Shown here one piece after another: positions 1-36,998 of a DNA stretch of 36,998 nt. Numbering within the stretch: position 1 is the first letter of the stretch; each line of letters starts with the position of its first letter. The notes beneath the pieces are model-generated. The model had not been told where the DNA came from and did not search any database. It saw nothing but the letters and a program-made list of their open reading frames with translations. The position numbers and the translations under genes were made by a program. Origin of the DNA: Acidimicrobiia bacterium (lineage in GTDB: Bacteria > Actinomycetota > Acidimicrobiia > IMCC26256 > JAGPDB01); the NCBI GenBank assembly GCA_018057765.1, contig JAGPDB010000019.1, positions 1-36,998 of the forward strand, written 5' to 3'.

Positions 1-368
1 AGATAAGAGATTTAGGGTTTAAATTGCGGATTGATGATTTTGGAACTGGATATTCATCGCTTTCATATTTAAAAAGAATGCCAATAGATGGTTTCAAAAT
101 TGATAAAAGCTTTGTTGACGGTTTAGATATTGATGAAAATGATACCGCTATAGTTCATGCGCTATTAGGGCTTGCACACGCTATGAAACTTACTGTTACA
201 GCTGAAGGTATCGAGCTGGAAAGTCAACGAGATTCATTGCGTAAACTTAATTGCGATTACGGTCAAGGTTATTTATTTTCTAAAGCTGTACCAGCTAAAG
301 ATGTTGTTTTAATGAATAATGTTAATTTTAAAAGTGTTAGTTCTGATGAATCATTAGATACGGCATAA
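1..368 (+). CDS. EAL-domain c-di-GMP phosphodiesterase, C-terminal part (5' end outside window)
   Basis: The frame is open from base 3, so the gene begins outside the window. What remains is the C-terminal third of an EAL domain, which hydrolyses cyclic di-GMP to pGpG. Visible motifs are DDFGTGYSSLSYL (the DDFGTG loop with metal-binding Asp residues), the lysine strand FKIDKSFV, the TAEGIE glutamate motif and GQGYLFSKA near the end. After the domain about 20 polar residues follow. All C-terminal catalytic motifs seen here are intact, so this part is not visibly degenerate. The N-terminal EAL motif and any GGDEF, PAS or membrane segments lie upstream and cannot be judged. The next gene starts about 60 bases downstream with its own promoter-like site. 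Confidence 0.9.
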   Translation, partial: IRDLGFKLRIDDFGTGYSSLSYLKRMPIDGFKIDKSFVDGLDIDENDTAIVHALLGLAHAMKLTVTAEGIELESQRDSLRKLNCDYGQGYLFSKAVPAKDVVLMNNVNFKSVSSDESLDTA

Positions 369-414
369 ACGACACATTAGCTTATTTTAGATGTCCGCTT
401 ATATATTGATCTAG

Positions 415-420
415 TAGAAT
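415..420 (+). promoter_or_regulatory. -10-like TAGAAT, likely leaderless start for the YihY gene
   Basis: TAGAAT ends 7 bases before the ATG at 428 and no Shine-Dalgarno-like purine run lies between them. A transcript starting at the usual distance from this hexamer would begin at or next to the ATG. No good -35 was recognised. Confidence 0.45.
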
Positions 421-427
421 TTTGTTA

Positions 428-1237
428 ATGAAAATTATTTATAAAATCAAAAAGCAGGTTGATGATTTTGTGTCTTCGCATAAATCTTTAAGCTACGCTA
501 AAGACATACAATCGAGTTATAACAAAAATAATGGCCATCTAAGAGTTGGCTCAATTACTTATTATATGTTTATGTCTATCTTGCCACTATTAATAGTATC
601 TCTAACAATCTTCGACATTGTATTCTCAAGTAATCCACGCATTAAACAAGACTTAATAGACTCAACTTTATCCACAATTCCTGTCATAGGTCCAACACTC
701 GAATCTAACCTATCATTTGTAAAAGAACGTGGAATCACGCTGATAATAACTTTGACAATTCTTCTCTGGACAGTACGACGTGGCGCATTAGCACTCGACA
801 GCTCTCTACAGGCTATATCTAAACGAAGTCATGAATGTAGCAATGTTTTTACAAAAATTCTTCGAGCTTACGGCACGATGATAATTATTGGAATTGGATT
901 TTTTGTGCCCACACTACTCAGCTCCATATTTAATAACAACTTATTAATGCAGTCCTTAGTCTTAATTTTTAGTATTTTGTGGAATATATTGTTACTTTTT
1001 CTGATATTTGTTGTGCTCATAGATCGCAAATATGCAACGAGAAAAGGGACTGTAATTGGTGGGTTAGCAATATCTTTAATTCAATTTTTCAGTGTATTTA
1101 TAGTTAGTAGATCACTTGAAAATTCACGACCACTATACGGAACATTAGCTGTAGTTCTAGCACTTCTAATCTGGATTGCTCTGCAAATTAAAATTGTATT
1201 ATATTCTGCAGTTATAAATACATTCGACGAAAAATAA
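428..1237 (+). CDS. YihY/BrkB-family integral membrane protein
   Basis: This protein of about 269 residues has the layout of the YihY/virulence factor BrkB family. A cytoplasmic N-terminus carries a conserved segment, here RVGSITYYMFMSILPLLIVS, followed by roughly six hydrophobic segments and the family's C-terminal region with PLYGTLAVVLALLIW. Members are inner-membrane proteins, often misnamed ribonuclease BN; their transport role is not settled. I prefer ATG 428 over the in-frame TTG at 422, because ATG 428 sits 7 bases behind a TAGAAT -10-like element, as seen for several other genes here. It is convergent with the tRNA-Val and IMPase genes on the other strand. Family assignment is fairly secure; function is unknown. 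Confidence 0.85.
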   Translation: MKIIYKIKKQVDDFVSSHKSLSYAKDIQSSYNKNNGHLRVGSITYYMFMSILPLLIVSLTIFDIVFSSNPRIKQDLIDSTLSTIPVIGPTLESNLSFVKERGITLIITLTILLWTVRRGALALDSSLQAISKRSHECSNVFTKILRAYGTMIIIGIGFFVPTLLSSIFNNNLLMQSLVLIFSILWNILLLFLIFVVLIDRKYATRKGTVIGGLAISLIQFFSVFIVSRSLENSRPLYGTLAVVLALLIWIALQIKIVLYSAVINTFDEK

Positions 1238-1344
1238 CTTAAGAATAAATTACAATTTAAATTTAATGTAAGAAGAATATGGATTTAATAAATATCAAGC
1301 GATAGATTTTGATAAACAATGTCCATTAAAAAAATGAAGAAATA

Positions 1345-1421
1345 TGGTGGGCGTTGAGGGACTCGAACCCCCGACCCTCTGCTTGTAAGGCAGATGCTCT
1401 AGCCAACTGAGCTAAACGCCC
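1345..1421 (-). tRNA. tRNA-Val (anticodon UAC), CCA encoded
   Basis: Read on the minus strand the cloverleaf is complete: acceptor GGGCGTT paired with AACGCCC, D arm GCTC/GAGC, anticodon stem TCTGC/GCAGA with loop CTTACAA (anticodon TAC), T arm with GGTTCGAGTCC, and discriminator A. The 3' CCA is encoded (bases 1345-1347), unlike the other two tRNAs in this window. It lies 41 bases downstream of the IMPase-family gene on the same strand and may share its transcript. Confidence 0.97.
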
Positions 1422-1462
1422 GAAAAGAATTGTACTTTTAGATACAACTTTTTTTCGAGTCA

Positions 1463-2290
1463 TTACTTTAACAGATCAAGTACCTTTTCATGAAGTCGAG
1501 CACTCCCAGTTGCACAAATTTGACCATTAGTTAACCATTCTGTTTCATTACCTGACCAATCACTTATTATTCCACCTGCTTCTCGTAATATTATTGCACC
1601 TGCCGCGCAATCCCAAGGTTTAAGAAAACTCTCCAAATAAATCCCGAAACTACCCTGTGCCACCCAACTTAGGTCTAGTGCAGCTGATCCAGCACGTCTC
1701 ATATCTTCAAAATTTTTATAAAGACTATTTGAAAGTTCTAAATGTGATTCAATAAACTCAGGATTCCTAAATGGTACTGATGTTGCAAAAAGTATTTTAT
1801 CGTCACCTTCATCAATAGTTTTTAGCTTCATTTCATTATTTCCATTCAAATCATAACGAAACGATCCGTGCGCATTCTCAGCAACAAACATTTGTCCCAA
1901 AGTAGGGGCTAGAACAACTCCCAATACAATCTCATTATCTATTTGCAAACCTATTGAAACACAATATCCATTAAATGAATGCATATAGTTACTTGTACCG
2001 TCTAAAGGGTCAACTATGAAACATGTTGACGGTAATTCAATTTTTACTTTATTTCCTGATGTTTCGAATGAAGTAGATTCTTCACCAATAAATATGATTC
2101 CATCATCAAAATTTGCTAGTTCTGATTGAATTATTTCTTCACATTCCCTATCTAGTTCTGTGACAAAATCTGCTCGACCTTTAGCTTCGATATGTATAGT
2201 TGTTTCAAACCTATCAAGGAGACGATTTGATGCAAGTGTTGCTGCACTCAACATACTTTTTTTTGCTTGGGCTAGATCGATATTTGCCAT
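1463..2290 (-). CDS. Inositol monophosphatase (SuhB/IMPase) family protein, copy 1
   Basis: A 275-residue Mg2+-dependent phosphatase of the IMPase/FBPase superfamily. Motifs in order: DFVTELDREC near residues 41-50, the metal-binding pair GEES (Glu70, Glu71), DPLDGTSNY (Asp94, Asp97) and the C-terminal PWDCAAG (Asp227). All canonical metal ligands are present, so it should be active. Substrate cannot be read from sequence; family members hydrolyse inositol-1-phosphate, histidinol phosphate, PAP or fructose-1,6-bisphosphate. The ATG at 2290 sits 6 bases behind a TAGAAT -10-like site and has no Shine-Dalgarno, so it is probably a separate leaderless unit downstream of whiB7. A paralogue lies 770 bases upstream on the same strand. 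Confidence 0.92.
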   Translation of the reverse strand: MANIDLAQAKKSMLSAATLASNRLLDRFETTIHIEAKGRADFVTELDRECEEIIQSELANFDDGIIFIGEESTSFETSGNKVKIELPSTCFIVDPLDGTSNYMHSFNGYCVSIGLQIDNEIVLGVVLAPTLGQMFVAENAHGSFRYDLNGNNEMKLKTIDEGDDKILFATSVPFRNPEFIESHLELSNSLYKNFEDMRRAGSAALDLSWVAQGSFGIYLESFLKPWDCAAGAIILREAGGIISDWSGNETEWLTNGQICATGSARLHEKVLDLLK

Positions 2291-2296
2291 ATGATA

Positions 2297-2302
2297 ATTC
2301 TA
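2297..2302 (-). promoter_or_regulatory. -10-like TAGAAT before IMPase copy 1
   Basis: On the minus strand TAGAAT is followed by six bases (TATCAT) and then the ATG. No ribosome-binding site is visible. The spacing fits a transcript whose first base is the A of ATG. Confidence 0.5.
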
Positions 2303-2349
2303 CTTCGTTAATTTGTATTTGCTGAAATGTAGATTTTGTTATGAAGCCT

Positions 2350-2378
2350 AATTGTAACAACCTAATGAAGTTACAATT
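2350..2378 (-). terminator. Weak stem-loop at the whiB7 3' end
   Basis: A perfect 9-base inverted repeat (AATTGTAAC at 2350-2358 and GTTACAATT at 2370-2378, loop 11) begins at the whiB7 stop codon. It is AT-rich and has no following U run on either strand, so it may be a weak terminator or mRNA 3' stabiliser rather than a classical Rho-independent terminator. Confidence 0.35.
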
Positions 2379-2730
2379 ATGCAATCTGTTTTACACTAAA
2401 CACTACTGCTTGCGCTTCTTGCTGGTCTTTTTCCTGTTTGGATGGCCGCCCACGACCTCGTTTTGATAATAATTCTTCACCATCAACGAAGATAACTCCA
2501 CCCCATACACCTGCATATGGTGGATCTAGTCGTGCAGAAGCCAAACATTCCTTTTGATTTGGACAAGACAGGCATAATTGTTGTGCAATTCGCATATCTT
2601 TAGTATTTTCAGAAAAAAATAATTCTGTCTTGCCCCTACACAATACCGATTCTTTTACTTTCGTATAACACGATAGTTTTTTGTCTTGTTCACGATGTTC
2701 GTATATTTGTTTATGCTCTAGTAGCGTCAT
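2377..2730 (-). CDS. whiB7: WhiB7-type Fe-S transcriptional regulator with AT-hook
   Basis: A 117-residue WhiB-like (Wbl) protein. The four cluster-binding cysteines are Cys31, Cys53, Cys56 and Cys62 (C-x21-C-x2-C-x5-C), with an extra Cys21. The turn motif GVWGG is at 74-78 and is followed by IF and a basic AT-hook, KRGRGRPSK at 90-98. The order GVWGG-x-IF ... KRxRGRPxK matches what I recall of M. tuberculosis WhiB7 and separates it from other Wbl proteins. WhiB7/WblC works with the principal sigma factor and activates intrinsic antibiotic-resistance genes after ribosome stress. About 19 residues past the hook are polar and extra. The ATG has a good ribosome-binding site (AAAGGAAAAGCAA). The 5' region contains an attenuator-like terminator, described separately. 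Confidence 0.92.
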   Translation of the reverse strand: MTLLEHKQIYEHREQDKKLSCYTKVKESVLCRGKTELFFSENTKDMRIAQQLCLSCPNQKECLASARLDPPYAGVWGGVIFVDGEELLSKRGRGRPSKQEKDQQEAQAVVFSVKQIA

Positions 2731-2738
2731 TTGCTTTT

Positions 2739-2810
2739 CCTTTAAAGAATTTGTGGTTAAAAAAACCGCCGGTTAAAAACTGGCGGTTTATAAGAAATTT
2801 CTTTAAAGAA
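2739..2810 (-). repeat. Pair of TTCTTTAAAG palindromes flanking the whiB7 terminator
   Basis: The 11-mer CTTTAAAGAAT occurs on the plus strand at 2740-2750 and 2801-2811. The distal copy extends to a perfect 12-base palindrome, TTCTTTAAAGAA (2799-2810). The proximal copy (2739-2750) is a near palindrome and, read on the transcript, contains the whiB7 ribosome-binding site AAAGGA. Because the units are palindromic, the two copies could pair with each other around the terminator hairpin and hide the ribosome-binding site. Confidence 0.6.
2759..2789 (-). terminator. Rho-independent terminator in the whiB7 leader
   Basis: Minus-strand stem AAACCGCCAGTT / AACCGGCGGTTT (2789-2778 with 2774-2763, one G-U type pair), loop of three, followed by a run of seven U (2765-2759). 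The run ends 28 bases before the whiB7 start codon, so whiB7 transcripts from upstream must pass it. There is no room for a full promoter between the terminator and the gene. Confidence 0.88.
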
Positions 2811-2823
2811 TCAGAATTTGTGT

Positions 2824-2901
2824 CTAAATAAGAAACCTCTGTCGCCAGATTGTGGTTTGCGTCGTAATTGCCGGTACTTTTAATAGTGTCGGTGAGTGCA
2901 T
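2824..2901 (-). CDS. Putative leader peptide (uORF) of whiB7
   Basis: A short open frame ends in TAG at 2824-2826. ATG 2901 gives a 25-residue peptide beginning MHSPTLLKV and ending WRQRFLI. An in-frame ATG at 3003 would give 59 residues and lies 8 bases behind a TAAATT -10-like hexamer, like other leaderless starts in this window. The longest version uses a TTG at 3057. None has a good Shine-Dalgarno. The I-W-R codons near the end overlap antiterminator strand A, which is why I read the frame as a regulatory uORF rather than a functional protein. Its existence as a translated unit is inference. Confidence 0.45.
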   Translation of the reverse strand: MHSPTLLKVPAITTQTTIWRQRFLI

Positions 2902-3058
2902 TACCACTGAATATGATGCAAAAATATTAGTGAATGCCTTAAAATCAGTGATTTTGGATACAATTGTCCCAGTAATCGATGAAAAGCCACCAAGATTTCG
3001 CATGGTTTCTAAATTTAACATGTAACTAGCTAAGCACATTCCACTAGTTAAGATCAAG

Positions 3059-3919
3059 CTAATTAATGAAATATTCTGGAAATATTTTTACAAGTACTTC
3101 ATCTAATGAAAAAGATCGATATGCCATAATCCCACTGGAGACTAAAATGCCTTCTGCATCTCTACGTTTGACCGTTGCACCAGCCATTTTTGCAATATAT
3201 TCAGCAGCTAGGTAATCCCAAGGATTTAGCATTACATCTTTATCATCAACATAGAGATCTAATGCAGAACGAGCGACGTCGCAAATAGCTAATGCGCTAG
3301 AACCAAGATTTCGTAAATGTCTAAATGGCATTGGTGGTCCTACATGTGAATTGAAATTAACTGTTGAAGAATTAAGATTATCTGCAATAGTACCTGGAGT
3401 TAAATTCGTGATATTAATATCCATCAGATTGTCAACAATCCCAGTTTTCACATTTTTATAGCTAACTCCGCCTATACCTGACGCTCGATATACGTTACCA
3501 GTTGTTTGATCGACAACTACACCACCTACAACTACACCTTTAGAAACAAGTGCAGCAGAAAAACTCCAATATCCTAAACCTTTAGATGCATTTGTTGAAC
3601 CATCGATGGGGTCAACGATCAGCCATAGAGAGTTATGTTGTAAAGCATCTTTATCTATAGGTTGTTCTTCACTAACAACACAGCCTTTGAACCCTTCACA
3701 AGATTGTGTAAGGATAGCATCAGCAATTACATCAATTTCATATTGATTTGCATGAGTATGCGTAGGATTTATTGCATAAGATATGCGTGTTTCTCTATCT
3801 ATTGTATTTACTGCTGTACGTATTTTATATGCAATCTCTTCACAACGATCTAATACTATTTCTATTTGTTCTGCATTTATTGACTCATTATTTGATGGAT
3901 TATCTGATGCAGTTGTCAT
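3059..3919 (-). CDS. Inositol monophosphatase family protein, copy 2 (divergent)
   Basis: A 286-residue IMPase-superfamily protein. Metal-binding motifs are present: SEEQ (Glu84, Glu85), DPIDGSTN (Asp103, Asp106) and a C-terminal NPWDYLAAEYI aspartate. The N-terminal region where family members usually have a D-x-VT-x-x-D segment reads differently (ANQYEIDVIAD), so it is more divergent than copy 1 and may act on another substrate. The ATG at 3919 overlaps the stop of the upstream small membrane-protein gene by 4 bases (ATGA), so the two are very likely translationally coupled. No terminator follows before the whiB7 leader, so some read-through into that leader is possible. Confidence 0.88.
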   Translation of the reverse strand: MTTASDNPSNNESINAEQIEIVLDRCEEIAYKIRTAVNTIDRETRISYAINPTHTHANQYEIDVIADAILTQSCEGFKGCVVSEEQPIDKDALQHNSLWLIVDPIDGSTNASKGLGYWSFSAALVSKGVVVGGVVVDQTTGNVYRASGIGGVSYKNVKTGIVDNLMDINITNLTPGTIADNLNSSTVNFNSHVGPPMPFRHLRNLGSSALAICDVARSALDLYVDDKDVMLNPWDYLAAEYIAKMAGATVKRRDAEGILVSSGIMAYRSFSLDEVLVKIFPEYFIN

Positions 3920-4314
3920 TTGATCTCAGTTTCATTTTTAGTTCTAATCATTGATACAACCCATCTATTTATAGTCTTAGTTAGTTGCATATCAATTTTA
4001 ACTTTTTGATCGATAAATGATATTTCTAAAAGTACAAAAGATGAATCGTTAGATACCATATCTTCAAGAATTTCTATATTATATTTTTTCCCGACAAGGC
4101 TTATATCTGTTTGACTTTTAAGCAATTTTATTACATCTGTTCTAACTACTTTTATGCTGGATAATGCTTCTAATGTAGTTTTATCATCTCTTATAACTGC
4201 ATCACAAAATGCTTCAGCTGTATCTACCGGTCCAGGGGGTTGCGATTTAGCCATAAATACTACAAGTAATATGCACATGATAAAAAATATTACGAGTGGA
4301 ATCAACAATGCCAT
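3916..4314 (-). CDS. Small membrane-anchored protein of unknown function
   Basis: A 132-residue protein. Residues 1-22 form a hydrophobic N-terminal anchor or uncleaved signal (LLIPLVIFFIMCILLVVFMA). A polar domain follows, with an alpha/beta pattern (DTAEAFCDAVIRDD, then strands ending NRWVVSMIRT). This resembles small exported NTF2-like/DUF4878-type domains, but I cannot assign a family with confidence. It is first in a two-gene unit with IMPase copy 2 (4-base overlap). The ATG lies 6 bases behind TAAAAT, another leaderless-looking start. Confidence 0.65.
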   Translation of the reverse strand: MALLIPLVIFFIMCILLVVFMAKSQPPGPVDTAEAFCDAVIRDDKTTLEALSSIKVVRTDVIKLLKSQTDISLVGKKYNIEILEDMVSNDSSFVLLEISFIDQKVKIDMQLTKTINRWVVSMIRTKNETEIK

Positions 4315-4320
4315 TGAGAT

Positions 4321-4326
4321 ATTTTA
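4321..4326 (-). promoter_or_regulatory. -10-like TAAAAT before the small membrane-protein/IMPase unit
   Basis: Minus-strand TAAAAT, six bases (ATCTCA), then ATG at 4314. No Shine-Dalgarno is visible. It probably drives the two-gene unit 4314-3059. Confidence 0.5.
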
Positions 4327-4415
4327 CACTATTTTTGAGAGACAAATCACAGGGAACAAAACAAGAAAACCACTAGGAATATCTAGTATCTTCAGTTTTT
4401 GAACTAAACATTCAG

Positions 4416-4488
4416 TGGGGCAGGCGGGGTTCGAACCCGCGACCGAACGATTATGAGTCGTTTGCTCTAACCACTGAGCTACTGCCCC
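4416..4488 (-). tRNA. tRNA with CAU anticodon (elongator tRNA-Met, or tRNA-Ile2)
   Basis: Minus-strand cloverleaf: acceptor GGGGCAG/CTGCCCC, D arm GCTC/GAGC, anticodon stem AACGA/TCGTT with loop CTCATAA (anticodon CAT), T arm GCGGG/CCCGC with TTCGAAC, discriminator A. The first base pair is G-C, so it is not an initiator tRNA, which has a mismatched first pair. A lysidine-modified tRNA-Ile2 cannot be excluded by eye. CCA is not encoded. Confidence 0.93.
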
Positions 4489-4582
4489 GTAAAATCCTTT
4501 TAAAAGATTTCAAGGATAATACTATAGATAATTTCTACTTATTATTATGAATTGTTGACAATTATTAATGGAAAAATTTTAT

Positions 4583-5146
4583 TTATTTTCTTTGTAACTT
4601 TATTAGCCCACGTTTTATGCCACTATCTACGACATTGAGTGCAGTTGGTAATTCGAACCAGGCTACTTTTTGAGATTCGTCTTCTGGCGGATTAATAAAT
4701 ATATTTTCACAATATCCAAAGAATTGAATATCATAATGAGTATGGCCATACCCAGTATCGTGAATATCTATATTGAAAATTTCTGGATCGAATGATGGCA
4801 AAAGACCCGTCTCTTCGAATACCTCACGCTGTGCCGCTAATATAGGCGTTTCTCCTAAATCTATGTGACCGCCAGGTTGTAACCACTTGTGAATACGTTT
4901 GTGAAAATGCAAGCACACGCCTAATTTCGAAGTGATAATCGCGGAAGCTGTCAAGTGGTGGTCGCCTAACGATTGTTCCGTTATTTCGTCGTATTGATTT
5001 GAACGCACCAGTTTTAGAATGGTTTTTAATTGTGCTTCTTCTTCTATCGTCTCCGGTGAATAGGCTATAAGCTGTTGGCTCAACTGCTCCGATAAATTTT
5101 GGTATAAAAGTGCTGATTTCGTTTTGTTCGATAAGTCTAAGGTCAC
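4583..5146 (-). CDS. NUDIX hydrolase
   Basis: A 187-residue protein with a complete Nudix box: Gly93-x5-Glu99-x7-Arg107-Glu108-x2-Glu111-Glu112-x-Gly114. Nudix enzymes cleave nucleoside diphosphates linked to another group; the substrate is unknown here. The region before the box (HHLTASAII ... FHKRIHKWLQPGGHID) and the 60-residue helical N-terminus match an actinobacterial Nudix subgroup I recall. This supports the GTG start at 5146 rather than a shorter form; there is no internal ATG before the box. An in-frame TAA TAA at 5150-5155 blocks any longer form. The first 323 bases overlap the MFS frame. Because the Nudix box lies in this frame, this is the real coding frame there. Confidence 0.88.
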   Translation of the reverse strand: MTLDLSNKTKSALLYQNLSEQLSQQLIAYSPETIEEEAQLKTILKLVRSNQYDEITEQSLGDHHLTASAIITSKLGVCLHFHKRIHKWLQPGGHIDLGETPILAAQREVFEETGLLPSFDPEIFNIDIHDTGYGHTHYDIQFFGYCENIFINPPEDESQKVAWFELPTALNVVDSGIKRGLIKLQRK

Positions 5147-6344
5147 GAGTTATTATGCTAACACGTAATGCGCAAATAGCGACACAAGTAAATGAAACGG
5201 CAATAAATAAAAGCATTTGTATTTGTATGGTGAAGAATTGAGAAAGAAATCCAAGACTAATAGCAGCAATAATTCTCGATCTTGCAGATCGCTGATTTAG
5301 ACCATTACAAAATGTTTTGTATCTTTCTCCATTGAGTTCTTTCGCCGCCAGCGTATGAATTGAAGAATAAGCTAGAGCCGACCCCACTCCCTCTATTACC
5401 GCACCAAAACAGGCCCAAAAAAGACCAAAATATGAACAATACAATACAAGACCTATGATTACCATGGCAGATGCATACAGCAACAGATGCCATTGCGTCT
5501 TTATAGAAATATTAATTTTTGTGTTTATTTTTGGTATCACAAACACTCCACAAATATATGCCGTCAGGCCAAATATGAAAAAGAGTAATGAATCCACTCC
5601 CTGCGAAAGGTGCGATACTGTTTTTAGAGCGACTGGCATTATACAGACAGAAAGACCACCAACAATATGGCTACTTAAATCGATCATGGAAAGAGTTCTA
5701 TTTTTGAAACTATTCTTTTCATTTTCTTTTATATCTGGTTCGAGCCTCCTTTTAAATGTTTTTTGATTATATTGAATATAGCCAGAGGTAATCAAGAAAC
5801 ATAAAAGACCAAACATAAACGAAGTAATTATTATGGGCAAAAAGTCAAGATGTAAGAATACAAAAGTAGCTGTTATAGCACTAATGCAAAGTATTCCCCC
5901 CATGTTAAAACCTACTAGTTTTGAAGCAAATGCATTATCGGCTTCAATATGTTTATGTGAAATTATTGGCATAGTAACTTCAAAAGATACTTTGGCAAAA
6001 CTACATATAAATACAACAAATATAAAAACATAAAAATTATTTGTCAAAAGAATCATTAGTGAACAAACTGAACCTAACAATGAAGCGGATACTTGTAGAG
6101 CTTTTATCGAATATTTTGAAAAAACATTGTCACATAGTTTATTTGCAAATAAAGTAGCACCTTGTAGCATTATTGTGACAATCGCAGAATTTAATATTGT
6201 TAAATCCAATTTAATAACTAGTAACACAAATGCAGAAGTCAAGAATCCAACACGTGTAAATCCATACAAAAATTGAAGCCATAGTATATGCTTTTTGAGC
6301 ATATGGTCTTCAGTGACTTGAGGTGTTTCGCGTATTTTACGCAT
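4824..6344 (-). CDS. MFS transporter; reading frame extended over the NUDIX gene
   Basis: Residues 1 to about 395 form a major facilitator superfamily permease with about 12 hydrophobic segments, a normal length for the family. Its substrate is unknown. The open frame then continues for about 108 residues through the 5' part of the NUDIX gene in another frame. That tail is polar and Arg/Ser-rich, with no membrane segment, and looks like a shadow translation. The neighbouring frame has TAA TAA at 5150-5155, just before the NUDIX GTG. A one-base indel near the end of the last membrane segment would therefore restore a normal stop. I treat about 5147-6344 as the reliable part. The ATG at 6344 lies in an 18-base palindrome. 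Confidence 0.8.
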   Translation of the reverse strand: MRKIRETPQVTEDHMLKKHILWLQFLYGFTRVGFLTSAFVLLVIKLDLTILNSAIVTIMLQGATLFANKLCDNVFSKYSIKALQVSASLLGSVCSLMILLTNNFYVFIFVVFICSFAKVSFEVTMPIISHKHIEADNAFASKLVGFNMGGILCISAITATFVFLHLDFLPIIITSFMFGLLCFLITSGYIQYNQKTFKRRLEPDIKENEKNSFKNRTLSMIDLSSHIVGGLSVCIMPVALKTVSHLSQGVDSLLFFIFGLTAYICGVFVIPKINTKINISIKTQWHLLLYASAMVIIGLVLYCSYFGLFWACFGAVIEGVGSALAYSSIHTLAAKELNGERYKTFCNGLNQRSARSRIIAAISLGFLSQFFTIQIQMLLFIAVSFTCVAICALRVSIITRDLRLIEQNEISTFIPKFIGAVEPTAYSLFTGDDRRRSTIKNHSKTGAFKSIRRNNGTIVRRPPLDSFRDYHFEIRRVLAFSQTYSQVVTTWRSHRFRRNAYISGTA

Positions 6345-6358
6345 AATACGTATTATGC
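6341..6358. promoter_or_regulatory. 18-bp perfect palindrome over the MFS start codon
   Basis: GCATAATACGTATTATGC reads the same on both strands and includes the MFS start codon (CAT at 6342-6344). Its size and symmetry suit an operator for a dimeric regulator. It also contains a TAATAC -10-like hexamer five bases before the ATG. No regulator gene is adjacent. Confidence 0.45.
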
Positions 6359-6434
6359 TGAAATTTTAGATAATAAGCTATAAGTTTTAGTACTTTTGCA
6401 AAAAAAATTAATCTCTTAAAAAGGTTATTGTATT

Positions 6435-6884
6435 TTAAGTTAGGGATTTACGAAATAACTTTGTCTCAACTTTAATATAACCATGCTTTACATATAAAGA
6501 CTGAGCTGAAACCCTTAAATCGCTGCTGTGTAGTTCTATGCGAGAAGCACCCAATTCAATTGCTTCTTGTTCAAGAAATAATACTAAATTATCTCCAATT
6601 CCTTGGTTTTGGAAGTCCTTGCACACTGCTAGGTCCTCAATTATTGCTGTTTTATGACTTAATGAATCATATGGTTTTATTAGAGTTGCCATAGCTACTA
6701 CATATTTACCTATTTTACCTAGATAGAAGTTACTGGTTTCACTATTGCAAATATCTATTATTTCTTTTGGATCATGTACCCAATTTTCGCTTAAATGTAT
6801 GCTGGCAAATAGCTTATTATAAACATCCGCAATTAGAGGATCATAGGAATGCTGTTGCTCAAACGTTAGTTCTGACAAGTCCAT
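6435..6884 (-). CDS. GNAT-family N-acetyltransferase
   Basis: About 149 residues. The acetyl-CoA-binding motif A is seen in IEDLAVCKDFQNQGIGDNLV (Q-x-x-G-I-G), followed by the usual helix, HSSDLRVSAQSLYVKHGY. The acceptor substrate is unknown. An open frame extends to a GTG at 6911 that overlaps gyrA by 20 bases. I prefer the ATG at 6884, which starts 7 bases after the gyrA stop and still contains the whole fold. It is the last gene of the gyrB-gyrA strand run and probably read from the same transcript. Confidence 0.85.
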   Translation of the reverse strand: MDLSELTFEQQHSYDPLIADVYNKLFASIHLSENWVHDPKEIIDICNSETSNFYLGKIGKYVVAMATLIKPYDSLSHKTAIIEDLAVCKDFQNQGIGDNLVLFLEQEAIELGASRIELHSSDLRVSAQSLYVKHGYIKVETKLFRKSLT

Positions 6885-6891
6885 TTGCTTA

Positions 6892-9312
6892 TCAAACAGC
6901 GTCAGCAACACTATAAATTGAGCTTACATCGCCTGAAAGACCTTTAACCTTTACACCACTACCTTCACGGTCCTGTAAAGTAATCGAAACTGTTGGAACA
7001 GATATGGCGCCCACATCGCTCACAAATGCTGTAACTTCGCCAAGAGCTAGACAAATCGCACTAAGAGTTCCACGAGATGGCTGCAATTTCATTGCACGCA
7101 TACCAGAACCAGCACGTGATTGTAATGTCATATTCGAAACATGCATACGTTTTGCAAAACCCTTATCAGTCGAGATCACACAATCGTCATCTTCAAATAC
7201 ACTAATAGCACCAATAACACGATCTTTATCTTTAAGTTTTATTGCTCTAACAAAACCAGCTGATCGTGAGCTAGCACGAATATCTATAAATGGGAAACGG
7301 ATACCTTGACCGCTATTTGTTACTACCAGCATTTGATGATCATCATCATCATAGACATCGCAAACAGAAACTACTTTTTCGCTAGTACCCAATTTTGCAC
7401 ATACAACTCCATCTTTACGTGTAGCTATATCTTTTAGATTTTCGATATCTACACGTTTAATACCACCAGAGTCAGATAGCATTACTATTGCACTTACATC
7501 ATTAATATTAATTATAGATAGAGGTATTTCGCCGGAACTCAGAGAAATAAGTGAAGAAACTGCAACTAGTTTATCTCTATTAATTTCATGACAATTGATA
7601 CGATATGCTCTACCGAAATTTGTTACGACCAAGATTGAGTCAAGGCTAGTTAGTTCATAGGCATTAGCAACAACATCATTATCTTTGGTGGAAGTAATTT
7701 TTGCACTACGCGATGCCGCGTTAATTGCACGTACATAATTTCTCGCTGTCACATTAACTATTAAATCTTCTTGAGCTACTAGTGCCGTAGTGTCAATAAC
7801 TCCACTATCAGATTTTTCGATCTTTGTTTTTCGTTTTTTATCGATTGTTCCTAAGAAGGTGTTTAAATCATCTTTTAATAATGCTAATACTAAAGCAGGA
7901 TCTCGCAATAAAGCTTTAAGTTCTCTGATTGATTTCTTTAATTCTTTAGCTTCTATCGCTAATTCTTTTTGACCGAGTTCTGTTAGACGACCTAAAGCTA
8001 GATCTAAAATATGACTTGATTGAATTTCAGAGAAATCAAAAGGCGTAAGTTGCAATTTCTCTCTGGCTACTCCCCTATCCTTTGAAGCACGAATAAGTGC
8101 AATAATCTCATCAATCATTTCTACAGCGCGAAGCAGTCCTTCAAGTATATGATACCTAGCTTCACATTTATCTAAACGAAATTGTGAACGACGACGTATG
8201 ACTTCTTTCTGATGAGTTATCCATTCTGAAATAAACTCATCTAAACGCAATGTACGAGGTACCCCATCTACTAATGCAACCATATTCATAGGAATAGTAG
8301 TTTGCATAGGCGTATGTTTATAAATATTATTCAAAATAACATTTACATCTGTACCTGGTTTTAACTCAATAACTAAACGTGTTTTACCTTGGCCTGATTC
8401 ATTCCTAATATCTTTAACGCCTTGAATAGTTCCAGATTCAACTGCTTCAGCTGCTTTTTCAGCGATTGACTCAATAGAAATTTGATAAGGAATCGAATGA
8501 ATAATGATCGAAGTCCTGCCTTTTGATTCTTCTAAAAGATATTCGCCACGAACACGAAGAGAGCCTTTACCTTTTGTATAGGCATCTCTAAGTCCATCTA
8601 CACCAAGTATTGTTGCACCTGTTGGAAAATCAGGACCTTTAATGAACTTCATAAGATCATTAACTGTTGCTTCCTCATGGTCGAGCACATAGACAGCAGC
8701 ACTAATAACTTCACATGCATTATGTGGTGGTATGTTTGTAGCTAAACCTACAGCAATACCTTGAGAGCCATTTATTAAAAGACTTGGAATTCTCGCAGGT
8801 AAAACAACAGGCTCTAATACACTTGCATCAAAGTTATCAATAAAATCGATAGTGTCTTCATCGATATTTTCTAAAAGTCTTTCTGCATTAGTAGCTAAAC
8901 GTGCTTCTGTATAACGCATTGCAGCAGCTGGGTCATTTGGTGATCCAAAATTTCCATGCGGATCAATTAATGGTAAAGTCATCGAAAAATGTTGACCCAT
9001 ACGAACCAGAGCCTCATAAATTGATTGATCACCATGTGGATGAAACCTACCCATAACATCACCAACAATACGTGCGCATTTAACAAAGGGACGATCACTA
9101 CGTACCCCAGTATCGTGCATGGAATATAAGATACGGCGATGAACAGGCTTTAATCCATCACGTACATCTGGCAATGCACGCGAAACAATAACGCTCATTG
9201 CATATTCTAAAAAGGCGCCTTCTACTTCTTCGACAAGTGCTTTGGTTGGAATGGCTGCGCTAAAGAGCTCTTCTTGAACCTTATTTTTCTTCGATGGCTT
9301 CTTTACTGTCAT
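6892..9312 (-). CDS. gyrA: DNA gyrase subunit A (or ParC-like type IIA topoisomerase subunit)
   Basis: An 806-residue DNA breakage-reunion subunit. N-terminal landmarks are LPDVRDGLKPVHRRILYSM, HPHGDQSIYEALVRM (residues 91-105) and the catalytic Tyr134 in AAAMRYTEARL; a coiled-coil arm and a beta-pinwheel C-terminal domain follow. With GyrB it would supercoil or relax DNA. Two points are odd. The first C-terminal blade, around residues 520-545, reads AINAASRSAKITS where gyrases have the GyrA box (Q-R/K-R-G-G-R/K-G), although later blades keep degenerate versions such as LQSRAGSG and LQDREGSG. Position 96 (E. coli Ser83) is Gln and 100 (Asp87) is Glu. Start ATG is preceded by AAGGAAGACA. It lies 20 bases after gyrB. 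Confidence 0.88.
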   Translation of the reverse strand: MTVKKPSKKNKVQEELFSAAIPTKALVEEVEGAFLEYAMSVIVSRALPDVRDGLKPVHRRILYSMHDTGVRSDRPFVKCARIVGDVMGRFHPHGDQSIYEALVRMGQHFSMTLPLIDPHGNFGSPNDPAAAMRYTEARLATNAERLLENIDEDTIDFIDNFDASVLEPVVLPARIPSLLINGSQGIAVGLATNIPPHNACEVISAAVYVLDHEEATVNDLMKFIKGPDFPTGATILGVDGLRDAYTKGKGSLRVRGEYLLEESKGRTSIIIHSIPYQISIESIAEKAAEAVESGTIQGVKDIRNESGQGKTRLVIELKPGTDVNVILNNIYKHTPMQTTIPMNMVALVDGVPRTLRLDEFISEWITHQKEVIRRRSQFRLDKCEARYHILEGLLRAVEMIDEIIALIRASKDRGVAREKLQLTPFDFSEIQSSHILDLALGRLTELGQKELAIEAKELKKSIRELKALLRDPALVLALLKDDLNTFLGTIDKKRKTKIEKSDSGVIDTTALVAQEDLIVNVTARNYVRAINAASRSAKITSTKDNDVVANAYELTSLDSILVVTNFGRAYRINCHEINRDKLVAVSSLISLSSGEIPLSIININDVSAIVMLSDSGGIKRVDIENLKDIATRKDGVVCAKLGTSEKVVSVCDVYDDDDHQMLVVTNSGQGIRFPFIDIRASSRSAGFVRAIKLKDKDRVIGAISVFEDDDCVISTDKGFAKRMHVSNMTLQSRAGSGMRAMKLQPSRGTLSAICLALGEVTAFVSDVGAISVPTVSITLQDREGSGVKVKGLSGDVSSIYSVADAV

Positions 9313-9332
9313 TGTCTTCCTTAAAGTTCAAA

Positions 9333-11321
9333 CTAAATATCTATATTTTCAATTTCTTTTGCATTTTCTTCAATGAATGTGCGTCTAGCACTGGCATCAT
9401 CGCCCATAAGACGCGAAAGTACATCATCGCAAATAGTAGCTTGATCAATATCCAGACGAACAAGTCTCCTAGTTTCTGGACTTATAGCTGTTTCACGCAA
9501 TTCTTTAGAATCCATTTCACCAAGACCCTTAAATCTTACAAACCTAAGTTGGCTTCTCTTGTTTTTATCAATAAGCTCTTGTCGTTGTGCTTCATCGGCT
9601 ACATAAACTTTTTCACCTTTTATTTCTGTAGAATATAAAGGTGGTTGTGCAACATATAAATGCCCACCTTCAACAAGCTCAAACATTTGTCTATAAAAAA
9701 ATGTAATTAATAATGTTCGTATATGTCCACCATCAACGTCGGCATCAGCCAAAATAATAATTTTATTATAACGAATTTTTTTAATGTCAAAATCGCTGCC
9801 AATACCAGCGCCAATAGATGATACTAAAGTTTGTATTTCTAAATTTTTTAAAATTTTGTCAAGAGGAGCACGTTCTACATTTAAAACTTTTCCCCGCAAA
9901 GGTAATATTGCTTGATGTTTAGGATCACGCGCATCTTTCGCGCTACCACCTGCAGAGTTTCCTTCTACAATGAACAATTCAGAATTTTCTGGTTTTTTAG
10001 AAGAACAGTCAGCAAGCTTACCTGGTAAACCGCCCGAGTCCAATGAAGATTTTCGTCGTGTAAGATCTTTAGCTTGTTTTGCAGCTTTACGAGCTTTTGC
10101 TGATACCAAAGATTTATTTATTAGAGATTTAGCTTCACTCGAATTTTGTTCTAACCATGCTAAAAAGAATTCCCCAGTTGCTTTTTCAACAGCTGATCTC
10201 ATAATTGTATTACCAAGCTTCGTTTTTGTCTGACCTTCGAACTGGGGTTCACCCAACTTTACACTAACAACACAACACATTCCCTCACGAACATCTTCAC
10301 CTTGCAGGTTCGGGTCTTTATCTTTAATTAAATTTGATGCCCGCGCAAACTTATTACAAGCTGAGGTTAATGCTCGCTTGAAACCTTCAGCATGCATCCC
10401 CCCTTCAGTTGTTGAGATACCATTCGCGAAAGAATGTAATGCTTCGTGATAGCCGGTGTTCCATTGCCATGCAACATCGATTTCGCCTTCAGGCACTGAT
10501 ACAGAAAATGACCCTATAGTATTAAATAGTGGTGATTTAGATTGATTTAGATGTTTAACAAAATCGACTATTCCACCTTCATAAGAAAAAGTTATTTCTT
10601 TTCGTGGTTCATCCGCCGAAGAAGATCGTTCATCATGAAAACCAATAGTCAAACCTTTATTTAGAAAGGCCATTATTTGCAAGCGCTCGCAAATAGTATT
10701 TATTTTAAAATCAGTAGTATCGAATACATCTTTATCAGGCCAGAATTTTATTGTTGTTCCGGTACGAGTTTTTGGGACAGTCCCAACTTTTTTCAACTTT
10801 CCTTGCGCAACTCCACTCTTAATAACTTTGCCGGTTTTTTCAGCAGCAAATGCCATTTCGAATTGTGAGCCTTCACGTTCAATATGCAATTCTAATTTTG
10901 AACTAAGGGCATTCACGACTGAAATACCAACACCATGCAAACCGCCAGATACCTTATACCCACCATCACCAAATTTACCGCCAGCGTGTAAGGTAGTTAA
11001 AACTATTTCAGCTGCCGATTTTTTCTTATCACTAGGATGCGGGCCAGTAGGAATACCTCTACCATTATCAACAACCCGACACCATGCTCCGGAACTATCT
11101 TGACCAATAGTTATATCTATACGATTACAATGCCCAGCCATTGCTTCATCTATAGAGTTATCAACGACCTCCCAGATAAGGTGGTGCAACCCTTGCGAAC
11201 CCGTAGATCCGATATACATTCCAGGACGTTTACGCACAGGGTCTAAGCCTTCTAAGACTGTGATCTGCCCTGCATCATATGTTGAATTTGTTTTAGTTTT
11301 AGATTCTTTTTTTATCGCCAT
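9333..11321 (-). CDS. gyrB: DNA gyrase subunit B (type IIA topoisomerase ATPase subunit)
   Basis: About 662 residues. The GHKL ATPase domain is at the N-terminus (EGLDPVRKRPGMYIGST, EVVDNSIDEAMAG, VVDNGRGIP, GGLHGVGISVVNAL). The TOPRIM region reads EGNSAGGSAKDARDP, PLRGKVLNVERA and LADADVDGGHIRTLL. The protein ends FIEENAKEIENID, a GyrB-like terminus. The length fits the short Gram-positive class without the proteobacterial insert. I set the start at ATG 11321, because GGAAGACA just precedes it exactly as in gyrA; the ATG at 11363 would add an unconserved 14 residues. Asn455 in EGNSAGG replaces the usual Asp (E. coli Asp426). A terminator about 75 bases upstream separates it from the two-component operon. 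Confidence 0.92.
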   Translation of the reverse strand: MAIKKESKTKTNSTYDAGQITVLEGLDPVRKRPGMYIGSTGSQGLHHLIWEVVDNSIDEAMAGHCNRIDITIGQDSSGAWCRVVDNGRGIPTGPHPSDKKKSAAEIVLTTLHAGGKFGDGGYKVSGGLHGVGISVVNALSSKLELHIEREGSQFEMAFAAEKTGKVIKSGVAQGKLKKVGTVPKTRTGTTIKFWPDKDVFDTTDFKINTICERLQIMAFLNKGLTIGFHDERSSSADEPRKEITFSYEGGIVDFVKHLNQSKSPLFNTIGSFSVSVPEGEIDVAWQWNTGYHEALHSFANGISTTEGGMHAEGFKRALTSACNKFARASNLIKDKDPNLQGEDVREGMCCVVSVKLGEPQFEGQTKTKLGNTIMRSAVEKATGEFFLAWLEQNSSEAKSLINKSLVSAKARKAAKQAKDLTRRKSSLDSGGLPGKLADCSSKKPENSELFIVEGNSAGGSAKDARDPKHQAILPLRGKVLNVERAPLDKILKNLEIQTLVSSIGAGIGSDFDIKKIRYNKIIILADADVDGGHIRTLLITFFYRQMFELVEGGHLYVAQPPLYSTEIKGEKVYVADEAQRQELIDKNKRSQLRFVRFKGLGEMDSKELRETAISPETRRLVRLDIDQATICDDVLSRLMGDDASARRTFIEENAKEIENIDI

Positions 11322-11394
11322 TGTCTTCCATAAATACTTAAAATATCTTCTTTTTACAATCATAGTATTAAATCACCATAATTGTTGACTATGG

Positions 11395-11422
11395 AAAAAC
11401 GGCGACCATTTCTGTTCGCCGT
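11395..11422 (-). terminator. Rho-independent terminator between the two-component operon and gyrB
   Basis: Minus-strand stem ACGGCGA (11422-11416) pairs with TCGCCGT (11405-11399), loop of ten, followed by a U run (11399-11395). It lies downstream of the small membrane-protein gene and upstream of gyrB, so gyrB needs its own promoter in the 75 bases that remain. Confidence 0.8.
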
Positions 11423-11448
11423 CATTTATCTTTGGGGGATAAGATTTT

Positions 11449-11826
11449 TTATGTGCTTGGGACAGTATCTGGATTAGCTGGTGATATGTCAACTGGTGAT
11501 TTTTCTGGTGGTTGCTGTTGGCCAGGACCTTGTTGTTTACCAGGAACTTCATATCCTCCATGGTCTAACCCAGGACGATTATTACCTCTTATACTGTCGC
11601 CACCATCACGGCCTCTAAGACGTTGATTATCGCCTCTATTTCCATGATCGTCCATTCTTGAACAGAACCCTAAGATACCAACAAACAATACCGCTACTAT
11701 TAACATTCCTAATGAAATATATAGATACTTGATCTTCTTTTCAAGCTCATCAATCCTTTCTATCACGCTTGTATTAACTTGCGCTGTTACATTTTTTTCA
11801 TTTTGATCTTCATTTTCTTTAGACAT
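11449..11826 (-). CDS. Small single-pass membrane protein with Gly/Pro/Gln-rich tail
   Basis: A 125-residue protein I do not recognise. Residues 1-33 are charged and probably a short coiled coil (SVIERIDELEKKIKYLY). One membrane segment is at about 34-54. The remaining 70 residues are low complexity, rich in Gly, Asp, Arg, Asn, Pro and Gln, with no cysteine beyond Cys55. A positive-inside reading puts the tail outside. The ATG has a strong ribosome-binding site (AAGGAGCAGAG). It follows the histidine kinase by 63 bases and is followed by a terminator, so it looks like the third gene of the two-component operon, possibly a target or accessory of that system (inference). Confidence 0.65.
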   Translation of the reverse strand: MSKENEDQNEKNVTAQVNTSVIERIDELEKKIKYLYISLGMLIVAVLFVGILGFCSRMDDHGNRGDNQRLRGRDGGDSIRGNNRPGLDHGGYEVPGKQQGPGQQQPPEKSPVDISPANPDTVPST

Positions 11827-11889
11827 CTCTGCTCCTTAATTTCATTTACAGTTTCATTAAACAAGATGAAACTGAAGTTTTGCTTAGAG

Positions 11890-12912
11890 TTAACTAGTCG
11901 GCAGAATAATTCTTATGATGGTTCCTTTTGGATCATTTGACAAAGCGCTAATATGACCATTATGTAATAGGACTATATTTCTAGCGATCGACAGACCTAA
12001 TCCAAAACCCTCATTCCCATCTTTAGTTCTTGATTTATCTGTTCTATAGAATCTATGAAATACGAGCTTTTGCTCTTTAGCATCAATTCCCATACCGGTA
12101 TCGGCGATATCAATTTGGGTTTTTTTACCGATCGATTTAGCTTCGATATCAATTTTGCTATCTTTATAACTATATTTAATTGCATTGTCCAAAATTATTA
12201 TAAATAGTTGTTTTAGTTTTTCGAATTCACCACGAACAAAATTTACTTGTATTTCAGAAGTTATTACTATATTTTTCTGATTTGCGTTTAATTTTGTATT
12301 CTGAACTGCATCATTAATCAACTTCTTTAAATCACAATCAAAAAATTCTTCTTTTTGGCTTTCGCTATGTGCCAATGTTAAAAGCGCATTAGAAATATTC
12401 GTCATTTTTTTTACTTCATTCAAACTTGACTGTAATATTTCTTTTGACTCATCTTTAGTTAATTTTTTAGATCTTAACGCCACCTCTATTTCACTCTGCA
12501 TAACAGCAAGAGGAGTCCTCAATTCATGACTCGCATCAGAGGCAAACCTGTCTTGTTTCTCCATCGCTCTCTCAATAGGGCTAAGTGCCTTAATGGCCAG
12601 CAAATAGCTTAAGAATGTCCCAAAAAATAATGCGCCAAAATTAATTAAAAGTAGTTGCTCTTTGAGGCGAATGCGGCTTTCATCGATTCTTCCGCTTCGG
12701 AAATCTTCAAAATCGTTAAATCTATCTTCTGCCTTTTCATGACTTATTTGTTTTGGTGGAATTCGCGCAGGTGCTGGTCGCAATCCTCTTTTTATCTGAT
12801 CTGAAGATACTTTATATATTGCTACCGAAAAAACAATAGATAAGAACATGATTATAGATAAATAGGTTGCAGATAGTTTTAATCTATTTTTAGTATGAAA
12901 ATTTATATACAT
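11890..12912 (-). CDS. Two-component sensor histidine kinase
   Basis: A 340-residue membrane kinase. Membrane segments lie at about 13-34 and 87-109, enclosing a short extracytoplasmic loop of about 50 charged residues with a Pro-rich start. HisKA follows with His129 in FASDASHELRTPLAVMQ. The HATPase_c domain shows the N box (LDNAIKYSYKD), G1 (DTGMGI) and G2 (GFGLGLSIA). All catalytic motifs are intact. It starts 2 bases after the response regulator, which is its obvious partner. The signal is unknown; such a small sensor loop may sense the membrane or a partner protein. Confidence 0.93.
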   Translation of the reverse strand: MYINFHTKNRLKLSATYLSIIMFLSIVFSVAIYKVSSDQIKRGLRPAPARIPPKQISHEKAEDRFNDFEDFRSGRIDESRIRLKEQLLLINFGALFFGTFLSYLLAIKALSPIERAMEKQDRFASDASHELRTPLAVMQSEIEVALRSKKLTKDESKEILQSSLNEVKKMTNISNALLTLAHSESQKEEFFDCDLKKLINDAVQNTKLNANQKNIVITSEIQVNFVRGEFEKLKQLFIIILDNAIKYSYKDSKIDIEAKSIGKKTQIDIADTGMGIDAKEQKLVFHRFYRTDKSRTKDGNEGFGLGLSIARNIVLLHNGHISALSNDPKGTIIRIILPTS

Positions 12913-12914
12913 TT

Positions 12915-13598
12915 TTAGCTTCCTGGATCTAATATTTTGTAACCAAATCCTCTTACTGTATGGATTAGCTTTGGAGCTACAAATGGTTTTTCAATTTTTG
13001 ACCTTAGATATCCAATGAAGACTTCAACTGTGTTAGGCAAAATATCAGAATCGAAGTCCCATACGTGATCAATAATTAAATCTTTGGACAATATTTGACC
13101 TGTATTTCTCATTAAATACTCGAGTAGTCCAAATTCTTTTGAAGATAATTGTATTTCAACACCTAACCTCTTAACAAGCAACTCGGAAGGATCAAGTGTA
13201 AGGTCACCAACTACCAAGATTGGGCTTGATGTGATATTTGGCCTTCGAAATAAAGCACGAATCCTCGCTAGCAACTCTTCAAAGGAAAATGGTTTTACCA
13301 AATAGTCGTCTGCACCAGCATTTAAACCATTAATTTTATCTCTTGTTTGATCTTTTGCAGTTAAGAATAATATAGGTGTATGAATATTCTTTTTTCTTAG
13401 ATCTTGACATAGTTCTAACCCATTGCGTTCACCAGGCAACATATAGTCGAGCACGATTGCATCATATTGAACAGTTAATGCCATTGCGTATCCATCATCA
13501 GCATCGTAGCTTACATCCACAGCATAATTTTCTTGTTCTAACCCTTTTCGTATTGCATTTGCAATTTTATGTTCATCTTCGATTACCAGTATTCTCAT
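12915..13598 (-). CDS. OmpR/PhoB-family response regulator
   Basis: A 227-residue protein: receiver domain with acidic pair Glu7/Asp8, phospho-acceptor Asp51, Thr80 and Lys102 (LVKPF), then a winged-helix DNA-binding domain ending in HTVRGFGYKI. The frame is open to 13655, but the start is ATG 13598 (MRILVIEDE), the normal receiver start; it lies 6 bases behind TATCTT and lacks a Shine-Dalgarno. It is first in the operon response regulator-kinase-small membrane protein. Regulated genes are unknown; autoregulation is common in this family. Confidence 0.94.
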   Translation of the reverse strand: MRILVIEDEHKIANAIRKGLEQENYAVDVSYDADDGYAMALTVQYDAIVLDYMLPGERNGLELCQDLRKKNIHTPILFLTAKDQTRDKINGLNAGADDYLVKPFSFEELLARIRALFRRPNITSSPILVVGDLTLDPSELLVKRLGVEIQLSSKEFGLLEYLMRNTGQILSKDLIIDHVWDFDSDILPNTVEVFIGYLRSKIEKPFVAPKLIHTVRGFGYKILDPGS

Positions 13599-13604
13599 AA
13601 TATG

Positions 13605-13610
13605 AAGATA
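13605..13610 (-). promoter_or_regulatory. -10-like TATCTT before the response regulator
   Basis: Minus-strand TATCTT, six bases (CATATT), then ATG 13598; no ribosome-binding site is seen. It fits the leaderless pattern of the window. Confidence 0.4.
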
Positions 13611-13754
13611 ATCATACTTCCTGAGAAATACCTGAAGATGTCCTATAGGATACAATTAACATGTTTCTTGATATTCTTTGACCAATTAGACAGGTTGAGA
13701 GAAGATTTAAACCATGATACTAACTCTTATTTTTGTTGTGAATTCGTTGAATAG

Positions 13755-14390
13755 CTATTCAACTATTTCTTTTATTTCCAACAATGATTTAACCACATAT
13801 GTTGGTTCATAGGTTAATAGCATTTCTAAATCATGTGAGTTCTCATGTATTGCTGGATAATACAAGATTGAATCAACCCCAGCGTTATTTGCCGCTTCAA
13901 GGTCTTTACGCGAGTCACCAATCATGATCGAATTTGATATTTCACCTTTAAGTAGATCTATCGCTTTCAATATAGGTTCCGAGTCGGGCTTAATATTTAT
14001 GACCTCGTGGACTCCCAGAACTACATCAAAATGATGATTAATAGAATTATTTGTTAACGCATCTAAAATGTTAGATTTAACACCGCTAGAGACAACTGCA
14101 AAGCAATGTTGTTCTGAGAGTTCGTCTAATAATTCAACAACATTAGGACTCAAAACTTGACGACCATGTGTATCGGTTAATTTCGAATTAACAATATCGA
14201 CAAATCGCTGATTATCTTCGATCTCAAAATATTTATGTATGTCCCAATCTCCAACATGATACATAATTTCTTTATCTGATGGATACAAATTGAATTCACT
14301 AAATGCTTCTCTATATATATTCAACCAAAACTCGATACTTGAAACTAAACAACCATCGAAATCAAATAATAAATTTTTATATTTTGTCAC
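13755..14390 (-). CDS. HAD-superfamily phosphatase (phosphoglycolate-phosphatase-like)
   Basis: A 211-residue HAD hydrolase with a cap domain. Motif I is DFDGCLVSS near the start, motif II is VVSSGVKSN, motif III is the Lys of IKPDSEP, and motif IV is MIGDSRKDLEAANNAG. These fit the phosphoglycolate phosphatase/beta-phosphoglucomutase subgroup. The substrate cannot be assigned. The ATG lies 3 bases after the metA stop on the same strand, so the two genes form one transcript, though the pairing gives no clear hint to substrate. Confidence 0.85.
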   Translation of the reverse strand: MTKYKNLLFDFDGCLVSSIEFWLNIYREAFSEFNLYPSDKEIMYHVGDWDIHKYFEIEDNQRFVDIVNSKLTDTHGRQVLSPNVVELLDELSEQHCFAVVSSGVKSNILDALTNNSINHHFDVVLGVHEVINIKPDSEPILKAIDLLKGEISNSIMIGDSRKDLEAANNAGVDSILYYPAIHENSHDLEMLLTYEPTYVVKSLLEIKEIVE

Positions 14391-14393
14391 TGA

Positions 14394-15362
14394 TTACAAG
14401 TTTAGTAAATTACTAGAGAAGTGCCTATATATTGCTGCTATCCAATTGGAATGTAGCGCTCTTGCGTCATTTGCCCATGTAAGTTGGGGTAATGACGCAG
14501 GATTATCATTCCTGTAATATCCATGAGGAATAGATTTAGCTTCTCCTATAGCCCAGTCTCTTTGAAATTCTCTATGTAAATCATAACGGTCATATTCAGG
14601 ATGTCCCTGTAGAAACATATCATGTCCGCCCAAAGAGTTACGAGATTGCGCAATCAGCCAACCTGCAGTTTTACATGAAGCCAGTACTTCTATATCTTTA
14701 TTTACAAATTCAGAGATATCAACACTTCCCCATCGTGCATGGGGAGCCCTAATGATATCGTCGATACCCTTAGTAAAAGGCGACGATAAAGTATCGTGTA
14801 CCTCATGGTCAAATACGCCAAAAAGTTTTTGTGGCATTATGTTTCTTTTCATTTCAAATAATTGATCTAACGCAAAATGGCTTGCGATACAGGAATATAT
14901 TGTTGAGTAAACATTTGATCGAGCCCAGGAAATTATATCTCTTAATTGATCATAGAATTTAAATTCTATAAAATCTAACCCAATTTTTTGTTCGCCTTTT
15001 TGAACATTAGCTAACTCAAGATTCCCGCCCGTAATTATCAATCCATCTAATCCATTTTTTTTGGCTTCACTAAATGGAATATATCTAGTTAATATATTAG
15101 CTCTAGATGCGCCCGCACGTTCACGAAAATCTTTATCAAATTTGATTAAAACTGGATCTATCTGAACAGCAGTATTAGACATGTATCTAAGCCATTGAAG
15201 TTCAGTAACTTCCATAGTAGCTGCAGGCATTAAATTTATTAAACCAATTCTTGCAGGCCTTACCTTTTGATTAGCTGCATCAATATCATCTAAAACTATC
15301 GCGCCAGCTTTAATCAAGCGTGATTTAAGTCTAAATTGCTCTTCACGAATAATAATTGGCAT
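14394..15362 (-). CDS. metA: MetA-type homoserine O-acyltransferase (probably acetyltransferase)
   Basis: A 322-residue MetA-family (class I glutamine amidotransferase-like) enzyme acylating homoserine, the first committed step to methionine. The catalytic Cys158 lies in STIYSCIASHFAL; His254 and Glu256 are in GHPEYDRYDL; VFDHEV and APHARW are family motifs. The residue that separates acetyl- from succinyl-transferases in this family (Glu versus Gly at E. coli position 111) is Glu116 here (TGGNLE), predicting acetyl-CoA use. An insertion of about 11 residues follows it, before the helix leading to Cys158. The ATG lies 6 bases behind TAAACT without a Shine-Dalgarno. Confidence 0.9.
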   Translation of the reverse strand: MPIIIREEQFRLKSRLIKAGAIVLDDIDAANQKVRPARIGLINLMPAATMEVTELQWLRYMSNTAVQIDPVLIKFDKDFRERAGASRANILTRYIPFSEAKKNGLDGLIITGGNLELANVQKGEQKIGLDFIEFKFYDQLRDIISWARSNVYSTIYSCIASHFALDQLFEMKRNIMPQKLFGVFDHEVHDTLSSPFTKGIDDIIRAPHARWGSVDISEFVNKDIEVLASCKTAGWLIAQSRNSLGGHDMFLQGHPEYDRYDLHREFQRDWAIGEAKSIPHGYYRNDNPASLPQLTWANDARALHSNWIAAIYRHFSSNLLNL

Positions 15363-15368
15363 TTACTA

Positions 15369-15374
15369 AGTTTA
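15369..15374 (-). promoter_or_regulatory. -10-like TAAACT before metA
   Basis: Minus-strand TAAACT, six bases (TAGTAA), then the metA ATG. With the plus-strand TAGAAT at 15415 it makes a divergent promoter region within 62 bases. Confidence 0.45.
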
Positions 15375-15414
15375 ACACTATTTGCTTTATTGTATAGATT
15401 GCGGCTTTCTAAGT

Positions 15415-15420
15415 TAGAAT
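15415..15420 (+). promoter_or_regulatory. -10-like TAGAAT before the HAD/Rv2466c-like unit
   Basis: TAGAAT ends 4 bases before ATG 15425 and 7 bases before the in-frame ATG 15428, so the second ATG may be the true leaderless start. A weak TTGTAT lies further upstream with an over-long spacer. Confidence 0.4.
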
Positions 15421-15424
15421 CTAG

Positions 15425-16090
15425 ATGATGATAATCGATGCAGTGATATTAGATTTTGATGGAACATTGGTCGATTCTGAACCCATATGGAAAAAAGCTA
15501 TATTAAGTGTCTTTAAAGAATACGGTATTACTGTTCCGGTAGATTTGTTGCATGCTGGGACAGGTTTAGGCATTGACGTCACAATACCCATGACTTTTGA
15601 GGCTTTAAATATCAACGACCTAGATCCCGAAGAGATAAAAAAAAAGATAGTCGATACTGCACATAAGAAGATTATAGAAGAAGCTCAAATTAGAAACGGT
15701 TTTTTTGAATTGCTTGAACTACTAAACAAATTAGCAATTCCTCTTGCAGTCTGTACCGCCTCCCCAATGGAAATGTTAAAACCGGCTTTAGACCTTCGTG
15801 AGATTAAAAATAGTTTTAAAATTACGCATTCATGTGCTGGCGCAAAAAATATGAAACCACATCCAGACCCTTATCTATTAACTGCAAAAGAATTAGAAGT
15901 CGATATTCTTAGGTGCCTAGTTGTTGAGGATTCAATCCCAGGTATTATTTCTGGTATTACATCTGGTGCTAAAACTTTTGCTATTCCATCTATTAACGAT
16001 TTAGAAAAAGCAAAAAAATTGGATGCTACAATAATAAAAGATTTTGTAGATGTCACAAATTATATACAGGAACATTATGAAGAAAAGTAA
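15425..16090 (+). CDS. HAD-superfamily phosphatase (HxpB/beta-phosphoglucomutase-like)
   Basis: A 221-residue HAD hydrolase. Motif I is DFDGTLVDSEPIW, motif II lies in VCTASPMEM, motif III is the Lys of MKPHPDPYL, and motif IV is VVEDSIPGI. This subgroup dephosphorylates small sugar phosphates. It is followed after 6 bases by the Rv2466c-like redox gene, so both are probably one transcript. The start may be ATG 15425 or 15428. It is unrelated in position to the other HAD gene, which belongs to the metA unit on the opposite strand. Confidence 0.85.
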   Translation: MMIIDAVILDFDGTLVDSEPIWKKAILSVFKEYGITVPVDLLHAGTGLGIDVTIPMTFEALNINDLDPEEIKKKIVDTAHKKIIEEAQIRNGFFELLELLNKLAIPLAVCTASPMEMLKPALDLREIKNSFKITHSCAGAKNMKPHPDPYLLTAKELEVDILRCLVVEDSIPGIISGITSGAKTFAIPSINDLEKAKKLDATIIKDFVDVTNYIQEHYEEK

Positions 16091-16096
16091 CATTAA

Positions 16097-16759
16097 ATGG
16101 AAATAGATTTCTATTTTGATCCCAGTTGTCCATGGTGTTGGGTTACTAGCCGTTGGTTAGTTGAAGTTAGCGAAAACCGTGTATTAAAAATAAATTGGTT
16201 ACCTTTTAGTCTTGCGATAAAGAATAACGAACTTTCAGGTGATGATGTTACAGGACATTTAGACACCCATAGTATTGCTCACCAGGTACTTCGCATGATT
16301 GAAGCTATACACGAAAAAGAGAATATTGATCGTGGAGTTTTATATAGCGAATTTGGAAAGTCATATTTTATCGATAAAAAATTAGATGACGATAATTTTA
16401 TGGGCAAAGTTTTGAAACGTCTTGGTTTAAGCAGTGATTACCTTAAAGAAGCGAGCAGAGATAAATATGATAAAGCACTTAGTGTACATATCAAAAATGC
16501 AGTAGAAGTCGTTGGGAATGATGTTGGTGTACCTCTTATCATTTTTAATAGCGAAAATGGTGAAAAACAGGGTTACTTCGGTCCAGTATTACAGGGGCTA
16601 CCCGAAAAAGAACAAGGTTTAATTCTTTGGGATGCACTATCTAAACTAGGTAGCAGCTCACATTTTTTCGAGCTTAAGCGAACCAGAAAAGGTCGGTCAA
16701 AAGTAAAAACAACTAAGCGTGTTTTTCCTGAATTCGCCGCAGATAACTTAACAAAATAA
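16097..16759 (+). CDS. DsbA-family, mycothiol-dependent reductase of the Rv2466c (mycoredoxin-2) type
   Basis: A 220-residue thioredoxin-fold protein with an inserted helical domain. The N-terminus FYFDPSCPWCWVTSRWLVEV carries the active-site Cys11-Pro-Trp-Cys14. The extended pattern FDP-x-CPWxW-x-TSRW is, to my knowledge, typical of the mycobacterial Rv2466c group rather than of periplasmic DsbA. There is no signal peptide, so it acts in the cytoplasm. Rv2466c reduces substrates with mycothiol. The mshC gene 2 kb away supports this reading. The C-terminus is basic (RTRKGRSKVKTTKR). It probably forms an operon with the HAD gene. Confidence 0.8.
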   Translation: MEIDFYFDPSCPWCWVTSRWLVEVSENRVLKINWLPFSLAIKNNELSGDDVTGHLDTHSIAHQVLRMIEAIHEKENIDRGVLYSEFGKSYFIDKKLDDDNFMGKVLKRLGLSSDYLKEASRDKYDKALSVHIKNAVEVVGNDVGVPLIIFNSENGEKQGYFGPVLQGLPEKEQGLILWDALSKLGSSSHFFELKRTRKGRSKVKTTKRVFPEFAADNLTK

Positions 16760-16779
16760 TCTAATAATTATTTAGAACA

Positions 16780-18162
16780 CTATTGTTTTTCTTCGCATAT
16801 TAGCTTGACTTGAGTTACTTCAGAAAAACCATAGTCGCCATGCACTCTACCCATACCAGATTGTTTATACCCACCAAATGGATTCTCTGTACCCCAAAAC
16901 ATGACTGTATTTTGGCCGATCATCCCAGATTTAATCTCTTTTGCTAATTTATTGAATCGATCTTTATCTTTTGTCATCACGTGAGCACCTAACCCATAAA
17001 TTGTGTCATTTGCTAAATTAATAGCTTCATCATCGCTTTTAAATGAAACTATTGGAAGTACCGGTCCGAAAACTTCTTCATGCCAAATTTTCATTTCTTT
17101 AACGACATCCGTAATTATTGTTGGAAGAAAATATGCTCCCTTTAGTAGTTCAGGCCTTTCACCACCAATTTCTATTTTTGCACCTTTAACTTTTGCATCT
17201 TGTACTTGATCTTCCAATCGCTGTAGTTGATTGCTAGAGATTAATGGACCCATATCATTTGAATCATCAGAAGGATCACCAATTTTCTTGCTAGAAATCA
17301 ATTTTATTAACCTACTAACAATATCGTCATATATGTCCTCATGAACTATTAGACGTTTTACAGCATCGCAAGATTGACCGGCATCGGAAAATCTCCGACT
17401 CCATATATGTTCAATTAATTCATCATTAACTTGTATATCATCAAAAATAACTAAAGGGGCAGAACCTCCTAGTTCAGAAATTATTGGAATAAATTTATCA
17501 GCTGCAATTTTTGTTAATTCTTTTCCGGTATTTGTGCTTCCCGTAAATGAAATAAAATCAATCTCTTCTCGAATCATCCACTTACCTACTTGAGCATCTC
17601 CAATTAAAATATTAAACACACCTTTTGGCATAGTTGATTGTTCAATTAATTCTTTAAGATATTTAGCGAAGAGAGGATTCTCTTGTGAATTCTTATAAAC
17701 AATTGTATTTCCAGCCAATAGAGATTGTCCACACTGCCATGCTACATTCATAAAGGGATAATTCCACGGGCAAATTGCTGCGACTACACCATATGGCTCT
17801 TGAAATACTCTATGTATCTCTTTTTCATTTTCAAATGTAATTTTTGGTTTAAAAAAATCTGGTGCGGTATCAATATATTTATTAAAAAAATCAATTCCGC
17901 CCTGTACATTGTCCAATGCTGAAGAATTACTCCTACCAGTTTCCAATATCATTAATTGTGCGATATCTGCAGAATGTTTTTCGCAGATATCGGTGAAATC
18001 TTTTATGTGAGCACAACGTTGTTCGATGGACAAATCTGACCACATCTTTTGTGCCGATTTAGCATCTAAAACAGCATTTTTTACATCTGCTTGATAAGAC
18101 ATCTCAACTTCGCCAATTAATTCATAATTTTTTGAAGGATTTAATGATTGTAATTTTGTCAT
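16780..18162 (-). CDS. NAD(P)+-dependent aldehyde dehydrogenase (succinate-semialdehyde dehydrogenase-like)
   Basis: A 460-residue ALDH-superfamily enzyme with every catalytic element: Asn134 (CPWNYPF), the cofactor loop FTGSTNTG, Glu230 (SELGGSAP) and nucleophile Cys265 (DAGQSCDAVKR), and GPLISSNQ and PFGGYKQSGMGR downstream. Length and motifs resemble the short succinate-semialdehyde dehydrogenase group, but substrate range in this family is hard to call. It is transcribed alone on the minus strand and convergent with the Rv2466c-like gene (20-base gap). The ATG is 6 bases behind TAGAAT. Confidence 0.88.
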   Translation of the reverse strand: MTKLQSLNPSKNYELIGEVEMSYQADVKNAVLDAKSAQKMWSDLSIEQRCAHIKDFTDICEKHSADIAQLMILETGRSNSSALDNVQGGIDFFNKYIDTAPDFFKPKITFENEKEIHRVFQEPYGVVAAICPWNYPFMNVAWQCGQSLLAGNTIVYKNSQENPLFAKYLKELIEQSTMPKGVFNILIGDAQVGKWMIREEIDFISFTGSTNTGKELTKIAADKFIPIISELGGSAPLVIFDDIQVNDELIEHIWSRRFSDAGQSCDAVKRLIVHEDIYDDIVSRLIKLISSKKIGDPSDDSNDMGPLISSNQLQRLEDQVQDAKVKGAKIEIGGERPELLKGAYFLPTIITDVVKEMKIWHEEVFGPVLPIVSFKSDDEAINLANDTIYGLGAHVMTKDKDRFNKLAKEIKSGMIGQNTVMFWGTENPFGGYKQSGMGRVHGDYGFSEVTQVKLICEEKQ

Positions 18163-18168
18163 AACTAT

Positions 18169-18174
18169 ATTCTA
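18169..18174 (-). promoter_or_regulatory. -10-like TAGAAT before the aldehyde dehydrogenase
   Basis: Minus-strand TAGAAT, six bases (ATAGTT), ATG 18162. It faces an identical TAGAAT on the plus strand 19 bases away, so the two divergent promoters share one short region. Confidence 0.5.
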
Positions 18175-18192
18175 GTTATTTATAGTATGTAT

Positions 18193-18198
18193 TAGAAT
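18193..18198 (+). promoter_or_regulatory. -10-like TAGAAT before the DCC-family gene
   Basis: TAGAAT ends 8 bases before ATG 18207, with no Shine-Dalgarno between. Predicted leader is zero to two bases. Confidence 0.45.
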
Positions 18199-18206
18199 AA
18201 ATATGA

Positions 18207-18605
18207 ATGAATATCTTACTTTTTGACGGAGTTTGCAATTTGTGCAATAGTTTCGTAAATAAATTAATCAGATTGGACAAACAAAATCATTTAAAATTTG
18301 CTACATTGCAATCTAGTGCTGGTATAAAACTATTAAAAGAATACAATATAAAATCACATGGTAATGATCTTAAAACAGTCATTTATATAAAAGAGAATAA
18401 AGTATATGATCGGTCGAGTGCCGCGATTCATGCATTAATAGATACAGGATATTTCATAAAAATAGCATCGTTATTATTGTTTATCCCAAAAGCAGTCAGA
18501 GACCTCGTGTATAGAATAATTTCTAAGTACAGGTATAAATGGTTTGGTAAACGAGACACATGCATGATACCTACCGCAGAGTTGAAAGAAAGATTTCTAA
18601 ATTAA
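18207..18605 (+). CDS. DCC-family thiol-disulfide oxidoreductase (DUF393)
   Basis: A 132-residue protein with the family signature at the N-terminus, FDGVCNLCNSFVNKLIRLD, in which Cys10-x2-Cys13 is the redox pair of the DxxCxxC motif. SSAAIHALID and a C-terminal RYKWFGKRDTCMIP are also typical. Members are thioredoxin-like, with poorly known partners. It stands between the aldehyde dehydrogenase and mshC, 106 bases upstream of mshC on the same strand, in a stretch rich in thiol-linked genes. Direct involvement with mycothiol is inference. Confidence 0.85.
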   Translation: MNILLFDGVCNLCNSFVNKLIRLDKQNHLKFATLQSSAGIKLLKEYNIKSHGNDLKTVIYIKENKVYDRSSAAIHALIDTGYFIKIASLLLFIPKAVRDLVYRIISKYRYKWFGKRDTCMIPTAELKERFLN

Positions 18606-18699
18606 TAGTTTATGAATCTAAATTAATATTTTTTAATACAATTACTATCCACATTAGACAATAAGTATAGCCTGATAAAGAAATTCTGTGATTTTACGT

Positions 18700-18705
18700 T
18701 AAAAT
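18700..18705 (+). promoter_or_regulatory. -10-like TAAAAT before mshC
   Basis: TAAAAT, six bases (TGTGAA), then ATG 18712. No independent ribosome-binding site; probable leaderless start. Confidence 0.45.
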
Positions 18706-18711
18706 TGTGAA

Positions 18712-19881
18712 ATGAAAATTTGGAATAGTTACTCTAATGAATTTACTACCTTAGATGATAAGCCAGTTTATGATTTATATGTTTGTGGTGTAACACCTTA
18801 TGATACAGCTCATGTTGGCCATGGTGCGACATTTACTTATTTCGATACAATGATTTATCATATAGAACATAACTTGAATAAAAAAGTAAATTATATTCAA
18901 AATATTACTGATATAGACGATTCGATAATAGCAAAAGCAAAATCAATAAATGAAGATATTTTTGATTTGGCTAGATCTCAGACAAAAAGACTTAACGACT
19001 CTATGGAACAATTAGGTTTGCGTAAGCCCAATAAAATGCCGAAGGTTAGCGAAAAAATACAAGAAATTATCGAGACTGTAACAATACTTAAAAACAACGG
19101 GTTTCTCTACGATCTAAACGGTGATTGGTATTTTCAATATTCTAAAACTAAACCAAAGATGCCAGAACTTCCAATTTCTGAAATCGTAATGGAACGAATA
19201 TTTAATGACCGTGGGGGTAATACGAAGATAAAAGGAAAAGAACACCCACTCGACTTTATAGTTTGGCAAAAATCACTTGAAGGCGAACCTTCATTTGAAT
19301 CTCCACTTGGTATAGGACGTCCAGGTTGGCATATCGAATGTACTTCAATGTTACTTGATGAATTTGGTGGAGAAATAGATATACACGGTGGTGGCGAAGA
19401 TTTGAAATTTCCTCACCATACAAGCGAAATGGCACAGAATTTTGGCTTAGGGAACGATTCAGTCGCAAAAATATGGATGCATACAGGTACGGTAGATTTC
19501 TTTGGCGAGAAGATGTCTAAGTCTCTCGGAAATATGATATATATTGATGACCTGTTAGATAGATACCCAAGCGCCGCAATAAAAATTGCGATATTAAATA
19601 ATCATTATTTCGATAGTTTCAGTTGGCACGAAAAACTTATCCACGGAAGTTTTACTTTTTATAAAAAAATTCAAGCTGCAATCGATATTCAAAAAGTCGA
19701 AAGAATTAGTTCTTCAACACAAGCCAGAGACGTGATATTGAATTATTTAAATTGTGATTTAGATACACCAGCTGCACTAAGAATAATCTCGAATGAAGTT
19801 GAAAAGGTTTTGAATAAAGATGAGATCTCTATGACTGCAGACATTAAAGAACTCTGTGGTTTATTAAACTTAGTTGTTTGA
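18712..19881 (+). CDS. mshC: MshC-type cysteine:GlcN-inositol ligase (mycothiol biosynthesis)
   Basis: A 389-residue class I synthetase-fold enzyme. Zinc and active-site landmarks: Cys25 in YVCGVTPYDTAHVGHGATF, a GRPGWHIEC cysteine, GGGEDLKFPHHTSE, and KMSKSLGN. Against cysteinyl-tRNA synthetase, three points favour MshC: the VTPYD-x-x-H-x-GHxAT signature, the RGGNTKIKGKEHPLDFIVW segment (MshC: RGGDPD-x-PGK-x-DPLD), and the short C-terminus without an anticodon-binding domain. MshC joins cysteine to GlcN-Ins using ATP, the penultimate mycothiol step. It is convergent with a GNAT gene (4-base gap). That GNAT is not obviously MshD, which is about twice as long. Other pathway genes are not in the window. 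Confidence 0.85.
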   Translation: MKIWNSYSNEFTTLDDKPVYDLYVCGVTPYDTAHVGHGATFTYFDTMIYHIEHNLNKKVNYIQNITDIDDSIIAKAKSINEDIFDLARSQTKRLNDSMEQLGLRKPNKMPKVSEKIQEIIETVTILKNNGFLYDLNGDWYFQYSKTKPKMPELPISEIVMERIFNDRGGNTKIKGKEHPLDFIVWQKSLEGEPSFESPLGIGRPGWHIECTSMLLDEFGGEIDIHGGGEDLKFPHHTSEMAQNFGLGNDSVAKIWMHTGTVDFFGEKMSKSLGNMIYIDDLLDRYPSAAIKIAILNNHYFDSFSWHEKLIHGSFTFYKKIQAAIDIQKVERISSSTQARDVILNYLNCDLDTPAALRIISNEVEKVLNKDEISMTADIKELCGLLNLVV

Positions 19882-19885
19882 TAAT

Positions 19886-20353
19886 CTAAAGTTCTTTTTC
19901 AAGCAGATCGCACGGTGCGACTATTTTTACTATATTTCCTTGCGAATCAATTTCATCCCAACGTTCAATTATCTTTTCTTTTTCAGAGTAACCATTTCGA
20001 AGATATAGTGCTTTTGCCCGTGGATTAGATTCTTCAACCGCCATAGTTACTCTATTCAGTCCTCTAACTTTTATACGTCTTTCTAATTCTGTAAAATACT
20101 GTGACCCTATACCTTTACTTTGGAATTCATCTTTTACATTAACCATCCAAATGAAACCAGTACCTTCTATTTTTTTATAGTCGATGCCACCTTTAACGAT
20201 AATAGCTCCATTTAACTTCCCATAAACCATCTCGACTTCATCATTATCAACTCGCTTTATTGCTTCTATAATATGATCTAAATGAGATTGTGAGCCAGAC
20301 CATTTGAGTTCTGGAACATCTCTTAGTTGTAAATCGCCGTAAACTAAATCCAT
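19886..20353 (-). CDS. GNAT-family N-acetyltransferase
   Basis: About 155 residues with a single GNAT domain: strand 4 in GFIWMVNVKDEFQSKGIG (acetyl-CoA motif Q-x-K-G-I-G), then AVEESNPRAKALYLRNGYSE. The acceptor is unknown. The frame is open to a TTG at 20359; ATG 20353 is preferred, with TATAGGATTGAAG before it (AGGA as a modest ribosome-binding site). It faces mshC tail to tail. MshD, the mycothiol acetyltransferase, has two tandem GNAT domains, so this is unlikely to be MshD. Confidence 0.82.
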   Translation of the reverse strand: MDLVYGDLQLRDVPELKWSGSQSHLDHIIEAIKRVDNDEVEMVYGKLNGAIIVKGGIDYKKIEGTGFIWMVNVKDEFQSKGIGSQYFTELERRIKVRGLNRVTMAVEESNPRAKALYLRNGYSEKEKIIERWDEIDSQGNIVKIVAPCDLLEKEL

Positions 20354-20436
20354 CTTCAATCCTATACTTTGATATTATTAATCATTTTTCTGGCACTTCT
20401 TTTAATTTCGTTGAGACTTAAGAATTCATATCTCAC

Positions 20437-20622
20437 ATGATGATAGTAGTCTTTTTTAGTCATCTTGAAGATAATGTCTTAATCATGTGTCATTATTTTG
20501 AACTCTGCGGATTGTTCATTTATTCCCTTGTTATTATATATAATACCCATTTTGTAGGATTTACATTTATTGTTTCTACAACAATAGCTTTAACTCTTTT
20601 AGGCGTATTATTGGGTTTATAG
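20437..20622 (+). CDS. Possible small membrane protein (doubtful)
   Basis: The 20360-20736 interval holds no clear gene. This 61-codon frame is the only candidate: its C-terminal half is hydrophobic (FTFIVSTTIALTLLGVLLGL) and could be one or two membrane segments. There is no ribosome-binding site at the ATG and no -10 at leaderless distance. A shorter start at the internal Met17 is equally possible. The rest of the interval is AT-rich with a small TCTATA...TATAGA inverted repeat near 20650. Confidence 0.2.
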   Translation: MMIVVFFSHLEDNVLIMCHYFELCGLFIYSLVIIYNTHFVGFTFIVSTTIALTLLGVLLGL

Positions 20623-20730
20623 TATATTCAAATGCAGATTTCGAAGATCTATATATAATTATAGAAGATTCAGTTTTTTCAATAAGATAAGCTTAACAAA
20701 TCATTGCTTTCATTTTTGCTACTTAAGTAT

Positions 20731-20736
20731 TAAAGT
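20731..20736 (+). promoter_or_regulatory. -10-like TAAAGT before the YdeI-like gene
   Basis: TAAAGT, six bases (GTGATC), then ATG 20743; no Shine-Dalgarno. Confidence 0.4.
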
Positions 20737-20742
20737 GTGATC

Positions 20743-21066
20743 ATGAACAAAATTGAATTATCTGGAGGTCTGGTACACGAACTACCTAAAGATCTAAACA
20801 AGGCACTTAGTAAAAATAAAGAAATTACTGCTCTGTGGGAAGATATCACGATTATTGCTCGTAACGAATTTATCTGTTGGGTACAAGATGCAAAACAAGA
20901 AAAGACACGTGAACGACGAATAATTCGAACCGTCGAAGAACTGCTAGAAGGCCAAAAACGTCCCTGCTGTTGGGTCGGTTGTATTCATCGAACCGACAAA
21001 AAACCGAGTAAATGGCAACAAGATGTATTAATAGATAAAAAACCAAAATCAAATCAAAATAAATAA
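20743..21066 (+). CDS. YdeI/OmpD-associated-family small protein
   Basis: A protein of about 107 residues. The core ARNEFICWVQDAKQEKTRE followed by RRIIRTVEELLEGQKRPCCW is the YdeI/OmpD-associated helical segment, seen in proteins annotated as bacteriocin-protection or YdeI family. The biochemical role is unknown. The C-terminus is a lysine-rich tail. I chose ATG 20743 rather than the GTG two codons upstream because of the -10 spacing. It is followed 32 bases later by the convergent tRNA-Asn gene. Confidence 0.72.
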   Translation: MNKIELSGGLVHELPKDLNKALSKNKEITALWEDITIIARNEFICWVQDAKQEKTRERRIIRTVEELLEGQKRPCCWVGCIHRTDKKPSKWQQDVLIDKKPKSNQNK

Positions 21067-21098
21067 GGTCAAGTAACTATACAATATAATAAAAATTG

Positions 21099-21171
21099 CT
21101 CCGAGGGTGGGGCTCGAACCCACGACATCTTGATTAACAGTCAAGCGCTCTGCCAGCTGAGCTACCTCGGA
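21099..21171 (-). tRNA. tRNA-Asn (anticodon GUU)
   Basis: Minus-strand cloverleaf: acceptor TCCGAGG/CCTCGGA, D arm GCTC/GAGC, anticodon stem and loop GCTTGACTGTTAATCAAG (anticodon GTT), T arm GTGGG/CCCAC with TTCGAGC, discriminator G. CCA is not encoded. Confidence 0.96.
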
Positions 21172-21224
21172 AGACGGAAATACTATAGCAGAACAATACA
21201 AACTGAGAGTACTTAGGCTGAGAT

Positions 21225-21809
21225 TTAAAGGATCTTAGCTATAGTTTTTTGCAAATCTGGCACAACTTCACTTTCGAACCATCTATTTTTTGCATGCCAG
21301 CGAAAATTCAGTGGTGATGGATGAACTATTGGGAAATATTTTGGAAGATATTCCTTATAATTTTGAACTGTTTGTGTGAGGTTTTTCTTTTTATCGTCAA
21401 GATAGTACTTTTGAGCATATGAGCCTATGAGCACAGTAAGTTTGACATTAATCATTAGATCAAGAAGCCTTCGATGCCAAAGTGAGGCGAAATCCTTTCG
21501 TGGCGGCATATCGCCTGATTTGGATTTACCTGGATAATAAAAATCCATAGGAATCAAAGCAAAGATTTCAGGGTCACGAAATTGCTTCTCGCTTACTCCT
21601 AACCAACTTATTAAGCGTTCACCACTAGCATCATCCCAGGGAATACCACTTTCTTGTGCCTTAAACCCTGGAGCTTGACCAATAATTACTACCTTTGATG
21701 ATGAAGATGCTAAATACAGAGGTTTGTAGTCATTCTTGGTGAATTGTTGATTGCTTTTATGTGCGATTATTTCTTTTCTTATTGCGCTAAAAGCTTTTTC
21801 TTCTTTCAT
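21225..21809 (-). CDS. Uracil-DNA glycosylase family protein
   Basis: About 194 residues of the UDG superfamily. Motif 1 is IIGQAPGFKAQESGIPWDD and a C-terminal HPSPLNFRW holds the active-site histidine motif; GERLISWLGV and PMDFYYPGKSKSGDMPPRK lie between. This matches the small UDG group annotated simply as uracil-DNA glycosylase family; true uracil excision is not proven for it. The frame is open to 21842, but ATG 21809 has a ribosome-binding site (GGAGCATATTG) and is the better start. It is divergent from the PQ-loop gene. Confidence 0.85.
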   Translation of the reverse strand: MKEEKAFSAIRKEIIAHKSNQQFTKNDYKPLYLASSSSKVVIIGQAPGFKAQESGIPWDDASGERLISWLGVSEKQFRDPEIFALIPMDFYYPGKSKSGDMPPRKDFASLWHRRLLDLMINVKLTVLIGSYAQKYYLDDKKKNLTQTVQNYKEYLPKYFPIVHPSPLNFRWHAKNRWFESEVVPDLQKTIAKIL

Positions 21810-21864
21810 CAATATGCTCCAAACGATTAAGAAAACTAGCACCGATACCTTACAACATTTAGGG

Positions 21865-21870
21865 TATTAT
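21865..21870 (+). promoter_or_regulatory. -10-like TATTAT before the PQ-loop gene
   Basis: TATTAT ends 5 bases before ATG 21876. AGGG just upstream is too far to act as a ribosome-binding site, so a leaderless start is likely. Confidence 0.4.
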
Positions 21871-21875
21871 AAATT

Positions 21876-22187
21876 ATGAACTTTTTTAATGCTATTGGGC
21901 TTCTTGGTGCATTTATTGGCGGTTACGCATATCTACCACAAATTCGCCATCTGATTAAAGAGCAATGCAGCGCTGGTATTAGTCCTAGAGCATATGGACT
22001 TTGGACATTATCTTCTGGACTTCTACTTATAAATGCTATATCAATCAGTTCAATAGTTTTCGTCGTACTTGGTTTTATACAATTGAGCGCTACTTTTATT
22101 ATTTTAGTATTCAGCAACAGAAATAAAGGTCACGTCTGTGCAACACATTTACACGGTGAGGACCCGTTAAAAAATAAACTAATCTAA
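21876..22187 (+). CDS. PQ-loop/SemiSWEET-like small membrane protein
   Basis: A 103-residue protein with three hydrophobic segments. The first helix ends in the PQ motif, GGYAYLPQIRHLIKEQ, followed by SAGISPRAYGLW, the typical PQ-loop continuation. One three-helix bundle is the bacterial SemiSWEET arrangement; such proteins dimerise and move sugars or other small solutes. The substrate is not known. The cytoplasmic C-terminus is short and has a CATHLHGED sequence. Its stop is one base from the sigA stop on the other strand. Confidence 0.75.
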   Translation: MNFFNAIGLLGAFIGGYAYLPQIRHLIKEQCSAGISPRAYGLWTLSSGLLLINAISISSIVFVVLGFIQLSATFIILVFSNRNKGHVCATHLHGEDPLKNKLI

Positions 22188-22188
22188 G

Positions 22189-23550
22189 TTAACTATCATC
22201 GTCGAGATGTTCTCGTAGTTCTTTAGAGCGCACAGGATGGCGAAGTTTCTTTAGTGTTTTTGATTCAATCTGTCTTATACGTTCACGTGTTACACCAAAT
22301 TCAAGACCGACCTCTTCAAGAGTATGAGTCTCTCCATCATCAAGGCCAAATCGCATACGTACAATATCTCGTTCACGCTCATTTAAGTCGCCTAGAGCAT
22401 TTTCTAGAGCTTCAATGAGTAGTTTACGGTCCGAGATTTGCTGTGGAGAAAAATCGTTAGGATCAACTACGAAATCACTGAGCATAGAATCATCTTCTTC
22501 ACCAACACGTGATTCTAACGATACAGGATCTTGTTGGATTCTTTCAATTTCACGTATTTTTTCAATACTTAACTGGGTTTTTTCTGCTAATTCTGTTTGT
22601 GTTGGTTCTCTTTCTAATTCTTGTGACATCTGTCGACGTATTCTCATTACACGGTTTATAGTTTCTACCATATGGACTGGAATACGAATTGTTCGTGCTT
22701 GATCAGCAATAGCTCTAGTAATTGCTTGACGTATCCACCAGGTTGCATAGGTGGAAAATTTAAATCCTTTTGTGTAATCAAAACGATTTACTGCTCGCAT
22801 CAAACCAAGATTTCCTTCTTGGACAAGATCTAAAAGCGCCATACCTCTGTTTGCATATCGTTTTGCAATAGAAACAACAAGCCTAAGATTCGCTTCAACT
22901 AGTTCTCTAGATGCCATTTCTCCATCACGGATAATTGCTTTTAAACTAGATTTTTTTGTACTATCATCAATTTCATTTTCTTCGAGTTTTTTTCCAGCAG
23001 TGAGTCCAGCTTCGATACGTTTCGCTAATCGAACTTCTTCATCAGCAGTTAATAATGACACTTTTCCAATTTCTTTAAGATACATTCGAACTGGATCGAA
23101 AGTTGCTGAAGCCGACGATGTTGTTAGATATAAGGGATTAGCTTTACCTGAGCTTTCAACATTTTTGGTTTCTTCATTATTGTCATTTTTACTTGTTCTT
23201 TTACCTTTTTTTGCTGACTTTCGTCTGTCTACAGCGACAGGAACATCACGTAAACGTCTTTCGTCTTCTCGTTTTAGCTCATCATGTATTTCGTCAACTA
23301 CTTCAATACCCTCTTTACGCAAGCCTTCGTATATCGTAGCTAATACTTCAACTGAAGGTTCAAGGTTTGCTAATGCAGCAAAAATCTCTCCTGAAGTTAT
23401 AAATCCTCGTTCTTTAACTGAAGAAGTTAGAGATTTTATGGTTTCAACAATTGGTTCACCATCGATTTCTATGGCATCAAGTGAAACCAAAATTGATTCA
23501 TCTATCTCAATGGATTCTGTGGTGTCTTTAACATCTTTAGTATCGCTCAT
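22189..23550 (-). CDS. sigA: Primary sigma factor (sigma-70, RpoD/SigA)
   Basis: A 453-residue group 1 sigma factor. An acidic N-terminal region of about 150 residues with a basic patch ([14 protein letters not shown]) is followed by region 1.2 ([21 protein letters not shown]), 2.1-2.4 ([42 protein letters not shown]), region 3 and region 4 with the -35-reading helix ([21 protein letters not shown]). It directs RNA polymerase to housekeeping promoters and is the expected partner of WhiB7. It follows dnaG by 50 bases, as in the classical macromolecular-synthesis operon, here without rpsU. The weak ribosome-binding site is TTAGGTTATAA. Confidence 0.96.
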
Positions 23551-23600
23551 TTATAACCTAACTGATTAATTTGCTATACCTAATCTATCTCAACTTTCGA

Positions 23601-25451
23601 CTAATACTTGGCATTCGAATTACGAAGGGCCAATAATTTTGTGGCCGACTCAATAATTGATCGAGTATTAGTTTTATCGATAGAGACATTTAAGGCATCT
23701 AAGTATTTTTTTACTAATGATGATTCTTCGTCACCTTTCGCTACTAGTTGATACAAATAATTTTTCATTTGATCAATTACTACCCTAGAGTAGACATCTA
23801 GCGAATATGACGAAATATCTTCAACATCCGCAAAATCTTCAACCAATATTTGATTCAAAATATTCCTAGGAAAATCATCAAGCGATTTACTTGCTGAATC
23901 GATAGTTTCATGTTCAATTAATGCGTCAAATATTTCTCTATATGTTTCTATAGAAAATATCTCACCAGAGATAAATTCACTTACACTACCCGGCTCATGA
24001 ACGCAAAGCCGTAAAAGTTCTCGTTGTCGTGGATCATCAAATTTCAGAGTAGTTTCATCATTAATAAGATCTATCTCAATTGTTGAATCTGAATGACCGA
24101 ATACACTACTTTGAGCAATAGCTTTGTCTACCGAATGATCTGATGTATAGCTACTTGTTTCTTTTGGCGCTTTATCAATTTTCGATAATTCTTCAAAAAA
24201 CCAATTGGGTTCAAAGCCTAGCCTGGATGCATATTGAACAATATACCCTTCTCGAATCAGCTTACTTGTTTGACTCGATATTATCTTTGCGACACGGCCT
24301 GCAACATGTGCTCTTTCTTCGATTGATGCCGAAGTTCTTATTTCTCCAATCGTGCGATCTAATAGAAATTGCATAAATGGTATTGCTTTTTCGATACCTT
24401 CAGTTAATAAATTTAGATCTTCAAGATAAATATCCGCCGGATCTTTATCTATACTAAATCGTGCGACATAGAAATCAGCATCTGTTTCATTAATAAATTC
24501 CAACCATTTTTCAGTAGCTTTTTGTCCTGCTGAATCATAATCGAAACATAAAATGATTTTTTTAGCATATTTAGACATAGTCTTTACATGCTCGATGGTT
24601 GCAGCAGTTCCACAGGTGGCAACACAACTTTCAATTCCTGCCTGATTAAAAGCTATGACATCTGTATAGCCTTCACATACTACGAAATATCCCAATGCCA
24701 CTGCACTGGATTTTGCTTTATCAATATTATATAAGACATTAGATTTTCTATATAATTTAGTCTCCGAAGTATTTTTATATTTTGGTGGGGTGCCATTCAT
24801 TGTTCTTGCACCAAAACCTATTACAGCTCCTGATGTATTTTTTATTGGGAACATGAGTCGGCCGCGAAAAACATCGCTATATTGTCCTCTTGAATTTTTA
24901 TACGCAAGATTAGCTTCAACTAATTGTGAAGGTAGAAATTTATCCGATAAATACTTTACTAATCCATCGTAACTCTCGGTTGAATATCCTATCTCAAAAT
25001 CCAAGACTGCATCTTTTTCTATACCACGTGATCTCAAATATTGTCTAACATATTTTGCTTCATCGCTTGACATTAATATATTTGAATAATACTGAGTTGC
25101 CATTTTTAAAGCATCATATAAAGGTGTTAGTTTTGTTTTAGATTCAATCTGACTTTTATCATAAGTTAATGTTATGTTCGCTCGTTTTGCTAAAGCTTCT
25201 AGGGCTTCAGTGAAATCCATATGTAACATTTCTCTCAAAAAAGTTATAGCATCCCCTTTTTTGTGGCAACCAAAACAATAAAAGAAACCTAATTCTGGAT
25301 TAACGCTAAAAGATGGCGTTTTCTCATCATGAAAAGGACAACAACCGCTATATCTTCTACCAGTACGTTTCAGAGGTACGTGTTCTGATATCAATGAGAC
25401 TATATCAACACTCTCTTTTACTCTATTTATGTCTTGATCTGAAATTCCCAT
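23601..25451 (-). CDS. dnaG: DNA primase DnaG
   Basis: A 616-residue primase. The N-terminal CHC2 zinc finger uses Cys38, His41, Cys59 and Cys62 (CPFH...CFGC). The TOPRIM catalytic core shows VVCEGYTDVIAF and LCFDYDSAGQKA. A C-terminal helicase-interacting region completes it. It makes RNA primers at the replication fork with DnaB. The dgt-dnaG-sigA order on one strand matches other Actinobacteria, except for one extra gene on the opposite strand between dgt and dnaG. The ATG is preceded by a weak GAGAG ribosome-binding site. Confidence 0.96.
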   Translation of the reverse strand: MGISDQDINRVKESVDIVSLISEHVPLKRTGRRYSGCCPFHDEKTPSFSVNPELGFFYCFGCHKKGDAITFLREMLHMDFTEALEALAKRANITLTYDKSQIESKTKLTPLYDALKMATQYYSNILMSSDEAKYVRQYLRSRGIEKDAVLDFEIGYSTESYDGLVKYLSDKFLPSQLVEANLAYKNSRGQYSDVFRGRLMFPIKNTSGAVIGFGARTMNGTPPKYKNTSETKLYRKSNVLYNIDKAKSSAVALGYFVVCEGYTDVIAFNQAGIESCVATCGTAATIEHVKTMSKYAKKIILCFDYDSAGQKATEKWLEFINETDADFYVARFSIDKDPADIYLEDLNLLTEGIEKAIPFMQFLLDRTIGEIRTSASIEERAHVAGRVAKIISSQTSKLIREGYIVQYASRLGFEPNWFFEELSKIDKAPKETSSYTSDHSVDKAIAQSSVFGHSDSTIEIDLINDETTLKFDDPRQRELLRLCVHEPGSVSEFISGEIFSIETYREIFDALIEHETIDSASKSLDDFPRNILNQILVEDFADVEDISSYSLDVYSRVVIDQMKNYLYQLVAKGDEESSLVKKYLDALNVSIDKTNTRSIIESATKLLALRNSNAKY

Positions 25452-25629
25452 TTAAACTCTCTAAAAAATACTAATTAATCAAATATAGCTATTCATTAGC
25501 ATTATTGCCAATTTCTTAGATATTTCCTCATATCTTTTACAATGTAAATGGGCCATTAGGACTATCTAGTTCATTTAATTATATGTCGATATATCACTAT
25601 CATATTAAAGGATTATATCTAGGAGTGGA

Positions 25630-26307
25630 ATGCTATATCTATATATTAAAACCCTAGCCAAGAAGTTTAAGCATATTTTTTCGGTACCCTCGACCCAAGC
25701 CATCACAAGTCTATTACTAATTATTTCTTCAATAGTTCTAGTGGCGACTACTACTATTGGAACAAAAATTTTGTCAACTTCAGACCTTGTAGATATAAAT
25801 AGAGTTAAAGTAAATTCAACATCTACAGAAAGAAGGATTGGGGATGCTGCTGGTCTCTCAAGATTCCCAATATCAAAAAATAATATCGTAAAAGATGAGA
25901 TTGGTGAATCTAACTCAACGACATCAACAAGAACTTCAAAACCAAATGTGAATGATACTGAAACTAAAACAACTACAACTACAACTTTGTTAGCAAGCAA
26001 CCGACTTATTAATTCTTTTTCATATTCGATATACACTGATGGACAGGAAGTGAATTCTATAATTTACAGTTGGGCTACAAAACCAATAAATGTTGTACAT
26101 AGATATTTAATAAAAATATCAACAAACAGATTGATAACAAATGAAGATCAAACCTTAGTAATTAAGGAAAATATCGAAGTAGATAATTATAATGCTGTTA
26201 CAACATATAGTGACCTAGGTGATGAAGGGCTATATCTTGAAATTCAATATAAAGACAATTCAGGGAACTGGATTTTGCAAGAACAAAGTCAAATCAAGTA
26301 TTTTTGA
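25630..26307 (+). CDS. Membrane-anchored extracytoplasmic protein of unknown function
   Basis: A 225-residue protein I do not recognise. A basic N-terminus (residues 1-20) precedes one membrane segment at about 27-48. A Ser/Thr-rich low-complexity linker (about 80-125, with a run of six Thr) leads to a C-terminal domain of about 90 residues with alternating strands that looks beta-sandwich-like (inference). No cysteines. The plus strand is preferred over a 143-codon minus-strand frame because the ATG is preceded by AGGAGTGGA and the product has a sensible anchor-linker-domain order. It sits between dgt and dnaG on the opposite strand, its stop only 6 bases from that of dgt. Confidence 0.62.
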   Translation: MLYLYIKTLAKKFKHIFSVPSTQAITSLLLIISSIVLVATTTIGTKILSTSDLVDINRVKVNSTSTERRIGDAAGLSRFPISKNNIVKDEIGESNSTTSTRTSKPNVNDTETKTTTTTTLLASNRLINSFSYSIYTDGQEVNSIIYSWATKPINVVHRYLIKISTNRLITNEDQTLVIKENIEVDNYNAVTTYSDLGDEGLYLEIQYKDNSGNWILQEQSQIKYF

Positions 26308-26313
26308 TTTGGT

Positions 26314-27456
26314 CTAGATATTATTTGCTGTATTTATTGCATAGCTATCTGTCATACCTGCTAGATATGTGATTATAATCTTTAACTTAGCCTCATCAGA
26401 ATTTGAGTTTGTATTGACAAAATCTTTAGGTATGTCATTAAAGTGTTCCATATAATGATTAACTAAAGAGTCGAGCATATTGATTATATATAAATTTTGA
26501 TCTTGCGATACTTTCGTATTATAAATGTTCTCATGATTATAGTTTCTAAACTCACATAATACTTCGCCCATTTCATGAGACATTGAAACTGCTTCATTTT
26601 CGATTGTGGAATTTACAAGATCTTTAATAAATATTGAAATCTGTTTTGCTTTATTTAGTCCGAGAAAACTAGCAAGCTCTTTATTGTTTGGTTTATTTTT
26701 ACTAGTTAATATTTTTTTTCTTGTAGCATCTTCATAGTCATGACAAACATATGCGATTCGATCTGCCCAAGCAACTACTTCACCTTCGCAAGACTGCGGT
26801 GTATTTAATGACCATGAATGATTTCTGACACCATCTAAAGTTAATTTGCATAAATTATGTTTTTTTTCTAGTAGTTCTGCACCAAAAATAGCATGATTAA
26901 AACCTTCTGGTAGATATTTTGAGAAGGCTTCTTCTGCCGCGTGCCCTCCAGGACCGTGACCACAATCATGGCCTAGAGCTATTGCACTTACAAGTGTGGA
27001 ATTTAGTCTTAGTGAAGTTGCGATGGCATTAGCTATCTGTGCTACTTCGAAACTGTGTGTTGCTCTAGTTCTTTGATGATCACCTGGATTTAAAAATACT
27101 TGAGTTTTGTCTTTTAACCTACGAAATTCATCTGAATGAGTAATTCTATCTCTATCGCGCTCGAAACATAATCTTGTTTCATATTTATTGTTTACTTCTT
27201 TTCTTGTTCTATTACCTTCCAATGTAGAAAATGCAGCAGATTTAGAGAATAGAGCTTTTTCTAATTCAATTTTTGCAGCTATCGATAAAATTGCATCAGT
27301 TGAAGTAATTTGAGATGAAGGTCCATCATATGGTTCATATTTAACGACTTCTTTATGTGCATGAATAAAATTCTCTTGGACATTTCCTGCACTTGTTGCT
27401 ACCCAAAGCGTAGACAATTCAATATTTTCATTATTCAATTTAACTAATGCACTCAT
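26314..27456 (-). CDS. dgt: dGTPase-like deoxynucleoside triphosphate triphosphohydrolase
   Basis: A 380-residue HD-domain enzyme that converts dGTP to deoxyguanosine and triphosphate. Metal ligands are His134 (RTRATHSFEVAQ), His163/Asp164 (ALGHDCGHGPGGHAAEEAF) and the Asp of VAWADRIAYVCHDYED. The RDRDRITHSDEFRRLKDKTQV segment is diagnostic. About 50 residues at the N-terminus precede the usual family start and lack an obvious motif. The ribosome-binding site is strong (AAGGAGGTTTT), so the long start is credible. Followed by the opposite-strand gene and then dnaG. Confidence 0.92.
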   Translation of the reverse strand: MSALVKLNNENIELSTLWVATSAGNVQENFIHAHKEVVKYEPYDGPSSQITSTDAILSIAAKIELEKALFSKSAAFSTLEGNRTRKEVNNKYETRLCFERDRDRITHSDEFRRLKDKTQVFLNPGDHQRTRATHSFEVAQIANAIATSLRLNSTLVSAIALGHDCGHGPGGHAAEEAFSKYLPEGFNHAIFGAELLEKKHNLCKLTLDGVRNHSWSLNTPQSCEGEVVAWADRIAYVCHDYEDATRKKILTSKNKPNNKELASFLGLNKAKQISIFIKDLVNSTIENEAVSMSHEMGEVLCEFRNYNHENIYNTKVSQDQNLYIINMLDSLVNHYMEHFNDIPKDFVNTNSNSDEAKLKIIITYLAGMTDSYAINTANNI

Positions 27457-27541
27457 AAAACCTCCTTATAGCTATATCGTACACTTAAGGTGTGACATTT
27501 ATATTAAATGTTCGATTTTTAGAGATATAAACCACGAAATA

Positions 27542-28168
27542 CTACTTTTTGAAAAATTTCCTTTTAGGAGGAAAAAACCTTACAACAACTGAGTCTCCTG
27601 CAATATCATGTAAGCCTTGTCGATGTTCTGTAAAGAATATTGGAATAGCAATAACAATAAGAATGGCTATTCCATAAAGACCAATAACATATTGAATCTC
27701 TTTATTAAATAGTGCAAGTATTGGAATCACTACAAAGGCTATTCCAATTTCTACCCACCATCTAATTATTGCCCTTGGCCAAGTTAATAACCCATTACCA
27801 TCTCTTCTTATAACTTCGATTTTTGCCTTCTCTCTGCCAAAGGTTCTACCCTCTATTTTTAGCTTTGGAATTGAATACACACTCCCAAAAACAAAGATGG
27901 ATACTGGAAACGCTACATCAATATATTTTGAGCTTTGTGACAAACCCGTCAGAGCTATGACACAAACACCCCAAAAGAAAATATGCGTAAGAGTATCTAT
28001 AGTGTATGCAATATAGCGTCTTACAGGGCCAGCTAGTAAGGCCTCTTCTTCGTCTTTACCTAATCCTCTTTTTCGGCGATCCATAATTCTAGATCGAGTT
28101 CGCAGTTCTTCGCGCCTCTTTGTATTTTCTCTATGTCTAGAATCTTTATTAGATTTAGAATTCCCCAT
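27542..28168 (-). CDS. RDD-family membrane protein, basic N-terminus
   Basis: A 208-residue protein. A highly charged cytoplasmic head of about 45 residues (RHRENTKRREELRTRSR) precedes the RDD domain: GPVRRYIAYTIDTLTH, GRTFGREKAKIEVIRRDG and the closing RQGLHDIAGDSVVVR. About four membrane segments. RDD proteins are of uncertain function; some affect ion transport. It follows a second RDD gene by 15 bases, so the two may form a heteromeric complex. Confidence 0.82.
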   Translation of the reverse strand: MGNSKSNKDSRHRENTKRREELRTRSRIMDRRKRGLGKDEEEALLAGPVRRYIAYTIDTLTHIFFWGVCVIALTGLSQSSKYIDVAFPVSIFVFGSVYSIPKLKIEGRTFGREKAKIEVIRRDGNGLLTWPRAIIRWWVEIGIAFVVIPILALFNKEIQYVIGLYGIAILIVIAIPIFFTEHRQGLHDIAGDSVVVRFFPPKRKFFKK

Positions 28169-28183
28169 TTAACTTTGCCAGCC

Positions 28184-28732
28184 CTATATATTCTCTATAT
28201 CATTATCTGAATTATCTTCGAGAACATTCTGTTCAATTGCTGATTGGTCTTTAGGAGGAATGCGGATTACAAATGTTCTTGCCACTTTATCTGCAACATT
28301 TTGACGTTCAGGATCGAAAAGAAACCATGCTTGTGCTGTGATTTGAGCGAATACTCCAATTAATGGTATCACTCCTATTGCTTGAGGAACTATAAATCTA
28401 GTGAATGCTCGATCTAATCCAATACCTATCAAACCATCGGCACGTACAACACAAATACCAAAAATTCTTTTTCCTATTGTCAGACCTTGACTTGCCATCA
28501 GAGGTACTTCATAAGCAAATGCGAACAAAGGAATATAATAAATTAAATTACCAATTCCCAACTTAGGGTCTAAATTATCTGGGTCAATAATAAAATGATT
28601 TCCAGAAGCATATATAAATCCAACAAATAAAGCTGCTACTAATATTGAATCACAAATTCTCGCACCTATGCGTTGAGGATAAGATGAATATTCTACTTTT
28701 GAAAGATCTAATTTAATTCGTTTTGGTGCCAT
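28184..28732 (-). CDS. RDD-family membrane protein
   Basis: A 182-residue protein with the canonical RDD features: the first helix with RIGARICDSI, the GLTIGKRIFGICVVRADG segment after the second helix, and the terminal DPERQNVADKVARTFVIR. Three to four membrane segments and short polar tails. It lies 7 bases after glyS and 15 bases before the other RDD gene, so it is probably co-transcribed with both. The role is unknown. Confidence 0.84.
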   Translation of the reverse strand: MAPKRIKLDLSKVEYSSYPQRIGARICDSILVAALFVGFIYASGNHFIIDPDNLDPKLGIGNLIYYIPLFAFAYEVPLMASQGLTIGKRIFGICVVRADGLIGIGLDRAFTRFIVPQAIGVIPLIGVFAQITAQAWFLFDPERQNVADKVARTFVIRIPPKDQSAIEQNVLEDNSDNDIENI

Positions 28733-28739
28733 ATAAAAT

Positions 28740-30095
28740 TCAATCTACTAAATATTTAAGAACAGAATCTATGCTGATACGTTCTTGGTTAGTTGTGTCC
28801 CTATCGCGAATAGTCACACAGCCGTCAACGAGTGAATCAAAGTCGATAGTTATACATTTTGGAGTACCTATTTCATCCTGACGACGATAACGTTTACCGA
28901 TTGACTGTGTTAGATCAATATCTATTTGCATATGAGGACGCAAAATTTCAGCGATTTTATTCGTTAGGGGCATCAATTCTTCTTTTTTAGATAGAGGTAG
29001 TACAGCTGCTTTATACGGAGCCAAATCTTTATGTAGTTTTAAGACTGTTCGTTCTTCACCATTAACCTCATCTATTTCAAATGCATTTAATAGAAATGCT
29101 AAAGTCGCACGCTCGACTCCTAAAGCTGGTTCAATAACATATGGCACGTAGCGTTGATTTGCCTGAGGATCAAAATAAGAGAGATCTTGGCCAGAATGTT
29201 GAGAATGAGCTTTTAAATCGAAATCTGTGCGCTGTGCTATCCCTTCTAGTTCACCCCAACCCCAAGGAAATAAATATTCAATATCACTAGTACCAGTAGA
29301 ATAATGGCTGAGTTCGTCCTCGTCATGCGGTCGAAGCATAATATTTTCTTTTTTCATTCCAAGATTATAAAACCAATCCATCCGCTCATTTTTCCAATAT
29401 TCGTACCACTCTGGTCCTTGTTCTGGTGGCACAAAAAATTCCATCTCCATTTGTTCAAATTCTCGAGTACGAAAAATAAAATTCCCAGGAGTAATTTCGT
29501 TACGAAAACTCTTACCAACTTGAGCAATACCAAATGGTGGTTTTTGACGTGTTGTATTTAAAACGTTCACAAAATTAACAAATATACCTTGTGCTGTCTC
29601 TGGCCTAAAATATGCAACGTTTGCACTATCTTCTACAGGTCCAACAAAAGTTTTAAACATTAGATTGAAATTTTTTGCTTCACCTAAGACACATTGTTTC
29701 TTTTTTTGTTGAGGACACATTGGTGCTATTATATTTCCATCTTCCACTGGAAGTTGATCTTCACGGTATCGTTGATGACATATCGAACACTCTACCAATG
29801 GATCTGTAAATCCTGCTAAATGACCCGAAGCTTCCCAAACTTGGGGAGCCATAAGGATTGATGCATCAATTCCAACAACATTGTCACGCATTTGAACCAT
29901 TGATTTGAACCATGCTTCTTTGACATTACGTTTTAATAGTACACCTACTGGCCCAAAATCCCATGTAGAGCGAAAACCTCCATAAATATCAGACGACGCA
30001 AATACCAACCCTCTTCTTTTACATAAATTAACAATTTGTTCCATCAGGTCACTTTCACCTGTATTTTTATTAGGGCCTTGTGTATTTTGCGTCAT
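28740..30095 (-). CDS. glyS: Glycyl-tRNA synthetase, single-chain class II type
   Basis: A 451-residue homodimeric (alpha2) GlyRS, the type used by Actinobacteria rather than the alpha2beta2 enzyme. Motifs: IYGGFRSTWDFGPVG near the N-terminus, a CSICHQRY...MCPQQKKKQC zinc-like insert, RPETAQGIFVNF, GKSFRNEITPG (motif 2), EFEQMEMEFF and the motif 3 segment IEPALGVERATLA. The C-terminal anticodon-binding domain ends in RERISIDSVLKYL. The ATG is 9 bases behind TAAACT. It follows recO by 42 bases. Confidence 0.97.
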   Translation of the reverse strand: MTQNTQGPNKNTGESDLMEQIVNLCKRRGLVFASSDIYGGFRSTWDFGPVGVLLKRNVKEAWFKSMVQMRDNVVGIDASILMAPQVWEASGHLAGFTDPLVECSICHQRYREDQLPVEDGNIIAPMCPQQKKKQCVLGEAKNFNLMFKTFVGPVEDSANVAYFRPETAQGIFVNFVNVLNTTRQKPPFGIAQVGKSFRNEITPGNFIFRTREFEQMEMEFFVPPEQGPEWYEYWKNERMDWFYNLGMKKENIMLRPHDEDELSHYSTGTSDIEYLFPWGWGELEGIAQRTDFDLKAHSQHSGQDLSYFDPQANQRYVPYVIEPALGVERATLAFLLNAFEIDEVNGEERTVLKLHKDLAPYKAAVLPLSKKEELMPLTNKIAEILRPHMQIDIDLTQSIGKRYRRQDEIGTPKCITIDFDSLVDGCVTIRDRDTTNQERISIDSVLKYLVD

Positions 30096-30104
30096 AGTAG
30101 CAAT

Positions 30105-30110
30105 AGTTTA
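30105..30110 (-). promoter_or_regulatory. -10-like TAAACT before glyS
   Basis: Minus-strand TAAACT, nine bases, then ATG 30095. No Shine-Dalgarno in the gap; leader would be about two bases. Confidence 0.35.
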
Positions 30111-30137
30111 GCCTAATAAAAGCCTCTATTCTTGATA

Positions 30138-30860
30138 TTAAACAAGCATTAGCGACTTTAAATGCTTCCCGGTATGATATTCAATCATTGCTATAGCTAA
30201 AGCCTCAACTTCTTTAGTGGTATTGCTTACTTGGCTTTGAACAACACTTGAAAGACGACCATCAAAAATTGCTTTTATGGTTTCCCTTGTATGCTCAAGT
30301 ACTAATACACATCCAGGGTCTGCACAATCATCACAAAAAAAGCTTCCTTTTTGGATAGAAAAACTATTTAGCTCATTTAGTGACCCACATTTAAAACAAG
30401 TTGTAACACTTGGAGCAAAGCCTTCTAGTGAAAGTACCTTGAATAAAAATGCTCCGCATGTAACACTCGATTTAGACTCATTCATTGCTTTTAATGCGCG
30501 AATAGTCATTAAAGCTAAATCTTCATGAGCTGTATTATCTTCACATAATATATCTACGGCTTCTAACATTCTTTGTGCACTGGAAAATAAATCTAAATTT
30601 TCTCGAATATGCCTATTAGAATTTACCGTTTCAACTTGAGTGATTCGAACTAATTCTGAATTTCCGCAAATCCATTGAAAATCTACAACACTTCCAGGTT
30701 CTAGTCTCGCTGAATATTTAGATCCTGATTTCCTAGCTCCTTTAGCTACACCTCGAATTTTTCCATGACTCGTGGTCAGAAATACGACAATGCGATCTGC
30801 TTCTTTAAGCTTATACGTGCGTAATACCACGCCCACATCACGATTTGTTTGACCTGTCAT
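30138..30860 (-). CDS. recO: DNA repair protein RecO
   Basis: About 240 residues. The N-terminal OB fold begins with RDVGVVLRTYKLKEADRIVVF and contains GKIRGVAKGARKSGSKY. A helical domain follows, then a four-cysteine zinc site (CFKCGS...CDDC). RecO loads RecA on single-stranded DNA with RecR. The frame is open to a GTG at 30920, but the MTGQTNRDVGVV start at ATG 30860 matches where the family normally begins. Neither has a strong ribosome-binding site. The order uppS-recO-glyS is typical of Actinobacteria. Confidence 0.93.
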   Translation of the reverse strand: MTGQTNRDVGVVLRTYKLKEADRIVVFLTTSHGKIRGVAKGARKSGSKYSARLEPGSVVDFQWICGNSELVRITQVETVNSNRHIRENLDLFSSAQRMLEAVDILCEDNTAHEDLALMTIRALKAMNESKSSVTCGAFLFKVLSLEGFAPSVTTCFKCGSLNELNSFSIQKGSFFCDDCADPGCVLVLEHTRETIKAIFDGRLSSVVQSQVSNTTKEVEALAIAMIEYHTGKHLKSLMLV

Positions 30861-30952
30861 AGGGTTATATTCTACTTTGATTAACTCCGTGATTACGTCT
30901 ATACGTGTTCTTATTAACACCCCTGACAGCCATCACGGAAAAGGAGGGGAAA

Positions 30953-31717
30953 TTAGACAGAACCGAAGCGGCGAGTACGGTTTTGAAATTCAATAATTGC
31001 TTCAAAAAGATTCTCTCTGCGCATATCTGGCCATAAAGTATCAGTAAAAATTAGTTCAGCATATGCACCTTGAAATAATAAGAAATTAGATATACGTTTT
31101 TCACCTGATGTTCGAAGGACAAAATCTACATCTGGCATATTAGGAAAATAAAAATTATCACTTAAAATATTTTCATCAATTTTTTCAATTGATAGTTCGC
31201 CATCAATAACTTTTTGCACAATCTTTTTTGTTGCATCTACAACTTCTGCCCTGGAACCATAATTAAATGCAATACATAAAGTCATCCCAGTATTATCTTT
31301 TGTTTTAGCTTGTGCTTCATCCATTCGTTTTATCAATCTAGATGGAATCCGTTTTTCTCTTCTACCCACAAAGATCACACGAATATTATGATCGTGTAAC
31401 TCTCCTAAGCGTTCTACTAATAGCCTTTCATTAAAACCCATTAAATAAGCAACTTCAGCTTTTGGTCGTGACCAGTTCTCAGTAGAAAAAGCATATACAG
31501 TTATATAATTAATACCTAGATCACGTGCGCCATAAATAACATCGTATAAGGCTTGTTCGCCCTGCTCATGGCCTTTTGTACGCGAGAGTCCTTGACTCGT
31601 TGCCCAACGGCCATTTCCATCCATTACTATTGCAATATGGTTCGGCAATCCTTCAATATCGATTTTTGAATCTATACGATCCTTATTCGATTTTTCTACA
31701 ATATGAGGACTATTCAA
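30953..31717 (-). CDS. uppS: Isoprenyl transferase (undecaprenyl diphosphate synthase family)
   Basis: A 254-residue cis-prenyltransferase making the polyprenyl carrier for cell-wall synthesis. The catalytic loop is IAIVMDGNGRWA; TKGHEQG, VYAFSTENW, NYGSRAEV and DFVLRTSGEKRISNFLLFQ follow. The start is the TTG at 31717, because there is no in-frame ATG before the catalytic loop. In this run it follows the cupredoxin gene by 17 bases, so it may be read from the cytochrome oxidase transcript. Confidence 0.95.
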   Translation of the reverse strand: MNSPHIVEKSNKDRIDSKIDIEGLPNHIAIVMDGNGRWATSQGLSRTKGHEQGEQALYDVIYGARDLGINYITVYAFSTENWSRPKAEVAYLMGFNERLLVERLGELHDHNIRVIFVGRREKRIPSRLIKRMDEAQAKTKDNTGMTLCIAFNYGSRAEVVDATKKIVQKVIDGELSIEKIDENILSDNFYFPNMPDVDFVLRTSGEKRISNFLLFQGAYAELIFTDTLWPDMRRENLFEAIIEFQNRTRRFGSV

Positions 31718-31734
31718 TTTCTATTCAATCACTA

Positions 31735-32433
31735 TTATTTTGCGTCAAGGGTTGCTGTCATTGCTTCATGGCCAGGGATAGGACAATAAATGACATATTC
31801 GCCAGGAACTAGATTGACATCTCCTTCAGCTTCAGTACCAGCATTAACAGCTAAATCGAACCAATCAAATTTACCCTTGAATTTCAATTGATGTGATCCA
31901 CCTTTACCAATATATTTGATATGTACAACACCTGCTTTTACCGTGTATGCATTAGTTGAAAATAGATTTGATCCAAGCGCGTCGACTTCAATCGCATTAG
32001 CAGGGTCTGCCGAGGCTATTTCTTCTGCTGTTGGTTGTCCCGCTGCTGGACCCGCTGTTGATTCTTCTCCAGATCCATAAATTATTGCTCCTGATATAAG
32101 CACTGCCAAAACCGTTCCAGCTAAAATAAGTTTAAAAGACATAGGTCGCATTGACTTAGCTAAAGAGATTAATGCTGCACCAACTAAAACGACTACTGTA
32201 ACAATAGTTGCCCAAAAAACTGGATTTGAAGATTTGCTTGCTTCACCAGCTACTGCTACAGCTCCTTCTTCTTCATGCGCACCAGCTAAAAATATTCTTG
32301 AAAAACTAATTCCTAAAAGTGCAACAAGGCCAGCACTTATTAATGGAATAGTAAAAGGTAGATATAAACGCTCTCGAAGATTCTTTTTATTTTCATCTTG
32401 CTCTGATGGATTTTCTTGTATTTCGACCGACAT
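31735..32433 (-). CDS. Membrane-anchored cupredoxin of the cytochrome oxidase cluster
   Basis: A 232-residue protein with three predicted membrane segments in the first 120 residues (about 25-50, 70-92 and 98-118), then a Gly/Ala/Pro-rich linker and a C-terminal cupredoxin domain of about 85 residues. Copper ligands are His181 (GGSHQLKF), Cys217 and His222 (YCPIPGHEAM), with Met225 as axial ligand. The domain should face outside the membrane, where it could pass electrons to, or supply copper for, the CuA site of subunit II. It is last in the cox cluster after CtaG. Ribosome-binding site AAAGGG. Function is inference from position and fold. Confidence 0.8.
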   Translation of the reverse strand: MSVEIQENPSEQDENKKNLRERLYLPFTIPLISAGLVALLGISFSRIFLAGAHEEEGAVAVAGEASKSSNPVFWATIVTVVVLVGAALISLAKSMRPMSFKLILAGTVLAVLISGAIIYGSGEESTAGPAAGQPTAEEIASADPANAIEVDALGSNLFSTNAYTVKAGVVHIKYIGKGGSHQLKFKGKFDWFDLAVNAGTEAEGDVNLVPGEYVIYCPIPGHEAMTATLDAK

Positions 32434-32456
32434 TGTTGTACCCTTTGTTTTTCTAG

Positions 32457-32477
32457 ATCCTAGGCGATGCTTAGGAT
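32457..32477 (-). other. Hairpin between ctaG-like and cupredoxin genes
   Basis: ATCCTAGGC (32457-32465) and GCTTAGGAT (32469-32477) form a 9-base stem with one G-U pair and a 3-base loop. No U run follows on the minus strand, so it is not a classical terminator. It may protect or separate segments of the mRNA. Confidence 0.45.
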
Positions 32478-32483
32478 GACGCT

Positions 32484-33299
32484 CTATAGTTTATTCTCTT
32501 TTTCACTGCTAAATCGTAATTCTCTGTTCTTCTCCTCATTTGACCAAGAAAACCAGATGACTGCTATCATTCCCCAAATTAGCAAACCTTGTCCTATCTT
32601 CATTATTAGTCCAGCAATACGCTGATCATCCAATGCGGAGATACCGAATAATTTAGGAAGCTGAGTATATATTTTATACAAGGGTTTATTGCCTAATGTT
32701 AAGAATGAAGCTGGAATAGTTGGGACAATGGACTGTAAGAATAAAAAGATCATTTGCACTAAAGGTGTAGGTCGTACTATTTCTGGCACTGGTGAAAGTA
32801 TTACCATCCACACGATTATAAATCCTATTACCATCGCAAAATGTGCAAGAAAATGAATCAAACCCGACTGCAAAGTCGCATCTACAAAGGCTGGCCAATG
32901 AAATAAGATGATTAGCAAATTAAAGATGATTGTTGCAGGAAGAAAACGAACACAATACCTCATCACTCCAAGTAGATATTTTCTTACAAAAATATATCTT
33001 GCTAACCATGAAGGCACAGAAAATATTATGAATATAGCCATTAAGTTGATAAATGCTAAATGTTGAAGCATATGTATAAAGTACATAGATTTTTCGCTAA
33101 CATCATGTACTGGCCATGTTGAGCCTACAACGAAAGTTACAATTGCGCATATATGGTTTATTAACTGGAATTTAGATGGACGTGTTTCTCTTCCTAATTT
33201 AGGAGCTAAGCGTATAAATGCAATTGCATATACAAGACACCAAATGGCAGCGATTAAATATACATCTATGTGCGACTCAAAAGGAGGTAGGTTATACAT
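32484..33299 (-). CDS. ctaG: CtaG-like cytochrome c oxidase assembly protein (caa3 type)
   Basis: A 271-residue membrane protein with about seven hydrophobic segments. Family features: HMLQHLAFINLMAIF (histidines for copper handling), NLLIILFHWPAFVDATLQ, LIHFLAHFAMV and the DDQRIAGLIMKIGQGL region near the C-terminus. The caa3_CtaG family is needed for maturation of caa3-type oxidase. Its place right after subunit IV and before the cupredoxin supports the call. The start codon lies 10 bases after the subunit IV gene. Confidence 0.88.
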   Translation of the reverse strand: MYNLPPFESHIDVYLIAAIWCLVYAIAFIRLAPKLGRETRPSKFQLINHICAIVTFVVGSTWPVHDVSEKSMYFIHMLQHLAFINLMAIFIIFSVPSWLARYIFVRKYLLGVMRYCVRFLPATIIFNLLIILFHWPAFVDATLQSGLIHFLAHFAMVIGFIIVWMVILSPVPEIVRPTPLVQMIFLFLQSIVPTIPASFLTLGNKPLYKIYTQLPKLFGISALDDQRIAGLIMKIGQGLLIWGMIAVIWFSWSNEEKNRELRFSSEKENKL

Positions 33300-33309
33300 C
33301 TAAATAAAT

Positions 33310-33636
33310 TTAGAAAAAACGATGATCTTGTATTGATAATGAGACGAGCACAGCAGCAAATAATGTAAGAGCTGTAAGCCCACCTAGAATAAACCATCTT
33401 TTATATACTTTTGCATCATCTTTAAGATGCATAAAGAATGCAGCGACCAAAAAGAACTTTATTGCTGCCACTCCATATAGTCCTACCATCAATATACCTC
33501 TATTTATATGTCTTTCCATATAATACAATGAGATTTCCATTGCAGTAAGCCCTACTAATACTCCACCAACTAATACATATTGAGCTGGGGATGTGTGCTC
33601 TTTTTGAACTGTACTTTGAATTTGAGATTCAGACAT
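33310..33636 (-). CDS. Cytochrome c oxidase subunit IV
   Basis: A 108-residue protein with three membrane segments and the prokaryotic COX4 signature KFFLVAAFFMHLKDDAKVYK. The small subunit stabilises the oxidase. Strong ribosome-binding site (AAAAGGAAACTA). It begins 10 bases after subunit III. Confidence 0.88.
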   Translation of the reverse strand: MSESQIQSTVQKEHTSPAQYVLVGGVLVGLTAMEISLYYMERHINRGILMVGLYGVAAIKFFLVAAFFMHLKDDAKVYKRWFILGGLTALTLFAAVLVSLSIQDHRFF

Positions 33637-33646
33637 TAGTTTCCTT

Positions 33647-34351
33647 TTAATTAACTGGGGTTAAGTAGATAATAGTAAAAATTACAATCCAGATAACATC
33701 AACAAAGTGCCAATATAGACCAGCAATTTCTACTCGTTCAGCTTGTTCTTTATTTAATTTACCCTGAAAAGATAAACTCAATAATGACAATAACCAGAAA
33801 ATACCTAATGCTACGTGAGCACCATGTAGACCTGTCAGAACAAAGAATGTAGAACCAGATTGGTTAGTTGTTAAGGTAAAACCTTCTCTAGCGAATTGTG
33901 TAAATTCATAAATTTGACCACCTAAGAATATAGTACCAAATAATACTGTTGAACTTAACCAAACTCGAGATCTCCTAATGTCCCCTCTTTTTATAGCTGC
34001 TAAAGATAAAACCATCGTTAACGAACTCATCAACAAAATAAATGAAGTTGCAGATGTAAATGGAATATCTACGACATCAGAAAGCACTTTTGCAGAATTT
34101 CCTGTTAGCTTTAAAGCGCTATCTACTAGTTCTAAATTTCTACCTCGATATAATAAATATGCAGAAATAAAACCACCGAAAAACAAGAAGTCAGAAGATA
34201 AGAATATCCACATTGCCAATTTTCCATTAGTTGGTCTAACCCTAGTTGATGTCACATCATTTTGTTCTAAAGCTAAATCTCCAACAATATCTGATTCATT
34301 GGCATAATCAGCCTCATCTGTTGAGATTTTATTCTTTTCTATTTCACGCAT
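33647..34351 (-). CDS. ctaE: Cytochrome c oxidase subunit III
   Basis: A 234-residue membrane protein. A polar N-terminus of about 45 residues precedes five or more membrane segments with family motifs LAMWIFLSSDFLFFGGFISAYLLYR, VLTGLHGAHVALGIFW and GLYWHFVDVIWIVIF. The ATG shares one base with the subunit I stop (TAATG), so translation is probably coupled. Confidence 0.95.
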   Translation of the reverse strand: MREIEKNKISTDEADYANESDIVGDLALEQNDVTSTRVRPTNGKLAMWIFLSSDFLFFGGFISAYLLYRGRNLELVDSALKLTGNSAKVLSDVVDIPFTSATSFILLMSSLTMVLSLAAIKRGDIRRSRVWLSSTVLFGTIFLGGQIYEFTQFAREGFTLTTNQSGSTFFVLTGLHGAHVALGIFWLLSLLSLSFQGKLNKEQAERVEIAGLYWHFVDVIWIVIFTIIYLTPVN

Positions 34352-36333
34352 TATTTAACTCCTACATGTGATTCTTCATCTTTATGATGTGCATGTGGTT
34401 CTGCATCTGGTTCTAATGACCATCCGAGCAAAGAAAATGCGAATACAAATACACCTAATCCACAAAGGAACCAATTATGAAATACAAGTCCATAACCAGC
34501 AATTGGAAGCGCTAGACCTAAAATTAAAGGCCAAAACGACGGTGAAGGTAAATGGACACCATATTTTTCAATTGCCTCTTGTGTAGTTACACGAATTGGC
34601 TCTTTAGTTATATCTACGCCTTCACGTAACATTAACCTACCATCAGCATCCTCAGTATATTTACGGTGCCAAAAATCGTCAACTGCTTCAACATGAGGAA
34701 CTTCTAAAAAGTTATATTCAGGAACAGGTGAAGGTATCGACCATTCAAGCGTACGAGCATCCCATGGGTCAGCTCCAGCCACCTCGCCTTTGAATTTTGA
34801 CCTAATAATATTATAAACAAACATTAAAGTAGCAGTTGCAATTGTAAATGCACCAATAGTTGCAACCTTATTCCAGGTTTCAAGTTGTAAGTCTTCTTGA
34901 TATCTCCATGTTCTACGAGCTTGACCAGCTAAACCTAAAAGGTGCATAGGACCAAAAGTAAAATTGAATCCAATTAATACAAGCCAAAATGTATACTTCC
35001 CTAATTTATCGTTCATCATTCTACCGAACATTTTTGGAAACCAATAATGAATTCCACCAAAGATAGCGAACACCAATCCACCAAATAATACATAATGAAA
35101 ATGAGCAATAATAAAGTAAGTATCAGTTTGTTGTGTGTCAGCTGGAACAACAGCATGCATCACTCCTGATAAGCCGCCAATTGTAAACATCGCAATAAAA
35201 CCAATGCTGTACAACATGGGAGAATTAAACCTTAATGAACCACCCCAAAGTGTGCCTAGCCAGTTAAATATTTTCACACCAGTGGGAACACCTACCATCA
35301 TTGTCGCAACACCGAAAGCGGAAATAGTCACCGGACCTAATCCTGTTGCAAACATATGGTGAGCCCATACTCCCCAACCAACAAAACCAATTGCTATACC
35401 TGAGAATACAACAACACTATGTCCAAATAATGGTTTTCGCGCGAACACCGGCAATATTTCTGAAACGATACCCATCCCAGGAAGTATCAAAATATATACT
35501 TCAGGGTGGCCAAATATCCAAAACATATGTTGATATAAAAGAGGATCTCCACCTGTTGCGGCAAAGAAAAAGTTGGTATCAAAATTCCTGTCAAAAAATA
35601 CCATGATTAGTGCTGCGGTAAATACGGGTAGAGCAAAAGCTGTCATAAATGATGTTACTAATATCATCCAAGTCACAATTGGCATACGCATTAATTTCAT
35701 ACCAGGCGCACGCATATTAATTGTTGTTACTATAAAGTTGATTGCAGAAGTTGTTGACCCAATACCAAGCATGATTAGTCCAACTGCCCAGAAATCAGCT
35801 CCTCTTCCTGGCAAAATTCCAGAAGAATAAGGAGATGAAGTTAGTGGTGTATATCCGAACCACCCACCGTTTGGAGCACCACCCATAAAGAAACTCGAAT
35901 ACATAAAGATTCCACCAAAAAGTAGTATCCAATATCCGAGCGCATTTAATCTTGGGAATGCAACGTCACGTGCACCAATTTGAAGTGGTATTAAGTAATT
36001 CCCAAATGCAGCAGCCAATGGCATTCCCACTAAGAAAATCATGGTTGTACCATGCATTGTAAACATTTGATTATATTGAGCTGCAGTAAGTACCGAACTA
36101 TTTGGTGAGAACAATTGCATACGAATTAGAAGTGCCTCAACACCACCAAATAAAAAGAAGAATAAAGCTGTTGCAATATAAAGCAGGGCAATTCGTTTGT
36201 GATCAACGCTAGTAAACCAAGATCCTAAACCTCTTGTTTTTGTTGGACGTTTAATCAACGTGGCTATACGCGTTTCAGCTTTAGTTTCAATACTGCTTTT
36301 TGTATTGATATTGCTCGGAGTAGCAGTTGTCAT
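34351..36333 (-). CDS. ctaD: Cytochrome c oxidase subunit I (A-type haem-copper oxidase)
   Basis: A 660-residue catalytic subunit with 12 core membrane helices and a hydrophilic plus two-helix C-terminal extension. Landmarks: FTMHGTTMIFLVGMP (haem a ligand), the D-channel entry NYLIPLQIGARDVAFPRLN, the CuB and crosslinked-Tyr motif FGHPEVYILILPG with the A1-type Glu, HHMFATGLG and TYFIIAHFHYVLFGG (haem ligands). It reduces O2 to water and pumps protons. It follows subunit II by 20 bases and leads the run III-IV-CtaG-cupredoxin. Confidence 0.97.
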   Translation of the reverse strand: MTTATPSNINTKSSIETKAETRIATLIKRPTKTRGLGSWFTSVDHKRIALLYIATALFFFLFGGVEALLIRMQLFSPNSSVLTAAQYNQMFTMHGTTMIFLVGMPLAAAFGNYLIPLQIGARDVAFPRLNALGYWILLFGGIFMYSSFFMGGAPNGGWFGYTPLTSSPYSSGILPGRGADFWAVGLIMLGIGSTTSAINFIVTTINMRAPGMKLMRMPIVTWMILVTSFMTAFALPVFTAALIMVFFDRNFDTNFFFAATGGDPLLYQHMFWIFGHPEVYILILPGMGIVSEILPVFARKPLFGHSVVVFSGIAIGFVGWGVWAHHMFATGLGPVTISAFGVATMMVGVPTGVKIFNWLGTLWGGSLRFNSPMLYSIGFIAMFTIGGLSGVMHAVVPADTQQTDTYFIIAHFHYVLFGGLVFAIFGGIHYWFPKMFGRMMNDKLGKYTFWLVLIGFNFTFGPMHLLGLAGQARRTWRYQEDLQLETWNKVATIGAFTIATATLMFVYNIIRSKFKGEVAGADPWDARTLEWSIPSPVPEYNFLEVPHVEAVDDFWHRKYTEDADGRLMLREGVDITKEPIRVTTQEAIEKYGVHLPSPSFWPLILGLALPIAGYGLVFHNWFLCGLGVFVFAFSLLGWSLEPDAEPHAHHKDEESHVGVK

Positions 36334-36353
36334 AATATTCTATTCCTTAGTTC

Positions 36354-36998
36354 TTATTTATTTGCGCTCAAATATTGAGCTATAGATTTTGCTTCTTCTT
36401 CGGTCATTGCGGGTAAATTAGTTTCTTTTCCAGTATCATCTACTGATTTATAAACAACAGAAAAGTTTGGCATACCTACACAACGTTTTCCTTCACCAGG
36501 GACTGGACCTAAACGACAATCGTCTGCCTGCATTGGAATACCATTTTGATTTTTCCAATCCGTTGCATTATGAATCCATTTCCAAATGTGTTCTTGTGTT
36601 TTATCAATAGATCCACCACCCATTACTTCATTATCAAAATCGCTTCCAAAGTGAGTTAGATTCGGACCATAAGATTTCGAGCTCGGATCATCAAATGAAT
36701 GACAATTTGCACAACCAAATTTAAGAATTGAACGCTTTGCTTCTACTGTTTTGACATCACAAGAATTTGCTTGTCCAGCTGCATCGAAACATACATTTAC
36801 AGGCGGCTTTTTAAGATTATCGAGCCATTTATCATAGTCTGCCTGAGTTACAGCTCGAACTTGCATACGCATAAGGCTATGTGACAGTCCACAAAATTCT
36901 GCACACTGGCCTGTATATAGTCCGGGTTTATCAGCCTCTAATACAAGAGTGTTAGTTCGTCCCGGGACAACATCTTTTTTACCACCCAATGAAGGTAT
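36354..36998 (-). CDS. ctaC: Cytochrome c oxidase subunit II fused to cytochrome c (caa3), C-terminal part
   Basis: The frame is open to the window edge (last visible codon at 36998), so the N-terminal membrane anchors lie outside. The CuA domain ends in GLYTGQCAEFCGLSHSLMRM with its two Cys, His and Met ligands. A cytochrome c domain follows with the haem-binding FGCANCHSF and a likely axial Met in VGMPNFS. Fusion of cytochrome c to subunit II defines the caa3 form, in which the enzyme carries its own electron entry. Two further cysteine pairs (VCFDAAGQANSCD and DDCRLGPVPGEGKRC) are probably disulphides. It is first in the visible cox cluster. Confidence 0.95.
   Translation of the reverse strand: MPSLGGKKDVVPGRTNTLVLEADKPGLYTGQCAEFCGLSHSLMRMQVRAVTQADYDKWLDNLKKPPVNVCFDAAGQANSCDVKTVEAKRSILKFGCANCHSFDDPSSKSYGPNLTHFGSDFDNEVMGGGSIDKTQEHIWKWIHNATDWKNQNGIPMQADDCRLGPVPGEGKRCVGMPNFSVVYKSVDDTGKETNLPAMTEEEAKSIAQYLSANK

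Follow-up and report, generated by a model that had tools for sequence, protein, structure and literature searches.

Attenuation of whiB7/wblC transcription through an upstream open reading frame (uORF), a terminator and an antiterminator is established in Streptomyces and the mycobacteria (PMC11550727, PMC13236596, PMC4128351), the uORF attenuator having been described by Dinan et al. 2014 (PMC4128351) and by Lee et al. 2022, as cited in PMC11550727. The vmlR leader of Bacillus subtilis is reported to join uORF-sensed transcription attenuation to translation attenuation (PMC9226507). The window analysed here, a 36,998-nt stretch of DNA from an Acidimicrobiia bacterium, contains a whiB7 gene whose leader, with a probability of roughly 90 % on comparative evidence, is a ribosome-mediated transcription attenuator controlling that gene.

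The window whiB7 (2377..2730, minus; start codon ATG at 2730-2728) encodes a Wbl protein of 117 aa (PF02467, E 8.8e-10) with four Cys, a GVWGG turn and an RGRGRP AT-hook (within KRGRGRP), matching the features of WhiB7, while an NCBIfam search of this protein gave no match. Its orthologues in two other genomes of the genus (G001, leader L003; G002, leader L004) share 52-56 % identity with the window protein. A contig protein scan with the window WhiB7 as single query returned no match, the same scan with the genus WhiB7 alignment returned both known congeners and nothing else, and a viral contig scan with WhiB7 produced no match. Along the minus-strand mRNA the order is a promoter-like element, a uORF incorporating the antiterminator strand A, strand B within a terminator, 28 nt, and whiB7. 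The upstream neighbour is a phosphatase gene (3919-3059, minus), and whiB7, the family of this upstream gene, the uORF, the A:B pairing and the terminator are all kept across the genus.

Two inositol-monophosphatase-like genes are found on either side of whiB7 (1463-2290 and 3059-3919, minus), and in several further families (L011, L019, L028) whiB7 is likewise preceded by a gene of this kind. The G001 locus is present on two near-identical short contigs (C52 and C182), probably as an assembly duplicate. Among the class-level genomes, two or three whiB7-like genes per genome, some of them adjacent, are encoded in G079, G059 and G176, and the ~1.1 Mb genomes of family f22 are without a close whiB7 match, so that gene and switch may have been lost there. 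Elsewhere in the window a membrane-transporter-like frame (4824-6344, minus), for which Pfam gave no match, overlaps a NUDIX-like gene (GTG 5146) by 323 nt in a different frame; this region (4583-6344, minus) may have lost a stop codon, carry a frameshift or represent an unusual overlap.

An intrinsic terminator with a 7-U run (2759..2789, minus) precedes whiB7. Its stem (minus, 2789-2763) reads AAACCGCC-A-GTT-TTT-AAC-C-GGCGGTTT and consists of 8 bp, an A.C mismatch and 3 bp, with the U run at 2765-2759 and a gap of 28 nt to the whiB7 ATG. A sequence-only reading of the locus had placed a strong terminator at exactly these coordinates (stem 2763-2789, seven U, 28 nt before the ATG), and the hairpin was recovered as a predicted fold (z = -4.0; 0/200 shuffles equally stable), the whole leader having a folding z of -4.15. 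A general terminator scan of the window called no site at the whiB7 leader, and an Rfam search at gathering level returned tRNAs only and no leader family; sub-threshold Rfam sRNA matches over the terminator were weak and were judged to be due to chance. Fifty-eight genomes of the order were searched, and forty-four whiB7 leaders had enough upstream DNA. The terminator is recognisable in 43 of these (40 by script and three, L012, L034 and L048, by hand), the sole exception being L015, where none was found. The order terminator is strikingly uniform, AGGCCGYCGGG-loop-CCCGGCGGCCT followed by a U-rich tract, and it stays in place as the genes upstream of whiB7 vary between families, which indicates that the hairpin belongs to whiB7.

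Strand B (CGCCAG; 2780..2785, minus), as judged by comparative pairing evidence, can either form the 5' arm of the terminator or pair with strand A (CTGGCG; 2843..2848, minus), which lies in the uORF codons Ile-Trp-Arg. The complementarity of these two hexamers had been pointed out from the sequence and was confirmed to the base, as was the location of strand A in the last codons of a short frame ending at 2824 (TAG 2826-2824). The spacing between CTGGCG (2848-2843) and CGCCAG (2785-2780) is 57 nt. Among dinucleotide shuffles of the window sequence, 17.7 % contain a 6-bp A:B match somewhere in 220 nt and 1.07 % contain one at a distance of 53-59 nt. The match, with a core of only 6 bp, is thus weak by itself, and the case for pairing rests on comparison. 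The congeners L003 and L004 have the strands CCGACGG/CCGTCGG and TCCGACGG/CCGTCGGA, spaced 57 and 55 nt, respectively. Seven A:B pairs align across the genus: four have not changed, two carry double substitutions (C-G to U-A; A-U to G-C), and the window has lost the remaining one. At column 80, strand B of the window carries an A that has its partner in strand A (columns 10:80), yet forms an A.C in the terminator (columns 80:93). The change to U-A therefore costs the window a terminator mismatch, and the antiterminator pair has been kept at the expense of the terminator.

The same layout is found in 43/44 leaders of the order. Each of these has a terminator, a reading frame that stops 20-47 nt ahead of it and, 32-58 nt upstream, an A strand, which is weak or ambiguous in several members. 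The best complement to the terminator 5' arm peaks 40-55 nt upstream, where the mean score is 26.2, compared to ~13-17 elsewhere, and in none of 1000 random reassignments of A strands to B strands across genomes did the score reach that of the leaders' own A:B pairs. In a 36-sequence alignment, standard pairs make up 92.2 % of the A:B cells; shuffles give 87.7 % and sliding of the strands gives 28-58 %. Changes on both sides affect four pairs and 20 cells, against 1.6 and 5.5 in shuffles. At the swinging core position the A:B pair is A-U in 14 rows, G-C in 14 and G-U in one, whereas in the terminator the B base involved faces a constant G (C-G 19, U.G 16). The B base follows strand A while its terminator partner stays G; thus a U at this position is explained by strand A and not by the terminator. 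This U/C swing, which keeps the antiterminator pair and costs the terminator a G.U, constitutes sequence-level evidence for a two-state model. It is found within two genera, that of the window and that of L028/L050, and is thus not a single inherited event. Since shuffles ignore relatedness and overstate significance, weight is placed on the slides, the double changes within the genus and the genus-collapsed A:B test (p 1.2e-5); the A strands across the class are less uniform and were excluded from these statistics. The sequence-only reading had suggested aligning the upstream regions of relatives as a check, and the alignment yielded A:B covariation and supports the two exclusive pairings of strand B in the order. 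The A:B complementarity and the frame end near it, on the retention of which in relatives that reading had staked its case, are conserved in both genus and order. With this layout and covariation, the proposal that the whiB7 leader device known from mycobacteria and streptomycetes works here gains support.

The interval between strands A and B is predicted to hold a hairpin, with a 5' arm (AGAGGTTTCTT; 2830..2840, minus) and a 3' arm (AAGAAATTTCT; 2793..2803, minus) obtained from the fold of the A..B segment. For the window leader (L001) the predicted folding energy is -17.4 kcal/mol for this segment and -13.1 kcal/mol for the terminator hairpin. In nearly all leaders the predicted antiterminator hairpin matches or exceeds the terminator in stability, the two being equal in L004. 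By these folds, the antiterminator hairpin can form before the terminator. Nested pairing is predicted within the interval in every leader folded, and in many high-GC leaders the interval contains a GTAGC...GCTAC hairpin enclosing the uORF stop codon. This hairpin recurs between uORF stop and terminator, for example in L014, L016 and L019, and perhaps closes the antiterminator loop. The 57-nt loop had earlier been regarded as a weak point, an objection that falls away given that the predicted nested pairing fills the loop and that leaders of the order generally have spacings of 32-58 nt.

The proposed attenuator would operate as follows. With unhindered translation of the uORF, strand A would be covered by the ribosome while RNA polymerase makes strand B, which would then pair with the terminator 3' arm, and transcription would end 28 nt before whiB7. 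Ribosome stalling or poor initiation, as brought about by a translation inhibitor or tRNA shortage, would expose strand A, which could pair with B in a long hairpin holding the nested stem; the terminator would be blocked and whiB7 transcribed. The WhiB7 produced in this way would probably go on to activate its own promoter. The window leader would accordingly be expected to respond to antibiotics.

An addition to this attenuator, which we regard as tentative and on balance doubtful, is that in the window's low-GC genus one ribosome-sensing switch sets both passage through the terminator and opening of the whiB7 Shine-Dalgarno (SD). A linker segment, P1 (TTCTTTAAAGAA; 2799..2810, minus), has a suggestive 12-nt pairing potential with the whiB7 SD region (TTCTTTAAAGGA; 2738..2749, minus; SD AAAGGA at 2743-2738). 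Pairing of P1 with the SD around the terminator could block translation of leaked transcripts, and the nested hairpin of the antiterminator, which has 5 nt in common with P1, could take up P1 and free the SD; both levels would be tied to one switch, the SD-hiding strand being part of that hairpin as well. Uninterrupted linker-SD pairings of 12, 11 and 10 nt are present in the three genus members, helix lengths whose frequencies elsewhere in the respective genomes are 0.0045-0.009, 0.020 and 0.030, and the dinucleotide-shuffle p values are 0.0025, 0.0005 and 0.059. Furthermore, the unpaired probability of the window SD is 0.06 in the free fold, against 0.31 with A:B enforced, and vmlR is reported to combine both attenuation types. 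However, pairings with duplex energies like those of linker and SD are frequent in the three genomes (13 %, 8.5 % and 43 %), SD exposure in L003 barely moves (0.50 to 0.56), with a clear change limited to the window and L004, and the idea arose after the data had been seen. The linker-SD pairing was not seen in the rest of the order, and SD sequestration as an order-wide feature was rejected by folding of the order leaders. The attenuator described in the sequence-only reading is supported; the possible linker-SD pairing had been overlooked there.

The uORF of the window (2824..3021, minus, from the open reading frame listing) comprises 65 codons, with ATG at 3021-3019 and stop TAG at 2826-2824, and its open frame could begin at TTG 3057; the frames of L003 and L004 have ~80 codons. 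In L003, L004 and the order the corresponding frames end 20-47 nt, mostly 22-27 nt, before the terminator. Strand A is in the same codon phase in the window (C|TGG|CGA) and L003 (C|CGA|CGG), and differs in L004. Many high-GC members share a uORF peptide pattern, ending near SW...HKP.PRR..V.SP, in which the PRR codons encode strand A. The uORF pN/pS is ~0.79 over pairs (range 0.34 to 1.59 among pairs), which suggests that constraint on the peptide is weak, while the frame and its end are conserved. Such constraint is what would be expected if the uORF monitored translation in general and did not encode a specific arrest peptide. It would also suit a protein- or metabolite-sensing leader functioning without a translated uORF, but we consider this very improbable, since an open frame with a near-fixed end distance is kept throughout, a good SD precedes the uORF ATG in many high-GC members of the order and no Rfam family matched the leader. 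Sensing of alanine starvation by the window uORF is not favoured, with three Ala among its 65 residues, compared to 14.6 % in the rest of the order.

In WhiB7-type promoters an AT-rich box lies 3 nt before the -35 element. The window has a promoter-like TAATT-AGC-TTGATC (3052..3065, minus), identified by comparison with the order leaders, in which an AT-rich box and 3 nt precede the -35; the -35-like motif is TTGAT, where most relatives have TTGAC, and TTAGCT at 3033-3028 may serve as the -10, which is poor in the window. Within 15-230 nt upstream of the uORF, TTGAC is found in 33/43 order leaders, against an expectation of 0.15 per leader, and is often preceded by an AT-rich box, for example TAATTGGCTTGACC. 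That most leaders carry box and TTGAC ahead of the uORF is consistent with WhiB7 autoregulation. In the genus, the uORF ATG is located about where transcription should start, so that a leaderless uORF is likely. The position of the hairpin between the phosphatase gene and whiB7 would allow it merely to terminate the former, with a whiB7 promoter directly before the ATG, but this is very improbable, given that only 28 nt are available for such a promoter, that the hairpin accompanies whiB7 even where the upstream gene differs, that the promoter-like element sits upstream of the uORF and that a plain terminator would leave the A:B covariation without a role.

The window leader is thus well supported by comparison as a further case of the known whiB7/wblC attenuator. 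With the Streptomyces and mycobacterial systems it shares a uORF, an intrinsic terminator, an antiterminator and whiB7. Presumptive Streptomyces genomes (7-10 Mb, ~70 % GC) have the uORF stop at -22 to -26 relative to the terminator and strand A 42-52 nt upstream, and in other orders of the window's class the same geometry is seen, although it is less uniform. The sequence of the leader and its peptide are unlike those of Streptomyces and the mycobacteria, and the window leader differs further in being AT-rich, in its probably leaderless uORF with 3 Ala in 65 codons and in a possible SD-pairing linker. The covariation extends uORF-controlled whiB7 attenuation well beyond mycobacteria and streptomycetes, to a mostly uncultured class in which some genomes are small and low in GC, and its occurrence in so distant a class points to a probably ancient origin of the device within the phylum. 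The vmlR leader has uORF-sensed transcription attenuation in common with the window, while its gene and RNA are unrelated, and in the window the translational layer is no more than a suggestion. As in the trp/ilv-type attenuators, the position of the ribosome would select terminator or antiterminator, but unlike these the window uORF is without a run of a single regulatory codon at a position where stalling would free strand A.

Follow-up and report, generated by a model that had tools for sequence, protein, structure and literature searches.

A membrane-anchored cupredoxin encoded at the end of caa3-type oxidase operons in Actinomycetota: a possible tethered electron relay

What does the last gene of a caa3-type cytochrome c oxidase cluster encode, and what might its product do for the oxidase? 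The window, i.e., the whole stretch of DNA analyzed here (36,998 nucleotides from an Acidimicrobiia bacterium), contains an open reading frame that runs from ATG to stop at exactly positions 31735 to 32433 of the minus strand, as checked in the letters. We call its product CupTM. An earlier note, made from the sequence alone, had proposed that CupTM closes the oxidase cluster directly after CtaG, and this proved correct. In order of transcription, the genes are coxII, coxI, coxIII, coxIV, ctaG, and the CupTM gene, followed by uppS and recO. The CupTM start lies 50 bases past the ctaG stop, and the CupTM stop lies 17 bases ahead of uppS. The features of the cluster and of CupTM are as follows.

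36354..36998, minus strand: coxII, C-terminal part, with the CuA motif CAEFCGLSHSLM and a fused cytochrome c (CANCH); the gene is cut off where the contig ends
34351..36333, minus strand: coxI, heme and CuB histidine motifs present (PF00115, E 4e-159)
33647..34351, minus strand: coxIII (PF00510, E 3e-18)
33310..33636, minus strand: coxIV, subunit IV, COX4_pro (PF03626, E 4e-10)
32484..33299, minus strand: ctaG, Caa3_CtaG assembly factor (PF09678, E 4e-31)
31735..32433, minus strand: CupTM, three-helix membrane protein plus C-terminal cupredoxin; 232-amino-acid open reading frame, final gene of the oxidase cluster
32068..32370, minus strand: three-transmembrane module of CupTM, residues about 22 to 122, with the conserved S45-R46 motif (hydropathy, AlphaFold2 helices, profile A3)
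31738..31998, minus strand: cupredoxin domain of CupTM, residues about 146 to 232 (model strands from 147, Foldseek, profile match)
31891..31893, minus strand: copper ligand His181, invariant in 32/32 rows of alignment A1
31783..31785, minus strand: copper ligand Cys217, invariant in 32/32 (A1)
31768..31770, minus strand: copper ligand His222, invariant in 32/32 (A1)
31759..31761, minus strand: axial ligand Met225 in a shortened H-x2-M loop, invariant in 32/32 (A1)
30953..31717, minus strand: uppS, the first gene past the cluster and a conserved neighbor outside the system (PF01255, synteny)

The N-terminal part of coxII is found on another contig of the same genome (G000:C32, locus L263), and the two pieces probably join, since their overlap is closely similar, if not identical. 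The C-terminal extension of CoxI resembles Cyt_c_ox_IV (PF12270) with an E value of 2e-5 and 24.9 bits, just below the cutoff of 26.9. The Bacillus subtilis cta locus likewise holds caa3-type oxidase genes with caa3_CtaG; as described in passages of PMC9145763, that locus ends with ctaG, whereas the window cluster has one gene more. The glyS-recO-uppS block beside the oxidase operon (window positions 28740 to 36998) is conserved in many loci of the taxonomic order to which the window belongs. In 14 of 38 loci of this order (L033, L035 to L040, L042 to L044, L046, L049, L051, and L065), the next recognized gene encodes a second cupredoxin, by eye a secreted lipoprotein. The window genome has none of these lipoprotein cupredoxins at this place and two elsewhere, at L246:119-538 (near a contig start) and L247:8171-8662.

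The earlier note had read CupTM as three membrane helices followed by a cupredoxin, and our results agree with it. Hydropathy gives hydrophobic stretches at about residues 22 to 52, 68 to 96, and 97 to 122. The AlphaFold2 model (mean pLDDT, 83.4; pTM, 0.54) places long helices at residues 9 to 51, 70 to 94, and 97 to 120 and then a beta domain whose pLDDT is 94 to 98 per ten-residue block. With Foldseek, the top PDB hits are cupredoxins and subunit II chains that bear CuA (E about 3e-7); together, model and Foldseek assign CupTM the fold of type 1 (blue) copper cupredoxins. A profile of 32 CupTM relatives also matches nitrite reductase, plastocyanin, and auracyanin chains. The loop after helix 1 has four acidic residues and one basic residue, and the stretch after helix 3 has five acidic residues and no basic ones. 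Between helices 2 and 3 there is a basic residue and no acidic ones, and four basic residues lie just ahead of helix 1; the N-terminus as a whole holds six acidic residues. This charge pattern suggests that the N-terminus is inside and the copper domain outside, on the side of CuA.

The copper site was read from alignment A1, whose 32 rows were picked by eye and represent only part of the loci. The residues that the earlier note had named as copper ligands, His181, Cys217, His222, and Met225, are indeed H, C, H, and M and do not vary in these 32 relatives; they make up the His, Cys, His, and Met ligand set of type 1 copper cupredoxins. Besides the ligands, M1, S45, G115, G168, G211, and G221 are invariant in A1, and R46 is conserved in at least 90%. 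Because CupTM has 53% and 48% identity to its counterparts in two congeners and its four ligands are invariant, we regard the protein as real beyond chance. The cupredoxin domain is predicted to hold one type 1 copper. Both congeners have a His-Met spacing two residues longer than that of CupTM (HEAM, 31759 to 31770). Most rows show a spacing of four residues; the window, L056, and L069 have two, and L053 and L063 have three. In a distant class, Cys-x2-His takes the place of Cys-x4-His (43 versus 57 among the 100 ligand-bearing loci out of 116 module loci). According to passages of PMC4059628, blue and red cupredoxins have loops of 2 to 4 residues, so both the C-x4-H of CupTM and the C-x2-H found elsewhere fit this range, which we count in favor of an electron relay. 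Longer versions with two cupredoxins in tandem also occur (L060:9560-10489, L114, L117, L122, L129, and L133).

The earlier note knew of no named family with this architecture, and scans of Pfam and NCBIfam bore this out, as neither has a family of its own for the three-helix module. Among Pfam cupredoxin families, CupTM matched only SoxE (E 0.1; 12.5 bits versus a cutoff of 21), and no NCBIfam cupredoxin model matched it at E up to 1; it thus passes the curated cutoff of no named cupredoxin family. Matches to MerT, DUF3995, DUF6264, PTS IID, and fumarate hydratase were set aside as chance, being far below their cutoffs or at E above 0.001. At E up to 0.01, 22 of the 32 members matched Copper-bind (PF00127), and 14, 11, and 7 of the 32 matched the NCBIfam plastocyanin, rusticyanin, and sulfocyanin models, respectively; the distant member L114 matched amicyanin with 56.7 bits against a cutoff of 110. 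The plastocyanin, rusticyanin, sulfocyanin, and amicyanin proteins, which are mostly soluble or single-anchor carriers, have the cupredoxin fold and the complete type 1 ligand set in common with the CupTM family. Unlike them, CupTM has a conserved three-helix module ahead of the domain.

AcoP (acidophile cytochrome c oxidase partner) of Acidithiobacillus ferrooxidans is, like CupTM, a cupredoxin of one domain that is anchored in the membrane and has its gene in an oxidase operon, and the cup gene of the rus operon is presumably AcoP. The rus operon also holds rusticyanin and the cyc genes of the iron pathway, as given in passages of PMC10654088. Both AcoP and CupTM have Cys, two His, and Met as ligands, and the passages on AcoP describe it as tightly bound to and copurifying with the oxidase and as taking electrons from cytochrome c4 (PMC5982212, PMC4059628). 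However, AcoP has one N-terminal helix and CupTM has three, and the AcoP loop, Cys-x6-His-x4-Met in the passages of PMC4059628, differs from C217-x4-H222-x2-M225 of CupTM. By analogy, CupTM would be AcoP-like in its working principle, but by helix number and ligand loop it is not a member of the AcoP family. The Figure 1 legend of PMC8239418, crediting Degli Esposti 2020, places membrane-bound cupredoxins in an iron oxidizer's oxidase chain, and therefore the general idea of such proteins is already known. In the literature on oxidase cupredoxins of Acidimicrobiia and actinobacteria and on caa3 blue copper, we found no three-helix, caa3-linked form, which Degli Esposti 2020 may mention.

How widely is this gene tied to the oxidase? 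A search of the genome contigs with the single CupTM protein found no relative, and a search with profile A2 gave 117 matches, with 22 carrying the module among the best 80 of the 117. These 22 are labeled Acidimicrobiia, Actinomycetes, Actinobacteria, Actinomycetota, or uncultured actinobacterium, and several overlap the other sets. In the 61 genomes of the window and its relatives, CupTM was matched in 57 at E up to 0.001; some of these matches are other cupredoxins, and several of the best matches do not start until residue 66, 102, 105, or 144. Because the whole-protein search picked up such proteins, the family counts rest on profile A3, which covers the three-helix part alone (54 rows chosen from 99). 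Of 346 Actinomycetota genomes, each at least 90% complete, A3 matched 97 at E up to 0.001. With the same settings COX2 was found in 196 of the 346, divided as 96 of the 97 module genomes versus 100 of the 249 others. The sole module genome lacking COX2 (G220) has a marginal, unlinked match (E 8e-4), so the module is in effect absent where the oxidase is absent.

In 65 of the 97 genomes, ctaG or coxIV is the nearest recognized gene upstream of the module, on its own strand, which extends the position beside ctaG well past the window. The 65 include the window itself and also G084, in which a contig end interrupts the gene and its place was judged by eye; another piece in G084, at a different contig end (L315), may be the other half of that gene. 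In 24 of the 97, the module follows a divergent coxIII-like gene and precedes coxII (in G125 the contig ends before coxII), and in 7 it lies on the opposite strand, facing the operon end (in G233 about 2 kb off). Genes of the latter kind (L269 to L271, L276, L277, L280, and L313) encode several helices with a weak three-helix match. Second matches in G066 (L101, at a contig end), G084, and G090 fall outside this count; the one in G090 (L314, E 2e-4) has no oxidase gene in the stretch examined. In another set of 99 loci, 38 of the window's taxonomic order and 61 beyond it, which overlaps the 97-genome set, an oxidase gene is next upstream on the same strand in 98 and the 99th lies at a contig end; four of these 98 upstream genes are the coxIII-like gene of a second cluster described below. 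Here, "recognized" means matched by the eleven or twelve profiles used, and small unrelated genes may intervene. These loci were found via the module and thus show where it lies, not how often caa3 clusters lack it.

The oxidase concerned is of the caa3 type. The earlier note had seen a cytochrome c fused to subunit II in the window, and this extends to the relatives: of the 98 subunit II proteins encoded at module loci, 95 carry a CuA motif and then CxxCH, and the three exceptions, as read, are one frame-broken gene (L062) and two from another oxidase on the same stretch (L133 and L239). A family spread widely away from any oxidase, which would have spoken against the earlier note, is not what these genomes contain, and the copper ligands, whose lack of conservation would equally have spoken against it, are conserved. 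The architecture, ligands, and operon position of CupTM and its near-exclusive occurrence with subunit II are thus direct results of the computation. Given the positions in the module census and the co-occurrence with COX2, we consider CupTM a component of caa3-type oxidase clusters that has so far gone without a name. Conserved in place across many related bacteria, it is probably an additional part of the oxidase that has been overlooked.

Next, we consider where the copper site is kept. The full H...C...H...M set is present in 58 of 63 mapped operon-terminal copies. As read, the five exceptions are L240, which is copper-free, L242 and L301, which are cut by contig ends, and L307 and L310, which are frame-broken. 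L240 (L240:2956-3342) encodes a 129-amino-acid protein that is the three-helix module alone, directly after ctaG, and its genome (G066) carries a second, copper-bearing module copy at a contig end (L101). The site is kept in only 2 of the 24 second-cluster copies and in none of the 7 facing genes. A copper-free module therefore persists in 29 genomes, 22 with the second-cluster gene set and 7 with the facing gene, and because of this the three-helix part does more than tether the copper domain, a point that the earlier note had not foreseen. In several f20 members the C-terminal domain has about 150 residues and no ligands and is perhaps a degenerate cupredoxin.

The second cluster lies outside the window, in families f20, f24, f28 to f31, f33, and f95 of the same class. 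Just upstream of normal caa3 genes, before coxII, it holds a CoxI paralog (CoxI'), a CoxIII-like gene (CoxIII'), and the module. Of 23 CoxI' candidates, one (L061) was dropped as a fragment of a broken normal CoxI, which left 22 readable; for two of the 24 second clusters (L288 and L296), the stretch examined contains no full CoxI'.

CoxI' loci: L119, L120, L135, L136, L265 to L268, L278, L285 to L287, L289 to L295, L297 to L299

The CuB histidine 276 is replaced in all 22, none of which has a complete set of three CuB histidines; the set of three heme histidines is complete only in L119 and L120. Every ligand is kept in 124 of 124 normal CoxI proteins, chosen as scoring above 800 bits; for the most divergent CoxI' (L136, 67 bits), the positions are aligned with less certainty. 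L119 and L120 are also the only second-cluster loci whose module has the copper site, and their CuB ligands are gone. Judged by these residues, copper follows the hemes in the second clusters. In a FastTree tree of 52 sequences, CoxI' is parted from CoxI by one long branch, with L119 and L120 nearest to CoxI; the tree is taken as unrooted, since midpoint rooting splits the clan and the monophyly check is then False. The N-terminal half of the second-cluster module protein is similar to the C-terminal extension of CoxI (hhalign probability, 93; E 3e-7; 43 columns), and 1 of 9 such proteins matched PF12270 (E 0.0013, below the cutoff). The CoxI' proteins of L119, L120, and L135 end near profile position 537 to 539 and so have no C-terminal extension of their own. 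Fusion of the module to a stretch like the CoxI extension is what one would expect of a part that packs against subunit I, and we count it in favor of a relay subunit. CoxI' itself is likely a pseudo-oxidase. We found no description in the literature of a CoxI paralog lacking active-site ligands, and this side finding may be stronger than the main one.

The earlier note had left open whether CupTM is a second electron carrier or a copper chaperone, and our evidence is split between the two, so that both readings survive. The reading that we favor, at a probability of roughly 0.48, is that CupTM is a tethered electron-transfer subunit of the caa3-type oxidase that works much as AcoP does. The three helices would dock CupTM to the oxidase core in the membrane, and the cupredoxin on the outer face, with its one type 1 copper, would act as a tethered one-electron relay. 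CupTM would thus associate physically with the oxidase, be loaded with copper, and pass electrons to the CuA and fused cytochrome c end of subunit II, as a second entry port beside the heme route. In favor of this reading are the complete set of type 1 ligands, the gene's location in the operon, the retention of copper together with the hemes but not with CuB, and the AcoP precedent. Several results count against it. The window genome has a bc-type complex III at L284:3529-9573 (G000 contig C2), comprising a split cytochrome b, a Rieske protein, a ferredoxin-like protein, and a 669-amino-acid membrane protein with two CxxCH motifs; together with the cytochrome c fused to subunit II, this complex provides an all-heme route, and the CupTM relay, if real, would therefore be additional. 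(This complex III lies close to genes that by eye resemble NADH dehydrogenase subunits, and NrfD, expected for alternative complex III, had no match in the window genome.) The 100 COX2 genomes in which no module was detected mean that a CuA oxidase needs no module in general. Coevolution of CupTM and CoxI distances beyond the genomic background is weak (mirror tree, 22 loci; partial r 0.19, permutation P of 0.11; CtaG, 0.23 and P of 0.02; CoxIII, 0.04 and P of 0.36). Finally, the joint loss of hemes and copper in the second cluster is probably a single evolutionary event.

The main alternative, which we hold to be possible but less probable than the relay, is a copper-loading factor: the tethered cupredoxin would take up or store copper on the outer side of the membrane and assist in building CuA, or CuB via CtaG, in place of Sco and PCuAC. 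Sco and PCuAC are, like CupTM, extracytoplasmic copper proteins, and both serve subunit II; PCuAC shares a cupredoxin-like fold with CupTM and binds copper by His and Met, and Sco has a thioredoxin fold with CxxxC (passages of PMC9145763). Neither has the anchor or ligand set of CupTM, and the complete Cys-His-His-Met site of CupTM, as opposed to the His and Met of PCuAC, is typical of electron carriers. The models PF02630 and PF04314 did not match CupTM (Pfam scan, E up to 1) or anything in the window genome (E up to 0.001), and so this genome, which is 97% complete, has no Sco or PCuAC match while its subunit II keeps the CuA motif. In the window genome and its relatives, Sco and PCuAC exceed the cutoff in only 15 and 13 of 61 genomes, respectively. 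Over the 346 genomes, Sco was found in 120 (97 over the cutoff), of which we used the 86 at E below 1e-8, our own threshold for dropping weak thioredoxin-like matches; PCuAC was found in 77 with the A3 settings. Neither is present in 56 of 96 module genomes, and either is present in 40 of the 96 versus 65 of the 100 COX2 genomes lacking the module (P of 0.0016). When module genomes are divided by copper site, a split chosen after the undivided data had been seen, both are missing in 42 of 61 copper-bearing genomes versus 10 of 29 copper-free ones (Fisher P of 0.003) and 35 of 100 COX2 genomes lacking the module (P of 4e-5); G066, G084, G140, G170, G220, G271, and G413, being ambiguous, were left out of the copper-bearing groups. 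By family, the mean fraction lacking both is 0.81 (15 families) versus 0.43 (31 families; Mann-Whitney P of 0.0055), with five ambiguous genomes left out, G066 counted as copper-bearing, and G220 dropped for lack of COX2. This enrichment of copper-bearing modules where both proteins are missing counts against the relay and favors copper loading; the position of the CupTM gene after the assembly gene ctaG also favors loading.

Yet these tests treat genomes or families as independent and ignore deeper phylogeny, and neither protein differs when taken alone (Sco, 38 of 96 with the module versus 47 of 100 without; PCuAC, 37 of 96 versus 39 of 100). Sco and PCuAC together are even commoner with the module (35 of 96 versus 21 of 100; P of 0.018), 10 of 12 copper-bearing genomes of family f42 have one or both, and COX2 is retained in 10 copper-free-module genomes and 35 module-less genomes that have neither. 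A simple replacement scheme, in which the CupTM-less genomes G029, G052, G059, and G060 all had Sco and PCuAC, was dropped when A3 found the module in G059. The copper-free modules and the stand-alone protein of L240 would also suit a mainly structural subunit, in which the copper domain is secondary to a three-helix module that stabilizes the oxidase core; with the site kept in 58 of the 63 operon-terminal copies and only one of the five exceptions clearly copper-free, we think this unlikely. Least probable is a general copper stress or copper resistance cupredoxin of the CopI kind that merely sits beside the oxidase. In its favor, the NCBIfam CopI model finds eight of the 32 members at E up to 0.01, the window protein not among them; against it, the module is in or beside the oxidase operon in 96 of the 97 module genomes.

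Taken together, these results lead us to a tentative picture that we hold with less assurance than the relay itself. Deep-branching Actinomycetota would have an undescribed caa3 subunit that joins a three-helix module to a blue-copper domain and serves as a second electron entry or as a built-in CuA loader making Sco and PCuAC dispensable. Sister lineages would have recruited the module to a duplicated CoxI-CoxIII core that lost its CuB ligands and then its heme ligands and became a heme-free pseudo-oxidase; the copper site would have been lost with the hemes, leaving what is presumably a structural partner of the true oxidase. If real, the ligand-less CoxI paralog is a natural case of a respiratory enzyme turned scaffold. 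If CupTM transfers electrons, the caa3 oxidase of many environmental Actinomycetota can be entered through copper as well as through its heme port. If it loads copper instead, it may explain how CuA is built in genomes that have subunit II and neither Sco nor PCuAC, which is an open question in oxidase assembly. On either reading, a widespread gene with no family name gains a testable role.
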